A stretch of DNA of 64,000 bases from positions 697,001-761,000 of the forward strand of contig NC_053047.1 in the NCBI RefSeq assembly GCF_003473485.1, in the 5' to 3' direction. This DNA comes from Medicago truncatula (taxonomy: Eukaryota > Streptophyta > Magnoliopsida > Fabales > Fabaceae). The position numbers were made by a program, and so were the translations under genes. The notes beneath the pieces are model-generated. The model worked only from the letters and a program-made list of their open reading frames with translations. It was not told the origin of the DNA and did no database searches. Below are positions 1 to 64,000 of this stretch, piece by piece (positions within the stretch are counted from its first letter, which is position 1; each line of letters begins with the position of its first letter).

Positions 1-85
1 CAAGGCTAGTTTGCAAGGATTAGCGAATACAGAGACCAATTTTTAAACGACCCCTAATTGCAAGGATCAAATACATATTTAAGCC
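1..85. repeat. Right end of a TIR MITE cut by the window edge
   Basis: The segment ends in ATTTAAGCC, the reverse complement of the GGCTTAAAT terminus seen at 33450 and 49040. Before it comes a 'lay-out' typical of this family (GGATCAAATACATATTT). The left half lies outside the window, so only the right terminus is supported. Confidence 0.4.
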
Positions 86-1188
86 TATCTAAAATTAGGG
101 TTTAGTATCTCTTTAGATGTGCCTAGGTATTTATAATCCTTCTTAGACTTGTATTTTCGTGACTTATATATTAAATAACTTAGACCTTAAGTCACACATT
201 TTATGTTTATTGCGCGTTCTAGATGCTTTTAGAAGTGTTTAAAGGCGACGATGATGTAGGAACGCGCCCTAGAATTAGTTGATCTTTACAAGAAAATGTT
301 GAACCCTTAATATAATATTGGTGGTCCAGATGCTGAATGAAACTAAATATTGTTCTCGTCTAACTCCACCACTACAAAGGAATATGAACATCATCCATTA
401 CCCATTGGTGTTTGTAAAATTGCTTGCCACACTTCTATTATTTTATATGGGATATGGATAATCTCAAGTGTGTTTTTGCTCTAGAAACATTCATGCAATT
501 AATTAAGGAATATATTTGAGCTCTCATATGTCATTTGACTAATTATTTCAAGTTTTTAAAGTCCACATTTGAAAAATGTACAAAAAAAAAATCATACGTT
601 ATTTCCACTTAAATAATTATATACGAGACGACAAAATAATGTTTAATTAATTTTAATTTTGTAAAATTGATTTGATTAAAATTAATTTTGAAGTTAAAAC
701 ATGTAGAGTCGATGTTTGAATTTTTACTGAAAGAGGTATTCACAATGATAGTATCTGACAGATATATAGGATTGCCTCCAATAGAGAGAATCTATAGAAA
801 ACCCTACATTACTATGCATGATCGTTTGAACTTTTCAACATCATTTGATAGGAGATTTGTCAATATTCTCCGGTGTTAGGAGATCAAAAATATCAAACGC
901 AAATGATATAAAAACATGTTGATAGCCTTTCCATTTTAAAATCAAACTTTTCATTTCTAGTGCTGGCTTTCTACATTAACAGTTTGGTACCTTGGAGACA
1001 TAGAAGTAGATGGAGCAATTGTACTGCTATGAGGATGAATATGAATTGCTTTGTTAGAGATGCTCTTGACTGACCAGATTTTAGGTTCTGTTAGTTTTGT
1101 TGGGTATTTGTTTTAGTAGCCAACTTTTGCATGTCCTTTTTTCTTTTTGGTTTAATAAATTCATGATTTTTATAAATAAAATAAAAAA
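86..1188. other. Gene-less stretch
   Basis: A+T-rich DNA with only short open frames (longest about 60 codons near 688-879) that lack codon bias or recognisable protein motifs. I see no RNA gene or clear repeat here. Confidence 0.5.
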
Positions 1189-2590
1189 GATTTAATACAT
1201 CGTTTGGTTCCTTAACTTATTTTCTGTTTTCAATTTGGTCCTCTAACTATTAAACGTTCCAAATTGGTCATTTATCTTCTTTCCATCATTCAATTTGGTC
1301 TTATTTTATTCATTTTAATCCACAAAAAAAGGAGACCGTTGGATAAATGAGGTCTATCAGATCTAGCTGTGTATCACCAACACTTGATTTATTTTACTTT
1401 TCTTCATCTTCTTCCCTCATCTTCATCTTCATACAACCTTCATCATCTTCAACTTTTTTTTTGTTCTTTTAAAAATTCATCATTTCAACTTCAACAAAAA
1501 CCACATAATCAAACCTTTAAATTTATAATTAACACCACCACCATCATTCAAAATGGATCACGAAAATCCGCTAACTCCAAAAAGAAATTTTCTCTCACCA
1601 AAATCCTTGCGCGTTGGTTGGGATGAACGGTGAATTGATGAGTTAGTATATTGAGTTTGTTGCTGATAGGTTATTGGATGAGCTTGGTTGTGAGAAGGTT
1701 TATAATGTTCATAATCCGTTTGATTGGATGGATTTGATTTTGCTTCAGGGGAAAACAATTTTTTTGATAAGCGCGTTGGGGAGTATCAGAAAGCTTCTGT
1801 TATGAATGGTGGTGCTGATTATTGTTTTACTTTGGATGAGGATTTTTAGATTATGAAGAAATTAGGGTTTATCTATCCACTAATGTCGTTTAATTAATTT
1901 TTTAGGGTTATGTTTATGTGTTTTTGTTGCCATTTTAATGGTTAAGTTCTTGTGCCTCTTGGTTTTATTTTCTTAATGTTCATGTATAAATGCAGTTTCA
2001 GTTTAATGAAATTTCATTCTTTTGTCAAAATAATTTATGTTTATTCTTTATTTTCTTGAGGGGACTGAGATTAATTTAAAAGGAATTTGACTGAATTTGT
2101 TTTTAATTATTAGTTCATTTGATTAAGTTTAATTTTATTTTTTTGATTCAAAAATAAGAACTAGAGGAATTTGACTCAACTGAATCTCTTCTTAATTCTA
2201 GAAGGAATTACATTGCAAGAAAGCTAGAAAATGGATTCATTGGAAATTTTGAATCAATAGGACAAAATAAAAACTGATACATATGTCACCATGCTGATTC
2301 TGGATCGGCATTACTTTTCTTCTTCTTTAGGATTGTTCATGATAGGTTATGAAGATGAAGATGAGGAAATAAGATGAAGAAAAGTAAAATAAATCAGGTG
2401 TTGGAGATATACAGTTAGATCTGATAGACCTCATTTATTCAACGGTCTCTTTTTTTTGGATTAAAATGAATAAAATGGGACCAAATTGAATGAAGGAAAG
2501 AAGATAAAAGACCAATTTGAAACGTTTAATAGGTAGGGGACCAAATTGAAAACAGAAAATAAGTTAAAGGACCAAATGATATATTAAGCC
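1189..2590. mobile_element. Mutator-like element with ~240-bp TIRs
   Basis: The first and last ~240 bp are inverted repeats of each other. Both contain TTTGGTCC..TTAACTTA near the tip and the sequence GGTCTATCAGATCTA/TAGATCTGATAGACC further in. The outer tips read GATTTAATA and, reversed, GGCTTAATA. A perfect 9-bp direct repeat AATAAAAAA flanks it at 1180-1188 and 2591-2599, the size expected for Mutator-like elements, although the A-rich sequence makes chance agreement easier. The ~900-bp centre has no transposase-sized frame, so the element is non-autonomous. Part of the centre (around 1560-1860) has short gene-like stretches that could be captured host sequence. Confidence 0.75.
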
Positions 2591-2900
2591 AATAAAAAAA
2601 GACAAGTTTAAAATGAATCTTGTTTTCTATCGAGTATCACATTTGTTATAATTTTGGTTCCAACATCAAATTTTCAACTTAAAAAGGATAGATTTTAGCT
2701 TCAAGTGGTATTTTATAGTATTTAAAATAAAAAATGCTTAACAACACGGTTTAATGCTCTCTTGTCTTTCACTCATATGTAATATTTTGTATATGTATAA
2801 ATAATGTGAAAAATTAGGACAACAAATTGTTACTTTTTGGGGGAAAAGATCACCAATTTTTTAGGCTAAAAATAGAAGTTTATACAAGAATTATATGTGT

Positions 2901-2969
2901 TACTTGAGGGGGCAACACATTTGATTTTTATTTTTGGATAAATAGAGGGCCGAAGCCGCCCAAAATGAA
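2901..2969 (-). mobile_element. 69-bp insert between 12-bp direct repeats
   Basis: AATTATATGTGT occurs at 2889-2900 and again at 2970-2981, flanking 69 bp that is locally G+C-rich (GGGCCGAAGCCGCCC). Direct repeats of this length around a short insert are typical of target-primed retroposition with heavy 5' truncation. The source element is not identified. Confidence 0.4.
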
Positions 2970-3701
2970 AATTATATGTGTGTAACTATACTCGATTACT
3001 CTTAATTAAATTTATATTTTTATTGTTAATTTTTCATATATTAAGACAAATTAATAGTATTAATAAGAGGTATATATATGAGTTAGAAATGTTCATGATT
3101 GGGGATGGTGATGCAGATAGATCGGGTCTAGTAAGATTTTATTTAAACATTAATGTTGTATTCAACGAAATAAAATCCCATGAACACATGGTGAAAATGT
3201 TTTCAACCAATGAGAGAGCGTGCCTTAACGGAATTCAAGGGCACTTAAAGAAACATGGTAGTCAACAAAACATGACTTTGTGGAATACACATGCGCTATG
3301 GTCCGTGAAATCATAATTCATTATAATTAGCATTATTGTTATTTATTTGTGTTAACTCTGTCTTTTAAGGAAAACAGACTTTGATAATTCGAAGTTCGTT
3401 TCACTCAAATTATTGTTTAGAACTAGACAACAGTTTGGTATCAAATTTGAGAGGGCACATTGCATGTTGCAAAACTAACTATGCATTGTTTTTTCTTCCC
3501 TTTCTTTTTGCAACTTCACTTGTTGGCATTTCTCGACCTAGTAGATTGAGTTCAATGTGTTTAGGTACTAGCAGACAAGAATGCTGACACATACGCATGT
3601 CATTGAAAGTCATTAAAAGCCATTTATGAAGTACTACTACTCAATACCCAATTACTAAGAAGAAAAAATTTGTCTAAATTTCTTGGACTTAAGCAAAAGT
3701 T

Positions 3702-3720
3702 CTTGACCAAAAAAAATATA
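3702..3720 (+). mobile_element. 19-bp retroposon-tail insert
   Basis: TAAGCAAAAGTT is duplicated exactly at 3690-3701 and 3721-3732. Between the copies is only CTTGACCAAAAAAAATATA, which resembles the 3' tail (CTTGACAAAAAAAAA) of the SINE at 62480-62611. Read as a SINE insertion truncated almost to its tail. Confidence 0.5.
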
Positions 3721-3881
3721 TAAGCAAAAGTTAATTATGAACACTAACATTTATACGCAATTGAGGAAACAACCATTTTGATCTCCAACATATAAAACGA
3801 TACCACTAGAGTCTTCAAATGTATAAATTAAAATATATCTATAATGTCACTTTTGTTAATAATTTATAATAATAAACAAAA

Positions 3882-4197
3882 GGTAAAATTACACTTTTAG
3901 TCCCTTAACTTAATTTCAGATAACAATTTGGTCCTTTATCTTTTTTTCATTTCAATTTGGTTCTTTTTGTCCATTTTTATATACATTTTCAAGCTTCAAA
4001 TCTAATATTCTTATGCAAACATAGACGAGGATCATAGATTTGAAGATTGAAAGACTATAAGAAAATGAAATCATGAATTTTAAGCTTAAAAATTCATATG
4101 AAAATGGACAAAAAGGACCAAATTGAAATGAAAAAAAGATAAAGGACTAAACTGTTACCTGAAATTAAGTTAAGAGACTAAAAGTGTAATTTTACGT
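3882..4197. mobile_element. MITE with ~105-bp TIRs (Mutator-like style)
   Basis: The ends GGTAAAATTACACTTTTAGT and, reversed, CGTAAAATTACACTTTTAGT begin arms that stay complementary for about 105 bp. The outer flanks are both A-rich (TAAACAAAA and TAACAAAA), an imperfect target-site duplication. The interior is a short palindromic stretch without coding capacity. Confidence 0.65.
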
Positions 4198-4283
4198 AAA
4201 CAAAATAGTAGGACAACAAGGGTTTAATTACTACATTCAGACATTGCAAATTTATTTTACACATACATTGATGTGTTGTCAAT

Positions 4284-4987
4284 TAAGGGTGGCAAAAAAA
4301 TTCGTGCCCGTGGATAAAATCCGTCATGGCCACGGGGCGAGTAGTTAAACGGGTACTCGCAGATATAATAAATGGGTATTTAACTACCTATTACTTTATG
4401 GACACGGATACAGATTTGACGATACTCGTGTCCGTGGGTATGCGTACCCGTTAATAAATTAAGTAAATTATAAAAATATCCATGTGTATATAAAATAGCT
4501 TGGAATGCATATGCATTTTTTTTTTATGTTTATTTGAATTTTAGCTTTTTCTCACTTTTATTTGGAGGTTTTTATGCTTTTTGGATGTTGGATTGGATGT
4601 TTTTCTTATATTTTATTTCAAGAATTTGTATAGATTATGTAAGAATCATATGCATTACGGTATGATGAATTTGCTTGGGATTAATTATGTAAGAATCATG
4701 ATTTTTATTGGATTATGGTATGAATTATGAAATTTGAATGGAATATGTTATGTGTGGATCTCTAAAAGCTGAAGTTTGTAGGTAATTAAAAAAGTATTTT
4801 TATTTATAAAAAAATGAATTAAAAAATTCATGGGTACTCGCTGATACCCGTGGGTATCTAAATACCCGTGGATTACCCGTATAGAGATACCCGCACGGAT
4901 ACGGGGACGGGCACGGGTACCATATTTATCCAACGGGGTGGGGACATATATCATATTACTCATACTCATGGATACCCATTGACCCTA
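4284..4987. mobile_element. Non-autonomous hAT element
   Basis: A perfect 8-bp target-site duplication TTGTCAAT lies at 4276-4283 and 4988-4995, the hallmark size for hAT. The tips are TAAGGGTGGCA and, reversed, TAGGGTCAATGGG. Subterminal regions on both sides are rich in GGGTA/TACCC motifs (for example ACGGGTACTCGC on the left, GGGTACTCGCTGATACCC on the right), a common hAT subterminal pattern. No transposase frame is present. Confidence 0.75.
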
Positions 4988-5221
4988 TTGTCAATGTTTT
5001 CATATTCATTGACTGGTGTACCAAAACATCATTAAATACATGTACAAAGTAACATATACTCTATCCGATCACATTTATAAGCAAAAAAAATCAATTTTTA
5101 AGTACATAGTGATTAAAATTGTACAATAATACCCATTAAAAAATTGAAAATAGAAATTTATTGATCTGAGTTTAGTTTAGCGCATGAGGGGGTACAATGT
5201 CAAAGTGCTATGTTTTTTTTC

Positions 5222-5594
5222 CGATTAACAGTGCTTTACCTCCTGTAATATAGGTCATTTTCGGTTTTTCTCCCTGTAAAATATTTTTTTTGAATTTCAT
5301 CCTTGTAATTTGATTTTTTTTTGGTTTTGGACCTTCATGAAAAATTTCACCCCCTTTAGTTTGAGCAAATTTAGGTTTACCCCCTTGTAATTTGAGAAAA
5401 TTTCAGTTTACCACCTGTTAATTTGAGCAAATTTCGGTTTACCCCCTCCCATATCTTCGATTTTATACAGTCAAAATTTATGAAGGTCCAAAATCAAAAA
5501 TCTTCAAATTACAAGGACGAAATCCAAACAAAATATTTTACAGGGTGTAAAACCGGAAATGACTAATATTACAGGGGGTAAAACACTATTAACC
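5222..5594. mobile_element. MITE with ~125-bp TIRs and internal 40-bp tandem units
   Basis: Left GATTAACAGTGCTTTACC and the reverse of the right end GGTTAATAGTGTTTTACC open ~125-bp imperfect inverted arms. The loop (about 5345-5455) holds roughly three ~35-40 bp units built on 'TTTGAGCAAATTT..GGTTTACCCCC'. No coding capacity and no clear target-site duplication. Confidence 0.6.
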
Positions 5595-6657
5595 TTTTTT
5601 TTTTAAAGGGGGTTCAATGAATCATAATTTGATTTTTTTAAGAAGCCAAAAACATATTGATTAAACAACCCAATCAAGCATAAGGTGTGCTAAAGAGGGG
5701 ATCAAAGGTGTACAAGAATTCAAACAAAAGAAAAACAACATAAAGGGTACATCACATGATTGAATACTCGATACCGACATCAACGTTGGACCATCATATA
5801 TCAAAGTCAAAAAATAAGTAAGGCTTTTGAGCTTTGAACCGTCTACCATTAATAAAGCTTAGATGAGATTTTGTTGCAAAAAATTCGAGAATTCCGTTCC
5901 TTTCAAATGATTCAAATACAAGTCATCCAAATGACATGAAAAGAAGAAGAATTTCCTTACGAAACAAGTGGGAACCCCGAAATTGTAACGCATGCAGCCC
6001 CACATTATTAGGGAGAACACTATGAACTCCCTAAGAAAATTTGAATATTAGCGAAGAATATGTTTGGTTGTGAGAAGAAAATACTAGAAAGAGAGAATGA
6101 GTGTGAGACGAGAGAAATATGTAAGAAATAAACGAGTTTTGATGTAATGTGATTTATCAAAAGAGTTATTCACTATACAGTCTTGTTATAATAAAAAACA
6201 AATTCACTTTACCTTTTTTCTTTAAGGATAAATATACTCCCTCTGTCCCACAATATTTGTAACATACCATGAGACGAACGAAGTAATTCGTAGTCAAACT
6301 TTTGAAATTTTTATATTGCCTCTTAGAATTTGTTTCCCCAACTCAATTTCACAAAAATGATTTGTAAAGTGGGGCATGACTCTATACACAAGAGTCAACT
6401 TAATTGATAAAAATACCGAAATTCCTAAACCAGACGTTGCGATTGGAATTCAAACTTCAACTCTTCCACTTATATATATATATATATATATATGAGTTTC
6501 TCAATTATAAACACTTTTTAGACCATATAACATTTAATATGAGATTCTCTATATTGTGTTTGTAAAATTATGAAATTGTGTTGAATTTTAAAAAATGTAA
6601 TTTGTAGTGTATTAATTTTTTTACTTCCCATATGTTTTCTTCATAGAAGGCAATCAT
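5595..6657. other. Gene-less stretch
   Basis: No credible gene. A (TA)n run lies at about 6471-6493. Near 6237 there is a lone CTCCCTCTGTCCCA end typical of Stowaway MITEs, but I could not find the partner end. Confidence 0.45.
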
Positions 6658-7323
6658 CTATGAAACCTTGATACGGATACAGGTACGCGGATATACAATT
6701 TTTTTTAATTTTAGGATATGATACGGTTAGGATACGATACCAAAAATTTATAATAAAATTTATATGTATGTAAAATAATTGAAGAAAATTAACATTGATT
6801 ATTGCTCTTCATTATTGTATTATAAAAGTTACAATTTTTTAAAAATAATGCATGTGATCAAAATAACAAATTTTGAAAGTTTTCTTATAAACCATATTAC
6901 ATTTTCATATGTTAGGATATCGAGAGAAACATCATTAAAAGAACTCGACACAAATTTTATCTAATGATTAACTGAATCACCTTTCTTGCTACATTCATCC
7001 ACAAGAAGTATAATTTTAAGTGGTTCATCGAGAAACAATTATATTGATGCATATCTAAAATTGAATAATATACATCTATAATGAATTTTTACAGCATTGT
7101 CTCATTTTTTTACTCTTCATCTTTTTCTTTGATACGTATACGTGAAGTATCTTAGAAGTATCCTTGTGTATCCGTTGAGTATAACATAAGTATCTGATAA
7201 AATATTTATTAAAAATTAAAATAAATAATTCTGATACTTCGTGGATACGTATCCGCGAGTATCCGTGGAGTATCGGTATCCGATACGGGTACATCTCCAT
7301 TTTGGAGTATCCGAACTTTATAG
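6658..7323. mobile_element. Probable non-autonomous hAT element
   Basis: Ends CTATGAAACC and, reversed, CTATAAAGTT lie just inside GCAATCAT (6650-6657) and GTAATCAT (7324-7331), which match at 7 of 8 positions. Subterminal DNA on both sides repeats GGATAC/GTATCC motifs. No transposase frame. It looks older and less certain than the element at 4284. Confidence 0.5.
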
Positions 7324-8549
7324 GTAATCATGTTCAAGGTGTATGACACGTTAAATATGGGTACATCTAATATGAAGGTTAGACATAATTTACTAAATAT
7401 TGGTTAATGTGTATCATGGTGCATGACTCTAATAGATCTCTTATTGAAGGAGACTCTAATATGAAGGTTAGACATAATTTACTAAAAAGTAGAGATCAAA
7501 AGTAGTGAGAGACCTATTAGGATCATGCACTCTAGATGATACAGTGTATCATATAAGTATTATACCAAATATTATAATTTATGATACACATTTTAAAATA
7601 TTAAGGTATTTGTTTAATTTTCGAAAAAATCTTGATATACTATTTGTTAATATTTTATTTATTAATTTTAAAAACTGATTCGGAGGATGGAAGAAATAAT
7701 TTGATTTAGTGTCATTTGCAGATTTACCATTTTCGTACACATGACGTGCCTGTCTTCTTCTGTCTAGCAGCAGTACTTACATATCAGGAATATGATGTCA
7801 ATGCCTCAATGGTAATACTCAATAGTTGAATGATTTTTAAATATCAAAATTTTGATGTTAAATATAAACTTTTTCTTTTTAAAATAAAAAGTAAGACAAA
7901 AAATATTAACTACTCCATTGTAGTTAACTTTTTCTTTTCAATACAATTTTAATAAAGACAAAAAATTCAAATAGTCTGATAATAATAATAAGAGGGGTGA
8001 AATTAATGTTGAAGTACATAAAGAAGTGAGTAGAGTTTTGACACATAGTGGTGTCACTGATTAACATTTTGCAGGATTCTGAGCCCCAATCTATCTATGT
8101 AGGTGTAGTATATAACCAATGACGTGACTTATCACTACGGATTGTAGGCTGTTCCAAAACTCTACCATATAACAATTAATCAACTATAGTACTACTTTGT
8201 TTTATATGTCAATTATCCTTAATTGGCTTGACAAAATTGCTTAATAATGCAATTGCTTAATAATAATGAAGATTATATATATACTCTACCAATAATGTAA
8301 CTTAGAAACATTCCACGCACCTACACATAATTCTGTTGAACCTTAGGACACATAAAATATTGAGCAAACTTTACACGAGCTAGCTTGTTTAAGGAAGTGG
8401 TGTTTTTTAATTTGGTAATCATAATAATTATGCTCATTAATCAATTTATTCGGCATCTAATTTTATCAAACACTTTAAATTTAATCTTCTAATATATAAG
8501 ATATAAACTCTCTTATTTGTTTGCTTAAAAAAATTATCTTATTGGTTAG
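7324..8549. other. Gene-less stretch with a 32-bp direct repeat
   Basis: A 32-bp sequence beginning TCTAATATGAAGG occurs at 7366-7397 and again at 7455-7486. The surrounding sequence also carries an inverted GCATGACTCTAATAG / CTATTAGGATCATGC pair. No gene is visible in the remainder. Confidence 0.45.
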
Positions 8550-8985
8550 TGTTACGGACCGGTCAGAAGACAAATCACACGTCGACACGTTGCCTAAGTT
8601 ACACCGCCTTAAGACTCCGCACCTGAGGGTACATGTCTGCTCAAGTGCACCGTGCCACACAAGAGCACGTCCCCGCGCGAGGACCACCCTTCACGTATCC
8701 TCTAACTGTCCTTAATCACACGCCGCAAAACTCGGAGACGATTATGATCAACGTGCGCCTATATAAGGGTGACCTTGATCAGCCTCAAGGTACGATTCAC
8801 TTTTCACAACACTTTATACACACACTTTCTCAGTTCCATTACTGACTTGAGCATTGCAGTGCTAATGTACCTGCAAACACCTTTCATTCTATCGCAATGA
8901 TTCATCATCACCTTACCAGAAACTGTCACCATCACAACGAAACACTTTCTACCACCATTACCACTCATCCATCCTCACCGAACAG
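8550..8985 (+). mobile_element. LTR-retrotransposon fossil (LTR fragment)
   Basis: A G+C-richer island starting TGTTACGGACCGG contains a TATATAAGG box (about 8760) followed by a CTGACTTGAGCATTG-type motif (about 8844), an arrangement typical of plant Ty3/gypsy LTRs. No internal coding region or second LTR is seen, so it appears to be a solo or partial LTR. The right limit is approximate. Old fossil. Confidence 0.45.
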
Positions 8986-9197
8986 ATCAATTACTATGTA
9001 TAATCTCACAAGTGGTTGATCCATATACTACAATATTACTTTTTATCAACCAAAGTCATAATGTTTGTTTTCTTTTTAATATGGATTTTGAAACTAGAAC
9101 TAAAACAAATAGAAAGAAAAAAAGTTGCATGGTACTCTACTAAGCAAAACATACTACTAGTCTACTACTACTATATACCAAAAAAATACTATTACTA

Positions 9198-9466
9198 CTC
9201 CCCCCGTCCCAAATTGTATGATGTTTTAAGCATTTCACACATATTAAGAAATATAATTAATATTGTGTGGAAAAGAGATATTATAAGTTGTTTTACAAAA
9301 TTGTCCTATTAAAAAGATAAATAAAAAACTTGAAAGAAAAGAGAGTAATAAATAGTTAAGGTTATAATAGAAAAGTAACATTAATGTTTCATTGGTATTA
9401 TAAAGTAACATATAATTTGGGACAAATATTTTTTCTAAAATGACATACAATTTAGGATGGAGGGAG
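9198..9466. mobile_element. Stowaway (Tc1/mariner) MITE
   Basis: The element is 269 bp, bounded by TA on each side. Its left tip CTCCCCCCGTCCCAAATTGT pairs with the right tip, reversed CTCCCTCCATCCTAAATTGT. This matches the canonical CTCCCTCCGTCC Stowaway terminus. No coding capacity. Confidence 0.8.
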
Positions 9467-10317
9467 TACTATATTACTATAGACAACATTTAATTGGTGG
9501 CTATAGTATGATTTTTATGCATACAGAAAAGAATAAGGAAATAAATTAAGGGTGACAGGTTGATAGAATTTGGAGGCTGGGAAGCAGTATTAATTGGATG
9601 AAGAAAGAAGAGATTGGAAAGAGAAAAATTGGGTAAAGAAAAGAGGAATCCAATGTTTATGAAATAAAGGAAGAAGTGGAGACACGTACACATGGGTCTC
9701 TGAGGAATCCTAAGCATATAAAAAGATTCTAAATTTAGAACCAAACAGTGTCTATGACTTAACATTGATGCTACTATTTACTCATAATAATCTCCAAATG
9801 AAATGACAAAAGCAGTATGGAATTCATACACACAACTATAATGTTCAATCCGATCATTTCAAATTAAATAATTAATACATCTAATTTATAAATGTGATTA
9901 TACATATTAGTTATTCAATGAATTTAAAAAGTTGTTTTTTTGTTTATAAATTTGACTGGATAAAGTACATCTAATATGAAAATTATTTGAATTAGTCTGA
10001 TGATACTAACTTGAAACCTTGAAGTATGTTTCTCTTCAGATGTGAGGTTGGATTTTTTGATATTAATTTAAGTTGATTAATTTAAGTTTTTCAAAATAAA
10101 AAACATTTGCGATATGAGTATGAATAAATATGTCAAACTTAGTAACATTCTCATTATCAATTGAATTAATTTTTTTAATCAATTATCGTTTAAATACAAT
10201 CATTTAAATTAGATAAAATATTGTTTATCAAAAAATTTAACATCGTTGCATTCTCGTAACTCTACTCGAACCCAAAATATTTGATCAATTGAGTTAAGGT
10301 TTAGAAACATAATACAC

Positions 10318-10335
10318 CTTTTTTTTTTGACAAAA
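10318..10335 (-). mobile_element. 18-bp retroposon-tail insert
   Basis: AAACATAATACAC is repeated exactly at 10305-10317 and 10336-10348. The 18 bp between them reads, on the minus strand, TTTTGTCAAAAAAAAAAG, a SINE-like tail. Interpreted as a nearly completely 5'-truncated retroposition event. Confidence 0.5.
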
Positions 10336-11439
10336 AAACATAATACACTTATCTCTCTCTAGTTTTAATAATTTAATTAGTAATTTATTTCCTACTAGTT
10401 TCTAATAGCTGGCTAGTGTAATTTGGTTGTAACGCGGTTTTGGATTCTTTTGGTCACATCCTGTTACCCGTTCTGCCCGAACTGCCCGTGAATTTGAAAC
10501 CTAAAGTCGGTTGGCGCCAAAACTATGTTTTGTAGCCCGCGAAATACGGGGCTGTGGCGGCTTGTCTTTTTTCAACATAAAAAATGGCGTGGTATGTTAA
10601 TTGACTAAATTGTCCTTTGTACTCTGTTTTTGGGTCCCACTTTCTTCAAATCTTTGCCGTCCATCATTATGACCTACAAGTTTCTTCCATCGTCAGTCAT
10701 AAAGCACTTATTGAATTTTGTTGGTATTTACCGAAATTTAGTAAAATACTTTAAGGCAAATGCTAACCTATGCTTCAGAATATTGGTTAAAGAAACAAAT
10801 ATAATAATATAAAATTGAAATTTGTATTATTAACTTTTCAAAAGTCCAAAAAATGATATCTTCAATTTAAAAAATTTCTTTTTTTTCCTTAACTAATGCC
10901 TTTGGGGTACTTGTTAACATAGCATATAGTTAAATTAGCTAAAATAACCAACACAATGGTGTCAATCTTGGATGGTTTAATTTGGTTAAAGAAAAAACCA
11001 ACACAATGTTACTTAATTAACAAATAATTGAATTGAGTCTCTTAATCTTGTGGTCGTATTTTATATTTTTGATTGGTGCTTAAGAAAGAATATTTTGTTA
11101 AAAGGGTTACATCTCTTAAGTGGACCTATATAGATTGAAGGATTAATCTTTGACTTTCGGCTAGAAAAACTTTATGCAACTTAATTTCTTTGCCTAAAAT
11201 AAAATAGACAATACAGGGATGACAACCCTCAATCAAAATTAGTCATTAAAATAATGTTCAAACATAATTTATAACTTTTACATATATTTAATTTATATTT
11301 TTAAGACGAAATTTCTTTTTGTTGGTTCTTTAAATAATATTTTATGATACTTATTAACGATACTTGGAGATCATTAATCTTTAGACAATCAAACAATCAC
11401 CAAGCTATAGACATGGTTGACTCGTAAAGGTTGTGTTCG

Positions 11440-11685
11440 TTTGTTAGAATTGATTAGGGTTGGATCCATTATGTTGTTTTTTTTCTGTTGTCTTATCTGT
11501 TATGGTTGATTTACTTGGATTGACTGTGTCAGGTTTTATATCCCCCTAATTTTATGTATTTTTTAATAATATATATGAGCAGTTAATAAAGGATCAGAGT
11601 GAGGTGCCAATTTAGTTGGGACGTTTTTTAATCTCTATGTCATTTGCTCTTGATTTAGAAAGAAGAGAAAATCACCAAACCGAAA
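11440..11685 (+). mobile_element. Degenerate copy of a LINE-like 3' end
   Basis: It shares an ordered set of words with 39400-39620: AGGGTTGGATCCA, TTTAATAATATATATGA, 'GTGCCAATTTAGTTGG' (vs 'GTCCCAACTTAGTTGG') and ATGTCATTTTGCTCTTG. It is therefore a second, more diverged copy of the same retroposon 3' region. No clear poly-A tail or target-site duplication remains. Confidence 0.5.
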
Positions 11686-12149
11686 CATGGGAAATCATTG
11701 GATTTTGCAAGCATTCTCCAAACAATTAGGGCTGGGAATGAGTCGGATCGAGTCGGGCTTTGCTTAAATAGGCTAGGCCTAGTTGAAAAAACTAAGACCT
11801 AAGTCTTGGCCTTTTACCATGTCAAAGGATTTATTTTAAGTCTGGCCTGACCTTTTTAAAAGTCTGGTATGACCTATTAGCCTGTTTAAAAGTCTGGTCT
11901 GTGTTACAAATTTCAAACAGAGTCCGTTCATCAATTTTTTTCTTTCAATTTGTGCAACGTACTTAATATAGAGGTAAACATTAATTAGATACAAATTAAA
12001 TTAATAAAACACAATTGTAAAATTTATAGATGGATAGAAACTCAAGAATAATCATGTCTTATAACAACAAGGATTTTAAACTTAATCTAATAACCATATT
12101 TAACCTTAGACACACTACAAGAAACTTGACATTCAGTGACAGCCGAAAA

Positions 12150-12455
12150 CCATAGGTAAATATCCTTTTACCGTAGGTATATGCCAAATTACCTATACCT
12201 ACGGCAATTTTTTTCGTGGTGGATACTGGTGTTATACCTACGGATTTGAGCCGTCGCTACAGCCTATAGTTACGGAATCTATAGCCGTTGGAGAAAACAA
12301 TTATGTTTTACCTACGGATTTTTGGCGTAGGTATAGAACTTAATCAGAAATGCAAAAACTTTTTACCTACAGATTTGGACGTAGGTATAGAACTGCAAAT
12401 GGTTTTTACCTACAAACATTTCCGTCACTATAAACTTGCCGAGACCTATCCTTTG
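12150..12455. repeat. CACTA subterminal repeat block (left)
   Basis: At least eight occurrences of TACCTACGG or its reverse CCGTAGGTA, with one- or two-base variants, are packed in both orientations. In En/Spm elements such subterminal repeats bind TNPA. A matching block lies at the other end, about 16418-16505. Confidence 0.75.
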
Positions 12456-13253
12456 TTGGTATAAATTTGTTACCGTACGCATTTCATTGCAATTAATGTA
12501 CACATCACATTCTTGATGCTATATCATTTGAAAATTTTATTTTATGAAATTAATCAAATTACAAACTAGGCAATTAAATGGATATATTTTGAAATCAAAA
12601 ATAGATTCCATACCATATATATTGAAGATTAAAACCAGTTCTTTCAAACATAGAAATTAAAAAAAGCTAAATCATGTCAATCCTATTGTACTTTAGAGCA
12701 TTAACCAAAACAAGACAAATCCATATTCGGGATACAAAGCCTTATATATAACTATGTCAATAGAGAAAAGAACCAAAACAATGTCTAGCCTAGTTTCCAA
12801 TTTCAAATTTTCATCTTCAAGTCTCCATATTAGCCTCCTCATCTTCACCTACAAGAAATAAAAAGAAAAGATGAATAATAACACAATTCAACATTGAGAA
12901 TATCACTCCTAAAAAAACAAAGAAAATATTAACAACTTTAGTGATATTTAATTGGATACCATTTTCATTAATTTTCATTATTGCTTGGACTAGGGGAATT
13001 CAAAGGGTTAGGAACACTAGAAGCATCAGTAACCTATATCACAGAAAATTGAAAATTGCAGATAAAGATTAGTATTAAATCAAGAGTATTGCTAAATGGT
13101 TCGAACCACCACATGCGAAATTCAACGAATTGTGTAACTCAAACACAAAACCAACATTGTTTTCATAAACAGGTAATTATATAAATTCCATGTTCTCTTA
13201 AATCAATGAAGCAACTTGTAGTTTTATATGAAGATTAGAAAATTCAGAAGTAC

Positions 13254-14692
13254 CTATCTAGCAACTTGCATTATCTCATTCACATCTTCTCCAGAAAATC
13301 GACTTTGAATCAAAGTCATGACATTTGCTAACAAGCCCTCCATAGTCTTAACTCTATCACGCAGCTCTTCATTTTCAGACAAATCAACCTTTGATTTTTT
13401 AGATTTAGGTAACTTTCCCATACATCGCACGCGCCCCTTCTTTGCAGCTCCTTGTACTTTAGAAAATATGTCATCCTTCCATGACATAGAACCCTGATTG
13501 TTTTGAGTTGATTGAGATGTTCCAGCTTCATTACTATGTTTTTTTAGTTCTTCCTGAAACCCAAAACATAATTAAAAACAGTTGGCAATCATGCATGAAA
13601 AGGCACGAGAGTTTCTTGGCGCTACTATTAATACACAAGCAGTTGGCAAAACATAGTGACAAAAATATTTACTCAAGCATTTAATTTGTTGATCTTGTTG
13701 CTAACATGCTAAAGCACCTAAACTATATTTTACAAGCCACACAACAAACAATACTCTACTCACTCATGGTTTTCCATATCTCACCAAATCATAATTACTA
13801 CAAGAAATCAAACAACAGCAAGATATCATACTTTCAAATGGTATAACAGGGATTCGATTCAAAATTCAGAAAAACAGAGAATCATTATGCGTTCCAAAAA
13901 TGTTAGATGCTTACAATCATTCTTGCAGCTTTTTCATTGACAATTGACCCATCTTTACGTGTGCGAGTTTCAATGTAAATATCTTGACGTCCAGGCATCA
14001 CTCCTTTTCCCTTTTTCATCTAAAAACCAAACAAACAGGTTATATGTTTATTGTTTTTAAATACAACTCATCCAATGAAAAATGTAAGTTATATTACAAA
14101 TTCTGATACACAAATAATTAAAAAACTTGCAAACTTAATACCTCTATTTGTTTCAGCATCGCTTTTTTATTATCTGAGGGCATATCTTTCCAAGTTTTGA
14201 TGTTGATGGGTGCATATTGAGACCTTCTAACAATACTACCTAAGTAACGAGTAAAAGCTGTCCCTTCATCACCAATTGGTCGTCCAAAGTTATCCAACTT
14301 AACAATTATGAAATCATCCTCCATTTCCCATATATCTAACATTCTTGTTGGACCTCTACGTCGTTTAGGTCCTACATCCACAAGTAAAAGGAAAGACATA
14401 ATAACATAAAAACAAATTCAAAGAATTAACAAAACAAACAAAATAGAAAATGGTATATAACATTTATACCTTCCACAATACGTTCTTCTTCTTCTTCAGC
14501 TTCTATGTTAGAAGGAATTGAGTGAGATTCTACAGACTCAGGCATGACACTTTCTGTATGACTAGGACCAGAACCAGTTTCTGCACCATTACTTCCTTGC
14601 ACATTGGTTGAGTTTGAATTAGTGGGAATGGACTGTCTTCCTTCATTACTATTTTCTCGATGCCCAATACTCAATTTCCTTCTTTTAGCCAT
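13254..14692 (-). CDS. CACTA TNPA-like protein, Transposase_24-like
   Basis: Four exons on the minus strand join into one open frame of 285 residues: 14692-14470, 14371-14142, 14019-13915 and 13553-13254. All junctions are GT-AG and phases agree. Residues 1-74 are polar and acidic (EEEEER near the end). The second exon starts GPKRRRGPTR and runs through WEMEDDFIIVKLDNFGRPIG, which resembles the plant Ptta/En/Spm Transposase_24 family. The third exon includes GRQDIYIETRTRKDGS. The C-terminal exon has a basic stretch (KKGRVRCMGKLPKSKK) and then a predicted coiled coil (SENEELRDRVKTMEGLL). By analogy with TNPA it should bind the subterminal repeats. It is the only gene in the element. A short non-coding first exon nearer 16.0 kb is possible. 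Family call from recognised sequence style; exon model is mine. Confidence 0.75.
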
Positions 14693-15398
14693 TGCTGCTC
14701 TAAATATGAAAATATTTTTAAAATAATCTCAACTCAATATATTAGCACACAAAGTAATATTAAGATGTCCATAAAGCATCATAACTAAGTAATTGTAATA
14801 TGAGTTACAACCGTAGATCAAAACAAAGTTACAGACTTACTCCATCAATTTAAGTCAGAGATGTATAATACTAATATGTTTGGTTTTATATTACCTTCAC
14901 AATATTAGTATCTCACAACAAGAATATACCTTTATTATATACATCCAACTAACTACATCAGTGGACATTGATGAGTGATGACTTATAAGGAGAGACACCG
15001 AAGCCTAACCAAACAGGGAAGAACAAATGCAGCTCAGTTTCAACACTAACACCTAGCATCTCTACCTCTCTCATTAATTGTTTCAACTTTCTGTTAACAT
15101 TCAAACTATATGCGTCATTTGATTCACACCTAGTTCCAAATGGTATAACATAAATAAATGACATGTAAATTAAAAGTAATGTGGGACTAAATATAGCAAA
15201 TGAAAATTCATGAAAATATGTGAATGAGTTACAACTGTTGATTTGGCCATAATTGCTTCAGTCTCGCTACTTCGCTATTTGTCTTTTTAACCAGTTTTTT
15301 TTACATATGTCTTTAGTTCATCATTGTCATTACTTTTCACAGAACCTCTCTTTATATTTTCTTAAATGGAAAACTAAGTTAAATCAAGATCTTCGATG

Positions 15399-15620
15399 AC
15401 TTAAGAGGATAAGCTAAAAACAGCTTATGAACATGTCATAAGCTGTTTTCATAAGTTTTTGCCAAACAACAGTCTTACAAAACTATTAGTTCTTGCCAAA
15501 ATCAAGTTATATTGCTTTTGCATAAACTATTAGCTATTTTAATAGCCTATCTTCGATGACTTATGAGAATAAGCTGAAAACAGCTTATGAACATGTCATA
15601 AGCTGTTTTGATAAGTTCTT
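15399..15620. repeat. Tandem duplication inside the CACTA element
   Basis: A block containing CTTCGATGACTTA and AACAGCTTATGAACATGTCA occurs at about 15390-15475 and again at about 15550-15640, roughly 160 bp apart. AGCTTATGAACATGTCATAAGCT is partly palindromic and related to the intron MITE family at 44.5, 52.0, 57.4 and 59.7 kb. The block lies upstream of the TNPA-like gene. Confidence 0.55.
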
Positions 15621-16417
15621 GCCAAATAACAGTCTCACAACACTTATGCCAGTATATAAGAGCAAATACATCAACCCAAACCTACTAAATCTCCTTGAAA
15701 GATACCCTTAAAATAAAATAACTTTTCATTAAAATAATTGTTGCTGCTGTGTAAAAATAAACAAATCAAAACAAATCAAAAAATCAACACAAATCAAAAA
15801 ATAAACCTACTAACTTTCCTTGAAAGATAATTGTTACTATCATACTAAAACCATAATCAAAACAAATCAAAAAATCAACAAATATTATAGTAAAAATAAA
15901 TCAAAAAATCAAGTGAAAATAGTGAAAACCTAATAACAGAATTTTGTCCTTTGATGACTTATAGAAAGTAAAAACAGAAGAAACGTGAAAATTGATGACT
16001 TACAGGATCTCGTTTGCTTTGAGACAGAGGGATTTGACTTCAGATTCTTTCAGTTGATCTTCAAGGAATTCGATTTGGGTGTGAAAAGTGTTGTAATTTG
16101 GGAACGGGGAAGAACAAGAGAGGATGAGGTTTCAATCAGGGAAGAAAATGTGAGGTTTTGATTTGGCCATTTCAGGATTTGGAAGAGTGAGATTTTGATT
16201 TGGATTCTGAAATGGGTGAAGAATGAAATGGGTGAAGAATGAAACCGTGTTATGGAATGGGAAGAGTTGGGTTTTTTTTTGTTTTTCTTAGAGTTTTTTT
16301 TTATATATTTTCAATTTAGAGGTGGAAAAATTGAAAAAAGCGGGATCTTTCCCGGTCTATAGTTTTCATTAGGCGCGCTCTCTTGTATTACTTTTTATAT
16401 ATTTTTTTTTTTTAAGA

Positions 16418-16505
16418 TACCTATACCTACGGCCACTTCCGTAGGTAAAACATATCAATACCTACAGATTTTCGTCCGTCACTATAAACCTCCGTAGGTA
16501 TATGG
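16418..16505. repeat. CACTA subterminal repeat block (right)
   Basis: It contains ACCTATACCTACGGCC, CCGTAGGTAAAAC, ACCTACAGATTTTCG and CCGTAGGTATATGGC, matching the motif and mixed orientation of the left block. The right block is shorter. Confidence 0.7.
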
Positions 16506-16945
16506 CAATTTTCTTGTAGTGACATATCAGTAACAAACCTTAACAATTTATACAAATCAAATAACCATATAAGTCTTAAATTATAACTTAATACGCTTTC
16601 AAACATAGCGAAACATCAAGAGTTGTGTTGTATCCCAAATACAAAATAAAAAATTGAAATAATAATAATTGTGGTATGAGAATTTGAAGCATTAGTAATT
16701 CTTTTTGACATATATAAATATAAATAATAAATGTGGAAAAATGTAATATAATCATATACGGGTCGATCTGATAGGTTTGATAGGCTTTTTTATAAGCCTA
16801 AGTTTGACATAATTAAATTAATAAGTTTTTTAAAAAGCTCAAGCTTGACTCATTTATTAAACGAGCTAGACCGAACCGAATTTTTAATAGACCAAACCAT
16901 ACGTCCCTGACGAGCAGCCTGACCTATTCCTACCTCTACAAACAA

Positions 16946-19375
16946 ATAATGTTAAGAGATGTTCCTTTAAAGATAACACGCTCGAAAATAAATGTCAAAA
17001 ACAAACTCATAACATCCATAATATCAGAATTAGGAAGGCTATCAAATAAGATCAAGTGATCGTGACCATCACCAAGTCATTTGTATCACAGATAACAGTT
17101 ACAATGCTCCATTTATTGTTCACAGGTGCACCATCATCAACATTAAACTTAAAAAACATACTGGTAATTGAAAATTTAGAAGTAGGGACATGAGATTAAG
17201 AATTGAGTTATTGAAGTTTATCTATTTGTATAATCACATGTGAAATTGCTCGAGAGAAATATAGCCTATGACATATCTATAGATTATGTTTTATTTTTTA
17301 TTTTTTATAACTCCGTATTCCGATATAAGAACCGGTTTGTTTTGTTTGTTAAGATCAATTTTTGAGTTTATAACAAAATAGACTTGTTTGCTAACAATTT
17401 TTTCATCAGTTCATAGGACAATTTTAGTAGTTTTTAACTTTTTTTATGAGTTACTACAACAAGTAACATTCTCTCAAAAAAAAAAAAAAAAACAAGTAAC
17501 ATATATTTGAGTTTATAGATTATAATTTTTTTCACTCAAAGGTCATCCTTTTGTTTTGAAGGTTTCATCCTTATTAGTTAATTTAATTAAACAATAAATT
17601 CTGCACTCGTTTGGTTCCACATTTTATAACTTCAAATGTGCGTTTATAAATTCAAACGCGGTTTCACAGTTTTTTCTGGTGTTTGGCAAACTACAGAAGC
17701 GATTCACTTGAACGTGGTTTAGACCTCAAACTCACATTTACTCAAAGCTGGAATTTGTAGCTTCTGCGGCAATTGAAATTGCGTTTTGGAGATTTGCTTT
17801 TTATGACATATCTATATTCCGAAATTACCCATGACATCTTTATCATTTTCCTACAAACTTGTAAACAAGTTGTTTCTAATCAACAGCCACAGTGATGATT
17901 TTTCATTCCTCAATTTTTGTTTACTCACCTTATTTAGCCTTCAGTTGCAGCAATGCAACCTAGCTTCAGTAATCTCTCTTTCTCCAGGTTAGGGAAGAAG
18001 CTGGAATTGAACATAAAAGTCCATTAAGTTTTATTTTGACTGTTATTTTAAAAAAAATTGTGTTTGGAATAATAATTTTCAATAAAAATTTAATATAATA
18101 TATTTAAATCAAATTAAACTATCTACGTAACCAAAAAATATTAAACTACCTAGCAAAAAAGTTTTTTATACGATATTCATCTTTTAATTTATTGACAAAA
18201 ATACAATAGACATTTTGTTTTAAAAGTTTTACTAATTTATAAATAATAAACTTAATAATGCAAAATAAATTTGAACCATTATACAAAATAAAAATAAAGT
18301 TTATTAAAGAAAAATGAAGTCTGATTTTAAATACATATTAATACCCATTTTTGTAAACTTGAACCATTATATAAAATAAAAATGAAGTTTACTAAAGAAA
18401 CATGAATTCTAATTTTAAATAGATATTAATACCCATTTTGGTAATTTTATATTCAAAATCGATTTTGATTCAAACTATCCAACAACATTAACTTATAAGA
18501 ATTACTTTTAGTAAAGTGCATCCAAACATAAATCAATTCTTATCCAACTCACTTTAACTAAAATCAATTCTTTCAAACTCAATTCTATCAAAATCAATTC
18601 CCTCCACCGCCGAATCAAACACACTCTATCAAAGAGAAAAAAATTATCAACTAATTTATATGTTATTCTCTTTAGGTTCATTTCCTATCAACTAACTTAT
18701 TTGTTTTTTAAAGGAGCTAAATTATTTATTATATCACAGACTAGGGTAGGAATAAATTAAACCATCCGATATGGTATCAAAATTGTGGATTAATGTTGTG
18801 GATTTGAAAAATATAGGAATAAAAAAAGATGCATTTAAACCTCCCATATATGTTTATGTTTGTTAAATAATTTGAATTTGTAATTGTTATATATCACAGG
18901 TGCATCGCATTCAAACTAAACTAAATCGTCTCACTTTTTCAAGTGGGTTAACCAAAACTCAAATAGTACATACCTCTTATATTTTGTAGTAAAAGGTTCG
19001 AGAACAATTTAATAAGTAAAAGTATTATGAGAAATATTGCATTAAATTTAGCAAGATGATGATGATATAAGGCAGAAGCAGCAGTTGGCAATCATAGTAT
19101 GTGGTAGCCCTATGCCCCTATCTGCAGCAGGTCTTTCCTACACTTCAACTCATCATTATGATGACGTGCCTTGTCCCTCACTTCAATGCAAATATTTGTA
19201 GGACTTGACTTAACATATTGCTTGCTTCTAATGCTTCATGTTCATGCTTGTGACAAACCGACAATTAGGCACGAAAATTACTCTTCTTAAAAACAAAATT
19301 GTTCATTCCCTTTTAAACTATCTAAAATAGCCTCAACATGATTTGAGTTACATTTGTTATACAGCAATGATAACT
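16946..19375. other. Gene-less stretch
   Basis: No credible gene. The micro-insert at 17470-17490 is listed separately. Around 17605-17800 and 18440-18625 are MITE-like sequences ('AAATCAATTC' repeated several times near 18530-18600) whose boundaries I could not define. Confidence 0.45.
17470..17490 (+). mobile_element. 21-bp poly-A micro-insert
   Basis: AACAAGTAACAT is repeated exactly at 17458-17469 and 17491-17502. Between the copies are only TCTCTC followed by a run of A. This is the signature of a target-primed insertion reduced to its poly-A tail. Confidence 0.55.
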
Positions 19376-20000
19376 GAACACATAATTTTGGACACAATAC
19401 AGACATCATGGGTAAATTGGACATTTCAAACTTAAAAATAGGGGCAATTCTGTAAAAATACCACAGTCTTTCCTCTTCCTTCTTCCTCTCTTCTCTGCGT
19501 CTTCTCTCTAACTCTCCTGCCATCCTCCATGTCCTCACCACCAACCACCGTCCTCCCCACTGCACCCTCCATCCTCCACCATCGTCTTTCCCCCTTCAGA
19601 TCTGTTAAGATCTGGAACTCACGGTGTCGAGGAGGCCTCTTCTTCTGCCTCACAGCGACGTTCTTCTTCTTCACCACTAAGATCCACGCCACCGACGACC
19701 TCTTTTTCTCCTTCACGCCGTCACTGATTCGTTCACGTCGGCGACCTCCTCCGTCGAACAACCCGACTCTGATCTCGTAGTGACGGCACATCGTGAGCGA
19801 AATCATGGTTCTCAGTAAAAATTCATTCTTTCTGGTGAGTTGCAGAGTTGAGTAAGAGAAGAAGAAGGAGAGCGGAGAATTGAAGATGGAGAGAGAGAGA
19901 GTTGCAGAAGATGGAGAGGAAGAAGGGGAAAAAGAGAAGAAGAAAAAAAGAAGGAAAATATGGTATATAGTGTCGGTATTGTGGCTAAAATTATGTGTCC
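19376..20000. mobile_element. TIR element with gene-like G+C-rich core
   Basis: The tips GAACACATAATTTTGG and, reversed, GGACACATAATTTTAGCC are inverted. The complementarity continues through a CT-rich left arm and a GA-rich right arm (about 19470-19540 against 19850-19960). The centre (19540-19790) is unusually G+C-rich, with open frames on both strands that resemble plant 5' UTR or transit-peptide DNA rather than a known protein. No target-site duplication could be confirmed. It could be a Pack-type element that captured a gene fragment. Confidence 0.5.
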
Positions 20001-21192
20001 AAATATCATTTCTGTTTGTTATATATCAACGTGAGTCACGTTGAACCAATGTAAGTTAACTCATGTTCAATACATATCAACTTTATTTAAGTTATGTTGT
20101 GTTATGATATAAAATTGAAAAGACAAAAACATAAACCATTATGTTTCTCAACTATCAAATACAATTTTTCTCCCTTCTTGTGCGATTTTTTTAATTGTTG
20201 AGTCAATTAACGTCAATTTCTACTCCAAAATTAAGTAAGTGTTTATTATCCTATTGCATTGGTTTTTTATGGTTTAAATTTTGGTTTTTTTTGTTGAAGA
20301 AAATTTCACATATTTAGGGATTTGATTTGCATGTTAGTTTTTAGGATTGTTAATAATCAAATATGTTAGAAATTGTAGTTTAGATGTTGATTAGAGTAAG
20401 TTTGGCTCAAATGTGGTAGTTTATAGATTGAAATGTCTCAATAAACTCATATTGTTAATGTTGAACTCCAAAACCTAAAATTGAAGGCAATTTAAATTAA
20501 ATATTTTTCATACTTCCGCAACGACTCTCATGTCCTAGGGCCCGGACATAAATATTACACAATAAGTTTATAAATGTCAATTTTTTTTTGTAAAAAAAAA
20601 AACGAATAATGCTAGTAACTAACAACACATATTTTAACACATCCGTTTGAACACATTTTCTTTGATTAGTTAAAATGTCAAACACACTTTCTCCGATGAA
20701 TTTGTAAGGACCCGTATGATTTGATGGGTTTCATGTGCATCTTAACCAAAAAATGGTGAGTTGAAAAGTATGTATTAAAATATCTTGTAAATCATGATTT
20801 TGTGCAAGTAAATCATATTATGGAATATATTTTTTGGAATATATTTTTTACTATGTAAATCATGTTGTATTTATCTCTTATGTAAAACTGGAAATAACAT
20901 TGAGTGGTGGAAACAAAAATGGTATTTAAGTTTTGAAAATATACGGAGAATGGAGGAGATAAAGGACTAGATGGGTATGACAAATATCATTCACATACAT
21001 TGATAAATATAAGCTATCTTCAAGAGAAGCACATACAAAATTCAGTTATCTTAAATGATCGAATAAAAGTATATTAATTGAACCAAAAACCAAATCATAT
21101 TTTATTCAAATAATACAAACACTGATATAAGTGTAAGGTACATATCAATTGTGTACTTTCAATTATAACTATCAACATGGTAGTATCATGTT
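20001..21192. other. Gene-less stretch, 3' flank of GLP-a
   Basis: No gene or clear repeat out to about 21040. The last ~150 bp (21060-21190) resemble the 3' flank of GLP-e (36330-36480) and so belong to the duplicated germin-like block. Confidence 0.45.
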
Positions 21193-22031
21193 CTAGTAGT
21201 TGTCCACCCAGAATTGTTTTTGAAGATTGTCCACTATATTATTGTCAACTTGAAAAGCTTTGGTGAGAACTTCTGAAGAGATTTTTGGATTAGATCCAAA
21301 TACAGCATTAGCAATTGTGATTACACCTGGATTTTGGCTGCTAAGTCCAGCAATAGCAACTGCATTTCCATATCCCACATTCAATTGGAAGTGAATGAGA
21401 CCAATTGGAAACACAAACACATCTCCTTTGTTCAGTACTTTTGTAATGAGACGGTTTTCTGGATTAGAAGTAACAAACCCGACATATAGTGTACCCTCTA
21501 ACACTATAAGTATCTCAGTGGCTCTAGGGTGAGTATGTGGAGGATTTAGTCCCCTTGATGCGAAGTCAATGCGAGCAAGAGAGATACCTAAAGTGTTTAG
21601 TCCTAGTATATCATTAACTGTAACCGGTGTCACTTTTGAACCCAGTGGATTTGATGTGTTTCCTTCTTTTACTGAGAAAAAGAAATCATTTGGTGTAGCA
21701 AGCTTTGGATCCTTGCAAAATTTGCCATTCACAAAAACTGCAAAACAAAATCATTAGATAATTAGATAATATGTTCTGCTTATATATGTATATATCAATG
21801 TTGTCAAACATGAGATCGAACCCGTGAAACTTTTGTATCATAGTTTAATTGGTTCAACAGATTCAACCAAACGAGTAAAAATAAATAAAGAAGTGTTAAA
21901 AAAGTATACATACCACCATTCTTGGTGTCATTGATAGCCACACAAAAGTCCTGTAAAGGGCTGGGATCAAAGGCAAAGGCACAAGATGCTAAAGCTAAGA
22001 AGGCTGTCACAAACAAGATTGAAGTCTTCAT
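21193..22031 (-). CDS. Germin-like protein GLP-a (subfamily 1 type)
   Basis: Two exons, 22031-21914 and 21737-21193, joined across a 176-bp GT-AG intron, give 220 residues. The start is the ATG before KTSILFV; upstream in-frame codons lack an ATG. Residues 1-20 are a signal peptide (cleavage probably after AFA). C30 and C47 form the usual germin disulfide. Germin box 1 (H107, H109, E114) and box 2 (H155) supply the four manganese ligands of a cupin barrel. N66-T-S is a likely N-glycosylation site. Germin-like proteins are extracellular hexamers; some have superoxide dismutase activity, and oxalate oxidase activity should not be assumed. A TATAAATA box lies about 70 bp upstream (near 22097-22105). 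Unlike its paralogs it ends in Tyr rather than Asn. Confidence 0.93.
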
Positions 22032-22106
22032 GTTTTTTTGGAACAATTCAATTTATGTATTTTGCTTGTATATGGTTGGTTATGCAAACATGGTGTCTAT
22101 TTATAA

Positions 22107-23671
22107 GCAAGTGTGACATTGGAATAGTTTTACTTGCACAAAGCCTATAAAGACCAAGTAAATCTTAATTAATCAAAGCAGCGTATAATTTTTTTATTAT
22201 TAGATGAATTATTCTTTAACAACTCCATATACTACTAATTCTTCTTTCCAAGATCAAATTGACTCACTCAAAAACACATATACTTGTTAGTAAAAATAAG
22301 TGCTAGCAATAAAATCATTAATGAACTCTGTTTCATTATTTAAATTCAAACGAGTCTTATTAATTTATGGGTGCACCACATGAATTTAGTGAAATCCATA
22401 TCAATTTTAACTAGCAGGAGCTAGTGTTAGAGGGTGTATTATTAACATTTAAAAAAGAATTACAAAATGGAAATTAAGGATAACAAGTGCAATGTATAAA
22501 TATTTTCTTACAAAAAAAAGTGCAATATATATTTACCATGTTGGTTTGAACTTGTCCATATTCACATTAATATTAGTTTCCAATGGCATAACATACATGC
22601 TGCATATTATTTTTTTTGTTCGTTTGATGTAGAATATGTCATTTCATAACAGCTATGTTTGATTAAGTTCTAAACTTTTTTACTAATTAATAATTACTTG
22701 AACTAGTCCTGAGCACAATTAATGTTCTTTTTTTATTTCCAGTGGGCGATCTATTTTACTTACATCTTTTGATTCCTTCTCATGAATGTGAAACTTCTCA
22801 AAAGCTAAAAATATATACTGATGATGATATGGTCAATTGTGTGTGTATGCTTCTGTTGAAGTTGACTATGATCTTATGTTAGATAGATACAAAGACAAGT
22901 TCTAAAATGATTAAGTAGAGGATAAATTTTTTTCTTTGGTATAAGTAGTGGATAAAATTTATTTGCAGATTAATTGAGAAATATTTAAAAATATCATATC
23001 AAAAAAGGAAATATAAGTTGGAAGGAGAAAATTAATTAAAGTAACATTGATAATCATTTTAGAATTGACCCAGATGAAATTTGAACTTAGTTTCTTAAAG
23101 TTCTATATCAAACTCCAACCTTATCATAGACTAAGTTGTATAGTTGAAGTTGAATTTTGAAGTAGCAATCTTAAAGTTCTATGTTTAGTTTTACAGGAAA
23201 CAAAACTATGCAAGTGCCATTCAAAATTAAGCTCCATGCATGGATAATTGAATTGCATAATTATATGGTGATTGACTGATTTAAACACTTGTATAAGGAA
23301 TTTGTGCTTCTGCAAACTATACAACATGGTTGTGAAATTTTGTGTTTTTTCTCTTCATAGATATTGAGTGGAACAATCTTGGTACATATTTATGAAGAAA
23401 GAAATTAACAAAATAATTCCCTTTTCAAGGTACTATTTTAGAACATCATTAACATCTAAGTGTGAGGGAAGAATCAGGTTCTATTTTAGAACATTGGTAG
23501 GGAAGAGGGAGACATTCCCCTATTCCAAATCATATTCAAAGAACCATATACTAGATAACCGCATTGCGCAGCCAATCAACAACTGCATTCAGACTCCTTA
23601 CACCATGTTTATGGCCATCAAAACCGTTGAGTAGTGTTGCCTCTTCGTGGTTTCATATCCTGCGCAAAACT
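22107..23671. other. Upstream region of GLP-a, shared with GLP-e and GLP-c
   Basis: No gene. About 22107-22870 aligns by eye with 37410-38070 upstream of GLP-e (words such as TTTTGATTCCTTCTCATGAA and ATATATACTGATGAT) and with 30700-31180 upstream of GLP-c. The duplicated unit therefore carried roughly 0.8 kb of promoter. From about 23000 the sequence is unique, with short non-credible frames. Confidence 0.5.
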
Positions 23672-24487
23672 CCAAACTTATTTCTATTAGCAGTGTCTGC
23701 AGTAGACAGTGTTGTGCAGAGAAATCTTCAGAAACCGAAGATTTTACCTGAGCACCACAGAAATAAGAGCTAAAAACTACTTCAGCCTGCAAGAAATAAC
23801 TCACATGATAAGATCACATGAAATGGCGACTGGCGACTCAGAATGGTGGATTACTGTCTCTCTGTCATGGTCCTCCATCCTCAATTGATAACACTGAAAG
23901 GAACATTAGGGTGAAATATTATACCTCTTTTCTAGTACATTTTTAGGACTTACAATATAGAAGATAAGTAGATGTTAGTTGATTAGTTACAGATAATTAG
24001 CTTACATAATAAGTAGGACATAAGTTAGCTTACATAATAAGTAGGACATAAGTAAAGAGTGAATAGAGCATTGCACAGAAGAAAGAACCCTGGAGGAAAA
24101 TATTCTCTCCTATTTCCATTACCATTAATTCTTTCAATAACATACATATATCTCATAATTTGACGCATAGGTGTGTCAAGTTAACCAACCAGGGTCTGAA
24201 GCAGTTGTTGCACAAATGTCTATCACTTCAGAATTAGAATCTCTATGCAGTGTAGGCACTGAAACTCAACATATTGAAGTTCAAGTTTTCTTGCCTTCAG
24301 ATTTGATTAATTAATCATAGAACATTACTCTTATTCAGTTTCACAGTTGAAGCTTATAGGAAAATATGCCTTTTGACACATCTAACGTTTTAGGATCTCT
24401 GCGGCGCTCAGGTAAAATCTTCGGTTTCTGAAGATTTATCTGCACAACACTATCTATTGCAGACACCGCTAATAGAAATAAGTTTGG
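23672..24487. repeat. 89-bp inverted repeat arms, 93% matched
   Basis: 23672-23760 is the reverse complement of 24399-24487, with 6 mismatches and no gaps by hand alignment. Each arm also contains its own small hairpin, AATCTTC-loop-GAAGATT. The arms are 638 bp apart. The right arm lies between the two exons of an F-box/LRR pseudogene. The ends lack a clear target-site duplication, so this may be a foldback element or an inverted local duplication. Confidence 0.75.
23973..24142 (+). mobile_element. Possible short solo LTR (TRIM/copia-like fossil)
   Basis: A 170-bp segment starts TGTTAGTTGATTAG and ends TTCAATAACA, with a TATTCTCTCC stretch near the end, as in small copia or TRIM LTRs. It includes a two-fold ~27-bp tandem unit (TTAGCTTACATAATAAGTAGG). 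No flanking duplication was found, so the call is tentative. Confidence 0.3.
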
Positions 24488-24702
24488 TTTGCAGAATCTC
24501 AGATTGAGGACTTAAGTAAATTTCAAAATTCAAGAACCTTTTATCCCTCAATCTTTTGTAAATTGATGATCAACTCAAATATCCATGTCACATTTTATGA
24601 TAGTAACGGAGTTGTATCTAATTTATGCAATAGGTGTGTACGTGTGACTGATGAGGGGGTTAAAACGATTTCACAGAGATGCACCTCTGTTGAATTTCTG
24701 AG
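24171..24702 (+). pseudogene. F-box/LRR protein pseudogene (two exons left)
   Basis: Two exon-like pieces match the LRR part of plant F-box/LRR proteins of the Arabidopsis At3g58530 type. 24171-24250 reads CVKLTNQGLKQLLHKCLSLQN, then a stop codon, then NLYA. 24634-24702 reads CVRVTDEGVKTISQRCTSVEFL with AG before it and GT after it. The F-box, the earlier repeats and the C-terminal repeats are absent, and one arm of the inverted repeat at 23672-24487 lies between the exons. Such proteins are substrate receptors of SCF ubiquitin ligases, but this remnant cannot make one. Identification is from remembered family sequence; a protein search would settle it. Confidence 0.65.
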
Positions 24703-25742
24703 GTATATCATTATTGGAGAAGTTTATAACACTTTGATATTTGGTAATGGTCTAATGGATGGTGCACTCTTTGACCTGGAAAATATTTTATTGGCCTTGT
24801 CATGTTACTTCCCATGGTATATAGTAGAACTTGAATATTCAATTTTTAGTTTCAAGAAGGAGCATTTAAATGTCCCCTACACCATTTAAACGTTTGCACC
24901 AGTGTTATATATCGAAAGCAAAAGAAATTTCATGTAATGTCACCTTCTCTTTGTTTTATCTCCTCGGTAGACCACTTTTTATTTCTGTAGCTACACAATC
25001 TTAAAGAGAACAATTATAAAATAACTAAATGATTCCTTCTGACATCTGCACAAAAACTGATATTTTTTTTATGCAGATGTCTCAACCCAGTACAGTATTG
25101 TGACTTGTCTTTTCAGACATTCAAACATAATTTAAAAACTTATAGTGATCTTACTGGCTCCTTATTCTTCTTGTCGTGGTTTAGACACAGAGGGTAATGC
25201 TTCATACGCACTTAATATGTTTTATCAAAAACATTGGATCAATTTAAAGATGCATGTCAATTTAATGGTTTATCAGTTGTTACCAATATTGATCCTTCAC
25301 ATTCTCAAGGTAGACACATACTCACTTACATATAGATCTCAAAACACCACACACACACACGTGCGCGCTTACGCAAAAAACAAAATCTATAAGCAGAATC
25401 TATGAGCAGCAGCTATAAACATAAAAAACAAACATTAACCTAATAAGCATTATATCATAATAAGCATAAAACAAAGATTAACACCAAATAACAAGACCAA
25501 TCAAAAGATTGTCATCTAAAACTATCAATTCTTGTTAGAAATATAATAAACAGGTAGCAACTCTAGTCAGGCATAACAATAGCAATGGCAATGATATCAG
25601 GACAAAAGGAATGCCTTAATTGAATTTCATACAAGATCCTATATATAATCGCACATATTAGGCTCCTAAGCATCACTTGCAAAATATTCATTGATATTTA
25701 CCTGCAATATGCATATATGCCTTTAAACCTCAAGAAAGTTCT
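24703..25742. other. Gene-less stretch, possible exon relic
   Basis: About 25228-25310 can be read as an exon ending in a splice donor (…VVTNIDPSHSQ, then GG|GTAGA-like), but I do not recognise the protein and frames upstream contain stops. A (CA)n run is at about 25346-25362. Otherwise this is the 3' flank of RH21. Confidence 0.35.
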
Positions 25743-27743
25743 CTAATGGGTAAAAACAGTGTCGTTTCGCCTAGGTGGTCTGTCGGGAATAGATCCTGGC
25801 TTGAATTTGGAAGCTTCATGCCTTGCCAATTCATGTGGAACAGGACTGTTACTCTGAATGAGCATCTGCTTAAGTTCATAAAAGACATCAGTGTCCTGAA
25901 GAGTCAGGAATGTTGTAGCCACACCCGTCTTTCCTGCACGGCCGGTACGCCCAATACGATGGGTGTACATTTCAATATTCCCAGGCATATCATAGTTGAT
26001 AACATGAGCCACATCAGGAATGTCAATACCACGTCCAGCAACATCGGTTGCAACAAGCACATTATATCTCTTGGTCCTAAATCCTTCAAGACTAATTTCC
26101 CTCTGATCCTGTGATTTCCCTCCGTGCAAAGTGGTCACGCGATACCCTTCCAAATTCTTAGCAAGAAAATCAGCGCTCTTCTTGGTGTTGACAAACACAA
26201 TCGCAGTCTTGTCATTAAGCTGATCCAACAATCTGTGAAGGTTATAGTTTTTCTCAGATTCCTTCATCATGATCACATGCTGACTGATTAAGTCAGTTGC
26301 TTTTCCAGCAGTACCTATAGTCACCACAACAGGGTTCCTCAAATACTTTCTAGCAAGCCTCTCCACACCAGGAGGCATGGTTGCACTAAACATATAAGTA
26401 GTCCTATAAATCCTCTTCTCATCAAGCTCCTCATCTTCATTCTCTGGTTTGAGATTACTCGAAGGCATAGCATCCAGCACACCCATGACCTGCGGCTCAA
26501 ACCCCATATCAATCATTCGATCCGCTTCATCAAGAACAACATAATTACACTGATTAAGAACCGCATAGCGACGCTCCAAGCAATCAATCAAACGACCAGG
26601 AGTCGCAATCACAATTTCACAACCCTGTCTTATCTTAAACCCTTGCTCCTCAATAGACTGACCACCGACAATGGAAACAACTTTAATCCCCATATACTGA
26701 GCAAATTTAACGGTCTCATCCTCAATCTGCTGAGCAAGCTCACGAGTCGGAGCCATAACAACAGCATAAGGACCCTCAGCTTCATTCTCCTCACTAATAG
26801 GCGGCAGCCTAGTGATATAACTCAACATAGGCAGCACAAACGCAGCAGTCTTCCCAGAACCCGTCTCAGCAACACCGATAACATCGCGTTGCTGAAGTCC
26901 AAGCGGAATAGAAGCCATCTGAATCGGTGAAGGGGTTTTATAACCAGCCTTCTCCACAGCCTTCAAAATCTCTTGACTCAACTTACTCTCAACCCAACTC
27001 CTAATAGGCCTCGGAATCTTTGAACCCTTATACGAAATATTATAATCTTCCCTAAAAATACGCCAATCCCTCTCCTGCATTTCCTCAAGATTCTTCTCAC
27101 TCCAATGACGATCAACCCTCATATCAAAAGCATCATAAGCATCAGCAGCCTCCTCTTTCCGCCTTTGAGCATCAGCCTCCTCAGGCTTCTCCTCCACACC
27201 ATCCTTCTTCCTAATCTGATCCCTCATCTCTTTCTCCTGCTTTGCCGCAAGCTTCTTCTGTTCACGACGATCCATTCCAGCGATAAACCCTCGGCCAAAA
27301 AGAAGCTGAGCCGTATGAGGGTTTTCATAAAGATCATTCCTATCACGTGAAGTATCTTCAGTATTTTCCCAATCAAATGAAAATCGAAATTTCTCACTAG
27401 GTTTAATAACCCTTTTTTTAGGTTTTTTTGAACCTAGGTATTGTTCCTTAATCGATTCAAGATCCTGCTCACGTTTTCGTTCCGCTAGCTTCTCCGATCG
27501 AGCATGTTCACGAGCTTTATCCTCTTCTTCACGCTCTCTATCGCGGTTTCTTCGTTCCCGATCTCTGTTATCTCTTTCCCTTTCCCTATCACGTTCTCTG
27601 TAACTGCGGCGGTCGGAATCAGAGGGGCGGAGGAGAAGTTCTTTTTTGTGACTGGCGGCGACTTGATTGTGGCGGCGTTCCAGTGCTGCTTGTTCACGCT
27701 GGGCTTTAGTGAGGAAAACTGGTTTGGGGATGGCGGGTTTCAT
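25743..27743 (-). CDS. RH21: DEAD-box RNA helicase 21 (PRP28/DDX23-type)
   Basis: Intronless frame of 666 residues. Residues 1-110 are highly charged, with alternating Arg/Asp/Glu (about 43-80), in place of the RS-like domain of human DDX23. The helicase core has every signature: Q motif GYKTPSPIQ (267-275), motif I AETGSGKT (292-299), Ia PTRELA (332-337), Ib TPGRL (381-385), II DEAD (405-408), III SAT (453-455), IV IVFVNT (515-520), V DVAGRGID (567-574) and [12 protein letters not shown] (595-604). PRP28 unwinds the U1 snRNA/5' splice site pairing so that U6 can replace U1 before spliceosome activation, acting in the nucleus with the U5 snRNP. Length is close to that of plant orthologs (about 700). 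It lies between inverted germin-like copies, to which it is unrelated. No sign of disruption. Confidence 0.96.
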
Positions 27744-29458
27744 GGTGGTTAGTAACGCTGGGTTTCAATACAACCACAAATAATAATTTCAATAAACAAA
27801 TCAAAACATTGTCTTTGTTAAAAAAATAACCACCATAATCAACAAATCCAATTGATTTCAAGGGATTTTAAAAGACTTTTTTATAATGAAAAAATCTAGT
27901 GGTATTCAATCAAAACTTTTATAAAATGTAAATAAATCTTGTGGTATTCAATCAAGACAATCATGACTTTTTTTTGAGGCAACAAAATCCGTTGGTATTC
28001 AATTGAAATTTCTCATGACTTATGAATTGTCTATTGGTATTCAAAAGTCTATAGATTTTGATGGATTCTTGGATGTAATGGATTTTGTGAGACTTTTTAG
28101 TTAAAAATATAAATAATACTCTCATCCAACAATCTCACACAAATCCTTGAGATTTTGTCATTGTCTTGCAAACCCTTATCTGCCGTCATCTTCCATGCCA
28201 GGTTTTTCTTTTCTTGTCAAATTCTTCAACTTCCATTTCTTTTGGGTGAATTCTAGGATGAGGGTCCAATTAGATCCCTCACCGATGGATCACGAGAAAA
28301 ATACCAATAGATTAAATAGATGGTTCAGATTTATTCAAATTAAAAATGAAATATGTACAACTACTCACATTCAATCCTATCCTAAAATGGCTCCTGAACT
28401 CAAACCATCAATTCTGAAAATGTTATGAACCCTAACATTAACTAATTTCTTCTTTTTCCTCAACAAATCAGTTTATTGCAATCTTAAATGGCCGAAAAAT
28501 AAGTAATTGATTGAGAGTTCGTGTAACAAGGAAATTTTGCATCAAGAAGGAATAACAATACAATTAAAATTTGTGATGCATTCTTGTTGCTTTTGTGGCT
28601 TGTAATTCTTCAATTTTCCTTCTGTATAGTTGGTTGATTAGAAGTTTGTTCAAATAATTTTAAAGAAGTTAGATTGGTGTCTTGTCATGATTTCATCAGT
28701 GTTGTCGATTGCTTGCTGGTTGTGAAAAATAGGCATTAGTTGTGCATGTAAATTGAAGCACATAAAAATTGACGATAAAAATCTTCTCATGAATAAATTA
28801 TAAGATTTCCAATTATTGTATTTTTACCAATTGCCAATAAAAATTAAACCAAATCTTTAAATCTAAATGTTAAAGGTTGTGAATTTCGTTTGAATTGTAT
28901 TTTTTAACCAACTGTCATGCTTCGACCATTGTTACAGCTTACAAGGTTTAACAAAACTTTTTTATTTGGGTTTTCTTTTTCAATTGTTACAAGGTTTAAA
29001 GTTTCTTTAATTTGAGTTTTCTCTTTTCCAATAGAAAAAGAAAGAAGACTTTTAACCAAGCAAGAAAAAGATGAAGGTTTTGTCGGAAGAAGAAAAAAAA
29101 AAAAAAGGAGAGGATGGATCAGATGGAAGAAGGCATATGTGTTACTCTATTTGTTTCACTACTCCTTATCAAATAAGTTGAATTTTCAAGGAGCTATAGT
29201 GAGAAATTCTTCCTTTATCAAGTATGTTGCAAATGCTACTATTCAATTCATATTATATTAAATAATAAATACATGATCAAAAACTTATATAATAAATAAT
29301 AGGTTGATGCAAGTAGCCTATAGAAAAATAAACATTTTTATTCAAATGATTCAGATAAGAATACAAGATATATCCAACCTTACATTTAATTTTATTCTAA
29401 TCTTTTAGTAAATATAACAATATCACAGTATCACAAGTACATATCACGACCTGCAATT
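27744..29458. other. Upstream region of RH21 and spacer to GLP-b
   Basis: About 27850-28130 repeats 'TGGTATTCAAT' four times in MITE-like DNA. The remainder has no credible gene; a frame at 28147-28428 has no known motif. The last ~300 bp (29180-29458) match the 3' flank of GLP-c (32093-32420), so they belong to the duplicated germin-like unit. Confidence 0.45.
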
Positions 29459-30288
29459 CTAGTTGTTGTCCACCCAAAATTGTTTTTGAAGATTGTCCAC
29501 TATATTATTGTCAACTTGAAAAGCTTTGGTGAGAACTTCTGAAGAGATTTTTGGATTAGATCCAAATACAGCATTAGCAATTGTGATTACACCAGGATTT
29601 TGGCTGCTAAGTCCAGCAATAGCAACTGCATTTCCATATCCCACATTCAATTGGAAGTGAATGAGACCAATTGGAAACACAAACACATCTCCTTTGTTCA
29701 GTACTTTTGTGATGAGACGGTTTTCTGGATTAGAAGTAACAAACCCGACATAGAGAGTACCCTCCAACACTATAAGAATCTCAGTGGCTCTAGGGTGAGT
29801 ATGTGGGGGATTTAGTCCCCTTGATGCGAAGTCAATGCGAGCAAGAGAGATACCTAAAGTGTTTAGTCCTAGTATATCATTAACCGTAACCGGTGTCACT
29901 TTTGAACCCAGTGGATTTGATGTGTTTCCTTCTTTCACTGAGAAAAAGAAATCATTTGGTGTAGCAAGCTTTGGATTCTTACAGAATTTGCCGTTCACAA
30001 ACACTGCAAAAAAAATCATCATATAATTAAATAATACCTATATGGATATATGAATGTTGTTAGACATGAGATCACCCGTGAAGTTATTGTATCATAGTTC
30101 AATCGGTTTATCAGGTTAAACCAACCGAGTCAAAATAAATAAATAAAAAAGTATTAAAAAGTATACATACCACCCGTTTTGGTGTCATTGATAGCCACAC
30201 AAAAGTCTTGTAGAGGGCTAGGATCAAATGCAAAGGCACAAGATGCCAATGCTAGGAAGGCTGTGAAAAACAAGTAAATACTCTTCAT
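29459..30288 (-). CDS. Germin-like protein GLP-b (subfamily 1 type)
   Basis: Exons 30288-30171 and 30003-29459 with a 167-bp intron give 220 residues. The signal peptide starts [20 protein letters not shown], closer to GLP-d and GLP-f than to GLP-a. Exon 2 differs from GLP-a in only two residues (KNPK for KDPK, and final Asn for Tyr). The Mn ligands H107, H109, E114 and H155 and both box motifs are intact. It follows RH21 on the same strand but has its own TATA-like CTATAAATAG (about 30391-30400), so no shared transcription is implied. The secreted, cell-wall cupin role is inferred from the family. Confidence 0.92.
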
Positions 30289-31253
30289 ATTGTTCTATAG
30301 TTAGGTGGATGTATTATTTAGCAACTCTTGTATATATTTACTTTGTATATGTTTATGAGGGATGATATTTTGGAGATATATATAGAGAGACTATTTATAG
30401 GTATTATAGACATTGAAGTAGTCCATATTTTTACTTATAAAATACATTTAAAGACCTGGTAAATAAGTCGTAGTTAATTAAGTTGTTGATAATTTTTTAA
30501 TTAGTGAGACACTTTTGTCCAATTAATCTTCTAACAACTGCAAGCTACTTGTTCTCATTCATTTTTCATGATTAACTTGTCACACACGTTACCTGTTGAA
30601 TTTGTATGATTCAATCAATTGATTTATGTTATCAATTATAGAGATGAGTAATTGAAGATTAAGCTTGTTAATATTTGAGGCTGAATCTGTCTATATTTTA
30701 TGCTCTTACTAAAAATAAAACATAAGGGGTTTTTGAAAGAAGTAAGTAAAATACATCGGCCACTGAAAATAAAATAACATTAATTGTAAAAAAAAAATCA
30801 CGTAATTATTGATTAGTAAAAAAAAAAATTGGAACTCATATGGATTTTACTAAATTCACGTATGCACACATACATTAAAGAGACTTGATAGATTTTTAAA
30901 TAATGAAAAAGAGCACATTAAAACTGTATTGATAGCACTTATTTTTACTAATAAGAAATATATAAGACCATGCCAAAGAATGGGAACATAAAAATTTAAC
31001 AAATATGTGTGTTTTTGAGTGAGTCAATTTGATCTTGGAAAGAAGAATTAGTATATATGGAGTTGTTAAAGAATAATTCATCTAATAATAAAAAAATTAT
31101 ACGCTGCTTTGATTAATTAAGATTTACTTGGTCTTTATAGGCTTTGTGCAAGTAAAACTATTCCAATGTCACACTTGCTTATAAATAGACACCATGTTTG
31201 CATAACCAACCATATACAAGCAAAATACATAAATTGAATTGTTCCAAAAAAAC
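30289..31253. other. Divergent promoter region between GLP-b and GLP-c
   Basis: GLP-b (minus) and GLP-c (plus) are transcribed away from each other across about 965 bp. The right part (about 30950-31253) is nearly identical, in inverse orientation, to the GLP-a promoter (22032-22320). A TATA-like CTTATAAATAG lies at about 31178-31188. No other gene is seen. Confidence 0.6.
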
Positions 31254-32092
31254 ATGAAGACTTCAATCTTGTTTGTGACAGCCTTCTTAGCTTTAGCATC
31301 TTGTGCCTTTGCCTTTGATCCCAGCCCTTTACAGGACTTTTGTGTGGCTATCAATGACACCAAGAATGGTGGTATGTATACTTTTTTAACACTTCTTTAT
31401 TTATTTTTACTCGTTTGGTTGAATCTGTTGAACCAATTAAACTATGATACAAAAGTTTCACGGGTTTGATCTCATGTATGACAACTTTGATATATACATA
31501 TATAAGTAGAACATATTATTTAATTATCTAATGATTTTGTTTTGCAGTTTTTGTGAATGGCAAATTTTGCAAGGATCCAAAGCTTGCTACACCAAATGAT
31601 TTTTTTTTCTCAGTGAAAGAAGGAAACATATCAAATCCACTGGGTTCAAAAGTGACACCGGTTACAGTTAATGATATACTAGGACTAAACACTTTAGGTA
31701 TCTCTCTTGCTCGCATTGACTTCGCATCTAGGGGACTAAATCCTCCACATACTCACCCTAGAGCCACTGAGATTCTTATAGTGTTGGAGGGTACTCTCTA
31801 TGTCGGGTTTGTTACTTCTAATCCAGAAAACCGTCTCATTACAAAAGTACTGAACAAAGGAGATGTGTTTGTGTTTCCAATTGGCCTCATTCACTTTCAA
31901 TTGAATGTTGGGTATGGAAATGCAGTTGCTATTGCTGGACTTAGCAGCCAAAATCCTGGTGTAATCACAATTGCTAATGCTGTATTTGGATCTAATCCAA
32001 AAATTTCTTCAGAAGTTCTCACCAAAGCTTTTCAAGTTGACAATAATATAGTGGATAATCTTCAAAAACAATTCTGGGTGGACAACAACTAG
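31254..32092 (+). CDS. Germin-like protein GLP-c, mosaic of GLP-a and GLP-b
   Basis: Exons 31254-31371 and 31548-32092, with a 176-bp intron, give 220 residues. Promoter, exon 1 ([17 protein letters not shown]) and intron are almost identical to GLP-a. The later part of exon 2 and the 3' flank instead follow GLP-b (GGGTACTCTCTATGTCGGG at about 31790-31808, and the 3' flank with ACTAAAAGACTAGAATAAAA). At about 31725 the sequence agrees with GLP-e (GCATCTAGGGG), and at about 31840 with GLP-a again. Protein differences from GLP-a are T67I (N66-I-S still an N-glycosylation site) and final Asn. All cupin metal ligands are present. A secreted Mn-binding germin-like protein is inferred. Confidence 0.92.
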
Positions 32093-33440
32093 AATTGCAG
32101 GCTGTGATATGTGCTTGAATCACTAAATTTATTGTTAAATTTGTTCTTTATTTTACCCTATGATATTGTTATATTTACTAAAAGACTAGAATAAAATTAA
32201 ATGTAAGGTTGGATTCTTATATTCTTATCTAAATCATTTGAATAAAAACGTTTAGTTTTATAGGCTACTTGGAGCAACCTATTATTATTTAAGTTTTTGA
32301 TCAAGTATTTATATTTAATATAATATATATTGTATAGTAGCATTTGTAACTTACTTTTGATACGGAAGAATTTCTCACTATAGCTCTTTGAAAATGGAAC
32401 TTAGTTGATAAGGAGTGAATGTGTACAATTGATGATCGTAGGAAATTTGAATTCATATATGACTATTTTGAAAATTTATTATAATATTAGAGGTATTTTG
32501 GATATTTTATCAATTAAATAGTGTAATTTACTTAAACTTATTGCGTTTTTATACTTGTATTGCTGGTGTGAAATTGCTAACATTATAAATACAAAATGAA
32601 AATTGGGGTTTGAGGAAGAAACATAAGAGAGTTATGTGTTCAACATTATTCAGGGGTCGTTTGGTTTTAATATGTTCGATAATATGGAAGTGTCGTATTG
32701 GGGTTTGAGGAAGAAACATAAGAGAGTTATGTGTTCAACTTTCCCTCTAATAAGAATAATAATCAACTGTCCATACGCCTATCTTAATCAGTAAAAATTG
32801 TAAAATTGTCAGATTGAACGTCGTGATCAGAGATTAGAACTCTGATTCCTTTCTTTAGCAGTGCTGATATATGCTTCGACATCATAATTGGTGTTGGTTT
32901 AGAGCTGCCAGCTTGTTTTTGGCGTGGTCCATTGGAGTCTTGTGGGCTTTTGGTGGTTTTGTTTGTCTTTATATGTGTTCCGCATATATACGACGTCTTA
33001 TATTGTACGATTGTTTTTGATTTATCCGTGGGTTTTGTGTGCCTTACACAAACTTGTCGAGAATAATATTTATTGACTAAAAAAAATCTATGATTCCTTC
33101 AATTGTGTTTGCGAGTTTTCAATAAAACTCACAATTGTTATATTTTATAAAAATATGCAATATATATGATTGGGATTAATTTCATACACTACTAACAAAA
33201 TCACAAAATCACTACCATTCATATGTTGAGTTTAGAAGTAGTTAAAGCTAAAATAAAATATTTTTAATAATTTAATGATTATGGTTGGTTGATGGCATAA
33301 AAAAAAATTACGTGAACTTTGTATCTAAATTAAATTCTCATAATTGTCTGTAATATAGATAATATACAATACTCTTCTACCAAAAATATATAAAAAATAA
33401 TCATATTTTTTTTGGTTACATATATAATAATCTTAAATAA
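32093..33440. other. Gene-less stretch after GLP-c
   Basis: About 32093-32420 is the duplicated 3' flank shared with GLP-b. A 43-bp sequence starting ATTGGGGTTTGAGGAAG is exactly repeated at 32602-32644 and 32697-32739. A LINE-like insert at 32852-33090 is listed separately. No gene. Confidence 0.5.
32852..33090 (+). mobile_element. 5'-truncated LINE-like insert
   Basis: The segment has the word order of plant L1 3' UTRs and ends TTTATTGACTAAAAAAAATC. TGATTCCTT occurs at 32843-32851 before it and at 33091-33099 after it, a 9-bp direct repeat that extends imperfectly. No coding sequence remains. Confidence 0.55.
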
Positions 33441-33449
33441 TTGAATGTT

Positions 33450-34025
33450 GGCTTAAATGCTCTTTTGGTCCCTTAACAATTTAATTGGTATCGCTTTGGT
33501 TCCTTAACTAAAAAAAAGATTGTTTGAGGATTTTAAGTTTTTTTTAGTTTCGTTTTGATCCCTTCTGTTAGGGTTTTAAAAAAAAGTTAACTCCTGGACA
33601 CGCGTCACCTTGTCATTGGCTCTGAGTTTTTTTTTTTTTTTTTTTTTACAAAAATTTTATTTTTTATTTTTAAAATATATATTTTTTTAAGAAAAAATCC
33701 CAAAGCCAGTGACACGTGTCCCAGAGTTAACACGTGTCACCTTGTCATTGGTTCTGAGATTTTTTTACAAAAAAATTAAATATATATATTAAAAAAAATT
33801 AATTTTTTTTTATCAAAAAATAAAAAAAAAATAAAAACACTCAGAGCCAATGACAAGGTGACACGTGTCCACACTTAACGTTTTTTATTAAAACTAACGG
33901 AAACCTAACAGAAGGGACCAAAACGAGACTAAAAAAAACTTAAAATCCTCAAACAATCTTTTTTTTAGTTAAGGGATCAAAGCGATACCAATTAAATAGT
34001 TAAGGACCAAAAGAGCATTTAAGCC
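33450..34025. mobile_element. Mutator-like MITE with perfect 9-bp TSD
   Basis: The tips GGCTTAAATGCTCTTTTGGT are perfectly inverted at both ends, and arms continue for about 170 bp. TTGAATGTT flanks it at 33441-33449 and 34026-34034, a perfect 9-bp duplication. The interior is a long A/T palindrome with the G-box-like CACGTGTC and its inverse. No coding capacity. Confidence 0.88.
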
Positions 34026-34034
34026 TTGAATGTT

Positions 34035-34579
34035 TTTTAAGAATATATAATTAAATGTTATTGCATGATAATCGTATGTTTTTTTAGGGATATATAATTG
34101 AATATTGTTGCCTGAGATGGAGGGGCCCAACCCTGGGTGCCCCTCTCTCAATCCCTCCCTAGATATGATTATGGGTATGTAAAAGAGGGATTAGGGTTAA
34201 TCCCTCCGGGCGAAAAATACCTACAGAAACGTCACTCTTTTACATTTAATCGTAACAAGAGGCAAGTGGTGTTTCTGTAGATATTTGTTTTGGTAGTACA
34301 ATAAAAAAATCATTAAATTGGTGAGCACAATTCAAGATTAACAATGACGTAAAAATTAATGAAGACACAAAATTTTATGTGATTAACGCATACCGCGCCT
34401 CTTTATCATTAATGCACACATAAGACTCTTTACAATTTTCAGTAAAAGTATGGATTATTTGAATACTTTCTACTTATAAATATACTCTCATTCTATCTCC
34501 CAAATATCATCTCTCATAAAACATACACAAGCAACCCTGTAAGAGAGTTGCTAAAATATATAGTTAGATAGAGAACAAT
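34035..34579. other. Spacer and promoter of GLP-d
   Basis: No gene. A TATA-like TTATAAATA lies at about 34474-34482, roughly 100 bp before the GLP-d start. The last ~180 bp resemble the GLP-f promoter (40440-40659). Confidence 0.5.
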
Positions 34580-35944
34580 ATGAAGAGTATTTGCTTGTTT
34601 TTCACAACTTTCTTAGCAATGACATCTTTTGCCTTTACATTTGATCCCAATCCTCTGGAAGACTTTTGTGTGATTATCAACGACATCAAGACTTGGGGTA
34701 TTTAATAATTTATTTTATGTTTATTAACAGTTGATTGATTTAGGCTCCGTTTGGATTGAGCTTATGAAAATTAGTTTATACAAATAAATAAACTTTTATA
34801 TATTACTTTATAAGTTTTCACTAACAAAAATTGTATCTTCATAAACTATTTTTTCATAATTGTATCTTCATAAACCACCTTTACAAGTTTATAAATAATA
34901 CATAGAAACTTATTTATTTACATAAGTTGATTTGCATAAGCTTTAAAATAAGTCAATCCAAACGGACCCTTAGTCCTTCAAATTTGCGAAAGACTCCATC
35001 TGATCTTAGATATAACCAAAAGGTCAAATGTATTTTATCCAAATTTAGATCAAATACATTTGAACTTTCGCTTATATATAATACAAAAGAGATTAATTAC
35101 TTTTTCCCTTAAATTAGATAAATTTCTATCAAATTAGCCACTTTTTCAAATTTTGATGCAATGAAATATTATTTTATTCGTTTTGATGAGTATTTACTAT
35201 AGAAATACTTTGATGGATGAACTAAATTGATTGACATTCTTTAATTTGAGGGACTAATTTAGTGTTTCATATAGTTGAGGAACTAAATTATCCATCCTAA
35301 CATTTTCAAGAACTAAAATGTCTTTTTTCTCCTATATATACATTTAAACACATCCATCGTATTATAACAGTATAACTTTTCTTTGATCAATTTAATTTTC
35401 AGTGTTGGTGAATGGAAAATGCTACAAAGAACCAAAACTTGTTACACCAGATGATTTCTTTTTCTCAATAAAAGAAGAAAACATATCAAGTCAACTTGGT
35501 TCGCAAGTGACACTACCCACAGTTAGTGAGATATTAGGATTAAATACTCTTGGTATCTCTTTTGCTCGTATTGATTTTGCACCAAAGGGTCTAAATCCTC
35601 CACATGCTCACCCTAGAGCAGCTGAGATACTTATAGTGTTGGAGGGTACTCTCAATGTCGGTTTTGTTACTTCTAACCCAGAAAACCGTCTCATTACAAA
35701 AGTTCTTAACAAAGGAGATGTCTTTGTGTTTCCAATTGGTCTTATTCACTTCCAACATAATATGGGGGATGGAAATGCGGTTGTCATTTCTGGACTTAAC
35801 AGCCATAATTCAAGAGTTATCACTATTATTAAGGAGGTATTTGGGTCTAATCAAATTTCTTCAGAACTTCTCACCAAGGCTCTTCAAGTGGACAATAACA
35901 TAGTTGACAATCTTCAGAAACAATTCTGGTTGGACAACAATTAG
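34580..35944 (+). CDS. Germin-like protein GLP-d (diverged copy)
   Basis: Exons 34580-34697 and 35403-35944, with a 705-bp intron (donor GTATTT), give 219 residues. The signal peptide starts [19 protein letters not shown]. Box 1 ([14 protein letters not shown]) and box 2 ([16 protein letters not shown]) keep His-His-Glu-His. It is one codon shorter than the GLP-a group (NQISSE for NPKISSE) and has many substitutions, including Trp before the exon junction (KTW) in place of Gly. Its closest relative by eye is GLP-f. The intron hosts a Tourist-type MITE (34743-34969), which explains much of its length. The weak splice donor context is worth noting, though the frame is intact. Secreted cupin inferred. 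Confidence 0.88.
34743..34969. mobile_element. Tourist (PIF/Harbinger) MITE in GLP-d intron
   Basis: The element is 227 bp with tips GGCTCCGTTTGGATTGA and, reversed, GGGTCCGTTTGGATTGA. A TTA duplication flanks it at 34740-34742 and 34970-34972, the signature of PIF/Harbinger MITEs. No coding capacity. GLP-f lacks it at the same intron. Confidence 0.85.
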
Positions 35945-36488
35945 AATTTATCTCAATTATTGTTGGTTTTTTGTTAAATGAATTTAAAATAAACACATAG
36001 TGAGGTGTGCCAAAGATTCATCAAGTTTTGAGAGCTGAAATTTAAAGTTTAAGTCATAAGTTTCTATCACCTATTTTTTCTTATAATTAGAACTAGAAGG
36101 AGCAAGTAAAAACAATATTCCAAAATTTTAAAAAGATTAAAACGAAAGAGAATATTTAACGAGAACCACATCCAAAATTCATTTATCTTAAAGGGTTATG
36201 TTAACAAAAGAAGGAAACAATTTTGTTAAATTCTATGTAGAAAATGTTACTTTTTGTTATTTCAATAAATCAAATACCACAAGGGCATTTGTTAACATTT
36301 CCCTATCTTAAATTATCGAATGAGAGTTTATTTAACCAAATCAAATCATATTTTATTCGAATATAAGAGCAAGGTACATTCCCTTCAAAAATGAAAGAAG
36401 CAAGGTACATATCGAGCCTTGCATTTTATTTAATCATAACTATTCCAATGATCAATAAAAGCATAAACATAAACATAAAATACAATTT
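35945..36488. other. Spacer between convergent GLP-d and GLP-e
   Basis: Both genes end toward this 544-bp spacer. The right part (from about 36330) is the duplicated 3' flank shared with GLP-a. Nothing else is seen. Confidence 0.5.
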
Positions 36489-37318
36489 CTAGTTGTTGTC
36501 CACCCAGAATTGTTTTTGAAGATTGTCCACTATATTATTGTCAACTTGAAAAGCTTTGGTGAGAACTTCTGAAGAGATTTTTGGATTAGATCCAAATACA
36601 GCATTAGCAATTGTGATTACACCAGGATTTTGGCTGCTAAGTCCAGCAATAGCAACTGCATTTCCATATCCCACATTCAATTGGAAGTGAATGAGACCAA
36701 TTGGAAACACAAACACATCTCCTTTGTTTAGTACTTTTGTTATGAGACGGTTTTCTGGATTAGAAGTAACAAACCCGACATATAGTGTACCCTCTAACAC
36801 TATAAGTATCTCAGTGGCTCTAGGGTGAGTATGTGGAGGATTTAGTCCCCTAGATGCGAAGTCAATGCGAGCAAGAGAGATACCTAAAGTGTTTAGTCCT
36901 AGTATATCATTAACTGTAACCGGTGTCACTTTTGAACCCAGTGGATTTGATGTGTTTCCTTCTTTTACTGAGAAAAAGAAATCATTTGGTGTAGCAAGCT
37001 TTGGATCCTTGCAGACTTTGCCATTCACAAAAACTGCAAAACAAATTCATTAAAGAAATCATATACTACTCTTATATATGTATATATCAATGAAATTTCT
37101 AGATGATAGTTTCAATTGACTCAACTAGTTGAACCAGAAAACTAAAAATAGATAAAGAAATCTTTAACCAAATATTGTTAATTTAAAAGAGCATACATAC
37201 CACCATTCTTGGTGTCATTGATAGCCACACAAAAGTCTTGTAGAGGGCTGGGATCAAAGGCAAAGGCACATGATGCTAAGGCCAAGAAGGCTGTCACAAA
37301 CAAGTAAGTAGTCTTCAT
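36489..37318 (-). CDS. Germin-like protein GLP-e (subfamily 1 type)
   Basis: Exons 37318-37201 and 37033-36489 with a 167-bp intron give 220 residues. Signal peptide [20 protein letters not shown]. Exon 2 differs from GLP-a by Val for Phe in GKVCKD and by the final Asn. H107, H109, E114 and H155, the two cysteines and N66-T-S are all present. A TATA-like TTATAAATAG lies about 85 bp upstream (37401-37411 on the plus strand). Upstream DNA to about 38070 and downstream DNA are shared with GLP-a, so GLP-a and GLP-e are copies of one larger unit. Function inferred from the family: secreted Mn cupin. Confidence 0.92.
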
Positions 37319-37411
37319 GTTTTTTTTTAGAAATTTTATTCGTGTAATTTGCTTGTATATGTTTATGTAAGGATGATATATTTCACAATGCAAACATAAT
37401 GTCTATTTATA

Positions 37412-38558
37412 AGCAAGTGACATTGAACAAGTCCATAGTTAATTTAGTTGCACTAGCGTGTAAAGACCTAGTAAATTTTAATTAATCAAAGCATACATTT
37501 TTTATTAGTAGTTGGACATTATTCTTTTCAAGAACAAATTGAATATTCATGGACATTGGTCATGTATATATGTTAGTAAAAGTAAGTAATTTTTTATCAA
37601 GTAGTATAGTAGTTAGATTTTACTTTTAAGACGAATAAATGAGATGTCCATATTTCGAACTCTACATCACTACATATTATAATGTATTGTCTCTACCAAC
37701 TTAATATTTGTTTGAAGTATAAAATTGGTAAGAACCACAAAGTGAAATATATCATGTAGGTTTGAAATTTTCCTTATTCATACGACAGATTTAGTTTCCT
37801 ACGGCATAACATATATCTGTTTGTTTGAGGTAGAATAAGTAGTCATTTCATAAAATATATCTTTGATTAAGTTCCAAAAAAGTTTACTTATTAAAAATTA
37901 CTTGAATTAGTCTTGAGCAGTTGAACATAGTTAATATTTTCTTATTCCAGTGGTCGATTTATTATTCCTACTTCTTTTGATTCCTTCTCATGAACGTGAA
38001 GAAAATATATACTGATGATATAGTCAATTGTGTGTATGCTTCTATTATGTCTATGTTTGACCTCTATTGAAGTTGAATATGATATAATTTATTTGCAGAT
38101 TAATTGAGAACTATTTGAAAGTATCATATATATAATAATAAAAAGGAAATATATAAAGTGCAATTTAGATCGAATTGATATCCTTATCAAAGGTTAAACA
38201 GAAAATTATTTAATTATCAAATAGTATCATCCTATCTTATTTAACCAACGGGCATGATTATAAGAAGCTAATTTCCTTTTTTGTTGGGATTATGTGTACT
38301 TAAGTATGATTCTAGCTGATTATATATATTCTTTGTTTCGTTATATCAGTGAATTATTTATGTTCTTAATTCTTTTTTTCGACATGAAACTCCTAAATTG
38401 ATTATTTCATTTAGAGAGTGCTTGACAAAAACTCTTTAGACTTAAGCTAAATTTATAGTTACATAATTCTATCATACAAATCAACTAACCTTGACAATAT
38501 ATAATCGACCAAGAGGATACTTTAGTTTGTAAAGTTTCACTACATTTAGCGTGTCTTA
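37412..38558. other. Upstream region of GLP-e
   Basis: About 37412-38110 is the duplicated promoter-proximal DNA shared with GLP-a. No gene in the remainder. Confidence 0.5.
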
Positions 38559-38571
38559 GTTTATGAATATC

Positions 38572-39631
38572 TGAACACAAACGCTCTCCTTCCTCTCTGT
38601 TCTCTCGCCGCCGTATCCAGCTCATCTCTCTAAAGCCCAATCACGTTGCCCTCCCTTCTTGTTCCGTCCAGATGTAGATGGTGGTGGTTGGCGATGCGAC
38701 GATGGTGGTGGGTATGCCATCCGCATCGCAGCTCTCCCCTGTTCTCGACGGTGGTACAGGTTTTAGACGAGGTTTATTTTGGTCCATCGGTAGAGTCGAC
38801 GATTTGGGTTCACTCGAATCGTGCCGCCGTGACTAGGTTTGAGGTTCTGTCATATACATCTATTCGGTTTGGATGGTTGCTGCAGATTTGGGTTTGTCTC
38901 TTTGCAGGTTCGGTTTCTCTGTTCTCTGCAGGTTTTCACAATTCAGTTTTGCATCGACCGCGTCAAAGGATGAACTACTTTGGGTTGTTGCCGTTTTTTA
39001 AAAATCTGATTCGGTCTCGTGATCGATTTTGGATTGTGGGGCTAGAAATGGCCGTGAATTTGTGTGGTTTGTCACAGTAAATTGTGGATGTGTGATATTC
39101 GTCACTGTGTTGGCGGTCGAGTTCATATGTCATCCTCAATGTGCCTCGGCTGTGTTTGTATGTTCACTTGATGTGGGCCAGAAATGGCTAATTAATCAGT
39201 TGGTGCGCGTGAATTCGTTAATTACCGTGTTGGCGGTCAAATCCACCCCTATTTTCAAGCATTTGTTTGTGGTACTGTATGGACTCGAAGAGTCGTCAAT
39301 GCTTGTTGTCTTTGTTGCAGGGAGTTGATAGTACGTGATCCGATTTCGTGTTGACGATCGGTTCATTCGCCAAACTTTAGACCCGAGCTCAATTGTTAGA
39401 AATCTTTAGGGTTGGATCCACTTTGTGGATTTTTTATTTTTTATTTTTTGGTTTTGCCCGTTAGGGTTGTTGACTGGGTCATGTTTTATTTCCCCCCAAC
39501 TTTTCCTGTAATTTTTTTCTTTTTTTAATAATATATATGAACAATTGACAACAGATTAGAGCAGGGTCCCAACTTAGTTGGACACTATTCTTTTTTATGT
39601 CATTTTGCTCTTGGCCTATCAAAAAAAAAAG
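38572..39631 (+). mobile_element. 1.06-kb LINE-like retroposon with 13-bp TSD
   Basis: GTTTATGAATATC occurs exactly at 38559-38571 and 39632-39644. The insert ends in a poly-A run (39621-39630). It begins with CT-rich DNA (CTCTCCTTCCTCTCTGTTCTC), as in plant L1 5' UTRs, and ends with the 3' region shared with 11440-11685. The ~500 bp between is G+C-rich and open in places (38646-39080, 39029-39328) but lacks reverse transcriptase or endonuclease motifs. It therefore looks like a non-autonomous LINE derivative in which the leader joins the tail, or a LINE tail with captured sequence. Confidence 0.7.
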
Positions 39632-39644
39632 GTTTATGAATATC

Positions 39645-40659
39645 AAATACTACAATCCCTAACTTAAAGCGATAGAACAACCAAATGATGAGAAATACCA
39701 CAGATATCTGTAAATACTATAATTAAAATATGAGAAATGCTAACAAATGTCCTTGCCTAAATAGCACTTGTGAAGTGTTTTTCATCACTAACAAATGTAC
39801 ATTAAAAATTTGAAAAATTCCATTTAAGTGCCCTTGCTCTAAAAATTTCCAACAAATTTTGACCCATTAAATATTTTTCATCACAATTTTTGTTTACTGC
39901 TTTTAAGTAAACTATCGTTTGAAATTTTGAATTATTTTTTTAGTTATTTTTAATACATTATAGAAATCTCTCTTAATTTTTTTTTAACGAAGGAAGAATT
40001 AATGAATTTTTAAGTTTTTAGCACTTAAAATTTCATATTTAATTTTAATAAAAAAAATTAAATTTTTGTAGGAGAGATTATTATAATATTTTAAACATCG
40101 CTGTAAAATTCTTTCAAAAATGTGATGGGTACATAAAGGTTCACTTAGAAGTATGGACAAAAAATCATGCTGAAAAACATTTAAGGGTCAAAACTTGTTG
40201 AAAATATTTAGATGGACTAAAATTGAAATTTGTGATATTTACATGGACAAAAAAACTGATTTAACCCTATTTTTTTTTTAGGAATCATTATTGTCAAAAC
40301 TAATTTATTGTACATAAATGTAAAAGAGTGGTGTTTCCCTAGAATTTTTTGTTATGGTACAATGAAATAAAATCTTTGAATTGATTCACAAAATTCAAGA
40401 TTGACAATCATGAAAAAAGTAAAGTATACACAAAGTTTTATGTCATTAACGCTCACACGAACTACGATGACATTAATACACATAAGACTTAGCGACATTA
40501 AAATGTAATTTCTTATTAAAAGTAAGGGCTATTTCAATGTTTTCTACTTATAAATATATTGTTTATGTGTCTACAAAACTTCATCTCTTCTAAAACATAC
40601 ACAAACAAATATACCCTAAAAGAGAGTTGTGAAAAGTTATAGTTAGATAGAAAAACAAT
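39645..40659. other. Spacer and promoter of GLP-f
   Basis: No gene. A TATA-like TTATAAATATA lies at about 40548-40558. From about 40360 onward it resembles the GLP-d promoter. Confidence 0.5.
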
Positions 40660-41796
40660 ATGAAGAGTACTTACTTGTTTTTCACAACTTTCTTAGCAAT
40701 GACATCTTTTGCCTTTGCATTAGATCTCAGTCCTCTGCAAGATTTTTGTGTGGCTACCAACGACATCAAGACGGGCGGTATGTATATATATAACAACTTA
40801 TTTAATTTTTTATTAACGGTTAATCAATTTAGTCCTTTAAATTTGCAAAATACTTCCTCAGATCTTGCATAACCAAAAAGTTAAATGTATTTGGTTCAAA
40901 TTTGAATCAGATATGGTTGACTTTTTGTTTAAATTTAAGATACGAGTGATTAACAATTTTGTCCCTTAAATTATAAAAGAACAATCATTTTTCTTTCGAA
41001 TTTTGCATCACAATTTTGAAGGTTCTTTACTTGTTTTGTTAGAATGAAAGACTATTTGAATCAACAATGCATTTTTTTTATGGATGTTTACTAAAGAAAC
41101 ATTTTTCCAGAGATATAAAATTGATTGATATTCTTTAATTTTTTGAGGAACTACATTATTGACCCTTAGAGTTTCAAGAACTAACTATCTTATTCACTCC
41201 TATATATCCATTTAAACACATGTAACACATCCATTGTAATATAATAGTAAATAACTTTTCTCTAATGATTTTAATTTTCAGTGTTGGTGAACGGACAATA
41301 CTGCAAAGATCCAAAACTTGTTACAGCAGATGATTTCTTTTTCTCAGTAAAAGAAGGAGTTGTATCGAGTCCAGTTGGTACTCAAGTGACATTAGTCACA
41401 GTTAATGAGATATTAGGATTAAACACTCTTGGTGTCTCTCTTGCTCGTATTGACTTTGCACCTAAGGGTATAAATCCTCCACACACTCACCCTAGAGCCA
41501 CTGAGATACTTATGGTGTTAGATGGTACTCTCAATGTTGGCTTTTATACTTCTAATCAAGAAAGTAGTACTCCCATTACAAAAGATCTCAACAAAGGAGA
41601 TGTTTTTGTGTTTCCAATTGGTCTCATTCACTTCGAGCATAATACAGGAGATGGAAATGCGGTTGCAATTTCTGGATTTAGCAGTCAAAATCCAGGAATC
41701 ATCCGTATTATTAAGGATACATTTGAGTTTAATCCAAAAAATTATTCAGAACTTCTCACCAAGGCTTTTCAAATGGACAATAACATTCATACATAG
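40660..41796 (+). CDS. Germin-like protein GLP-f with altered C-terminus
   Basis: Exons 40660-40777 and 41282-41796, with a 504-bp intron, give 210 residues. Signal peptide [20 protein letters not shown]. Box 1 ([14 protein letters not shown]) and box 2 ([16 protein letters not shown]) keep all four metal ligands. The N-glycosylation site of its paralogs is lost (EGVVSSPVG), and three residues are added at ESSTPITKD. At the end, about 8 extra bases after GACAATAAC change the frame, so the protein stops at NNIHT instead of the paralogs' longer NLQKQFW tail; bases after the stop still match the old tail. The cupin core is unaffected, so it may still fold, but the C-terminal helix used in trimer contacts is shortened. 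Confidence 0.85.
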
Positions 41797-43395
41797 TTAA
41801 AAGTCTTCAGAATATGTAGTACCAGATTATTTATAATAAATCAAATTTAAGACATTATGATCTTATATTCATATTTGAATTATTTGATTTTTTTTAAAAA
41901 ATCTTTTTCTACAGTAAACTATTATTTAACGGTAGCCTATGCAACTTAGGTTTTTTTATTAGTGCAAACGAGTCTAGTTCATATCATTAATATAAAAATT
42001 AATCGATTAGTACACGAGTAACATAAAATAATTGGGGACTAGATTCTAAATATAAGCTTTCTTTAAGTGATCAGCTACTATGTTCGCTTGCATCGTAGTG
42101 AAAATTACCTTAATATTAAGACCGATCGATAAGATATCTTACAATGAGATTTTTTTTTTTTTTTTTAAGAAGCTAAATTAATCTACCCAAATTAGTATCG
42201 GGGAACATTGAATCCAAGACCTCAAGGAGAAGCACACTTTAAGTTTAAGTCAATACCACCAGACTAATCCAAGTGGGTTTATGGTGGAAAATAGTTAAAC
42301 CAAATTCTAAATGATATGAACAAAGATCCCACACCTAAATAAACTTCTTCCCGGAACGTCAAATCAATACAAATATGAGTTTAATTAATACACTCTTCGT
42401 TCTAAAATAAGAGAGTTTTTTTGTTCATTTGACACGAATCAAGAAAATGCATAAGTGAAACAGAGAGAGAAAAACGGATCTGAGTGTTCTTATCAAGTAT
42501 TAATGCATTCATCTTTATCATAAATGTAAAGTGGATGATATTGCATTGGAAATGATAGAATGAGTATTAAGAGTGTATAATTGAAAAAAAAATATCATTA
42601 ATATTGCATTGAAAAATGAAATGAGCCAATTATTTTAGAATAATATATGTTTTTACAAATGAGTCTCTTATTATGGAACAAAGATAATCCCTTAAAAAAG
42701 AAAAATGGAACAAAGGTAAGGTATTATGTTATATGAGTATACAATTAACTCAGTGGTTGATAGGCTTCCTAAAAATCCTAGTTGGTTTTAGCCAGATTAA
42801 ATGTATCTTACGATCGAATTTTAGATCATAAGAGCCTTTTTCGGATGGAAATCGGAGGGTTAACATCAAAAACTTTTTGACTCTTACTTTTATTATTTTA
42901 ATAATAGTAACACTAAAGATTAAACATATCCAAAACATAGAACAAAAACTAAACGAACACTACACTCACTTTCACTTTTCAATTTTCATCAGGTGAATTC
43001 TTTTGATCAAGGTGAGTATTTCCTCTAGCATATTTATGAGGAATAATTCAAAATTGATTGTGATTGGTTTGGTTGAATAATGTTGACTTTGTAGATGTTG
43101 TATATGAAATTTTGCGTGTTTTGATACTTTGGAGTATTTGTTCATGTTGTTAGTTATCTTTTGCATATGTGGTGTTCGTGAAAATGCCTCCAAGAAATAT
43201 AGTACCAAATATGAAAAGTATATATACCGTTAAAAGCCCTTTTTAGATAAACACCTTATTTGCAGTTTTTAACAGAAACACTTATCATGATAAGTGCTTA
43301 TGTTATAAGTTATTATTTATCAAAAAAGATAAATAAAGTTAAATAGTTTGTGTATAAGTTTTACGCTACTTTCATAAGCTATCGTGGAGAACTTA
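41797..43395. other. Gene-less stretch
   Basis: No credible gene. It contains the mariner-like MITE at 42391-42684. Short frames at 42750-43208 have no known motif. Confidence 0.45.
42391..42684. mobile_element. Stowaway-like MITE
   Basis: TA flanks both ends. The left tip CACTCTTCGTTCTAAAATAAGAG pairs with the right end, reversed TCTTTGTTCCATAATAAGAG. The tips are imperfect but follow the mariner-type 'CGTTCTAAAATAAG' pattern. No coding capacity. Confidence 0.55.
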
Positions 43396-43725
43396 GGGTC
43401 TGTTTGGTAGGATACATATTTGAGCTTATAGCTTATTGTTTATAAGCTTATACGACTAAAAAAGACTTTGTCTGATAACCGTCATTTTCTCACGAGCTTA
43501 TAGCTTATAACACTTTTTGATAAGCTAATTTGAGTAGCTTATAGCGTATCACTTTTTACCTCAATTTTACTCTTGCAATTTTAATTGAAAGAAATAAATA
43601 TTAATTAAATATACCTTTTTATATGTTATTTTATATTTATAAGCTACTTCAACCACTAATTTTATCAAACACTACAAATTCAATAGCTTATAAGTCATTT
43701 GTTTATTGCTTTACCAAATAGAGCC
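43396..43725. mobile_element. Tourist (PIF/Harbinger) MITE
   Basis: The element is 330 bp with tips GGGTCTGTTTGGTA and, reversed, GGCTCTATTTGGTA. A TTA duplication lies at 43393-43395 and 43726-43728. It sits about 200 bp upstream of the SIRB copy 1 start, inside its likely promoter. Confidence 0.8.
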
Positions 43726-43933
43726 TTAGAGTGTGTTTGGATGAGGTAATTGAGAATTTTTTAAGAATTTAGAATTCTAGGTAATTCAAATGATTAAATG
43801 AAAATGCTTTCATTTCTCAATATTTTTATAAGTCAATCCTGGAATACCCTCATATATTTGCATTGATCAAAGATTTTGTATCTGTTGCAAGCAGCACAAC
43901 AACAAGAAGTGACTTTGACTTTCTGTGATAACT

Positions 43934-46900
43934 ATGCTTGTGAACTCTCTCTCACTTCCTTCCAATCTCTTCACAAGGTTCAATTTTTGGTTATCCATTT
44001 TCTTTCTCATTCTATACTTCATTTCAATTTCTTTTCTATAATTTTAATATTTTCATTGTTGTTTTTATTTTTTCTTTTCTGATTTTGCTGTTATTTTTCT
44101 ATATTAGTTTCTCTGCAAGTGATATCAGAACAAATCAAAGATGGCCACCCTTGAAATCATCAAATTCTCTCAGTTTTTCTTCAAAGTCAAGATTTTTATG
44201 TAAAAGCACTCAAAATTCTTCAGGGGTTGGTCCTGATGATGCAGTGATAATTGTGGATCACGGGTCACGTCGAAAAGAGTCCAATCTCATGCTTAGTAAG
44301 AATAGTTTGTCGAAATTAGTTATATGCAATTGGGAATGTTTTAATTTTGATTTTTGAAAAGTTGTCTTGTTTTGAATTTTAGATGAATTTGTGGAGATGT
44401 ATAGACGTAAAACTGGATACCAGATTGTGGAGCCTGCTCATATGGTAATTTTCTTCAATTTGTTCGGTTTTTCTTCGTGTTAGATATACCTCTTTGAATC
44501 GGCTTATTTGAGATTATCAACTAACATAAACACTCGTGAGAACATTCGAGAGAGCTTATGAAAACAACTTATGACATGTCCGTAGACTATTTTCAGCTTA
44601 TTTCCATAAGCTCTTTCGAATAGGTTACAAAAACAACATATAGTTTATATAAAAACAGTTTGACTTTTTTTTAGCTATAGAAATAGCTAATACATAAGCA
44701 CTTAAATACTTATGCTATTTTGTCAAAAAAAATAAAAATACTTATGCTATAGGTGCTTAATTAAGCTGTTTATCCAATCAATGCAAGAATATGATAATTT
44801 TCTTCATTTTGTTAAGTATAGAGAGACAAAATGAAGTTAAAATATGGAATTTGAATGATGATAGATAGATGCTTGAGTCTTGAGTACTGTCTATAAAACA
44901 TATATGATTGCAATTTAGACTGTAACATCAATGTTCTATATCTCCACAATGCAACCACAGTTAAGTTTGCATCAATCAGATTCGTGAATAGGATTTGGTC
45001 CATGACATTATGGTTTTATGTCTTCACCGCGACAAATGTTGAGGCCGCATCAACTGCAATTGACTGCGATTTTCCACAATATCAAAGATTGCAATACACT
45101 GTTATCATGATTTAAAACTGTATCTATATAGCGTTTAGGAAATTAGGAAGGTAGAACCTTTTATGATTAATTTTGCTAGCAAGTGACCCAGTCTGGCATT
45201 ATCGTTGGGTTGTTTGGTGTGAACAAGAAAACATATTTGCCTTAATGAAGAAATAGAGTCAAGTTTCTTAGTCGCACCCTTTCTTTCATTTTTTGATCTT
45301 CAAGCTAGATTTGGCTTTTAGAAACAACAGTAACAGTAACAGAGTTCCTTTGGTGCATTTAGCCTTATCTTTACTTTTGTATTTTATTACAGTTGTAGAG
45401 CCACAGAACACATTCTTTATTTTTTTTACTCTTCATAATATTTGTAAATTTTCAGGAACTAGCAGAACCATCAATTGGAGATGCTTTTCAATCTTGCGTT
45501 CAGCAAGGTGCACACCGTATTATTATCAGTCCCTTTTTCCTCGGTCCCGGAAGACATTGGAGTCAGGTAGATTTGCATATAACTTTGCTCTACCTATTCA
45601 CAAAGTCACACATATGGTTGATCATGTGATTTATTGACAGTGTAAAACGTTTTACACTGAAAAATGTATCAAAATCAAACTCATTGAAAATATCTTAAAA
45701 GCTCAAACTTAATCCTAATAAGGTCATATCATGTGCAGGATATACCTTCCTTGAGTGCAGAAGCAGCAAAGCAACACCCTGGTGTGTCATACATTGTTAC
45801 TGCACCCCTTGGACTCCATGAACTACTTGTGGTATGAATTTTCTCAATTTATTTCATTTCTATATTAATAACTTACCTATCCTGAGTTGAATTTGTTGAA
45901 GCACTTGTTGGAAGTTGTCCTGTTTCCAAATTTCAAGCTTGAGTGCGTTTTTAGCACTTTGATTGTCCATTCTCACTCCTAAAAAGTCGCGTGTCAAAAA
46001 GGTTTTTATTTCAAATTAGTACTTTTTTGAACCAATTGTAGTGTATTAAAGGTCTAGCAGATTCTTTCTTTAGCAGTCTTGATTTTGTCACGACGAGACA
46101 TGAAATTAATCCCTTTGGTTTAGGTTACTCCTTTTAAAATGAATTTTAGCGCTCTCTTTAGGAGTCAGGTTTGTTTGCTTTTGGAATCAAGATTGGTAAT
46201 CTTTCTCAAGGGATAATCAACGAGTATGAGCCTTATCGTAGAGTTCTAATTGTCAAGGACACGACTGAATAAATTAATGGAATGGGGATAACCTAGTGAA
46301 GGTTCACATAGTTTCTTCATTGGAAACATTTCATATGCTTCTTGTTCTCTACTGTCCGTTCTAATTTTTGGGCTAGTCTTAGAATTTGGGTTGGGCTTAA
46401 CCTAACTCACCCCTACTAAACCGGCTTTGTAAGGTGAGAGATGTCTCCTACTTATAAATCCATTTTCAGGACATATTTCATCCAATCTGAAACTCTTAAC
46501 AGTTTGCATTGGCTGGTGTGGAATATGTCAATGTTCACTTTTACACCTCAAATTTGACAATGATTCTTACAATGGGGTTTGAAATGAACTGTATCTGCTA
46601 GTGGAAAGGATACAAGTCCATGGTAGTGTTTTATGCAAAGGCAAATCGAAATAAAATGAATCAGAAATTTTCTTCCACCCATTTAGGAAAATCAAAATTC
46701 TGTTTGTTTCATTTTTTAAAAATATATCAAACATAAAATATGACATTGTATGCGGTTGTGTCCCTTTTTAACACGTTGATCAAACACAATCTAAAATACC
46801 AAATAACGGATCTATTTTGCATCATGTCTGCCTATTTGAACTTGAAACAACCTTGTTGTGTTGCAGGATGTTGTGAATGATAGGATCAATTATTGCTTAA

Positions 46901-46971
46901 AGCATGTAGCTGGAGATGCAGATGAGTGTTCAGTTTGTGCTGGGACTGGGAAGTGCATACTTCATCAATAA
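43934..46971 (+). CDS. SIRB: Sirohydrochlorin ferrochelatase, copy 1
   Basis: Six exons join in frame to 200 residues: 43934-43977, 44108-44295, 44383-44444, 45456-45566, 45739-45831 and 46867-46971, all GT-AG. Residues 1-55 are Ser-rich, nearly free of acidic residues and typical of a plastid transit peptide; exon 1 supplies MLVNSLSLPSNLFT. The mature part is a single-domain CbiX/SirB chelatase: VDHGSRR gives H66, and SPFFLGPGRHW gives H132, the two conserved metal-handling histidines. The C-terminal cysteines C187, C190 and C196 (CSVCAGTGKC) fit the Fe-S-binding tail reported for Arabidopsis SirB. It inserts Fe(II) into sirohydrochlorin to make siroheme for sulfite and nitrite reductases. 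The start is inferred by splicing to the only good upstream ATG. Intron 5 has a segment that recurs at 50.1-50.6 kb. Confidence 0.9.
44500..44782. mobile_element. MITE of the 'GACATGTCCATAAG' family in SIRB intron 3
   Basis: It contains TTATTTGAG near one end, TTATGACATGTCC in the middle and TTAATTAAGCTGTTTATCC at the other end, in the same order as copies at 52018-52263, 57372-57700 and 59709-59977. The ends GGCTTATTTGAG and, reversed, GGATAAACAGC are loosely inverted. Boundaries are approximate. Confidence 0.55.
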
Positions 46972-48123
46972 TTTATGAAACTGCATAGTTTTGAATGCCC
47001 TTCTAGGAGGTTGATGAGGATAACATGAAGCTAAAAACCAAAGGAATGTGTAAATTTATCGAGCTGCAGCTGTTCTGAGGCCATGACTTTAAGAAGCAGA
47101 TCGGTTCTTGTAGATAAACTTTTCTCGGATTGAACTACCAGTTTCATCCCTTAACTTGCGCACCCTATTTCATACACTGTGTAAACGAAAATAATAAGTA
47201 GTTTCTAACGCTTTGTCACACTAGTTCGGTAGTCCTTGGTTATATATAACTAACCGGGCACATTTAATAAAAGATTATGGACTAATAAGATCGACAAACG
47301 TTAAGAGATTACTAATTATTTTTATTTATTTGAGGGGTGAAGTAGGAGAGAAAGTGTTGGTTCTTGAACAAAATTTGTGGCTTAGTCATTTCTCCTGTCT
47401 TTGGAGTTTTTGCAAGAAGGAATAATTTTGTGTATAAAATGTTGGCTATGCACATGAAATTGATTGTTAAGTGAGTGCTCAAAATGTTCTGTTTTGACTG
47501 CTTAAACATATGTAAATTTATTAAGAGTTCTTTTACTTGTAAGGTAATTGTTGAATACTTATCTCATGTAATCTTCTATAAACTAAATGTTAATTTAAAC
47601 TGCAACATAGATGCTTCTGCTAATAAAAATTATCATTTGGAAGTTAACCTTTATGTGCTTCAAATTATCAAAGATTAATTTCTGCAAAGAATATAAGATT
47701 ATAAAATTCTGAAACCGTTCATCGATCTCAACGACAACATCCTATACTGTTAAATTTTTTTTCTCCATTTTATCCTTTTTATATATATATTTTTCCAGAT
47801 CATTTTTTTTAATGCATTGCTATGTATACTTTATGGAATATGCATTTTTGTTTCATTATTTACCTTTTTTATTAGGTTCTGGTTGTTAATTCCAGAGCAC
47901 TGTATGCTTTTGATTCTTGTTTCATTACATACTGTATGCTTTTGATTCTTGTTTATTTCCAATTACTCAGTATGTAGCTGGTCCTTATCCAAATAAATGC
48001 ACAACTAGCTGGCATTTATGCAGGAAGTAGTATTTAAGTAGCCATTTTCTTTGAGATTTTACAATTAAAATTACATTTTCACAAAATTTTGTCAATTGTT
48101 AAGAAACAAGAATTGTGGAAAAG
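46972..48123. other. 3' flank of SIRB copy 1 and spacer
   Basis: About 47160-47350 (TAAGTAGTTTCTAACG...) recurs in the broken middle copy at 50630-50740 and near copy 2 at about 53215. No further gene. Confidence 0.5.
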
Positions 48124-48356
48124 ATGAACAATTTGTTGTATGACACAAAATATGTTAATTTTCAGTTAGTTTTGCTGTTATTTTTATGTATTAGTTTTTC
48201 TGCATGTGAAATAGGAACAAACCAAAGATCAAATTCTCAGTTTTTCTTCAAAGTCTCTATTAAGCACTCAAAGTCAAAACTCTTGGGTTGGTCCTGATGA
48301 TGCAGTGATAATTGTGGATTATGGTTCAAATCGGAATGAAGCCAATCTTATGCTTA
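48124..48356 (+). pseudogene. Broken SIRB fragment (first exon only)
   Basis: The DNA is close to the first exon of SIRB copy 2 and starts with the same gene-E-derived ATG (MNNLLYDTKYVNFQL). A frameshift inside the Ser-rich part leaves the ATG frame ending at KLLGWS, while the other frame carries GPDDAVIIVDYGSNRNEANLML. In that frame the metal-handling His of VDHGS is Tyr. The donor site (CTTA|GTAAG) is preserved, but exons 2-6 are absent downstream; instead 48.4-50.1 kb is unrelated DNA. Host gene remnant. Confidence 0.8.
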
Positions 48357-48835
48357 GTAAGAAGAGATTGATGAGATTATTTATATGAAAAAACGGGCCA
48401 AGGCAATTCGCTAAGTGAATCACCCAAAATTCAAGTTCTTGCAATATTTAATGTTGTAGTAAATTGATTCACTCAACTTGCTTAAATCAGTTAACAAAAA
48501 GAAAACCTATTATACTTTGGTGAATTCATACTTTATTAGTTAAAGAAATCATAAAGATACAATTAATACAGTATATCACTAATTTTAAGTAAAAAAAAAA
48601 TTAAATATTAAACAATTCACACATAATTAATTTTCTCTCATTTTCATGAATTAAATATGAACGTTAGAGTCATATATTTTTAATCACAAACAACAAACTA
48701 ACCACATGCATGAACCACCAAAATATAATACAAAGAGTATACATCCCCGTCATTCTTCATGTATTAAATATGACTCTTAAGTCATGTATGTCATATAAAA
48801 ATGGATAATATATACGTTAAAAATATAAAGTAATT

Positions 48836-48847
48836 TTTTTTTAGGGA
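48836..48847 (-). mobile_element. 12-bp T-rich micro-insert
   Basis: AAAAATATAAAGTAATT (17 bp) occurs at 48819-48835 and 48848-48864, flanking TTTTTTTAGGGA. On the minus strand this reads TCCCTAAAAAAA, a possible retroposon tail. The A/T-rich context makes slippage an alternative. Confidence 0.4.
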
Positions 48848-49039
48848 AAAAATATAAAGTAATTGTAAGTTTAAAATTCTATTACATTTATGTGTTACAT
48901 ATCTGTTATCTATCAATTTATATATATATAAAAAAAGAGGAGAAAATTTTGCAACGTTCTATTATCTTACGGTTAAATTTTAAATTATATTAGCTACCAC
49001 TTTGAAATTAAACAAGGAACATCAACTATGTTAATTATT

Positions 49040-49418
49040 GGCTTAAATATCACTTTGATCCCTTAACTTATTTTAAAAGTTCATATTAGTCCATTAACTC
49101 TAAACCTTTCAATTTGGTCTCTTAACTTATTTTAAATATTACGTAAAAAATATATTTTAAAGGTTTAGTTTGGTCCCCTTTACTATAAAATTGGTCAATT
49201 TGATCCCTTAACTTATGTAAGTTAATACAATTTGGTCCCTCAATAGATGGATACGATAATTTTTATAAATTAAAAGACTAAGTTGCATTAACTTACATAA
49301 GTTAAGACTCAAAATTGAAATTTCAAAATAAGCTAAGGAATCATATTGAACAGTTTTAAAGTTAAAGATTAAACTGAATTTTTAAAATAAGCTGAGGGAG
49401 CAAAATGGTATTTAAAGT
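49040..49418. mobile_element. Mutator-like MITE with 9-bp TSD
   Basis: The left tip GGCTTAAATATCACTTTGAT and the right end, reversed ACTTTAAATACCATTTTG, head arms with 'CCCTTAACTTATTTT' on each side. TTAATTATT flanks at 49031-49039 and 49419-49427 (perfect 9 bp). Same family as 33450-34025. Confidence 0.75.
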
Positions 49419-50094
49419 TTAATTATTTATTTGGTCTCTTACTTATCTTCATCAACTCTTTTGTAGTTTCTTTTTTTCTTCTCTTTATGACTTTTTATAT
49501 CATTCAGTAAATAAAAAAAAAAAATATGAAGCCAAATGATATCCGACTACACACATAACGTTAGCAAATTGCTTTGGCTGCAAATGATGTCTACTTAGTG
49601 TAGTTCCAGACTTTGTACATTTTAAAGCTTAATACGTCTTGAAATCAAGCATCCAAAAAAGCTTAACACGTGTTGAAATCAAGCATCCAAAAGAAGATTC
49701 CTCTTATGTTGAGTATCATTATAAGCGGAACATATACAAGGTCTAGATTTATTCGATTGAAAAATTCATTCTTTCAATATTGTACATCCGTCAAGTTTCA
49801 TAGGGTGGCAAGAAAGTATCAAGAAGTAAGAGTGATGATAAAGGGAATCGTGGCTTGATGCAATTTTTGAATGCATTACGTGCAGTTGGATTGGCAGCTA
49901 TGGTCCACCCAATAATCCCAATCTAAGAAGAAGCGATCAATTGCCCTAGATGAAGTGTACTTAATTCTTGTTAATTAGTTTTTGTGTTAACTATTTAACA
50001 TGTATAGCCGCCTTTTTTCCATGTTACTTAATTTCGATTGCCCATTAATACAGTTCGTTTTTTCTTACTCCTTTGTAATGAATCTAAGTTATGC

Positions 50095-50740
50095 CAAGTT
50101 CTCTTTAGAAATCAAGATTGGTAACATTTCTCAAGGGATAGGCCACAAGCATGAGCCTTATCGTAGAGTTCGATTGTGTCAAGGACATGACTGAATTTAC
50201 TAACAGAATGGGGATAAACTAGCAAAGGGTCACATAGTTTCTTCATTGGAAGCATTTCATATGCTGCTTGCACTCTACCATTCACTTTTTGGGGATAATC
50301 TTAGAATTTAGCTGGACTTAATTTACCTCTATAACCGGCTTGTAAGGTGAGAGATGACATATTCCATCCAATGTAAAACTCTTATCAGTTGGCACCGGTG
50401 GAATATGTCAATGTTCACTTTTGCACCTCAAGTTTGACAATGATTCTACGATGGGATTAAAAATGAACTGTATGTGAATGTGGAAAGGATACAAATCTAT
50501 GACTGTTTGATGCAAAGGCAAAACGTAATGAAATGAATCAGAATTTTTTTACTTCCACCCCTTTTAGTAAAATCAAGATTCTGTCCAGTTTCATTTTATT
50601 TTTTATTTTTTTTATTTCCTACTTCGTTTCCATGTAAATGGAAATATAAGTAGTTTCTAACGTTTTGTCACACCGGTCCTGTTAGTCCTTGGTTGTATAT
50701 TTATTTGACTAATGAGACGGACGGAAACGTTGGAGAGAAA
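50095..50740 (+). pseudogene. Duplicated SIRB intron 5 and 3' flank
   Basis: Words such as ATCAAGATTGGTAA, GAGCCTTATCGTAGAGTT and GGAATATGTCAATGTTCACT occur in the same order as in intron 5 of copy 1 (46180-46700). Then, without an exon 6, the match jumps to the copy 1 3' flank (AAGTAGTTTCTAACG, 47200). Together with 48124-48356 this marks a middle SIRB copy that has lost exons 2-6. Confidence 0.7.
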
Positions 50741-51326
50741 GTAGGAGAGATTGTAAGATCATAACGAAATTAGCGGTTTACTAATTTCTCTGATTTTTGA
50801 AATTTTTGCAAGAAGATTAATATATCCAATGTTGGATCGCTGCTTACTCTAAGTAGTTAAATCTTGCGTTGTGGTTTTTGTTTGATGGTTAAATTTTTGT
50901 TGCCTCATTCGGCATTTGATTGGTTATGCCCGCGTAGGGTTTCTTGCTTCTTTTTGAGCGAGTGTTGTGGAGACACCGGAAGAAGTTAAAGGGCGTCCAA
51001 AGTGGGTCGAAGACTTCTAAGAGCTATGCTACCAATTGGTTCATATTGTTTTCATTAGAGACTGTAATTCATTTTTACTTCGATTGTACTACTCATTTTA
51101 AACATGGGATGAGTAGCTCAATTGATTTAAACCAAGGGTTAAGAAGTTACTCTCTTATGTAAAAACAAAATATACTCTGCATGAAGCTGATATTTGTGGT
51201 CCATGTCCAACTGCACAAAAAATAGTTGGCATTTAAATACCAATTTTCTTTGAGATTTTACAATTTATTAAAATTACATCTTCACAAAATTTTGTCAATT
51301 GGTAAGAAACAAGAATTGAGGAAAAG

Positions 51327-53130
51327 ATGAAGAATTTGTTGTGTCACACAAAATATGTTAATTTTCAGTTAGTTTTGCTGTTATCTTTATGTACTAGATT
51401 TTCTGCATGTGAAATAAGAACAAATCAAAGATCAAATTCTCTCAGTTTTTCTTCAAAGTCACTATTAAGCACTCAAAACTCTTCTGGGGTTGGTCCTGGT
51501 GATGCAGTGATAATTGTGGATCATGGTTCAAATCGGAAAGAAGCCAACCTCATGCTTAGTAAGAATTGTTTGTTGAAATTAGTTATATGAAATTGAGAAT
51601 GATTTAATTTTGATGTTTAAAATGTTGTCTTGTTTTGAATTTCAGGTAAATTTGTGGAGATGTTTAGAAACAAAACTGGATACAAGATTGTGGAGCCTGC
51701 TCATATGGTAATTTTTCTTCAATCCTTTGTTTTTTTTCAATGTTAGGCCTCTGATGATAGAAAGATGTTTGAGTTTTGGTAATACCTATAATTCATAAAA
51801 CATCTGCAACTGCGATTTGGACTGTAACGTCAAGGTTTTTATGTCTCGACAACGCGGCCGCGATTGAGTCTGTATCAGTCAAGGTCCTTATGTCTTCTGC
51901 AATCCGACCATAATTGAGGTCGATGAGCCATATTTAACTGTACTTTTCCACAATATATCAAGGATTGTAGTATAACCTTTGTCGTGATTTAAAACCTTAT
52001 CTATATAACTTTTAGGAAATTGGTTTATTTGAGCTTATCTACTACCATAAGCACTTATAGAACTCTTTGATAGAGCTGATGGAAATAACTTATGACATGT
52101 CCACAAGTTGTTTTCAGCATATTTCTATAAGTTTTCTAGGATAGCTTATATTAAAACAATTTGACTTTATGTTAACTTTTATATGATGGACATAATTTAT
52201 ATATAAGCACTTATATAATAAACTTTATGTTATAAAAGCTTAATTAAGTTGTTTATCGAAACAGAAGTCTGAGTCTGGCATTATCTTATGATTATCAGCA
52301 TTATCCTTGGGCTTCATAATATTTATAAATATTTTCAGGAACTAGCAAAACCATCAATTGCAGATGCTTTTCAATCTTGTGTTCAGCAAGGTGCACACCG
52401 CATTATTATCAGTCCCTTTTTCCTCGCAACCGGGAAGCATTTTAATGAGGTAGATGTCCATATAACTGCAGTTTAGATTTTTTACATTGTCAAATAATCA
52501 TAACCGTTAGATCATTAAAAACGTCCGACTTTAATCGTAACTACTTCTAAAGTCACACGTATGGTTGGTTGTGATTTGTTACGGTGTATCAAAATCAATC
52601 TCGTTGAAAATGTCTCAAATGCTCAAACTTAATCCTAATTCGGCAAGATTATGTGCAGGATATTCCTGCCTTGAGTGCAGAGGCAGCAAAGCAACACCCT
52701 GGTGTGTCATACCTTATTACTGCACCCCTTGGACTCCATGTGCTACTTGTGGTATGAAGTCTTTTATTAATTTATTTCATTTTTACATTAACTCACCTAT
52801 TCAGAGACGAATTAGTGCTTGTTTGGTAACACAGTGAGTTTGTCGAAATCACAGTGAGCCACCATAACATAATTATGAACTCCTACGCTGTTGTGTCCCT
52901 TTTTAACATGTCGACCAAACACGCTCTAAAGTACCGAATAACCGATGTATTTTACATTGTTTCTTTCATTTTGAACTTGAAACAATCTTGTTGTGTTGCA
53001 GGATATTGTGAATGATAGGATTAATGGTTGCTTAAAGCATGGAGCTGGTGATGCAGAAGAGTGTTCAGTTTGTGATGGGATTGGAAAATGCATTCTCAAG
53101 CAAGAAGCTGGAAGCCAAAGGAATGTTTAA
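51327..53130 (+). CDS. SIRB: Sirohydrochlorin ferrochelatase, copy 2 (chimeric start)
   Basis: Five exons join in frame to 208 residues: 51327-51558, 51646-51707, 52339-52449, 52659-52751 and 53002-53130, GT-AG throughout. The chelatase core is intact: VDHGSNRKE with H66 and SPFFLATGKH with the second histidine, then CSVCDGIGKC near the end. The C-terminus is 8 residues longer than copy 1 (KQEAGSQRNV). The start differs: copy 1's first exon is replaced by DNA matching the beginning of the gene at 56376, and the frame reads through what was SIRB intron 1. Residues 11-22 (VNFQLVLLLSLC) are therefore hydrophobic and the N-terminus no longer looks like copy 1's transit peptide. Whether the protein still enters plastids is unclear. 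If expressed, the enzyme reaction should be the same as copy 1. Confidence 0.82.
52018..52263. mobile_element. MITE of the 'GACATGTCCATAAG' family in SIRB copy 2
   Basis: Same internal words and position (third long intron) as 44500-44782 in copy 1, so this MITE was present before the gene was duplicated. Boundaries approximate. Confidence 0.5.
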
Positions 53131-53795
53131 ATTCAGCTGCAAAAGTTCTGAATCCATAACTTCAAGAAGCAGATTGCTTTTCAAGTAGACAAAAATAATA
53201 AGTTGATCGTTTTTTTAAGTAAACGAAAATAATAAGTAGTCTGACGTTTTGGTTCGAACTCCGATCACGGCCTTCGACCTAACAGTTTCAGCTAAATTAA
53301 ATCGCACGACGAATCTGTATATTTAGTGATTTTGATATGTATCCATTAATAAAGTGGATTAATTTTGACTAAATTTCGGCTAACGAATCATTATATTTAG
53401 ATATGTATTTTTCGTGTGTCCTAACAACCGAGTTAAGCTCACGAAAACTAATAAAGTGGGTTAATTTATGCACGAGGTCCAGAGTTCAATCTTTGTTATA
53501 AATTAATTTACAAATAATATTTGTCTATATATATATTATTTTATTTTATTTTTTACAATTTTGATCTTTATTCATACACAGAGCCATTGAGTTGAGACAT
53601 GTAAAATCACATAGAAAAGATCCAAAATTAATTACAGCAATGAAGGTAGAATCTCACTGGGGTCCAAAGCAAAACAAAAATCAAAGCAAGAGGAATTAGG
53701 TGAATTTTTTACATCAAAAGAAATGAGAAGAAAAATTTGAGAAAGAAAGAATTTTAATTATTCAAGATCTACATAAATTTCAATGAAGAATATGT
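53131..53795. other. 3' flank of SIRB copy 2
   Basis: About 53200-53245 repeats the ACGAAAATAATAAGTAGT word of the copy 1 3' flank. No gene is seen. Confidence 0.45.
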
Positions 53796-53958
53796 TTAGG
53801 AGCCCCAAGGATAACATTCATTGGACGTCGCATTTAGTTCTTTATTTATTTTCCAATGACCTTCTGTTTTGCAACTTGGATAATCGCGTCCTCCAACGTA
53901 AATGTCAAAGTAATGAAATTCATTAGTCCATGAAAATTTACAAAAGTATTGTGTTCAT
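53796..53958 (-). pseudogene. S1-like self-incompatibility homolog (SPH) fragment
   Basis: The minus strand reads FCKFSWTNEFHYFDIYVGG, then RDYPSCKTEGHWKIN and ends YPWGS-stop. This follows the C-terminal half of plant S1/SPH proteins: a Cys before the F-W stretch, the FDIY motif, an R-D pair, Cys, and the W-x-I near the end. The signal peptide and N-terminal half are missing. Going upstream, the frame hits a stop and then the hAT-like repeat that begins near 53955. SPH proteins are small secreted Cys-rich proteins; this piece cannot encode one. It was probably cut by the repeat. Confidence 0.7.
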
Positions 53959-55003
53959 AGTTTTAAAAATCTGGTCATCGATTCGGCAAAGTCATTGGAT
54001 CACTGAGTCATTGGTCGAACCATTGAGTAACTGGTTGAACTGCATGACTGAATCGGATTAAACCGAATGACTCGATCATATAACTTGGTCTCAATAAAAA
54101 CACATATAATTAAACCAGATTGAAGAAGTAGATGTATTGTCATATTTATTAATGAATATGATAACTTATATTTTTTATATTATTCAATTGACATGACTAC
54201 ACACAATTAGATACGTGTATAAAATATTTATACACCGTTACAATACGCTAATTAAATTGAAATAAAAATAGCCGAGGCCACCACTATATTAAAAAAAACC
54301 AACATTCATTTCAATACAAATAAAAAAGTCTTTTTTAGAGGAAATAAAAAGGGCCTTGTATCCAGAAGTTCTAGCTCAACTGGCAAAATGCCGAAATTGT
54401 TAGGCCGGATGCCATGATCGGGGTTCGAACCCCGGTACCTCCACTTGTGTGTGAGTTTATAATGGCTTTGCCATTTCGTCTATCTACCAAAAAAAAAAAA
54501 AAAAAAGGGCCTTGTTAAAAAAAAATAAAATAAAAAAATTAATGAGTGAATATAAAAGGCAAAGCAAGTGAGAAAATTTAAAACCCATTTCACCTCTCTC
54601 TTCCTCCCATCTCATATGCTTATCTCTCTAATATTTTGGATTAAGTATTAAATTTATTATGTTATCCAACAAATTCACACACACAATGCTACTTTGTCTT
54701 TTCCCTTATTCGGATCTACTTGAGACCATCTTCTCTTTTCTCAATTTTTTTTAACAAAAAAATAAAAGTGATGCTTTGACCCGGTTTGGTTCACCAAACC
54801 GGCCTAGTCACCGGTTTAAATGCATGTCTGATCCATCATGCAGCTCGAACCGGTCATGCCACCGGTTTACGGTCGGACCGGTTCACAATGACATAAATGA
54901 ACACATGTGCAATTAGACATAGGTCTATGAGAGTTCAACTCCTCTCACAAGGATTTCATCTTTGTGAAATAATTAAAACCAGATTTTGAACCTTGCTAGA
55001 GGT
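53955..55003. mobile_element. hAT-like TIR repeat interrupted by a SINE
   Basis: The ends TAGTTTTAAAAATCTGG and, reversed, TAGCAAGGTTCAAAATCTGG are inverted. Subterminal DNA on both sides is rich in ACCGGTT / GGTCATC-type words typical of legume hAT MITEs. No clean target-site duplication. A SINE (54360-54501) sits inside. No coding capacity. Confidence 0.45.
54360..54501 (+). mobile_element. tRNA-derived SINE with 14-bp TSD
   Basis: The head has a box A TAGCTCAACTGG (54372-54383) and a perfect box B GGTTCGAACCCC (54422-54433). The tail is a poly-A of about 17. AAAAAGGGCCTTGT flanks it at 54346-54359 and 54502-54515. A tRNA gene is ruled out because the acceptor stem does not close. Confidence 0.88.
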
Positions 55004-56137
55004 TGTTAATTGCATAATGTTATGTAAAGTTGATATATGAATCCTATCAGCTTTAAAAAACTGTTCTTTAAGGTCCTCTCATACATCAATGGCATTTTCA
55101 TGAAAAACCATGGTTTGTACTATGGATTCAGAAATGAAATTGATAAACCAAGAGCAAATAAGGTGATTACACCTCGATTCAAATCAAACTGATCGGGAAT
55201 TGGAGTGGATTCACCGACAAATGCAAGCTTGTTCTTATCAACAATGGAATACTAAGATCAAACTAACTAACTCGATAACTTATTATACAAGTTATCTCCG
55301 TAAACTAAGCTAAGTAGTTGCATTCTCCTCTGGTGCGGTCAAGTACTCGTTTTAAGAGTAGAACGAATATTCATTTTACCCGTTAAAGAAATGCAAAATT
55401 CAATTTAATTTTTAAGAAAAAATGAAACCAACTTTTAGAAGGAAAAAAAATATTAATAATTAAAAAGAAAAAAAATAAAGGATTTGACTTTCACAATAAT
55501 TAAATGATTAAAAAGGGATTGTCAAAAAAATAAATTAAAAGGGACAATATGACATAACATAAAAAAAAGTCAATAAATGATTTCTTCTTTAACCAATAAT
55601 GTGTGCTAGACTAAATGCTATTACATATACAAAGTGATTATATTTATACACTTGCTTATCACAATTTTTGTGACAACAATTCTTTCTATCTTTACTTATC
55701 GGTTAAAAACAATACAAGGAAAAAAAGAAAAAAGAGGATAAGAATTTAAGTATAAAATATAGTTGGTAAAAAATTATCATAAAATAGTTGTACAAATATC
55801 ATTTCTTCAATATTGTATTCCATCACCATCGCTATTAGTTAAGCGTGATTTGACAATTAATAGTCCTATAATGGATGGATAACCTTATAGAAAAAGGTGA
55901 AGACAATGATGTTCATTCAATTTGATCGGATATGTACTTCTCATTCGATTATTAAATATCATGTCATATTTTTATATTAATTTATTTTAAAATAAACATA
56001 AATATTAAACAAATTTAATCTGACTAATTAACCAAACTCCAATGTACCTACACATTTACCTTAAGAAAATGTGTGTTTGGATAAGATTATAACTATAATT
56101 TCAAATTTACAACGATTTTAAATATATTAAATTCAAA
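55004..56137. other. Gene-less stretch
   Basis: A+T-rich DNA between the hAT-like repeat and gene E. No gene or clear repeat except the SINE that begins near 56130. Confidence 0.45.
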
Positions 56138-56247
56138 TAGCTCAGTTAGTAGGACAATGCATTATTATATATGGGATTGAGGTTCGAACTCCAGACATCT
56201 TGTAAGCTGAATTCTAGCCAACATGCTTCTTGAAAAAAAAAAAAAAA
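56138..56247 (+). mobile_element. tRNA-derived SINE upstream of gene E
   Basis: Box A TAGCTCAGTTAGT at 56138 and box B GGTTCGAACTCC at 56181-56192, then a poly-A run of 15 ending at 56247. Possible target-site duplication AAATTC(C)AA on both sides, imperfect. It lies about 130 bp upstream of the gene E start. Confidence 0.7.
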
Positions 56248-56375
56248 TTCCAATTAGAGACAAGAAAGAAAATACTTCGTTATTTCTCTTTTGTCACCCA
56301 TAGAGACAAATTCCAATTTTCTCTTTGAGAAAAGTGTCATTTGTGAAGAAAGAAAAATACTTGACTTGAAGAAAG

Positions 56376-59300
56376 ATGAAGAATTTGTTAATGGGTCACA
56401 CAAAATTTCTTAATCTCTTCAAATTTTCATCTTTCCCTTCAACTTCTCGTTTCAACAACTTCACTTCCACTAGTAAGCAGTACCATTCTTCTTCTTCTTC
56501 TTCTTCTTCTTCTTCAATATTGAAAAATTATCATTAAAACTTCATTTTTTTCTTATGATAATTTTTTTCTTCATTTTTGATTCAGGTTTGAAACTGAAAG
56601 TTAAAATCTTGAAACTTTCACAATCAAAACGTGGTTTCATTTTTCAACAACCTCTTAATCTTACTTCTAACTACCTCCGTAATTTCCGCTATTCTGGTAA
56701 GATTTTAACTAATTCTGTTAGTTTTTGTTTTTTAATTAGTTTTAATCATTATTTTTAATATTGGTTTTGGTTATGTAAGATTTTAGAATAAATGGGTTTG
56801 TTTGGGTAATTAATGGGTCTTTCGTCCCTGCAAATATAGGTCATTTGAATTTTCATTCCTGAAGTTACTAATCAGATGTAATTAGGACCAAAAGTCAAAT
56901 GATTAATACTTGAAGGGGCAGATTGGAAGGATTAGTAACTTCATGGACGAAAATTCAAATGACCTATATTTGCAGGGACGAAAGACATATTTAAGCCAAT
57001 GTTTTATTAAGCATGTAATTGCTACGTAGCACCTACACGTTTAATGGTAGTGTCCGACACAACACCGACACATGTGATTATATTCGATTATGCCATTGTG
57101 TTGACGTGTCTGTATCAATATTGTGTCTAGCACCTACACGTTTAATGGTAGTGTCCGACACAACACCGACACATGTGATTATATTCGATTATGCCATTGT
57201 GTTGACGTGTCTGTATCAATATTGTGTCTAGTGCCCGTGTTTGTGTTAGTGATTCATTGCGTATTTGTGTGTCTAGTGCCCGTGTTTGTGTTAATGATTC
57301 ATTGCGTATTTGCAATGTGAATTATGATAAGTGTCAAATTTGTATTCATTTAATCCCGATCAACAATGTGGGATTCGTTTGGATTAACTTATTTGAGCTT
57401 ATCTATTGAGATAAACATTTGTGAGATTGTCTGATAAAGTTTATGAAAACAGCTTATGCATGCCCTAAGTTGTTTTCAGCTTATTTCTATAAGTTCTCCA
57501 AGATAATGTGGAATTGGTTTGGATTGATATACTTGGGTTTATCTACTGACTTAAACACTTGTATGATTGTTGATAGAGTTTATGAAAACAACTTATGACG
57601 TGTCCATAAACTGTTTTTAGCTTATTTCTGCAAGTTTTGCAAGATAACTTATGAAATCAGCTTATAGGAAAACGGTTTTGGCTTTATTTAACTTTTCCAA
57701 TCCGTGCTAAAGAAGATTTAGTTTCATAAGTTCTGTGTAGGGAGACTGCCAATACTATTGATTATAAATTGTACAATAGGAAACTTGTAACAACTTGTAT
57801 CAATCAATTAGCTAGAGATGATTTTTTATACAAGCTTAGTTTTGTGGTTAAGCCGCGGCAGGGTTGTTAATTTTACAAGTTTCTGTTGTGTAGCAATGCG
57901 ACATGGTGATATGACAGAATAGACAACAACATTTTTTTTTTTCATTTTTAATTATTGTTGAAATCCTGGATCATCTAAGTATTTGGTTGTAGCTTTTGCG
58001 CTGAGTTAAGCTCATTCGATTTTTAAATTTAAACCGGTGACAGAACCTATATAAAACTTTGATATTAGGCCACCCGTAGATGATGCTGAGGGTTGCAAAC
58101 TTAATGGCTCTAAATGTCCAACCCTATGCATAAATAGTCAGTGTTGAAATCCGATATCAACTAGGAGCCTAACCAAAGTACTCCTTGTAGATACTTTGAT
58201 AATCCTTACTGTTGATCTAGATCTTTGAAACTGAGAAGAAAGTAAAAAAAAGGTTATACTTCTGTGATTAAAAGTGAAAATTGAAAATGTTTTCATCAAA
58301 TCAAACACGTTGTAGAATTTTATTGTGTTTGAAGTTGAAGTTAACACATCCTTTTGATTACTTTATCTGTAGTAATAACATTTGTTATGCCATATTGGGT
58401 TGTCTGGTACATATTCCAGGCATTGGATGCATCTTAGGCGTGTCGGTTGCAACTGCATCAACTATAGCTTATGCCACGAATGGTGAGTTGCATATTTGAT
58501 TGGTATTATGTACTTTAGCTTTTCTGCCATGTTGTTAAATAGCGGAAATAGTGGGCCTTGCAACGCTATCACATAGCGAAGTTTTAGGAAATCTCTATTG
58601 ACCTATTGTTCAGTCATACGCTATATAGTACAAAATATTGTCAAATAGCAGCTATAGTGGCACTATATCATTTTGCGTAGCGGAATTTGAACAAATTTTT
58701 ATTTTCCGTGATCCACAGTTGACAACCCTGTTTTCTGTTAATTTTGCTGGAATTTGTCCTCCCAACCTGCATTTCTCTTAATAACTTGACCGTTTTTATT
58801 TCCAACAATTAGCTGAAGATGCTTTGGTGGATGATCATCGTCGTAGCGATTCATTAAACTTGGACTACCCATTGACGACATTACTTGTAAAAATTTGGCT
58901 GGAAAGATACATGGAATATCTCTGGAAATTGGTTAGGAGATTTTGGCTGCCAATTTTTTTCGTTGCGACAGTGCTTACAAACTTGGATTACCCATTTACA
59001 ATATTATTCATCAAACTTACCTTATTCCTTCTCAGCACAAATCCCAATCCATTTTCTGTCTATGTTTTTGTTGATCAGGTCAGATACTGCAGTAATAATA
59101 ATTTCACAAAGTGTATACTACACAGCATACTTGAATTTATTTGTTGCCATTTTGTTCAACTGTCATAATATTTTTCATTTGGTAACTTCACGTGATTTTG
59201 TTTTACTTGACAATGTGTTGATTTACAAATTCTTATATTGCAGTTGTGCCGACAATCTATATGCAAAGATACCAAGTTTTTTGACAGAAAGGTGCATCCT

Positions 59301-60334
59301 CGTCTCTTTTAATTGATTTTGTTGTAGCATGGAAATCTATATCGGGTTTTTTCTCTCATGTTAGTATGTTACACAGATATCTAATATTATTTTATGATTT
59401 ACTTATAGAAGGAATGGATCTCTTTCGCTCTTTCTCTAGCACTTAATTACATGATTTTTTTTTTTTGAGGGATGATTTTATTATGTTTAGATACCAATGT
59501 TTTTATATATTTGCGTCGTAATGAAGACAATTTGTGGAACATATAGTTTAATATCGCATAAATGGTCCAATTTCATGCCCAACTATATAATAATGCCCAA
59601 CTATATAATACCATTACTCTCTGCATATTACATTACACTTAGCTGTACCCGATACTTCCCAATGTTGGCAGAGAGTACATTGTTTGATAATCTGCCACAT
59701 TACTATGCTTGTTTAGGGCTTGTTTGTATTGACTTATTTGAGATTATCTACTGTCATGAACATTTGTGAGAAAGTGTGAGAGAGCTTGTGGAAACAACTT
59801 ATGACATGTTCATAAGTTATTTTCAGCATATATTTCTATAAGCTCTCCAGGATAGTTAGTAAAAATGGTTGACTTTATTTTATCTTTTGTTATAGAAAAA
59901 ATAGCTTATACATAAGCATTTATATGATAAACGCTTCTGCTACAGGCACGTAATTAAATTGTTTATCCAAAACATGGCCCAGTTATATGATTTCTGTTTG
60001 CAAAGTATTGTCCCACTATAGATTTCATTAAGTGGTCTCGAGAGGCAACATTAGATATTCGGGTAAAATCATGTGTGCTTCAATATATTGGATATGCTGA
60101 CTGTGAATTTGTTATGTGTATTTTAACAATAAAATTGAGGGAACTTGGTAAAGAACTTTTATATACTAAGAATTTTACTGATAATGGCGATTCTTCTTTT
60201 ATCTGCAGTCATTTTATGCCAGCAAAGTTGAAGTACAGGACTATAAGCTTCTTTGCCTGGCTGATGTTGAAGTAAGAGATCACAAGTTCACCTTGGTTGG
60301 AATTCTTGGTACATGGTGGACTCTACCACATTAA
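56376..60334 (+). CDS. Unrecognised plant membrane protein (gene E)
   Basis: Six exons, all GT-AG and phase-consistent, give 236 residues: 56376-56472, 56586-56696, 58420-58482, 58813-59078, 59244-59291 and 60209-60334. Residues 1-45 are basic and Ser/Phe-rich (FKFSSFPSTSRF), like an organellar presequence. GIGCILGVSVATASTIAYA (about 70-88) is a first hydrophobic segment. Exon 4 has two related hydrophobic units, LDYPLTTLLVKIWL and LDYPFTILFIKLTLF, with WLPIFFVATVL between, so it probably crosses a membrane two or three times. The C-terminal part has VEVQDYKLLCLADVEVRDHKF and ends GTWWTLPH. I have a vague sense of a conserved plant family but no name or function to give. Introns carry a (TTC)10, MITEs and tandem repeats. 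Its 5' end was copied to SIRB copies 2 and 3. Confidence 0.78.
56486..56515 (+). repeat. (TTC)10 microsatellite in gene E intron 1
   Basis: About ten uninterrupted TTC units just after the exon 1 donor site. Confidence 0.9.
56816..56998. mobile_element. MITE in gene E intron 2
   Basis: Arms GTCTTTCGTCCCTGCAAATA and the reverse of the right end are complementary over about 80 bp, and the right side ends ATTTAAGCC as in the GGCTTAAAT family. The left tip has lost the last few bases of this motif. Confidence 0.6.
57027..57318 (+). repeat. Two-tier tandem repeat in gene E intron 2
   Basis: A 101-bp unit starting TAGCACCTACACG is present twice (57027-57127, 57128-57228), identical by eye. It is followed at once by a 45-bp unit starting TAGTGCCCGTG, also twice (57229-57273, 57274-57318), with a few differences. 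Both begin with TAG..CC, so the second array may have grown from the same seed. Confidence 0.85.
57372..57700. mobile_element. MITE family member, partly tandem, in gene E intron 2
   Basis: Contains two diverged head-to-tail starts of the family (TTTGGATTAACTTATTTGAG and TTTGGATTGATATACTTGG) about 145 bp apart, each followed by a TTATGAAAAC-A-CTTATG segment. Related to 44500-44782. Confidence 0.5.
58532..58733. mobile_element. MITE-like repeat in gene E intron 3
   Basis: The left end TTGTTAAATAGCGG and the reverse of the right end GGTTGTCAACTGTGG are weakly inverted, and 'AAATAGC..CTATAGTGGCACTATA' recurs inside. Typical of legume short repeats. No coding capacity; limits approximate. Confidence 0.4.
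59709..59977. mobile_element. MITE family member in gene E intron 5
   Basis: Carries, in order, TTATTTGAGATTATCTACTG, AACTTATGACATGTTC, ATAAGCATTTATATGATAAA and AATTAAATTGTTTATCC, as in 44500-44782 and 52018-52263. Best preserved of the four copies here. Confidence 0.6.
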
Positions 60335-61108
60335 CCATCTTAGGAGGCAAGTTTTAGTGGTTAGTTTGTTAGGGGAGAGGGGATTTATGGTAGTAGAATC
60401 GAACTCTAAACTACACCTTTATAGACTTTTTTTTTCTTGTTTCTTTAAAAGGGCTTGTCTTTTTCAAGTCTTCTAGTGTGATTAACAAGCTCATGTTTAT
60501 AATTTTAGATAGTGGAATGGTGAACCCATTTGGGAACTTTGCTGTAAATAAAAATATTATATTTCATCAGAGCTCAAGTGGTTAATTAGACTTTACTTGG
60601 AAATACAAATCCTAACAATGTTCATAATAAAATGTCTAAATATTTTTTTTATAATTTATATTTTGGTTTAGAATATTGTTAGGATTTGTTATTTATTTCA
60701 TTTTTTTAGATTTTAAATTTAAAATAAATATACGACATCATTAAGATTTTTGTTTAGGGGACAATATCATTAGGATTTAATTTATATTTCTGTTTAGAAT
60801 ATTGTTAGGATTTGTTCTTTATTTAAATATATGATTTAAAAATATATTTTTGTATTACAACTTTTTTTTGAGCATATTTTTTGTATTACAACTTAACTCT
60901 ATAGAATATATGTAGAGCGATGAATAAAAATTTAGTACTAGAGTCTTTTCCATATAAAAATATATCTCATAATTTTCGCAATACAAACACAAAAAAACCC
61001 TATCGATTAGGAAATTGGATGAGTTCATCGCGTCAAGTGTAATGAGTGTTTGTGTAGATACAATCTGTGGTCTTTAATCGTAAAGGTCATAATCATCACA
61101 TTTTTTTT
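60335..61108. other. 3' flank of gene E
   Basis: A+T-rich, no gene. The word ATATTGTTAGGATTTG occurs twice near 60670-60690 and 60800-60815 in a locally repetitive stretch. A micro-insert (60864-60877) is listed separately. Confidence 0.45.
60864..60877 (-). mobile_element. 14-bp T-rich micro-insert
   Basis: TTTTTGTATTACAACTT (17 bp) occurs at 60847-60863 and 60878-60894, flanking TTTTTTGAGCATAT. The minus strand ends GCTCAAAAAA, consistent with a short retroposon tail. Confidence 0.45.
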
Positions 61109-61926
61109 GGACCGGTGCTAGTCACACCCAAAAAAAATAAGTTACACCCTAGAATGACTAATATACCATTTAACTAAAATAAAAATTTCAAATTAACTAA
61201 ATTTACATTAACGTAAATTGAACATAAGTAAACTTAATTTACATTAACCTAAATTGAACGTAAGTAAACTGAATTTACAAACTTAATTTACATTAACCTA
61301 GATTGAACGTAAGTAAACTGAATTTACATTAATCTATATTGAACATAAGTAAATTTAATTTACATTAACCTAGATTAAACGTAAGTAAACTTAATTTACA
61401 GTACCTCTTATATACATACGTATACTAAATTTATATTAACCTAAATTGAACATAAGAAAACTCAATTTACATTAACCTAGATTGAATGTAAGTAAACTGA
61501 ATTTACACTAACCTAAATTGAACATACGTAAACTTGAATTTACATTAACCTACATATGTAAACTACACTAACCCCTTTTATATACATACACGTAAACTTA
61601 ATTTACACTAACCTCTCACATAAAATCAAATTGACAGACATATCTCATACCAAAACAAACAATAAACAAATAGAAACTCATCGAAAATGAAATTCATGAA
61701 ATTCACTAACCTTTATGAATATAGTACAGATCAATAACAAAGATGTTGATTCAGATATTGGTTGCACATCTATGGTGATTTGTGGATGAAAGGGGGTAAG
61801 GGTTCAGAATGATCATAAAAGATGGATTTTTAAAAATTTACACGAAGAGAGCAATTTTGGTATTATTGTAAAATTTTAAATAAATTTGAGTGTAACCTTT
61901 TTTTTTTGGTGTGACTAGCACCAGTC
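61109..61926. mobile_element. TIR element with internal minisatellite
   Basis: The ends GGACCGGTGCTAGTCACACC and, reversed, GACTGGTGCTAGTCACACC open inverted arms of about 40 bp that include AGTTACACC / GGTTACAC. T-runs flank both sides (TTTTTTTT), a possible 8-bp duplication. The middle is a tandem array (61190-61600). No transposase frame. Confidence 0.75.
61190..61600 (+). repeat. ~37-bp minisatellite inside the TIR element
   Basis: About ten diverged units on 'TTTACATTAACCTAAATTGA' followed by 'ACGTAAGTAAACT'. Each unit contains TTTAC and GTAAA on opposite sides, so each can form a small hairpin. Unit length drifts between roughly 30 and 40 bp. Confidence 0.75.
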
Positions 61927-62261
61927 TTTTTTTTCGTCAACCCTCGGATTATTCGGATTATAAGTGGAAATGGATTTTAGTAAACCCAAATTCGACTGTA
62001 ATCTGTTGGCTACAATCCCCCTAAAAAAAACTATGGCTACATTCTCCTCTCAAAACATAATTATAAAAAAAAAAAAAAACACTAGTATCTTTAGTTTGTT
62101 GGTCTATCTAAACATGATTAAATACTTTTTATAAAATGGAATTTAAACATGCTAATAAGTTATACTAGACCTTCAATAAGCTAAATTCAGGTATGAAAAT
62201 AAGTCTAGGACAAACTATAAGTGAGACATAACCTTAAATTTGTTGATCAGGCTTAGAGTTT

Positions 62262-62364
62262 TTTTTTTTTTTTTTTTTTTGGTGGTGGTCGGGGTTCGAA
62301 TCCCAACCTTATATATATCATGCATTGTCTATACCAGCTGAGTTAGTTTACGAGGACAGTTAGA
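62262..62364 (-). mobile_element. tRNA-derived SINE, minus strand
   Basis: A T-run at the left (poly-A on the minus strand) precedes the reverse of box B (GGGGTTCGAATCCC at about 62290) and of box A (CAGCTGAGTTAG at about 62336). CTTAGAGTTT flanks it at 62252-62261 and 62365-62374. Confidence 0.75.
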
Positions 62365-62479
62365 CTTAGAGTTTACAAAGCCTAGTTTAAACCCCTAATT
62401 GGAATCATAAAATCCTTAAAAATATTAATCAACTGAATCCATTGTTGCCATAAAAATAAACTGAACCCATTAAAAATTC

Positions 62480-62611
62480 TCGTGAGCTTAGCTCAGTTGG
62501 TAGGGATATTGCATATTAGATGCAGGAGCCGGGGTTCGAACCCCGGACACTCCACTTCTCCACAATTAAATTGTGCGAGCTCTAGCCACTAGACTACTTG
62601 ACAAAAAAAAA
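62480..62611 (+). mobile_element. tRNA-derived SINE
   Basis: Box A TAGCTCAGTTGG at 62489-62500, box B GGTTCGAACCCC at 62533-62544, and a tail CTACTTGACAAAAAAAAA ending at 62611. No clear target-site duplication. The T-arm pairs well but the acceptor stem does not, so not a functional tRNA gene. Its tail matches micro-inserts elsewhere in the window. Confidence 0.75.
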
Positions 62612-64000
62612 GTTTGAATATCTTGATTTGATTGAAAAGTATAATTTGATCACGTGTCTACTGTAAATTGGGCAAAAATCCACCTTCAATTTGATTGAAA
62701 AATTTATTATTCTTTCCTTTTTTTGTCCCATTAATTTTTGGTATATATAGTAAAACATAAAGTGGAGAAAATAACATAATTGGAGAAAAGAAACAAGTGT
62801 GTTGGAGGCTAGAAAAGATCGACAAGAAGAAGAAAAATAACAAGGTTAGTTTGTCTTTTCTTTTCTTATTCTTATTTACCTCCAAAAAATTTGGTTTTTT
62901 AATTTGTTTGTTTGTATTTTTTTTGTTTTTGTGTTTATTTTGATTAAGAGGTAAGAGATGATCCAATGACTAGTACTAGTGATCTAAATTGTAGAATTAG
63001 TGGTTCTCTTATACCCCTATAACATAAATTATATAGTAGGTTTTGATAATTTGTGTGATTTAGATGATTAAGTCATATAGTATATGAATTCTCTTTTAAA
63101 AATATTCATTGCTTTAAAAAAATTAAAACTAAATAACTTGTTTGATTAGTAAAACAGTTTTACAAGTAACCGTAGCATAACTCAATTAAAATGAACGTTA
63201 CAAATACTCTTTTATTTTTAAGAATTGAATTTCTAATAATTAAACTATTTAGTCATATCAATTTTACAAAGTTCAAGGTAAAATCATGGAAGATGGTAAA
63301 ACTTCTTTCGTAGTTTTGAATTAAATATTAGATTCAAGGTTTTTTTTCTTTCTTCTGATCTCCATTAGTGGAGTTTGCAACCTCTTCTTTAATTTGTTTG
63401 GGCGTTGATACTCTCTCAAGCCCTAGTTTAGAGGGGCATATGTATCATGTTCTTATGTTTGGTGTATCTCAATAGTTTTGGGGAAACATATTTCACTTTT
63501 TTTTATTTGTGGCAAATTTTATGTGGTAAATTATAGCTTTTGTGAATAGTCAAGTTTTGTGAACCCAAAATCCAAAATAAACAATAAAAGATTATGTGCC
63601 AACAACTTTGATCGTGCGTTTTTTTATGGATTTAAAAAGAGAAAGAATTGATAAGCAAAATAAAATACTACGGAAAGAGAGAAAGAATTGATACTTCATC
63701 AATTTTTTTAGGAGAATTAATACCCTAATCATTGTATTTATTTATTTGGCTACAAACAAGTGTTATGGGTGCATCACCTTCTAGATGCTACTTCATGTGA
63801 TTTTTCATTTCATTTTTGTTTATCATAATTTTTTAATATATTATGTTGTTTTTAAAAACAAATCGGGAAAAAGAGAAATTTTATTAATAATAATGACACT
63901 AATGATTAAATTACAACGATAGTTATGACCGTTATGTGGCTCTAACCACACACCTCTAAGACAATTATTTGTTTTTTGGTACAATATTGATTTGTTGTCT
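62612..64000. other. Right-end stretch, possible gene start
   Basis: No complete gene. About 62760-62844 (ending AAAAATAACAAG|GTTAGT) could be a 5' UTR exon of a gene extending beyond the window, since it follows a TATATATAG-like stretch near 62742. This is weak. Nothing else is recognised. Confidence 0.3.

Follow-up and report, generated by a model that had tools for sequence, protein, structure and literature searches.

When tandem duplications ignore gene borders, the 5′ end of a gene can become fused with the 3′ end of the gene beside it. In Drosophila yakuba, 76 chimeras from such duplications are described in 15 lines, and raised expression of the duplicated part is reported for 24 of the 76 (Rogers et al. 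2017, PMC5460883). For plants, the accounts of the MAF2/MAF3 fusion in Arabidopsis and of PEP1 of Arabis alpina describe tandem rearrangements that led to a chimeric gene or to a second promoter region with its first exon (PMC3527215), and a genome-wide survey in Oryza, where fusion is likewise a source of new plant genes, reports 310 gene fusions (PMC9199173). The gene described here, the second of two SIRB copies in tandem (c1 and c2), is a real and well-resolved instance of this known process and a clean new example of it. As far as the respective reports describe them, the D. yakuba chimeras vary within a population, whereas c2 is seen in one assembly, is known from sequence, is old (dS of about 0.24-0.34 from c1) and has already been duplicated again. 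The MAF2/MAF3 and PEP1 cases, by their description, join paralogues or duplicate a gene's own first exon; in c2, two unrelated neighbours are joined and intron sequence is read as codons. The Arabidopsis SIRB (At1g50170) is reported to be an Fe2S2 enzyme whose knockout is seedling-lethal (PMC6006212). Compared with that description, c1 and c2 have the same CbiX domain and four C-terminal cysteines, whereas c2 carries another N-terminus and substitutions at conserved sites. Among the listed literature holding Medicago together with sirohydrochlorin, no paper is titled on this locus, and one names a soybean gene. Within 17 kb lie the two parents, the chimera and a sister copy that failed, and the breakpoint, the intron read as codons, the new leader, the second duplication and the loss of one copy can all be read in one place.

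The window, a stretch of 64,000 nucleotides, belongs to contig 6 of a plant genome of 430 Mb, and the four units of interest follow each other in the order c1, B (the broken copy), c2 and gene E, all on the + strand. The upstream parent, c1 (43934..46971), consists of six exons with GT..AG sites (43934-43977, 44108-44295, 44383-44444, 45456-45566, 45739-45831 and 46867-46971) and encodes 200 aa that match the CbiX Pfam model with 108.2 bits. The chimeric c2 (51327..53130) has five exons, also with GT..AG sites (51327-51558, 51646-51707, 52339-52449, 52659-52751 and 53002-53130), and its product of 208 aa reaches 103.2 bits with the same model, above the curated cut-off of 22. The downstream parent, gene E (56376..60334, its stop codon ending at 60334), was modelled with GT..AG sites and the exons 56376-56472, 56586-56696, 58420-58482, 58813-59078, 59244-59291 and 60209-60334; its protein of 236 aa matched no Pfam family at an E-value of 1. 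Both parents are thus still present, with intact open frames. With the best candidates scored, a CbiX search of the genome returned exons of c1 and c2 only, and a protein search with c1 returned this locus only (the c1 and c2 exons and a fragment of B). Gene E was likewise found at this locus only, with no paralogue among the best-scored candidates of the genome protein search.

The start of c2 resembles the start of gene E, as the first-pass annotation had noticed. In pairwise alignment, c2 51293-51362 and E 56335-56414 reach a score of 63 with the two start codons in register and one 3-bp in-frame gap within the codons, and self-BLAST recovers the core of this match (51313-51362 with 56363-56414, 83% over 53 columns, E-value 1.9e-7). 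The start of B also matches gene E (48090-48159 with 56335-56414, 71% over 80 columns, E-value 5.9e-5 or 1.7e-5 depending on the query), less closely than c2 does, and c1 is unlike E there, with a score of only 22 that falls inside the control range. The score of 63 lies far above the controls, being reached by none of 3000 random windows (maximum 35) and none of 3000 dinucleotide shuffles (maximum 37). The strict pattern GATGAASAATTTGTTN{0,6}GNNACACAAAAT occurs at two places in the 430-Mb genome, in c2 and in E, and its reversed control at none; B is too divergent to fit it. A chance match of c2 with E was ruled out by the 6000 controls together with this genome-wide pattern, and a dispersed repeat common to both was rejected given the two genomic places. 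DNA searches with each of the 5′ ends found no further copy, at a sensitivity at which one of them missed E itself, so that copies as divergent as E could escape.

The similarity to E stops at 51362 (E 56414) and that to SIRB starts at 51373 (c1 44083), that is, 25 bp before the AG acceptor of c1 intron 1, which ends at 44107. The new start of c2 is composed of 12 codons derived from E exon 1 (51327..51362, from the alignment with E), a junction of 10 bp that belongs to neither parent (51363..51372) and the tail of the former SIRB intron 1 (51373..51397), which is now coding and whose homologue, 44083..44107, forms the last 25 bp of the intron in c1. From there the frame continues into SIRB exon 2, the phase of c1 being preserved, and no stop interrupts it between 51327 and 51558 or further along the five exons. 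The switch inside intron 1 about 25 bp before the old acceptor, the reading-through of the new frame and the change from intron to exon had all been proposed beforehand and agree with these limits; the passage from E to SIRB is seen as well, with the correction that it is not direct, the 10 bases of neither parent lying in between. Extra bases that stem from neither side are common at end-joined breaks.

The broken copy carries the same junction between E and SIRB. Its 5′ part (48032..48390, + strand) holds the E-like 5′ end, the former intron stretch and SIRB exon 2 with a frameshift, and shares 92.6% identity with c2 across 353 aligned bases. Repeat-rich sequence (48391..50103) stands in place of its middle, with at least 52 genome matches including itself, mainly to 48435-49045 (best 40 of 483 candidates scored). 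The tail (50104..50815, + strand) retains relics of c1 intron 5 (46178-46715) and of the c1 3′ flank (47180-47419). The intron 5 portion, found at 50104-50597, is missing from c2, where the homologous intron measures 250 bp against about 1 kb in c1. Because the junction is common to B and c2, the fusion is older than their split, and the wording of the first-pass annotation, by which c2 itself had acquired the new start, has to be moved back to their common ancestor. The similarity between the two begins abruptly at 48032 and 51231, which we read as the probable left edge of the second duplication.

Taken as a whole, these features make it likely that c2 is a chimeric gene produced by a single tandem duplication whose breakpoints lay in intron 1 of SIRB and exon 1 of E. 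The segment from SIRB intron 1 (near 44083, the presumed breakpoint) to E exon 1 (about 56414) would have been duplicated head to tail, creating a new joint of the E 5′ end with the last five SIRB exons, flanked by an intact SIRB on its upstream side and an intact E on its downstream side. Left without its donor, the intron 1 acceptor would no longer have been used and the 25-bp tail would have become coding, its frame fitting by luck. B and c2 would have arisen by a later tandem duplication; B was then presumably broken by deletion and repeat insertion, whereas c2 retained its frame, and its product is probably still a protein like sirohydrochlorin ferrochelatase. A duplication with those breakpoints predicts the order SIRB, E::SIRB chimera, E, which is exactly the order found: the 5′ end of the chimera comes from the downstream parent, its 3′ end from the upstream parent, and it lies between them on the same strand. 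Since this geometry fits a single tandem duplication, promoter capture and intron-to-exon conversion, proposed earlier as a pair, need not be separate steps.

Beyond the stop codon, the 3′ end and flank of c2 (53101..53251, + strand) are collinear with c1 47024-47215 through two anchors (E-values 1.8e-13 and 5.8e-7), besides a third match that spans the last exon. Had the whole segment been duplicated, a second copy of the c1 downstream region would be expected upstream of E, and this was absent: 47250-48031 had no second copy at an E-value of 1e-10 and no match upstream of E. As 53252-53955 has no match to the c1 flank either (for 53255-53955 there is no copy among the matches listed), the tandem duplication needs an extra deletion or insertion. 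Repeats fill much of 53956-56250 upstream of E, namely a 145-bp element, a longer element surrounding it and further repeated sequence; the 145-bp element has at least 37 copies at 91-98% identity (best 40 of 2313 candidates scored). By eye, the latter (54359-54506) looks tRNA-like and is nested in an older repeat.

The divergence of the parts was compared as well. E and c2 differ at 5 of 49 positions, and the introns of c1 against c2/B at 132 of 852, of which 69 come from the B tail (p=0.41); with the c1-c2 introns alone (63/364) the comparison gives p=0.30, and E-c2 does not differ from B-c2 (p=0.56). These figures are compatible with one event, and are weak as a date given that E-c2 comprises 49 bases only. 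The c2-B divergence (26/353) is lower than that of the introns of c1 against c2/B (p=1e-4) and of c1-c2 introns (63/364, p=6e-5), a contrast that sets a partly coding stretch against introns. On a common stretch of 218 columns, the differences amount to 23 for B-c2, 25 for c1-c2 and 34 for c1-B, none of the contrasts being significant (p=0.88 and 0.15). As these counts do not resolve the order of events, that order rests on the junction common to B and c2.

Above the ATG, the non-coding similarity between c2 and E can be relied on for about 35-40 bp and is weak from there to 70-80 bp. Within the c2 leader (51246..51326, + strand), 51293-51326 is E-like in the main alignment and 51246-51292 weakly so. 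The upstream piece CCAATTTTCT..TTTGAGA, which had been noted as shared with E, is weaker than the match around the ATG: with 80 bp of upstream sequence it retains some weight (controls as high in 6/1679 cases for c2 and 7/1670 for B), and with 300 bp it fades (70/1695 and 114/1693). Similarity of promoter length was sought over 300 bp and none was found. The E-derived piece is, by its sequence, best described as a captured leader with first codons, for which promoter capture is only a candidate, and c2 may be transcribed from E-derived signals and presumably uses the E-derived start codon. An element at 56137..56247, with one listed second copy elsewhere (77%), ends some 130 bp upstream of the start codon of E and may hide further shared upstream sequence. 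The leader of c2 also contains a donor-like GGTAAGAA at 51302, which, together with the old SIRB acceptor, would bound an intron of 96 nt. Splicing between the two would remove the c2 start codon, and the protein begun at the next in-frame ATG, as read from the c2 protein, would lack the first metal ligand. By eye, GGTAAGAA is absent from the aligned place in both E and B.

To evaluate whether c2 is under constraint, it was compared with c1 over 176 codons, giving a dN of 0.095 and a dS of 0.24 (NG86) or 0.34 (YN00). The resulting ratio of 0.39 (bootstrap 0.21-0.71) is no proof of constraint on c2, because the value is common to c1. Neutral evolution was simulated with 4000 runs per setting, based on four of five intron alignments (one, 28.8% divergent, was left out). 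The frame stayed intact in 0.001 of the runs at a branch distance of 0.08, which is close to what the introns suggest, and in 0.008 of those at 0.05, the value of 0.001 leaning on the frameshift rate, as all 16 pooled frameshifting gaps come from two of the four alignments; counting stops alone, the fractions rise to 0.167 and 0.318, respectively. The metal ligands reported for Bacillus subtilis SirB are His10, Glu43 and His76 (PMC11301274), and c2 keeps His66, Glu99 and His132, equated with them by counting by hand on the alignments. Against the Bacillus-type SirB chain 6jv6, the two copies reach similar best-domain scores (c1 55.2 bits, c2 54.1). The C-terminal Cys176, 187, 190 and 196, which we take to be the holders of the Fe-S cluster in the plant SIRB form, are present in both. 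For the substitutions, 20 of 26 loci from the search for bacterial homologues served as outgroups (L040 was dropped for a stop, and L044-L048 were left out). Given that these had first been fetched with words from c1, such words were then masked, and the masked figures are the ones relied on. Before masking, 17 vs 4 sites favour c1 (p=0.007), with 8/8 conserved sites; after masking, 12 vs 5 of 25 scored sites do (p=0.14), and c2 departs at 6/6 of the sites where the two copies differ and bacterial homologues show at least 80% conservation, these counts resting on 10-20 homologues per site.

Two other origins have to be weighed against the tandem duplication. A short patch of E, comprising the leader and first codons, might have been copied, through ectopic gene conversion or template-switch repair, into a SIRB that had been duplicated before. 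No more than about 50-70 bp are securely common to c2 and E, a longer duplicated unit is untraceable between c1 and E, and the 10-bp junction would suit any end joining; yet such a copy does not predict that the fusion sits between its parents, it requires at least one more event, and the upstream limit of the similarity may stem from insertions near E. We regard a patch of this kind as unlikely. In the reverse direction, the c2 form would be ancestral, with E and c1 each having gained new 5′ ends later. With bacterial outgroups only, the polarity of the first exon leaves room for this reading, but it requires two captures as well as the turning of a coding stretch into a pyrimidine-rich intron end with an acceptor; moreover, it is c1 and not c2 that keeps the residue of the bacterial homologues at the 6/6 conserved sites, where the search bias was masked. 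We therefore consider it very improbable. The 51302 site, the dependence of the neutral test on the frameshift rate and the 218-column comparison lower the odds of the tandem duplication and raise those of the patch and of a loss of function.

Such a loss concerns the fate of c2 and is compatible with an origin by tandem duplication. The chimera would be real but functionless, being either a decaying copy or one that loses its start codon by splicing at 51302. The altered conserved residues (e.g., R69N, E102K, P129T and W133F), the broken sister copy B, the missing first transit-peptide exon and the donor-like site at 51302 all speak for it. On the other hand, the 208-codon frame with GT..AG sites persists, the metal ligands are kept, and the neutral chance of an intact frame is about 0.001, though 0.167 when counting stops only; the pairwise dN/dS of 0.39 (bootstrap 0.21-0.71) points the same way, with the reserve that it is common to c1. 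We hold a functionless c2 to be possible but doubtful, and our reading is rather that of a copy selected for during much of its life, whose function is now relaxed or altered.

A different fate would follow if the fusion had re-addressed the siroheme enzyme. The first 24 residues of c2, 12 of them from E and the others from the junction and former intron, would take the place of the initial part of the plastid transit peptide. Judged by composition, the N-terminus of c2 still seems like a transit peptide, with 15 Ser/Thr, 6 Lys/Arg and 1 acidic residue in the first 55, against 19, 6 and 1 in c1, whereas that of E (12, 10 and 0) looks mitochondrial. The stretch FQLVLLLSLCT, encoded by the junction and former intron codons, has a mean hydropathy of 2.14 over 11 residues (0.80 in c1 and 0.75 in E) and is absent as a hydrophobic stretch from both parents. 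Because the N-terminus gained this stretch, import of c2 into the plastid is uncertain. An N-terminus in which the E-derived codons and this stretch together resemble a signal peptide or an anchor might place c2 outside the plastid stroma, with the frame selected and the residues near the active site altered; we deem this improbable. For plants, organelle targeting is reported to change faster once a gene has been duplicated (PMC7086175). The reading frame of c2 survived and may yield a protein with a new sorting signal, and c2 offers, in what is likely a model legume, a test of whether a first-exon swap changed the location of a plastid enzyme, one that is essential in Arabidopsis.

Some further observations concern the SIRB family and the rest of the window. 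The core of the plant SIRB shares 52-60% identity with SirB-like proteins from Planctomycetes and from actinobacteria of the Thermoleophilia type (L023-L043), and several of these have, by eye, similar C-terminal cysteines. As its words came from the plant protein, the scan is not a fair survey; the likeness may hint at where the plant Fe-S form came from. A cluster of open frames at 21193-41796 reads, by eye, as germin-like (cupin-type); four of them, at 21193, 29459, 31553 and 36489, are nearly identical and lie in both orientations. Across the genome, at least 159 matches to late nodulins (NCR-type) were found, which makes the plant probably a legume that has nodule-specific cysteine-rich peptides. 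Finally, an uninterrupted open frame of 666 aa on the - strand (25743-27743) reads, by eye, as a DEAD-box RNA helicase.
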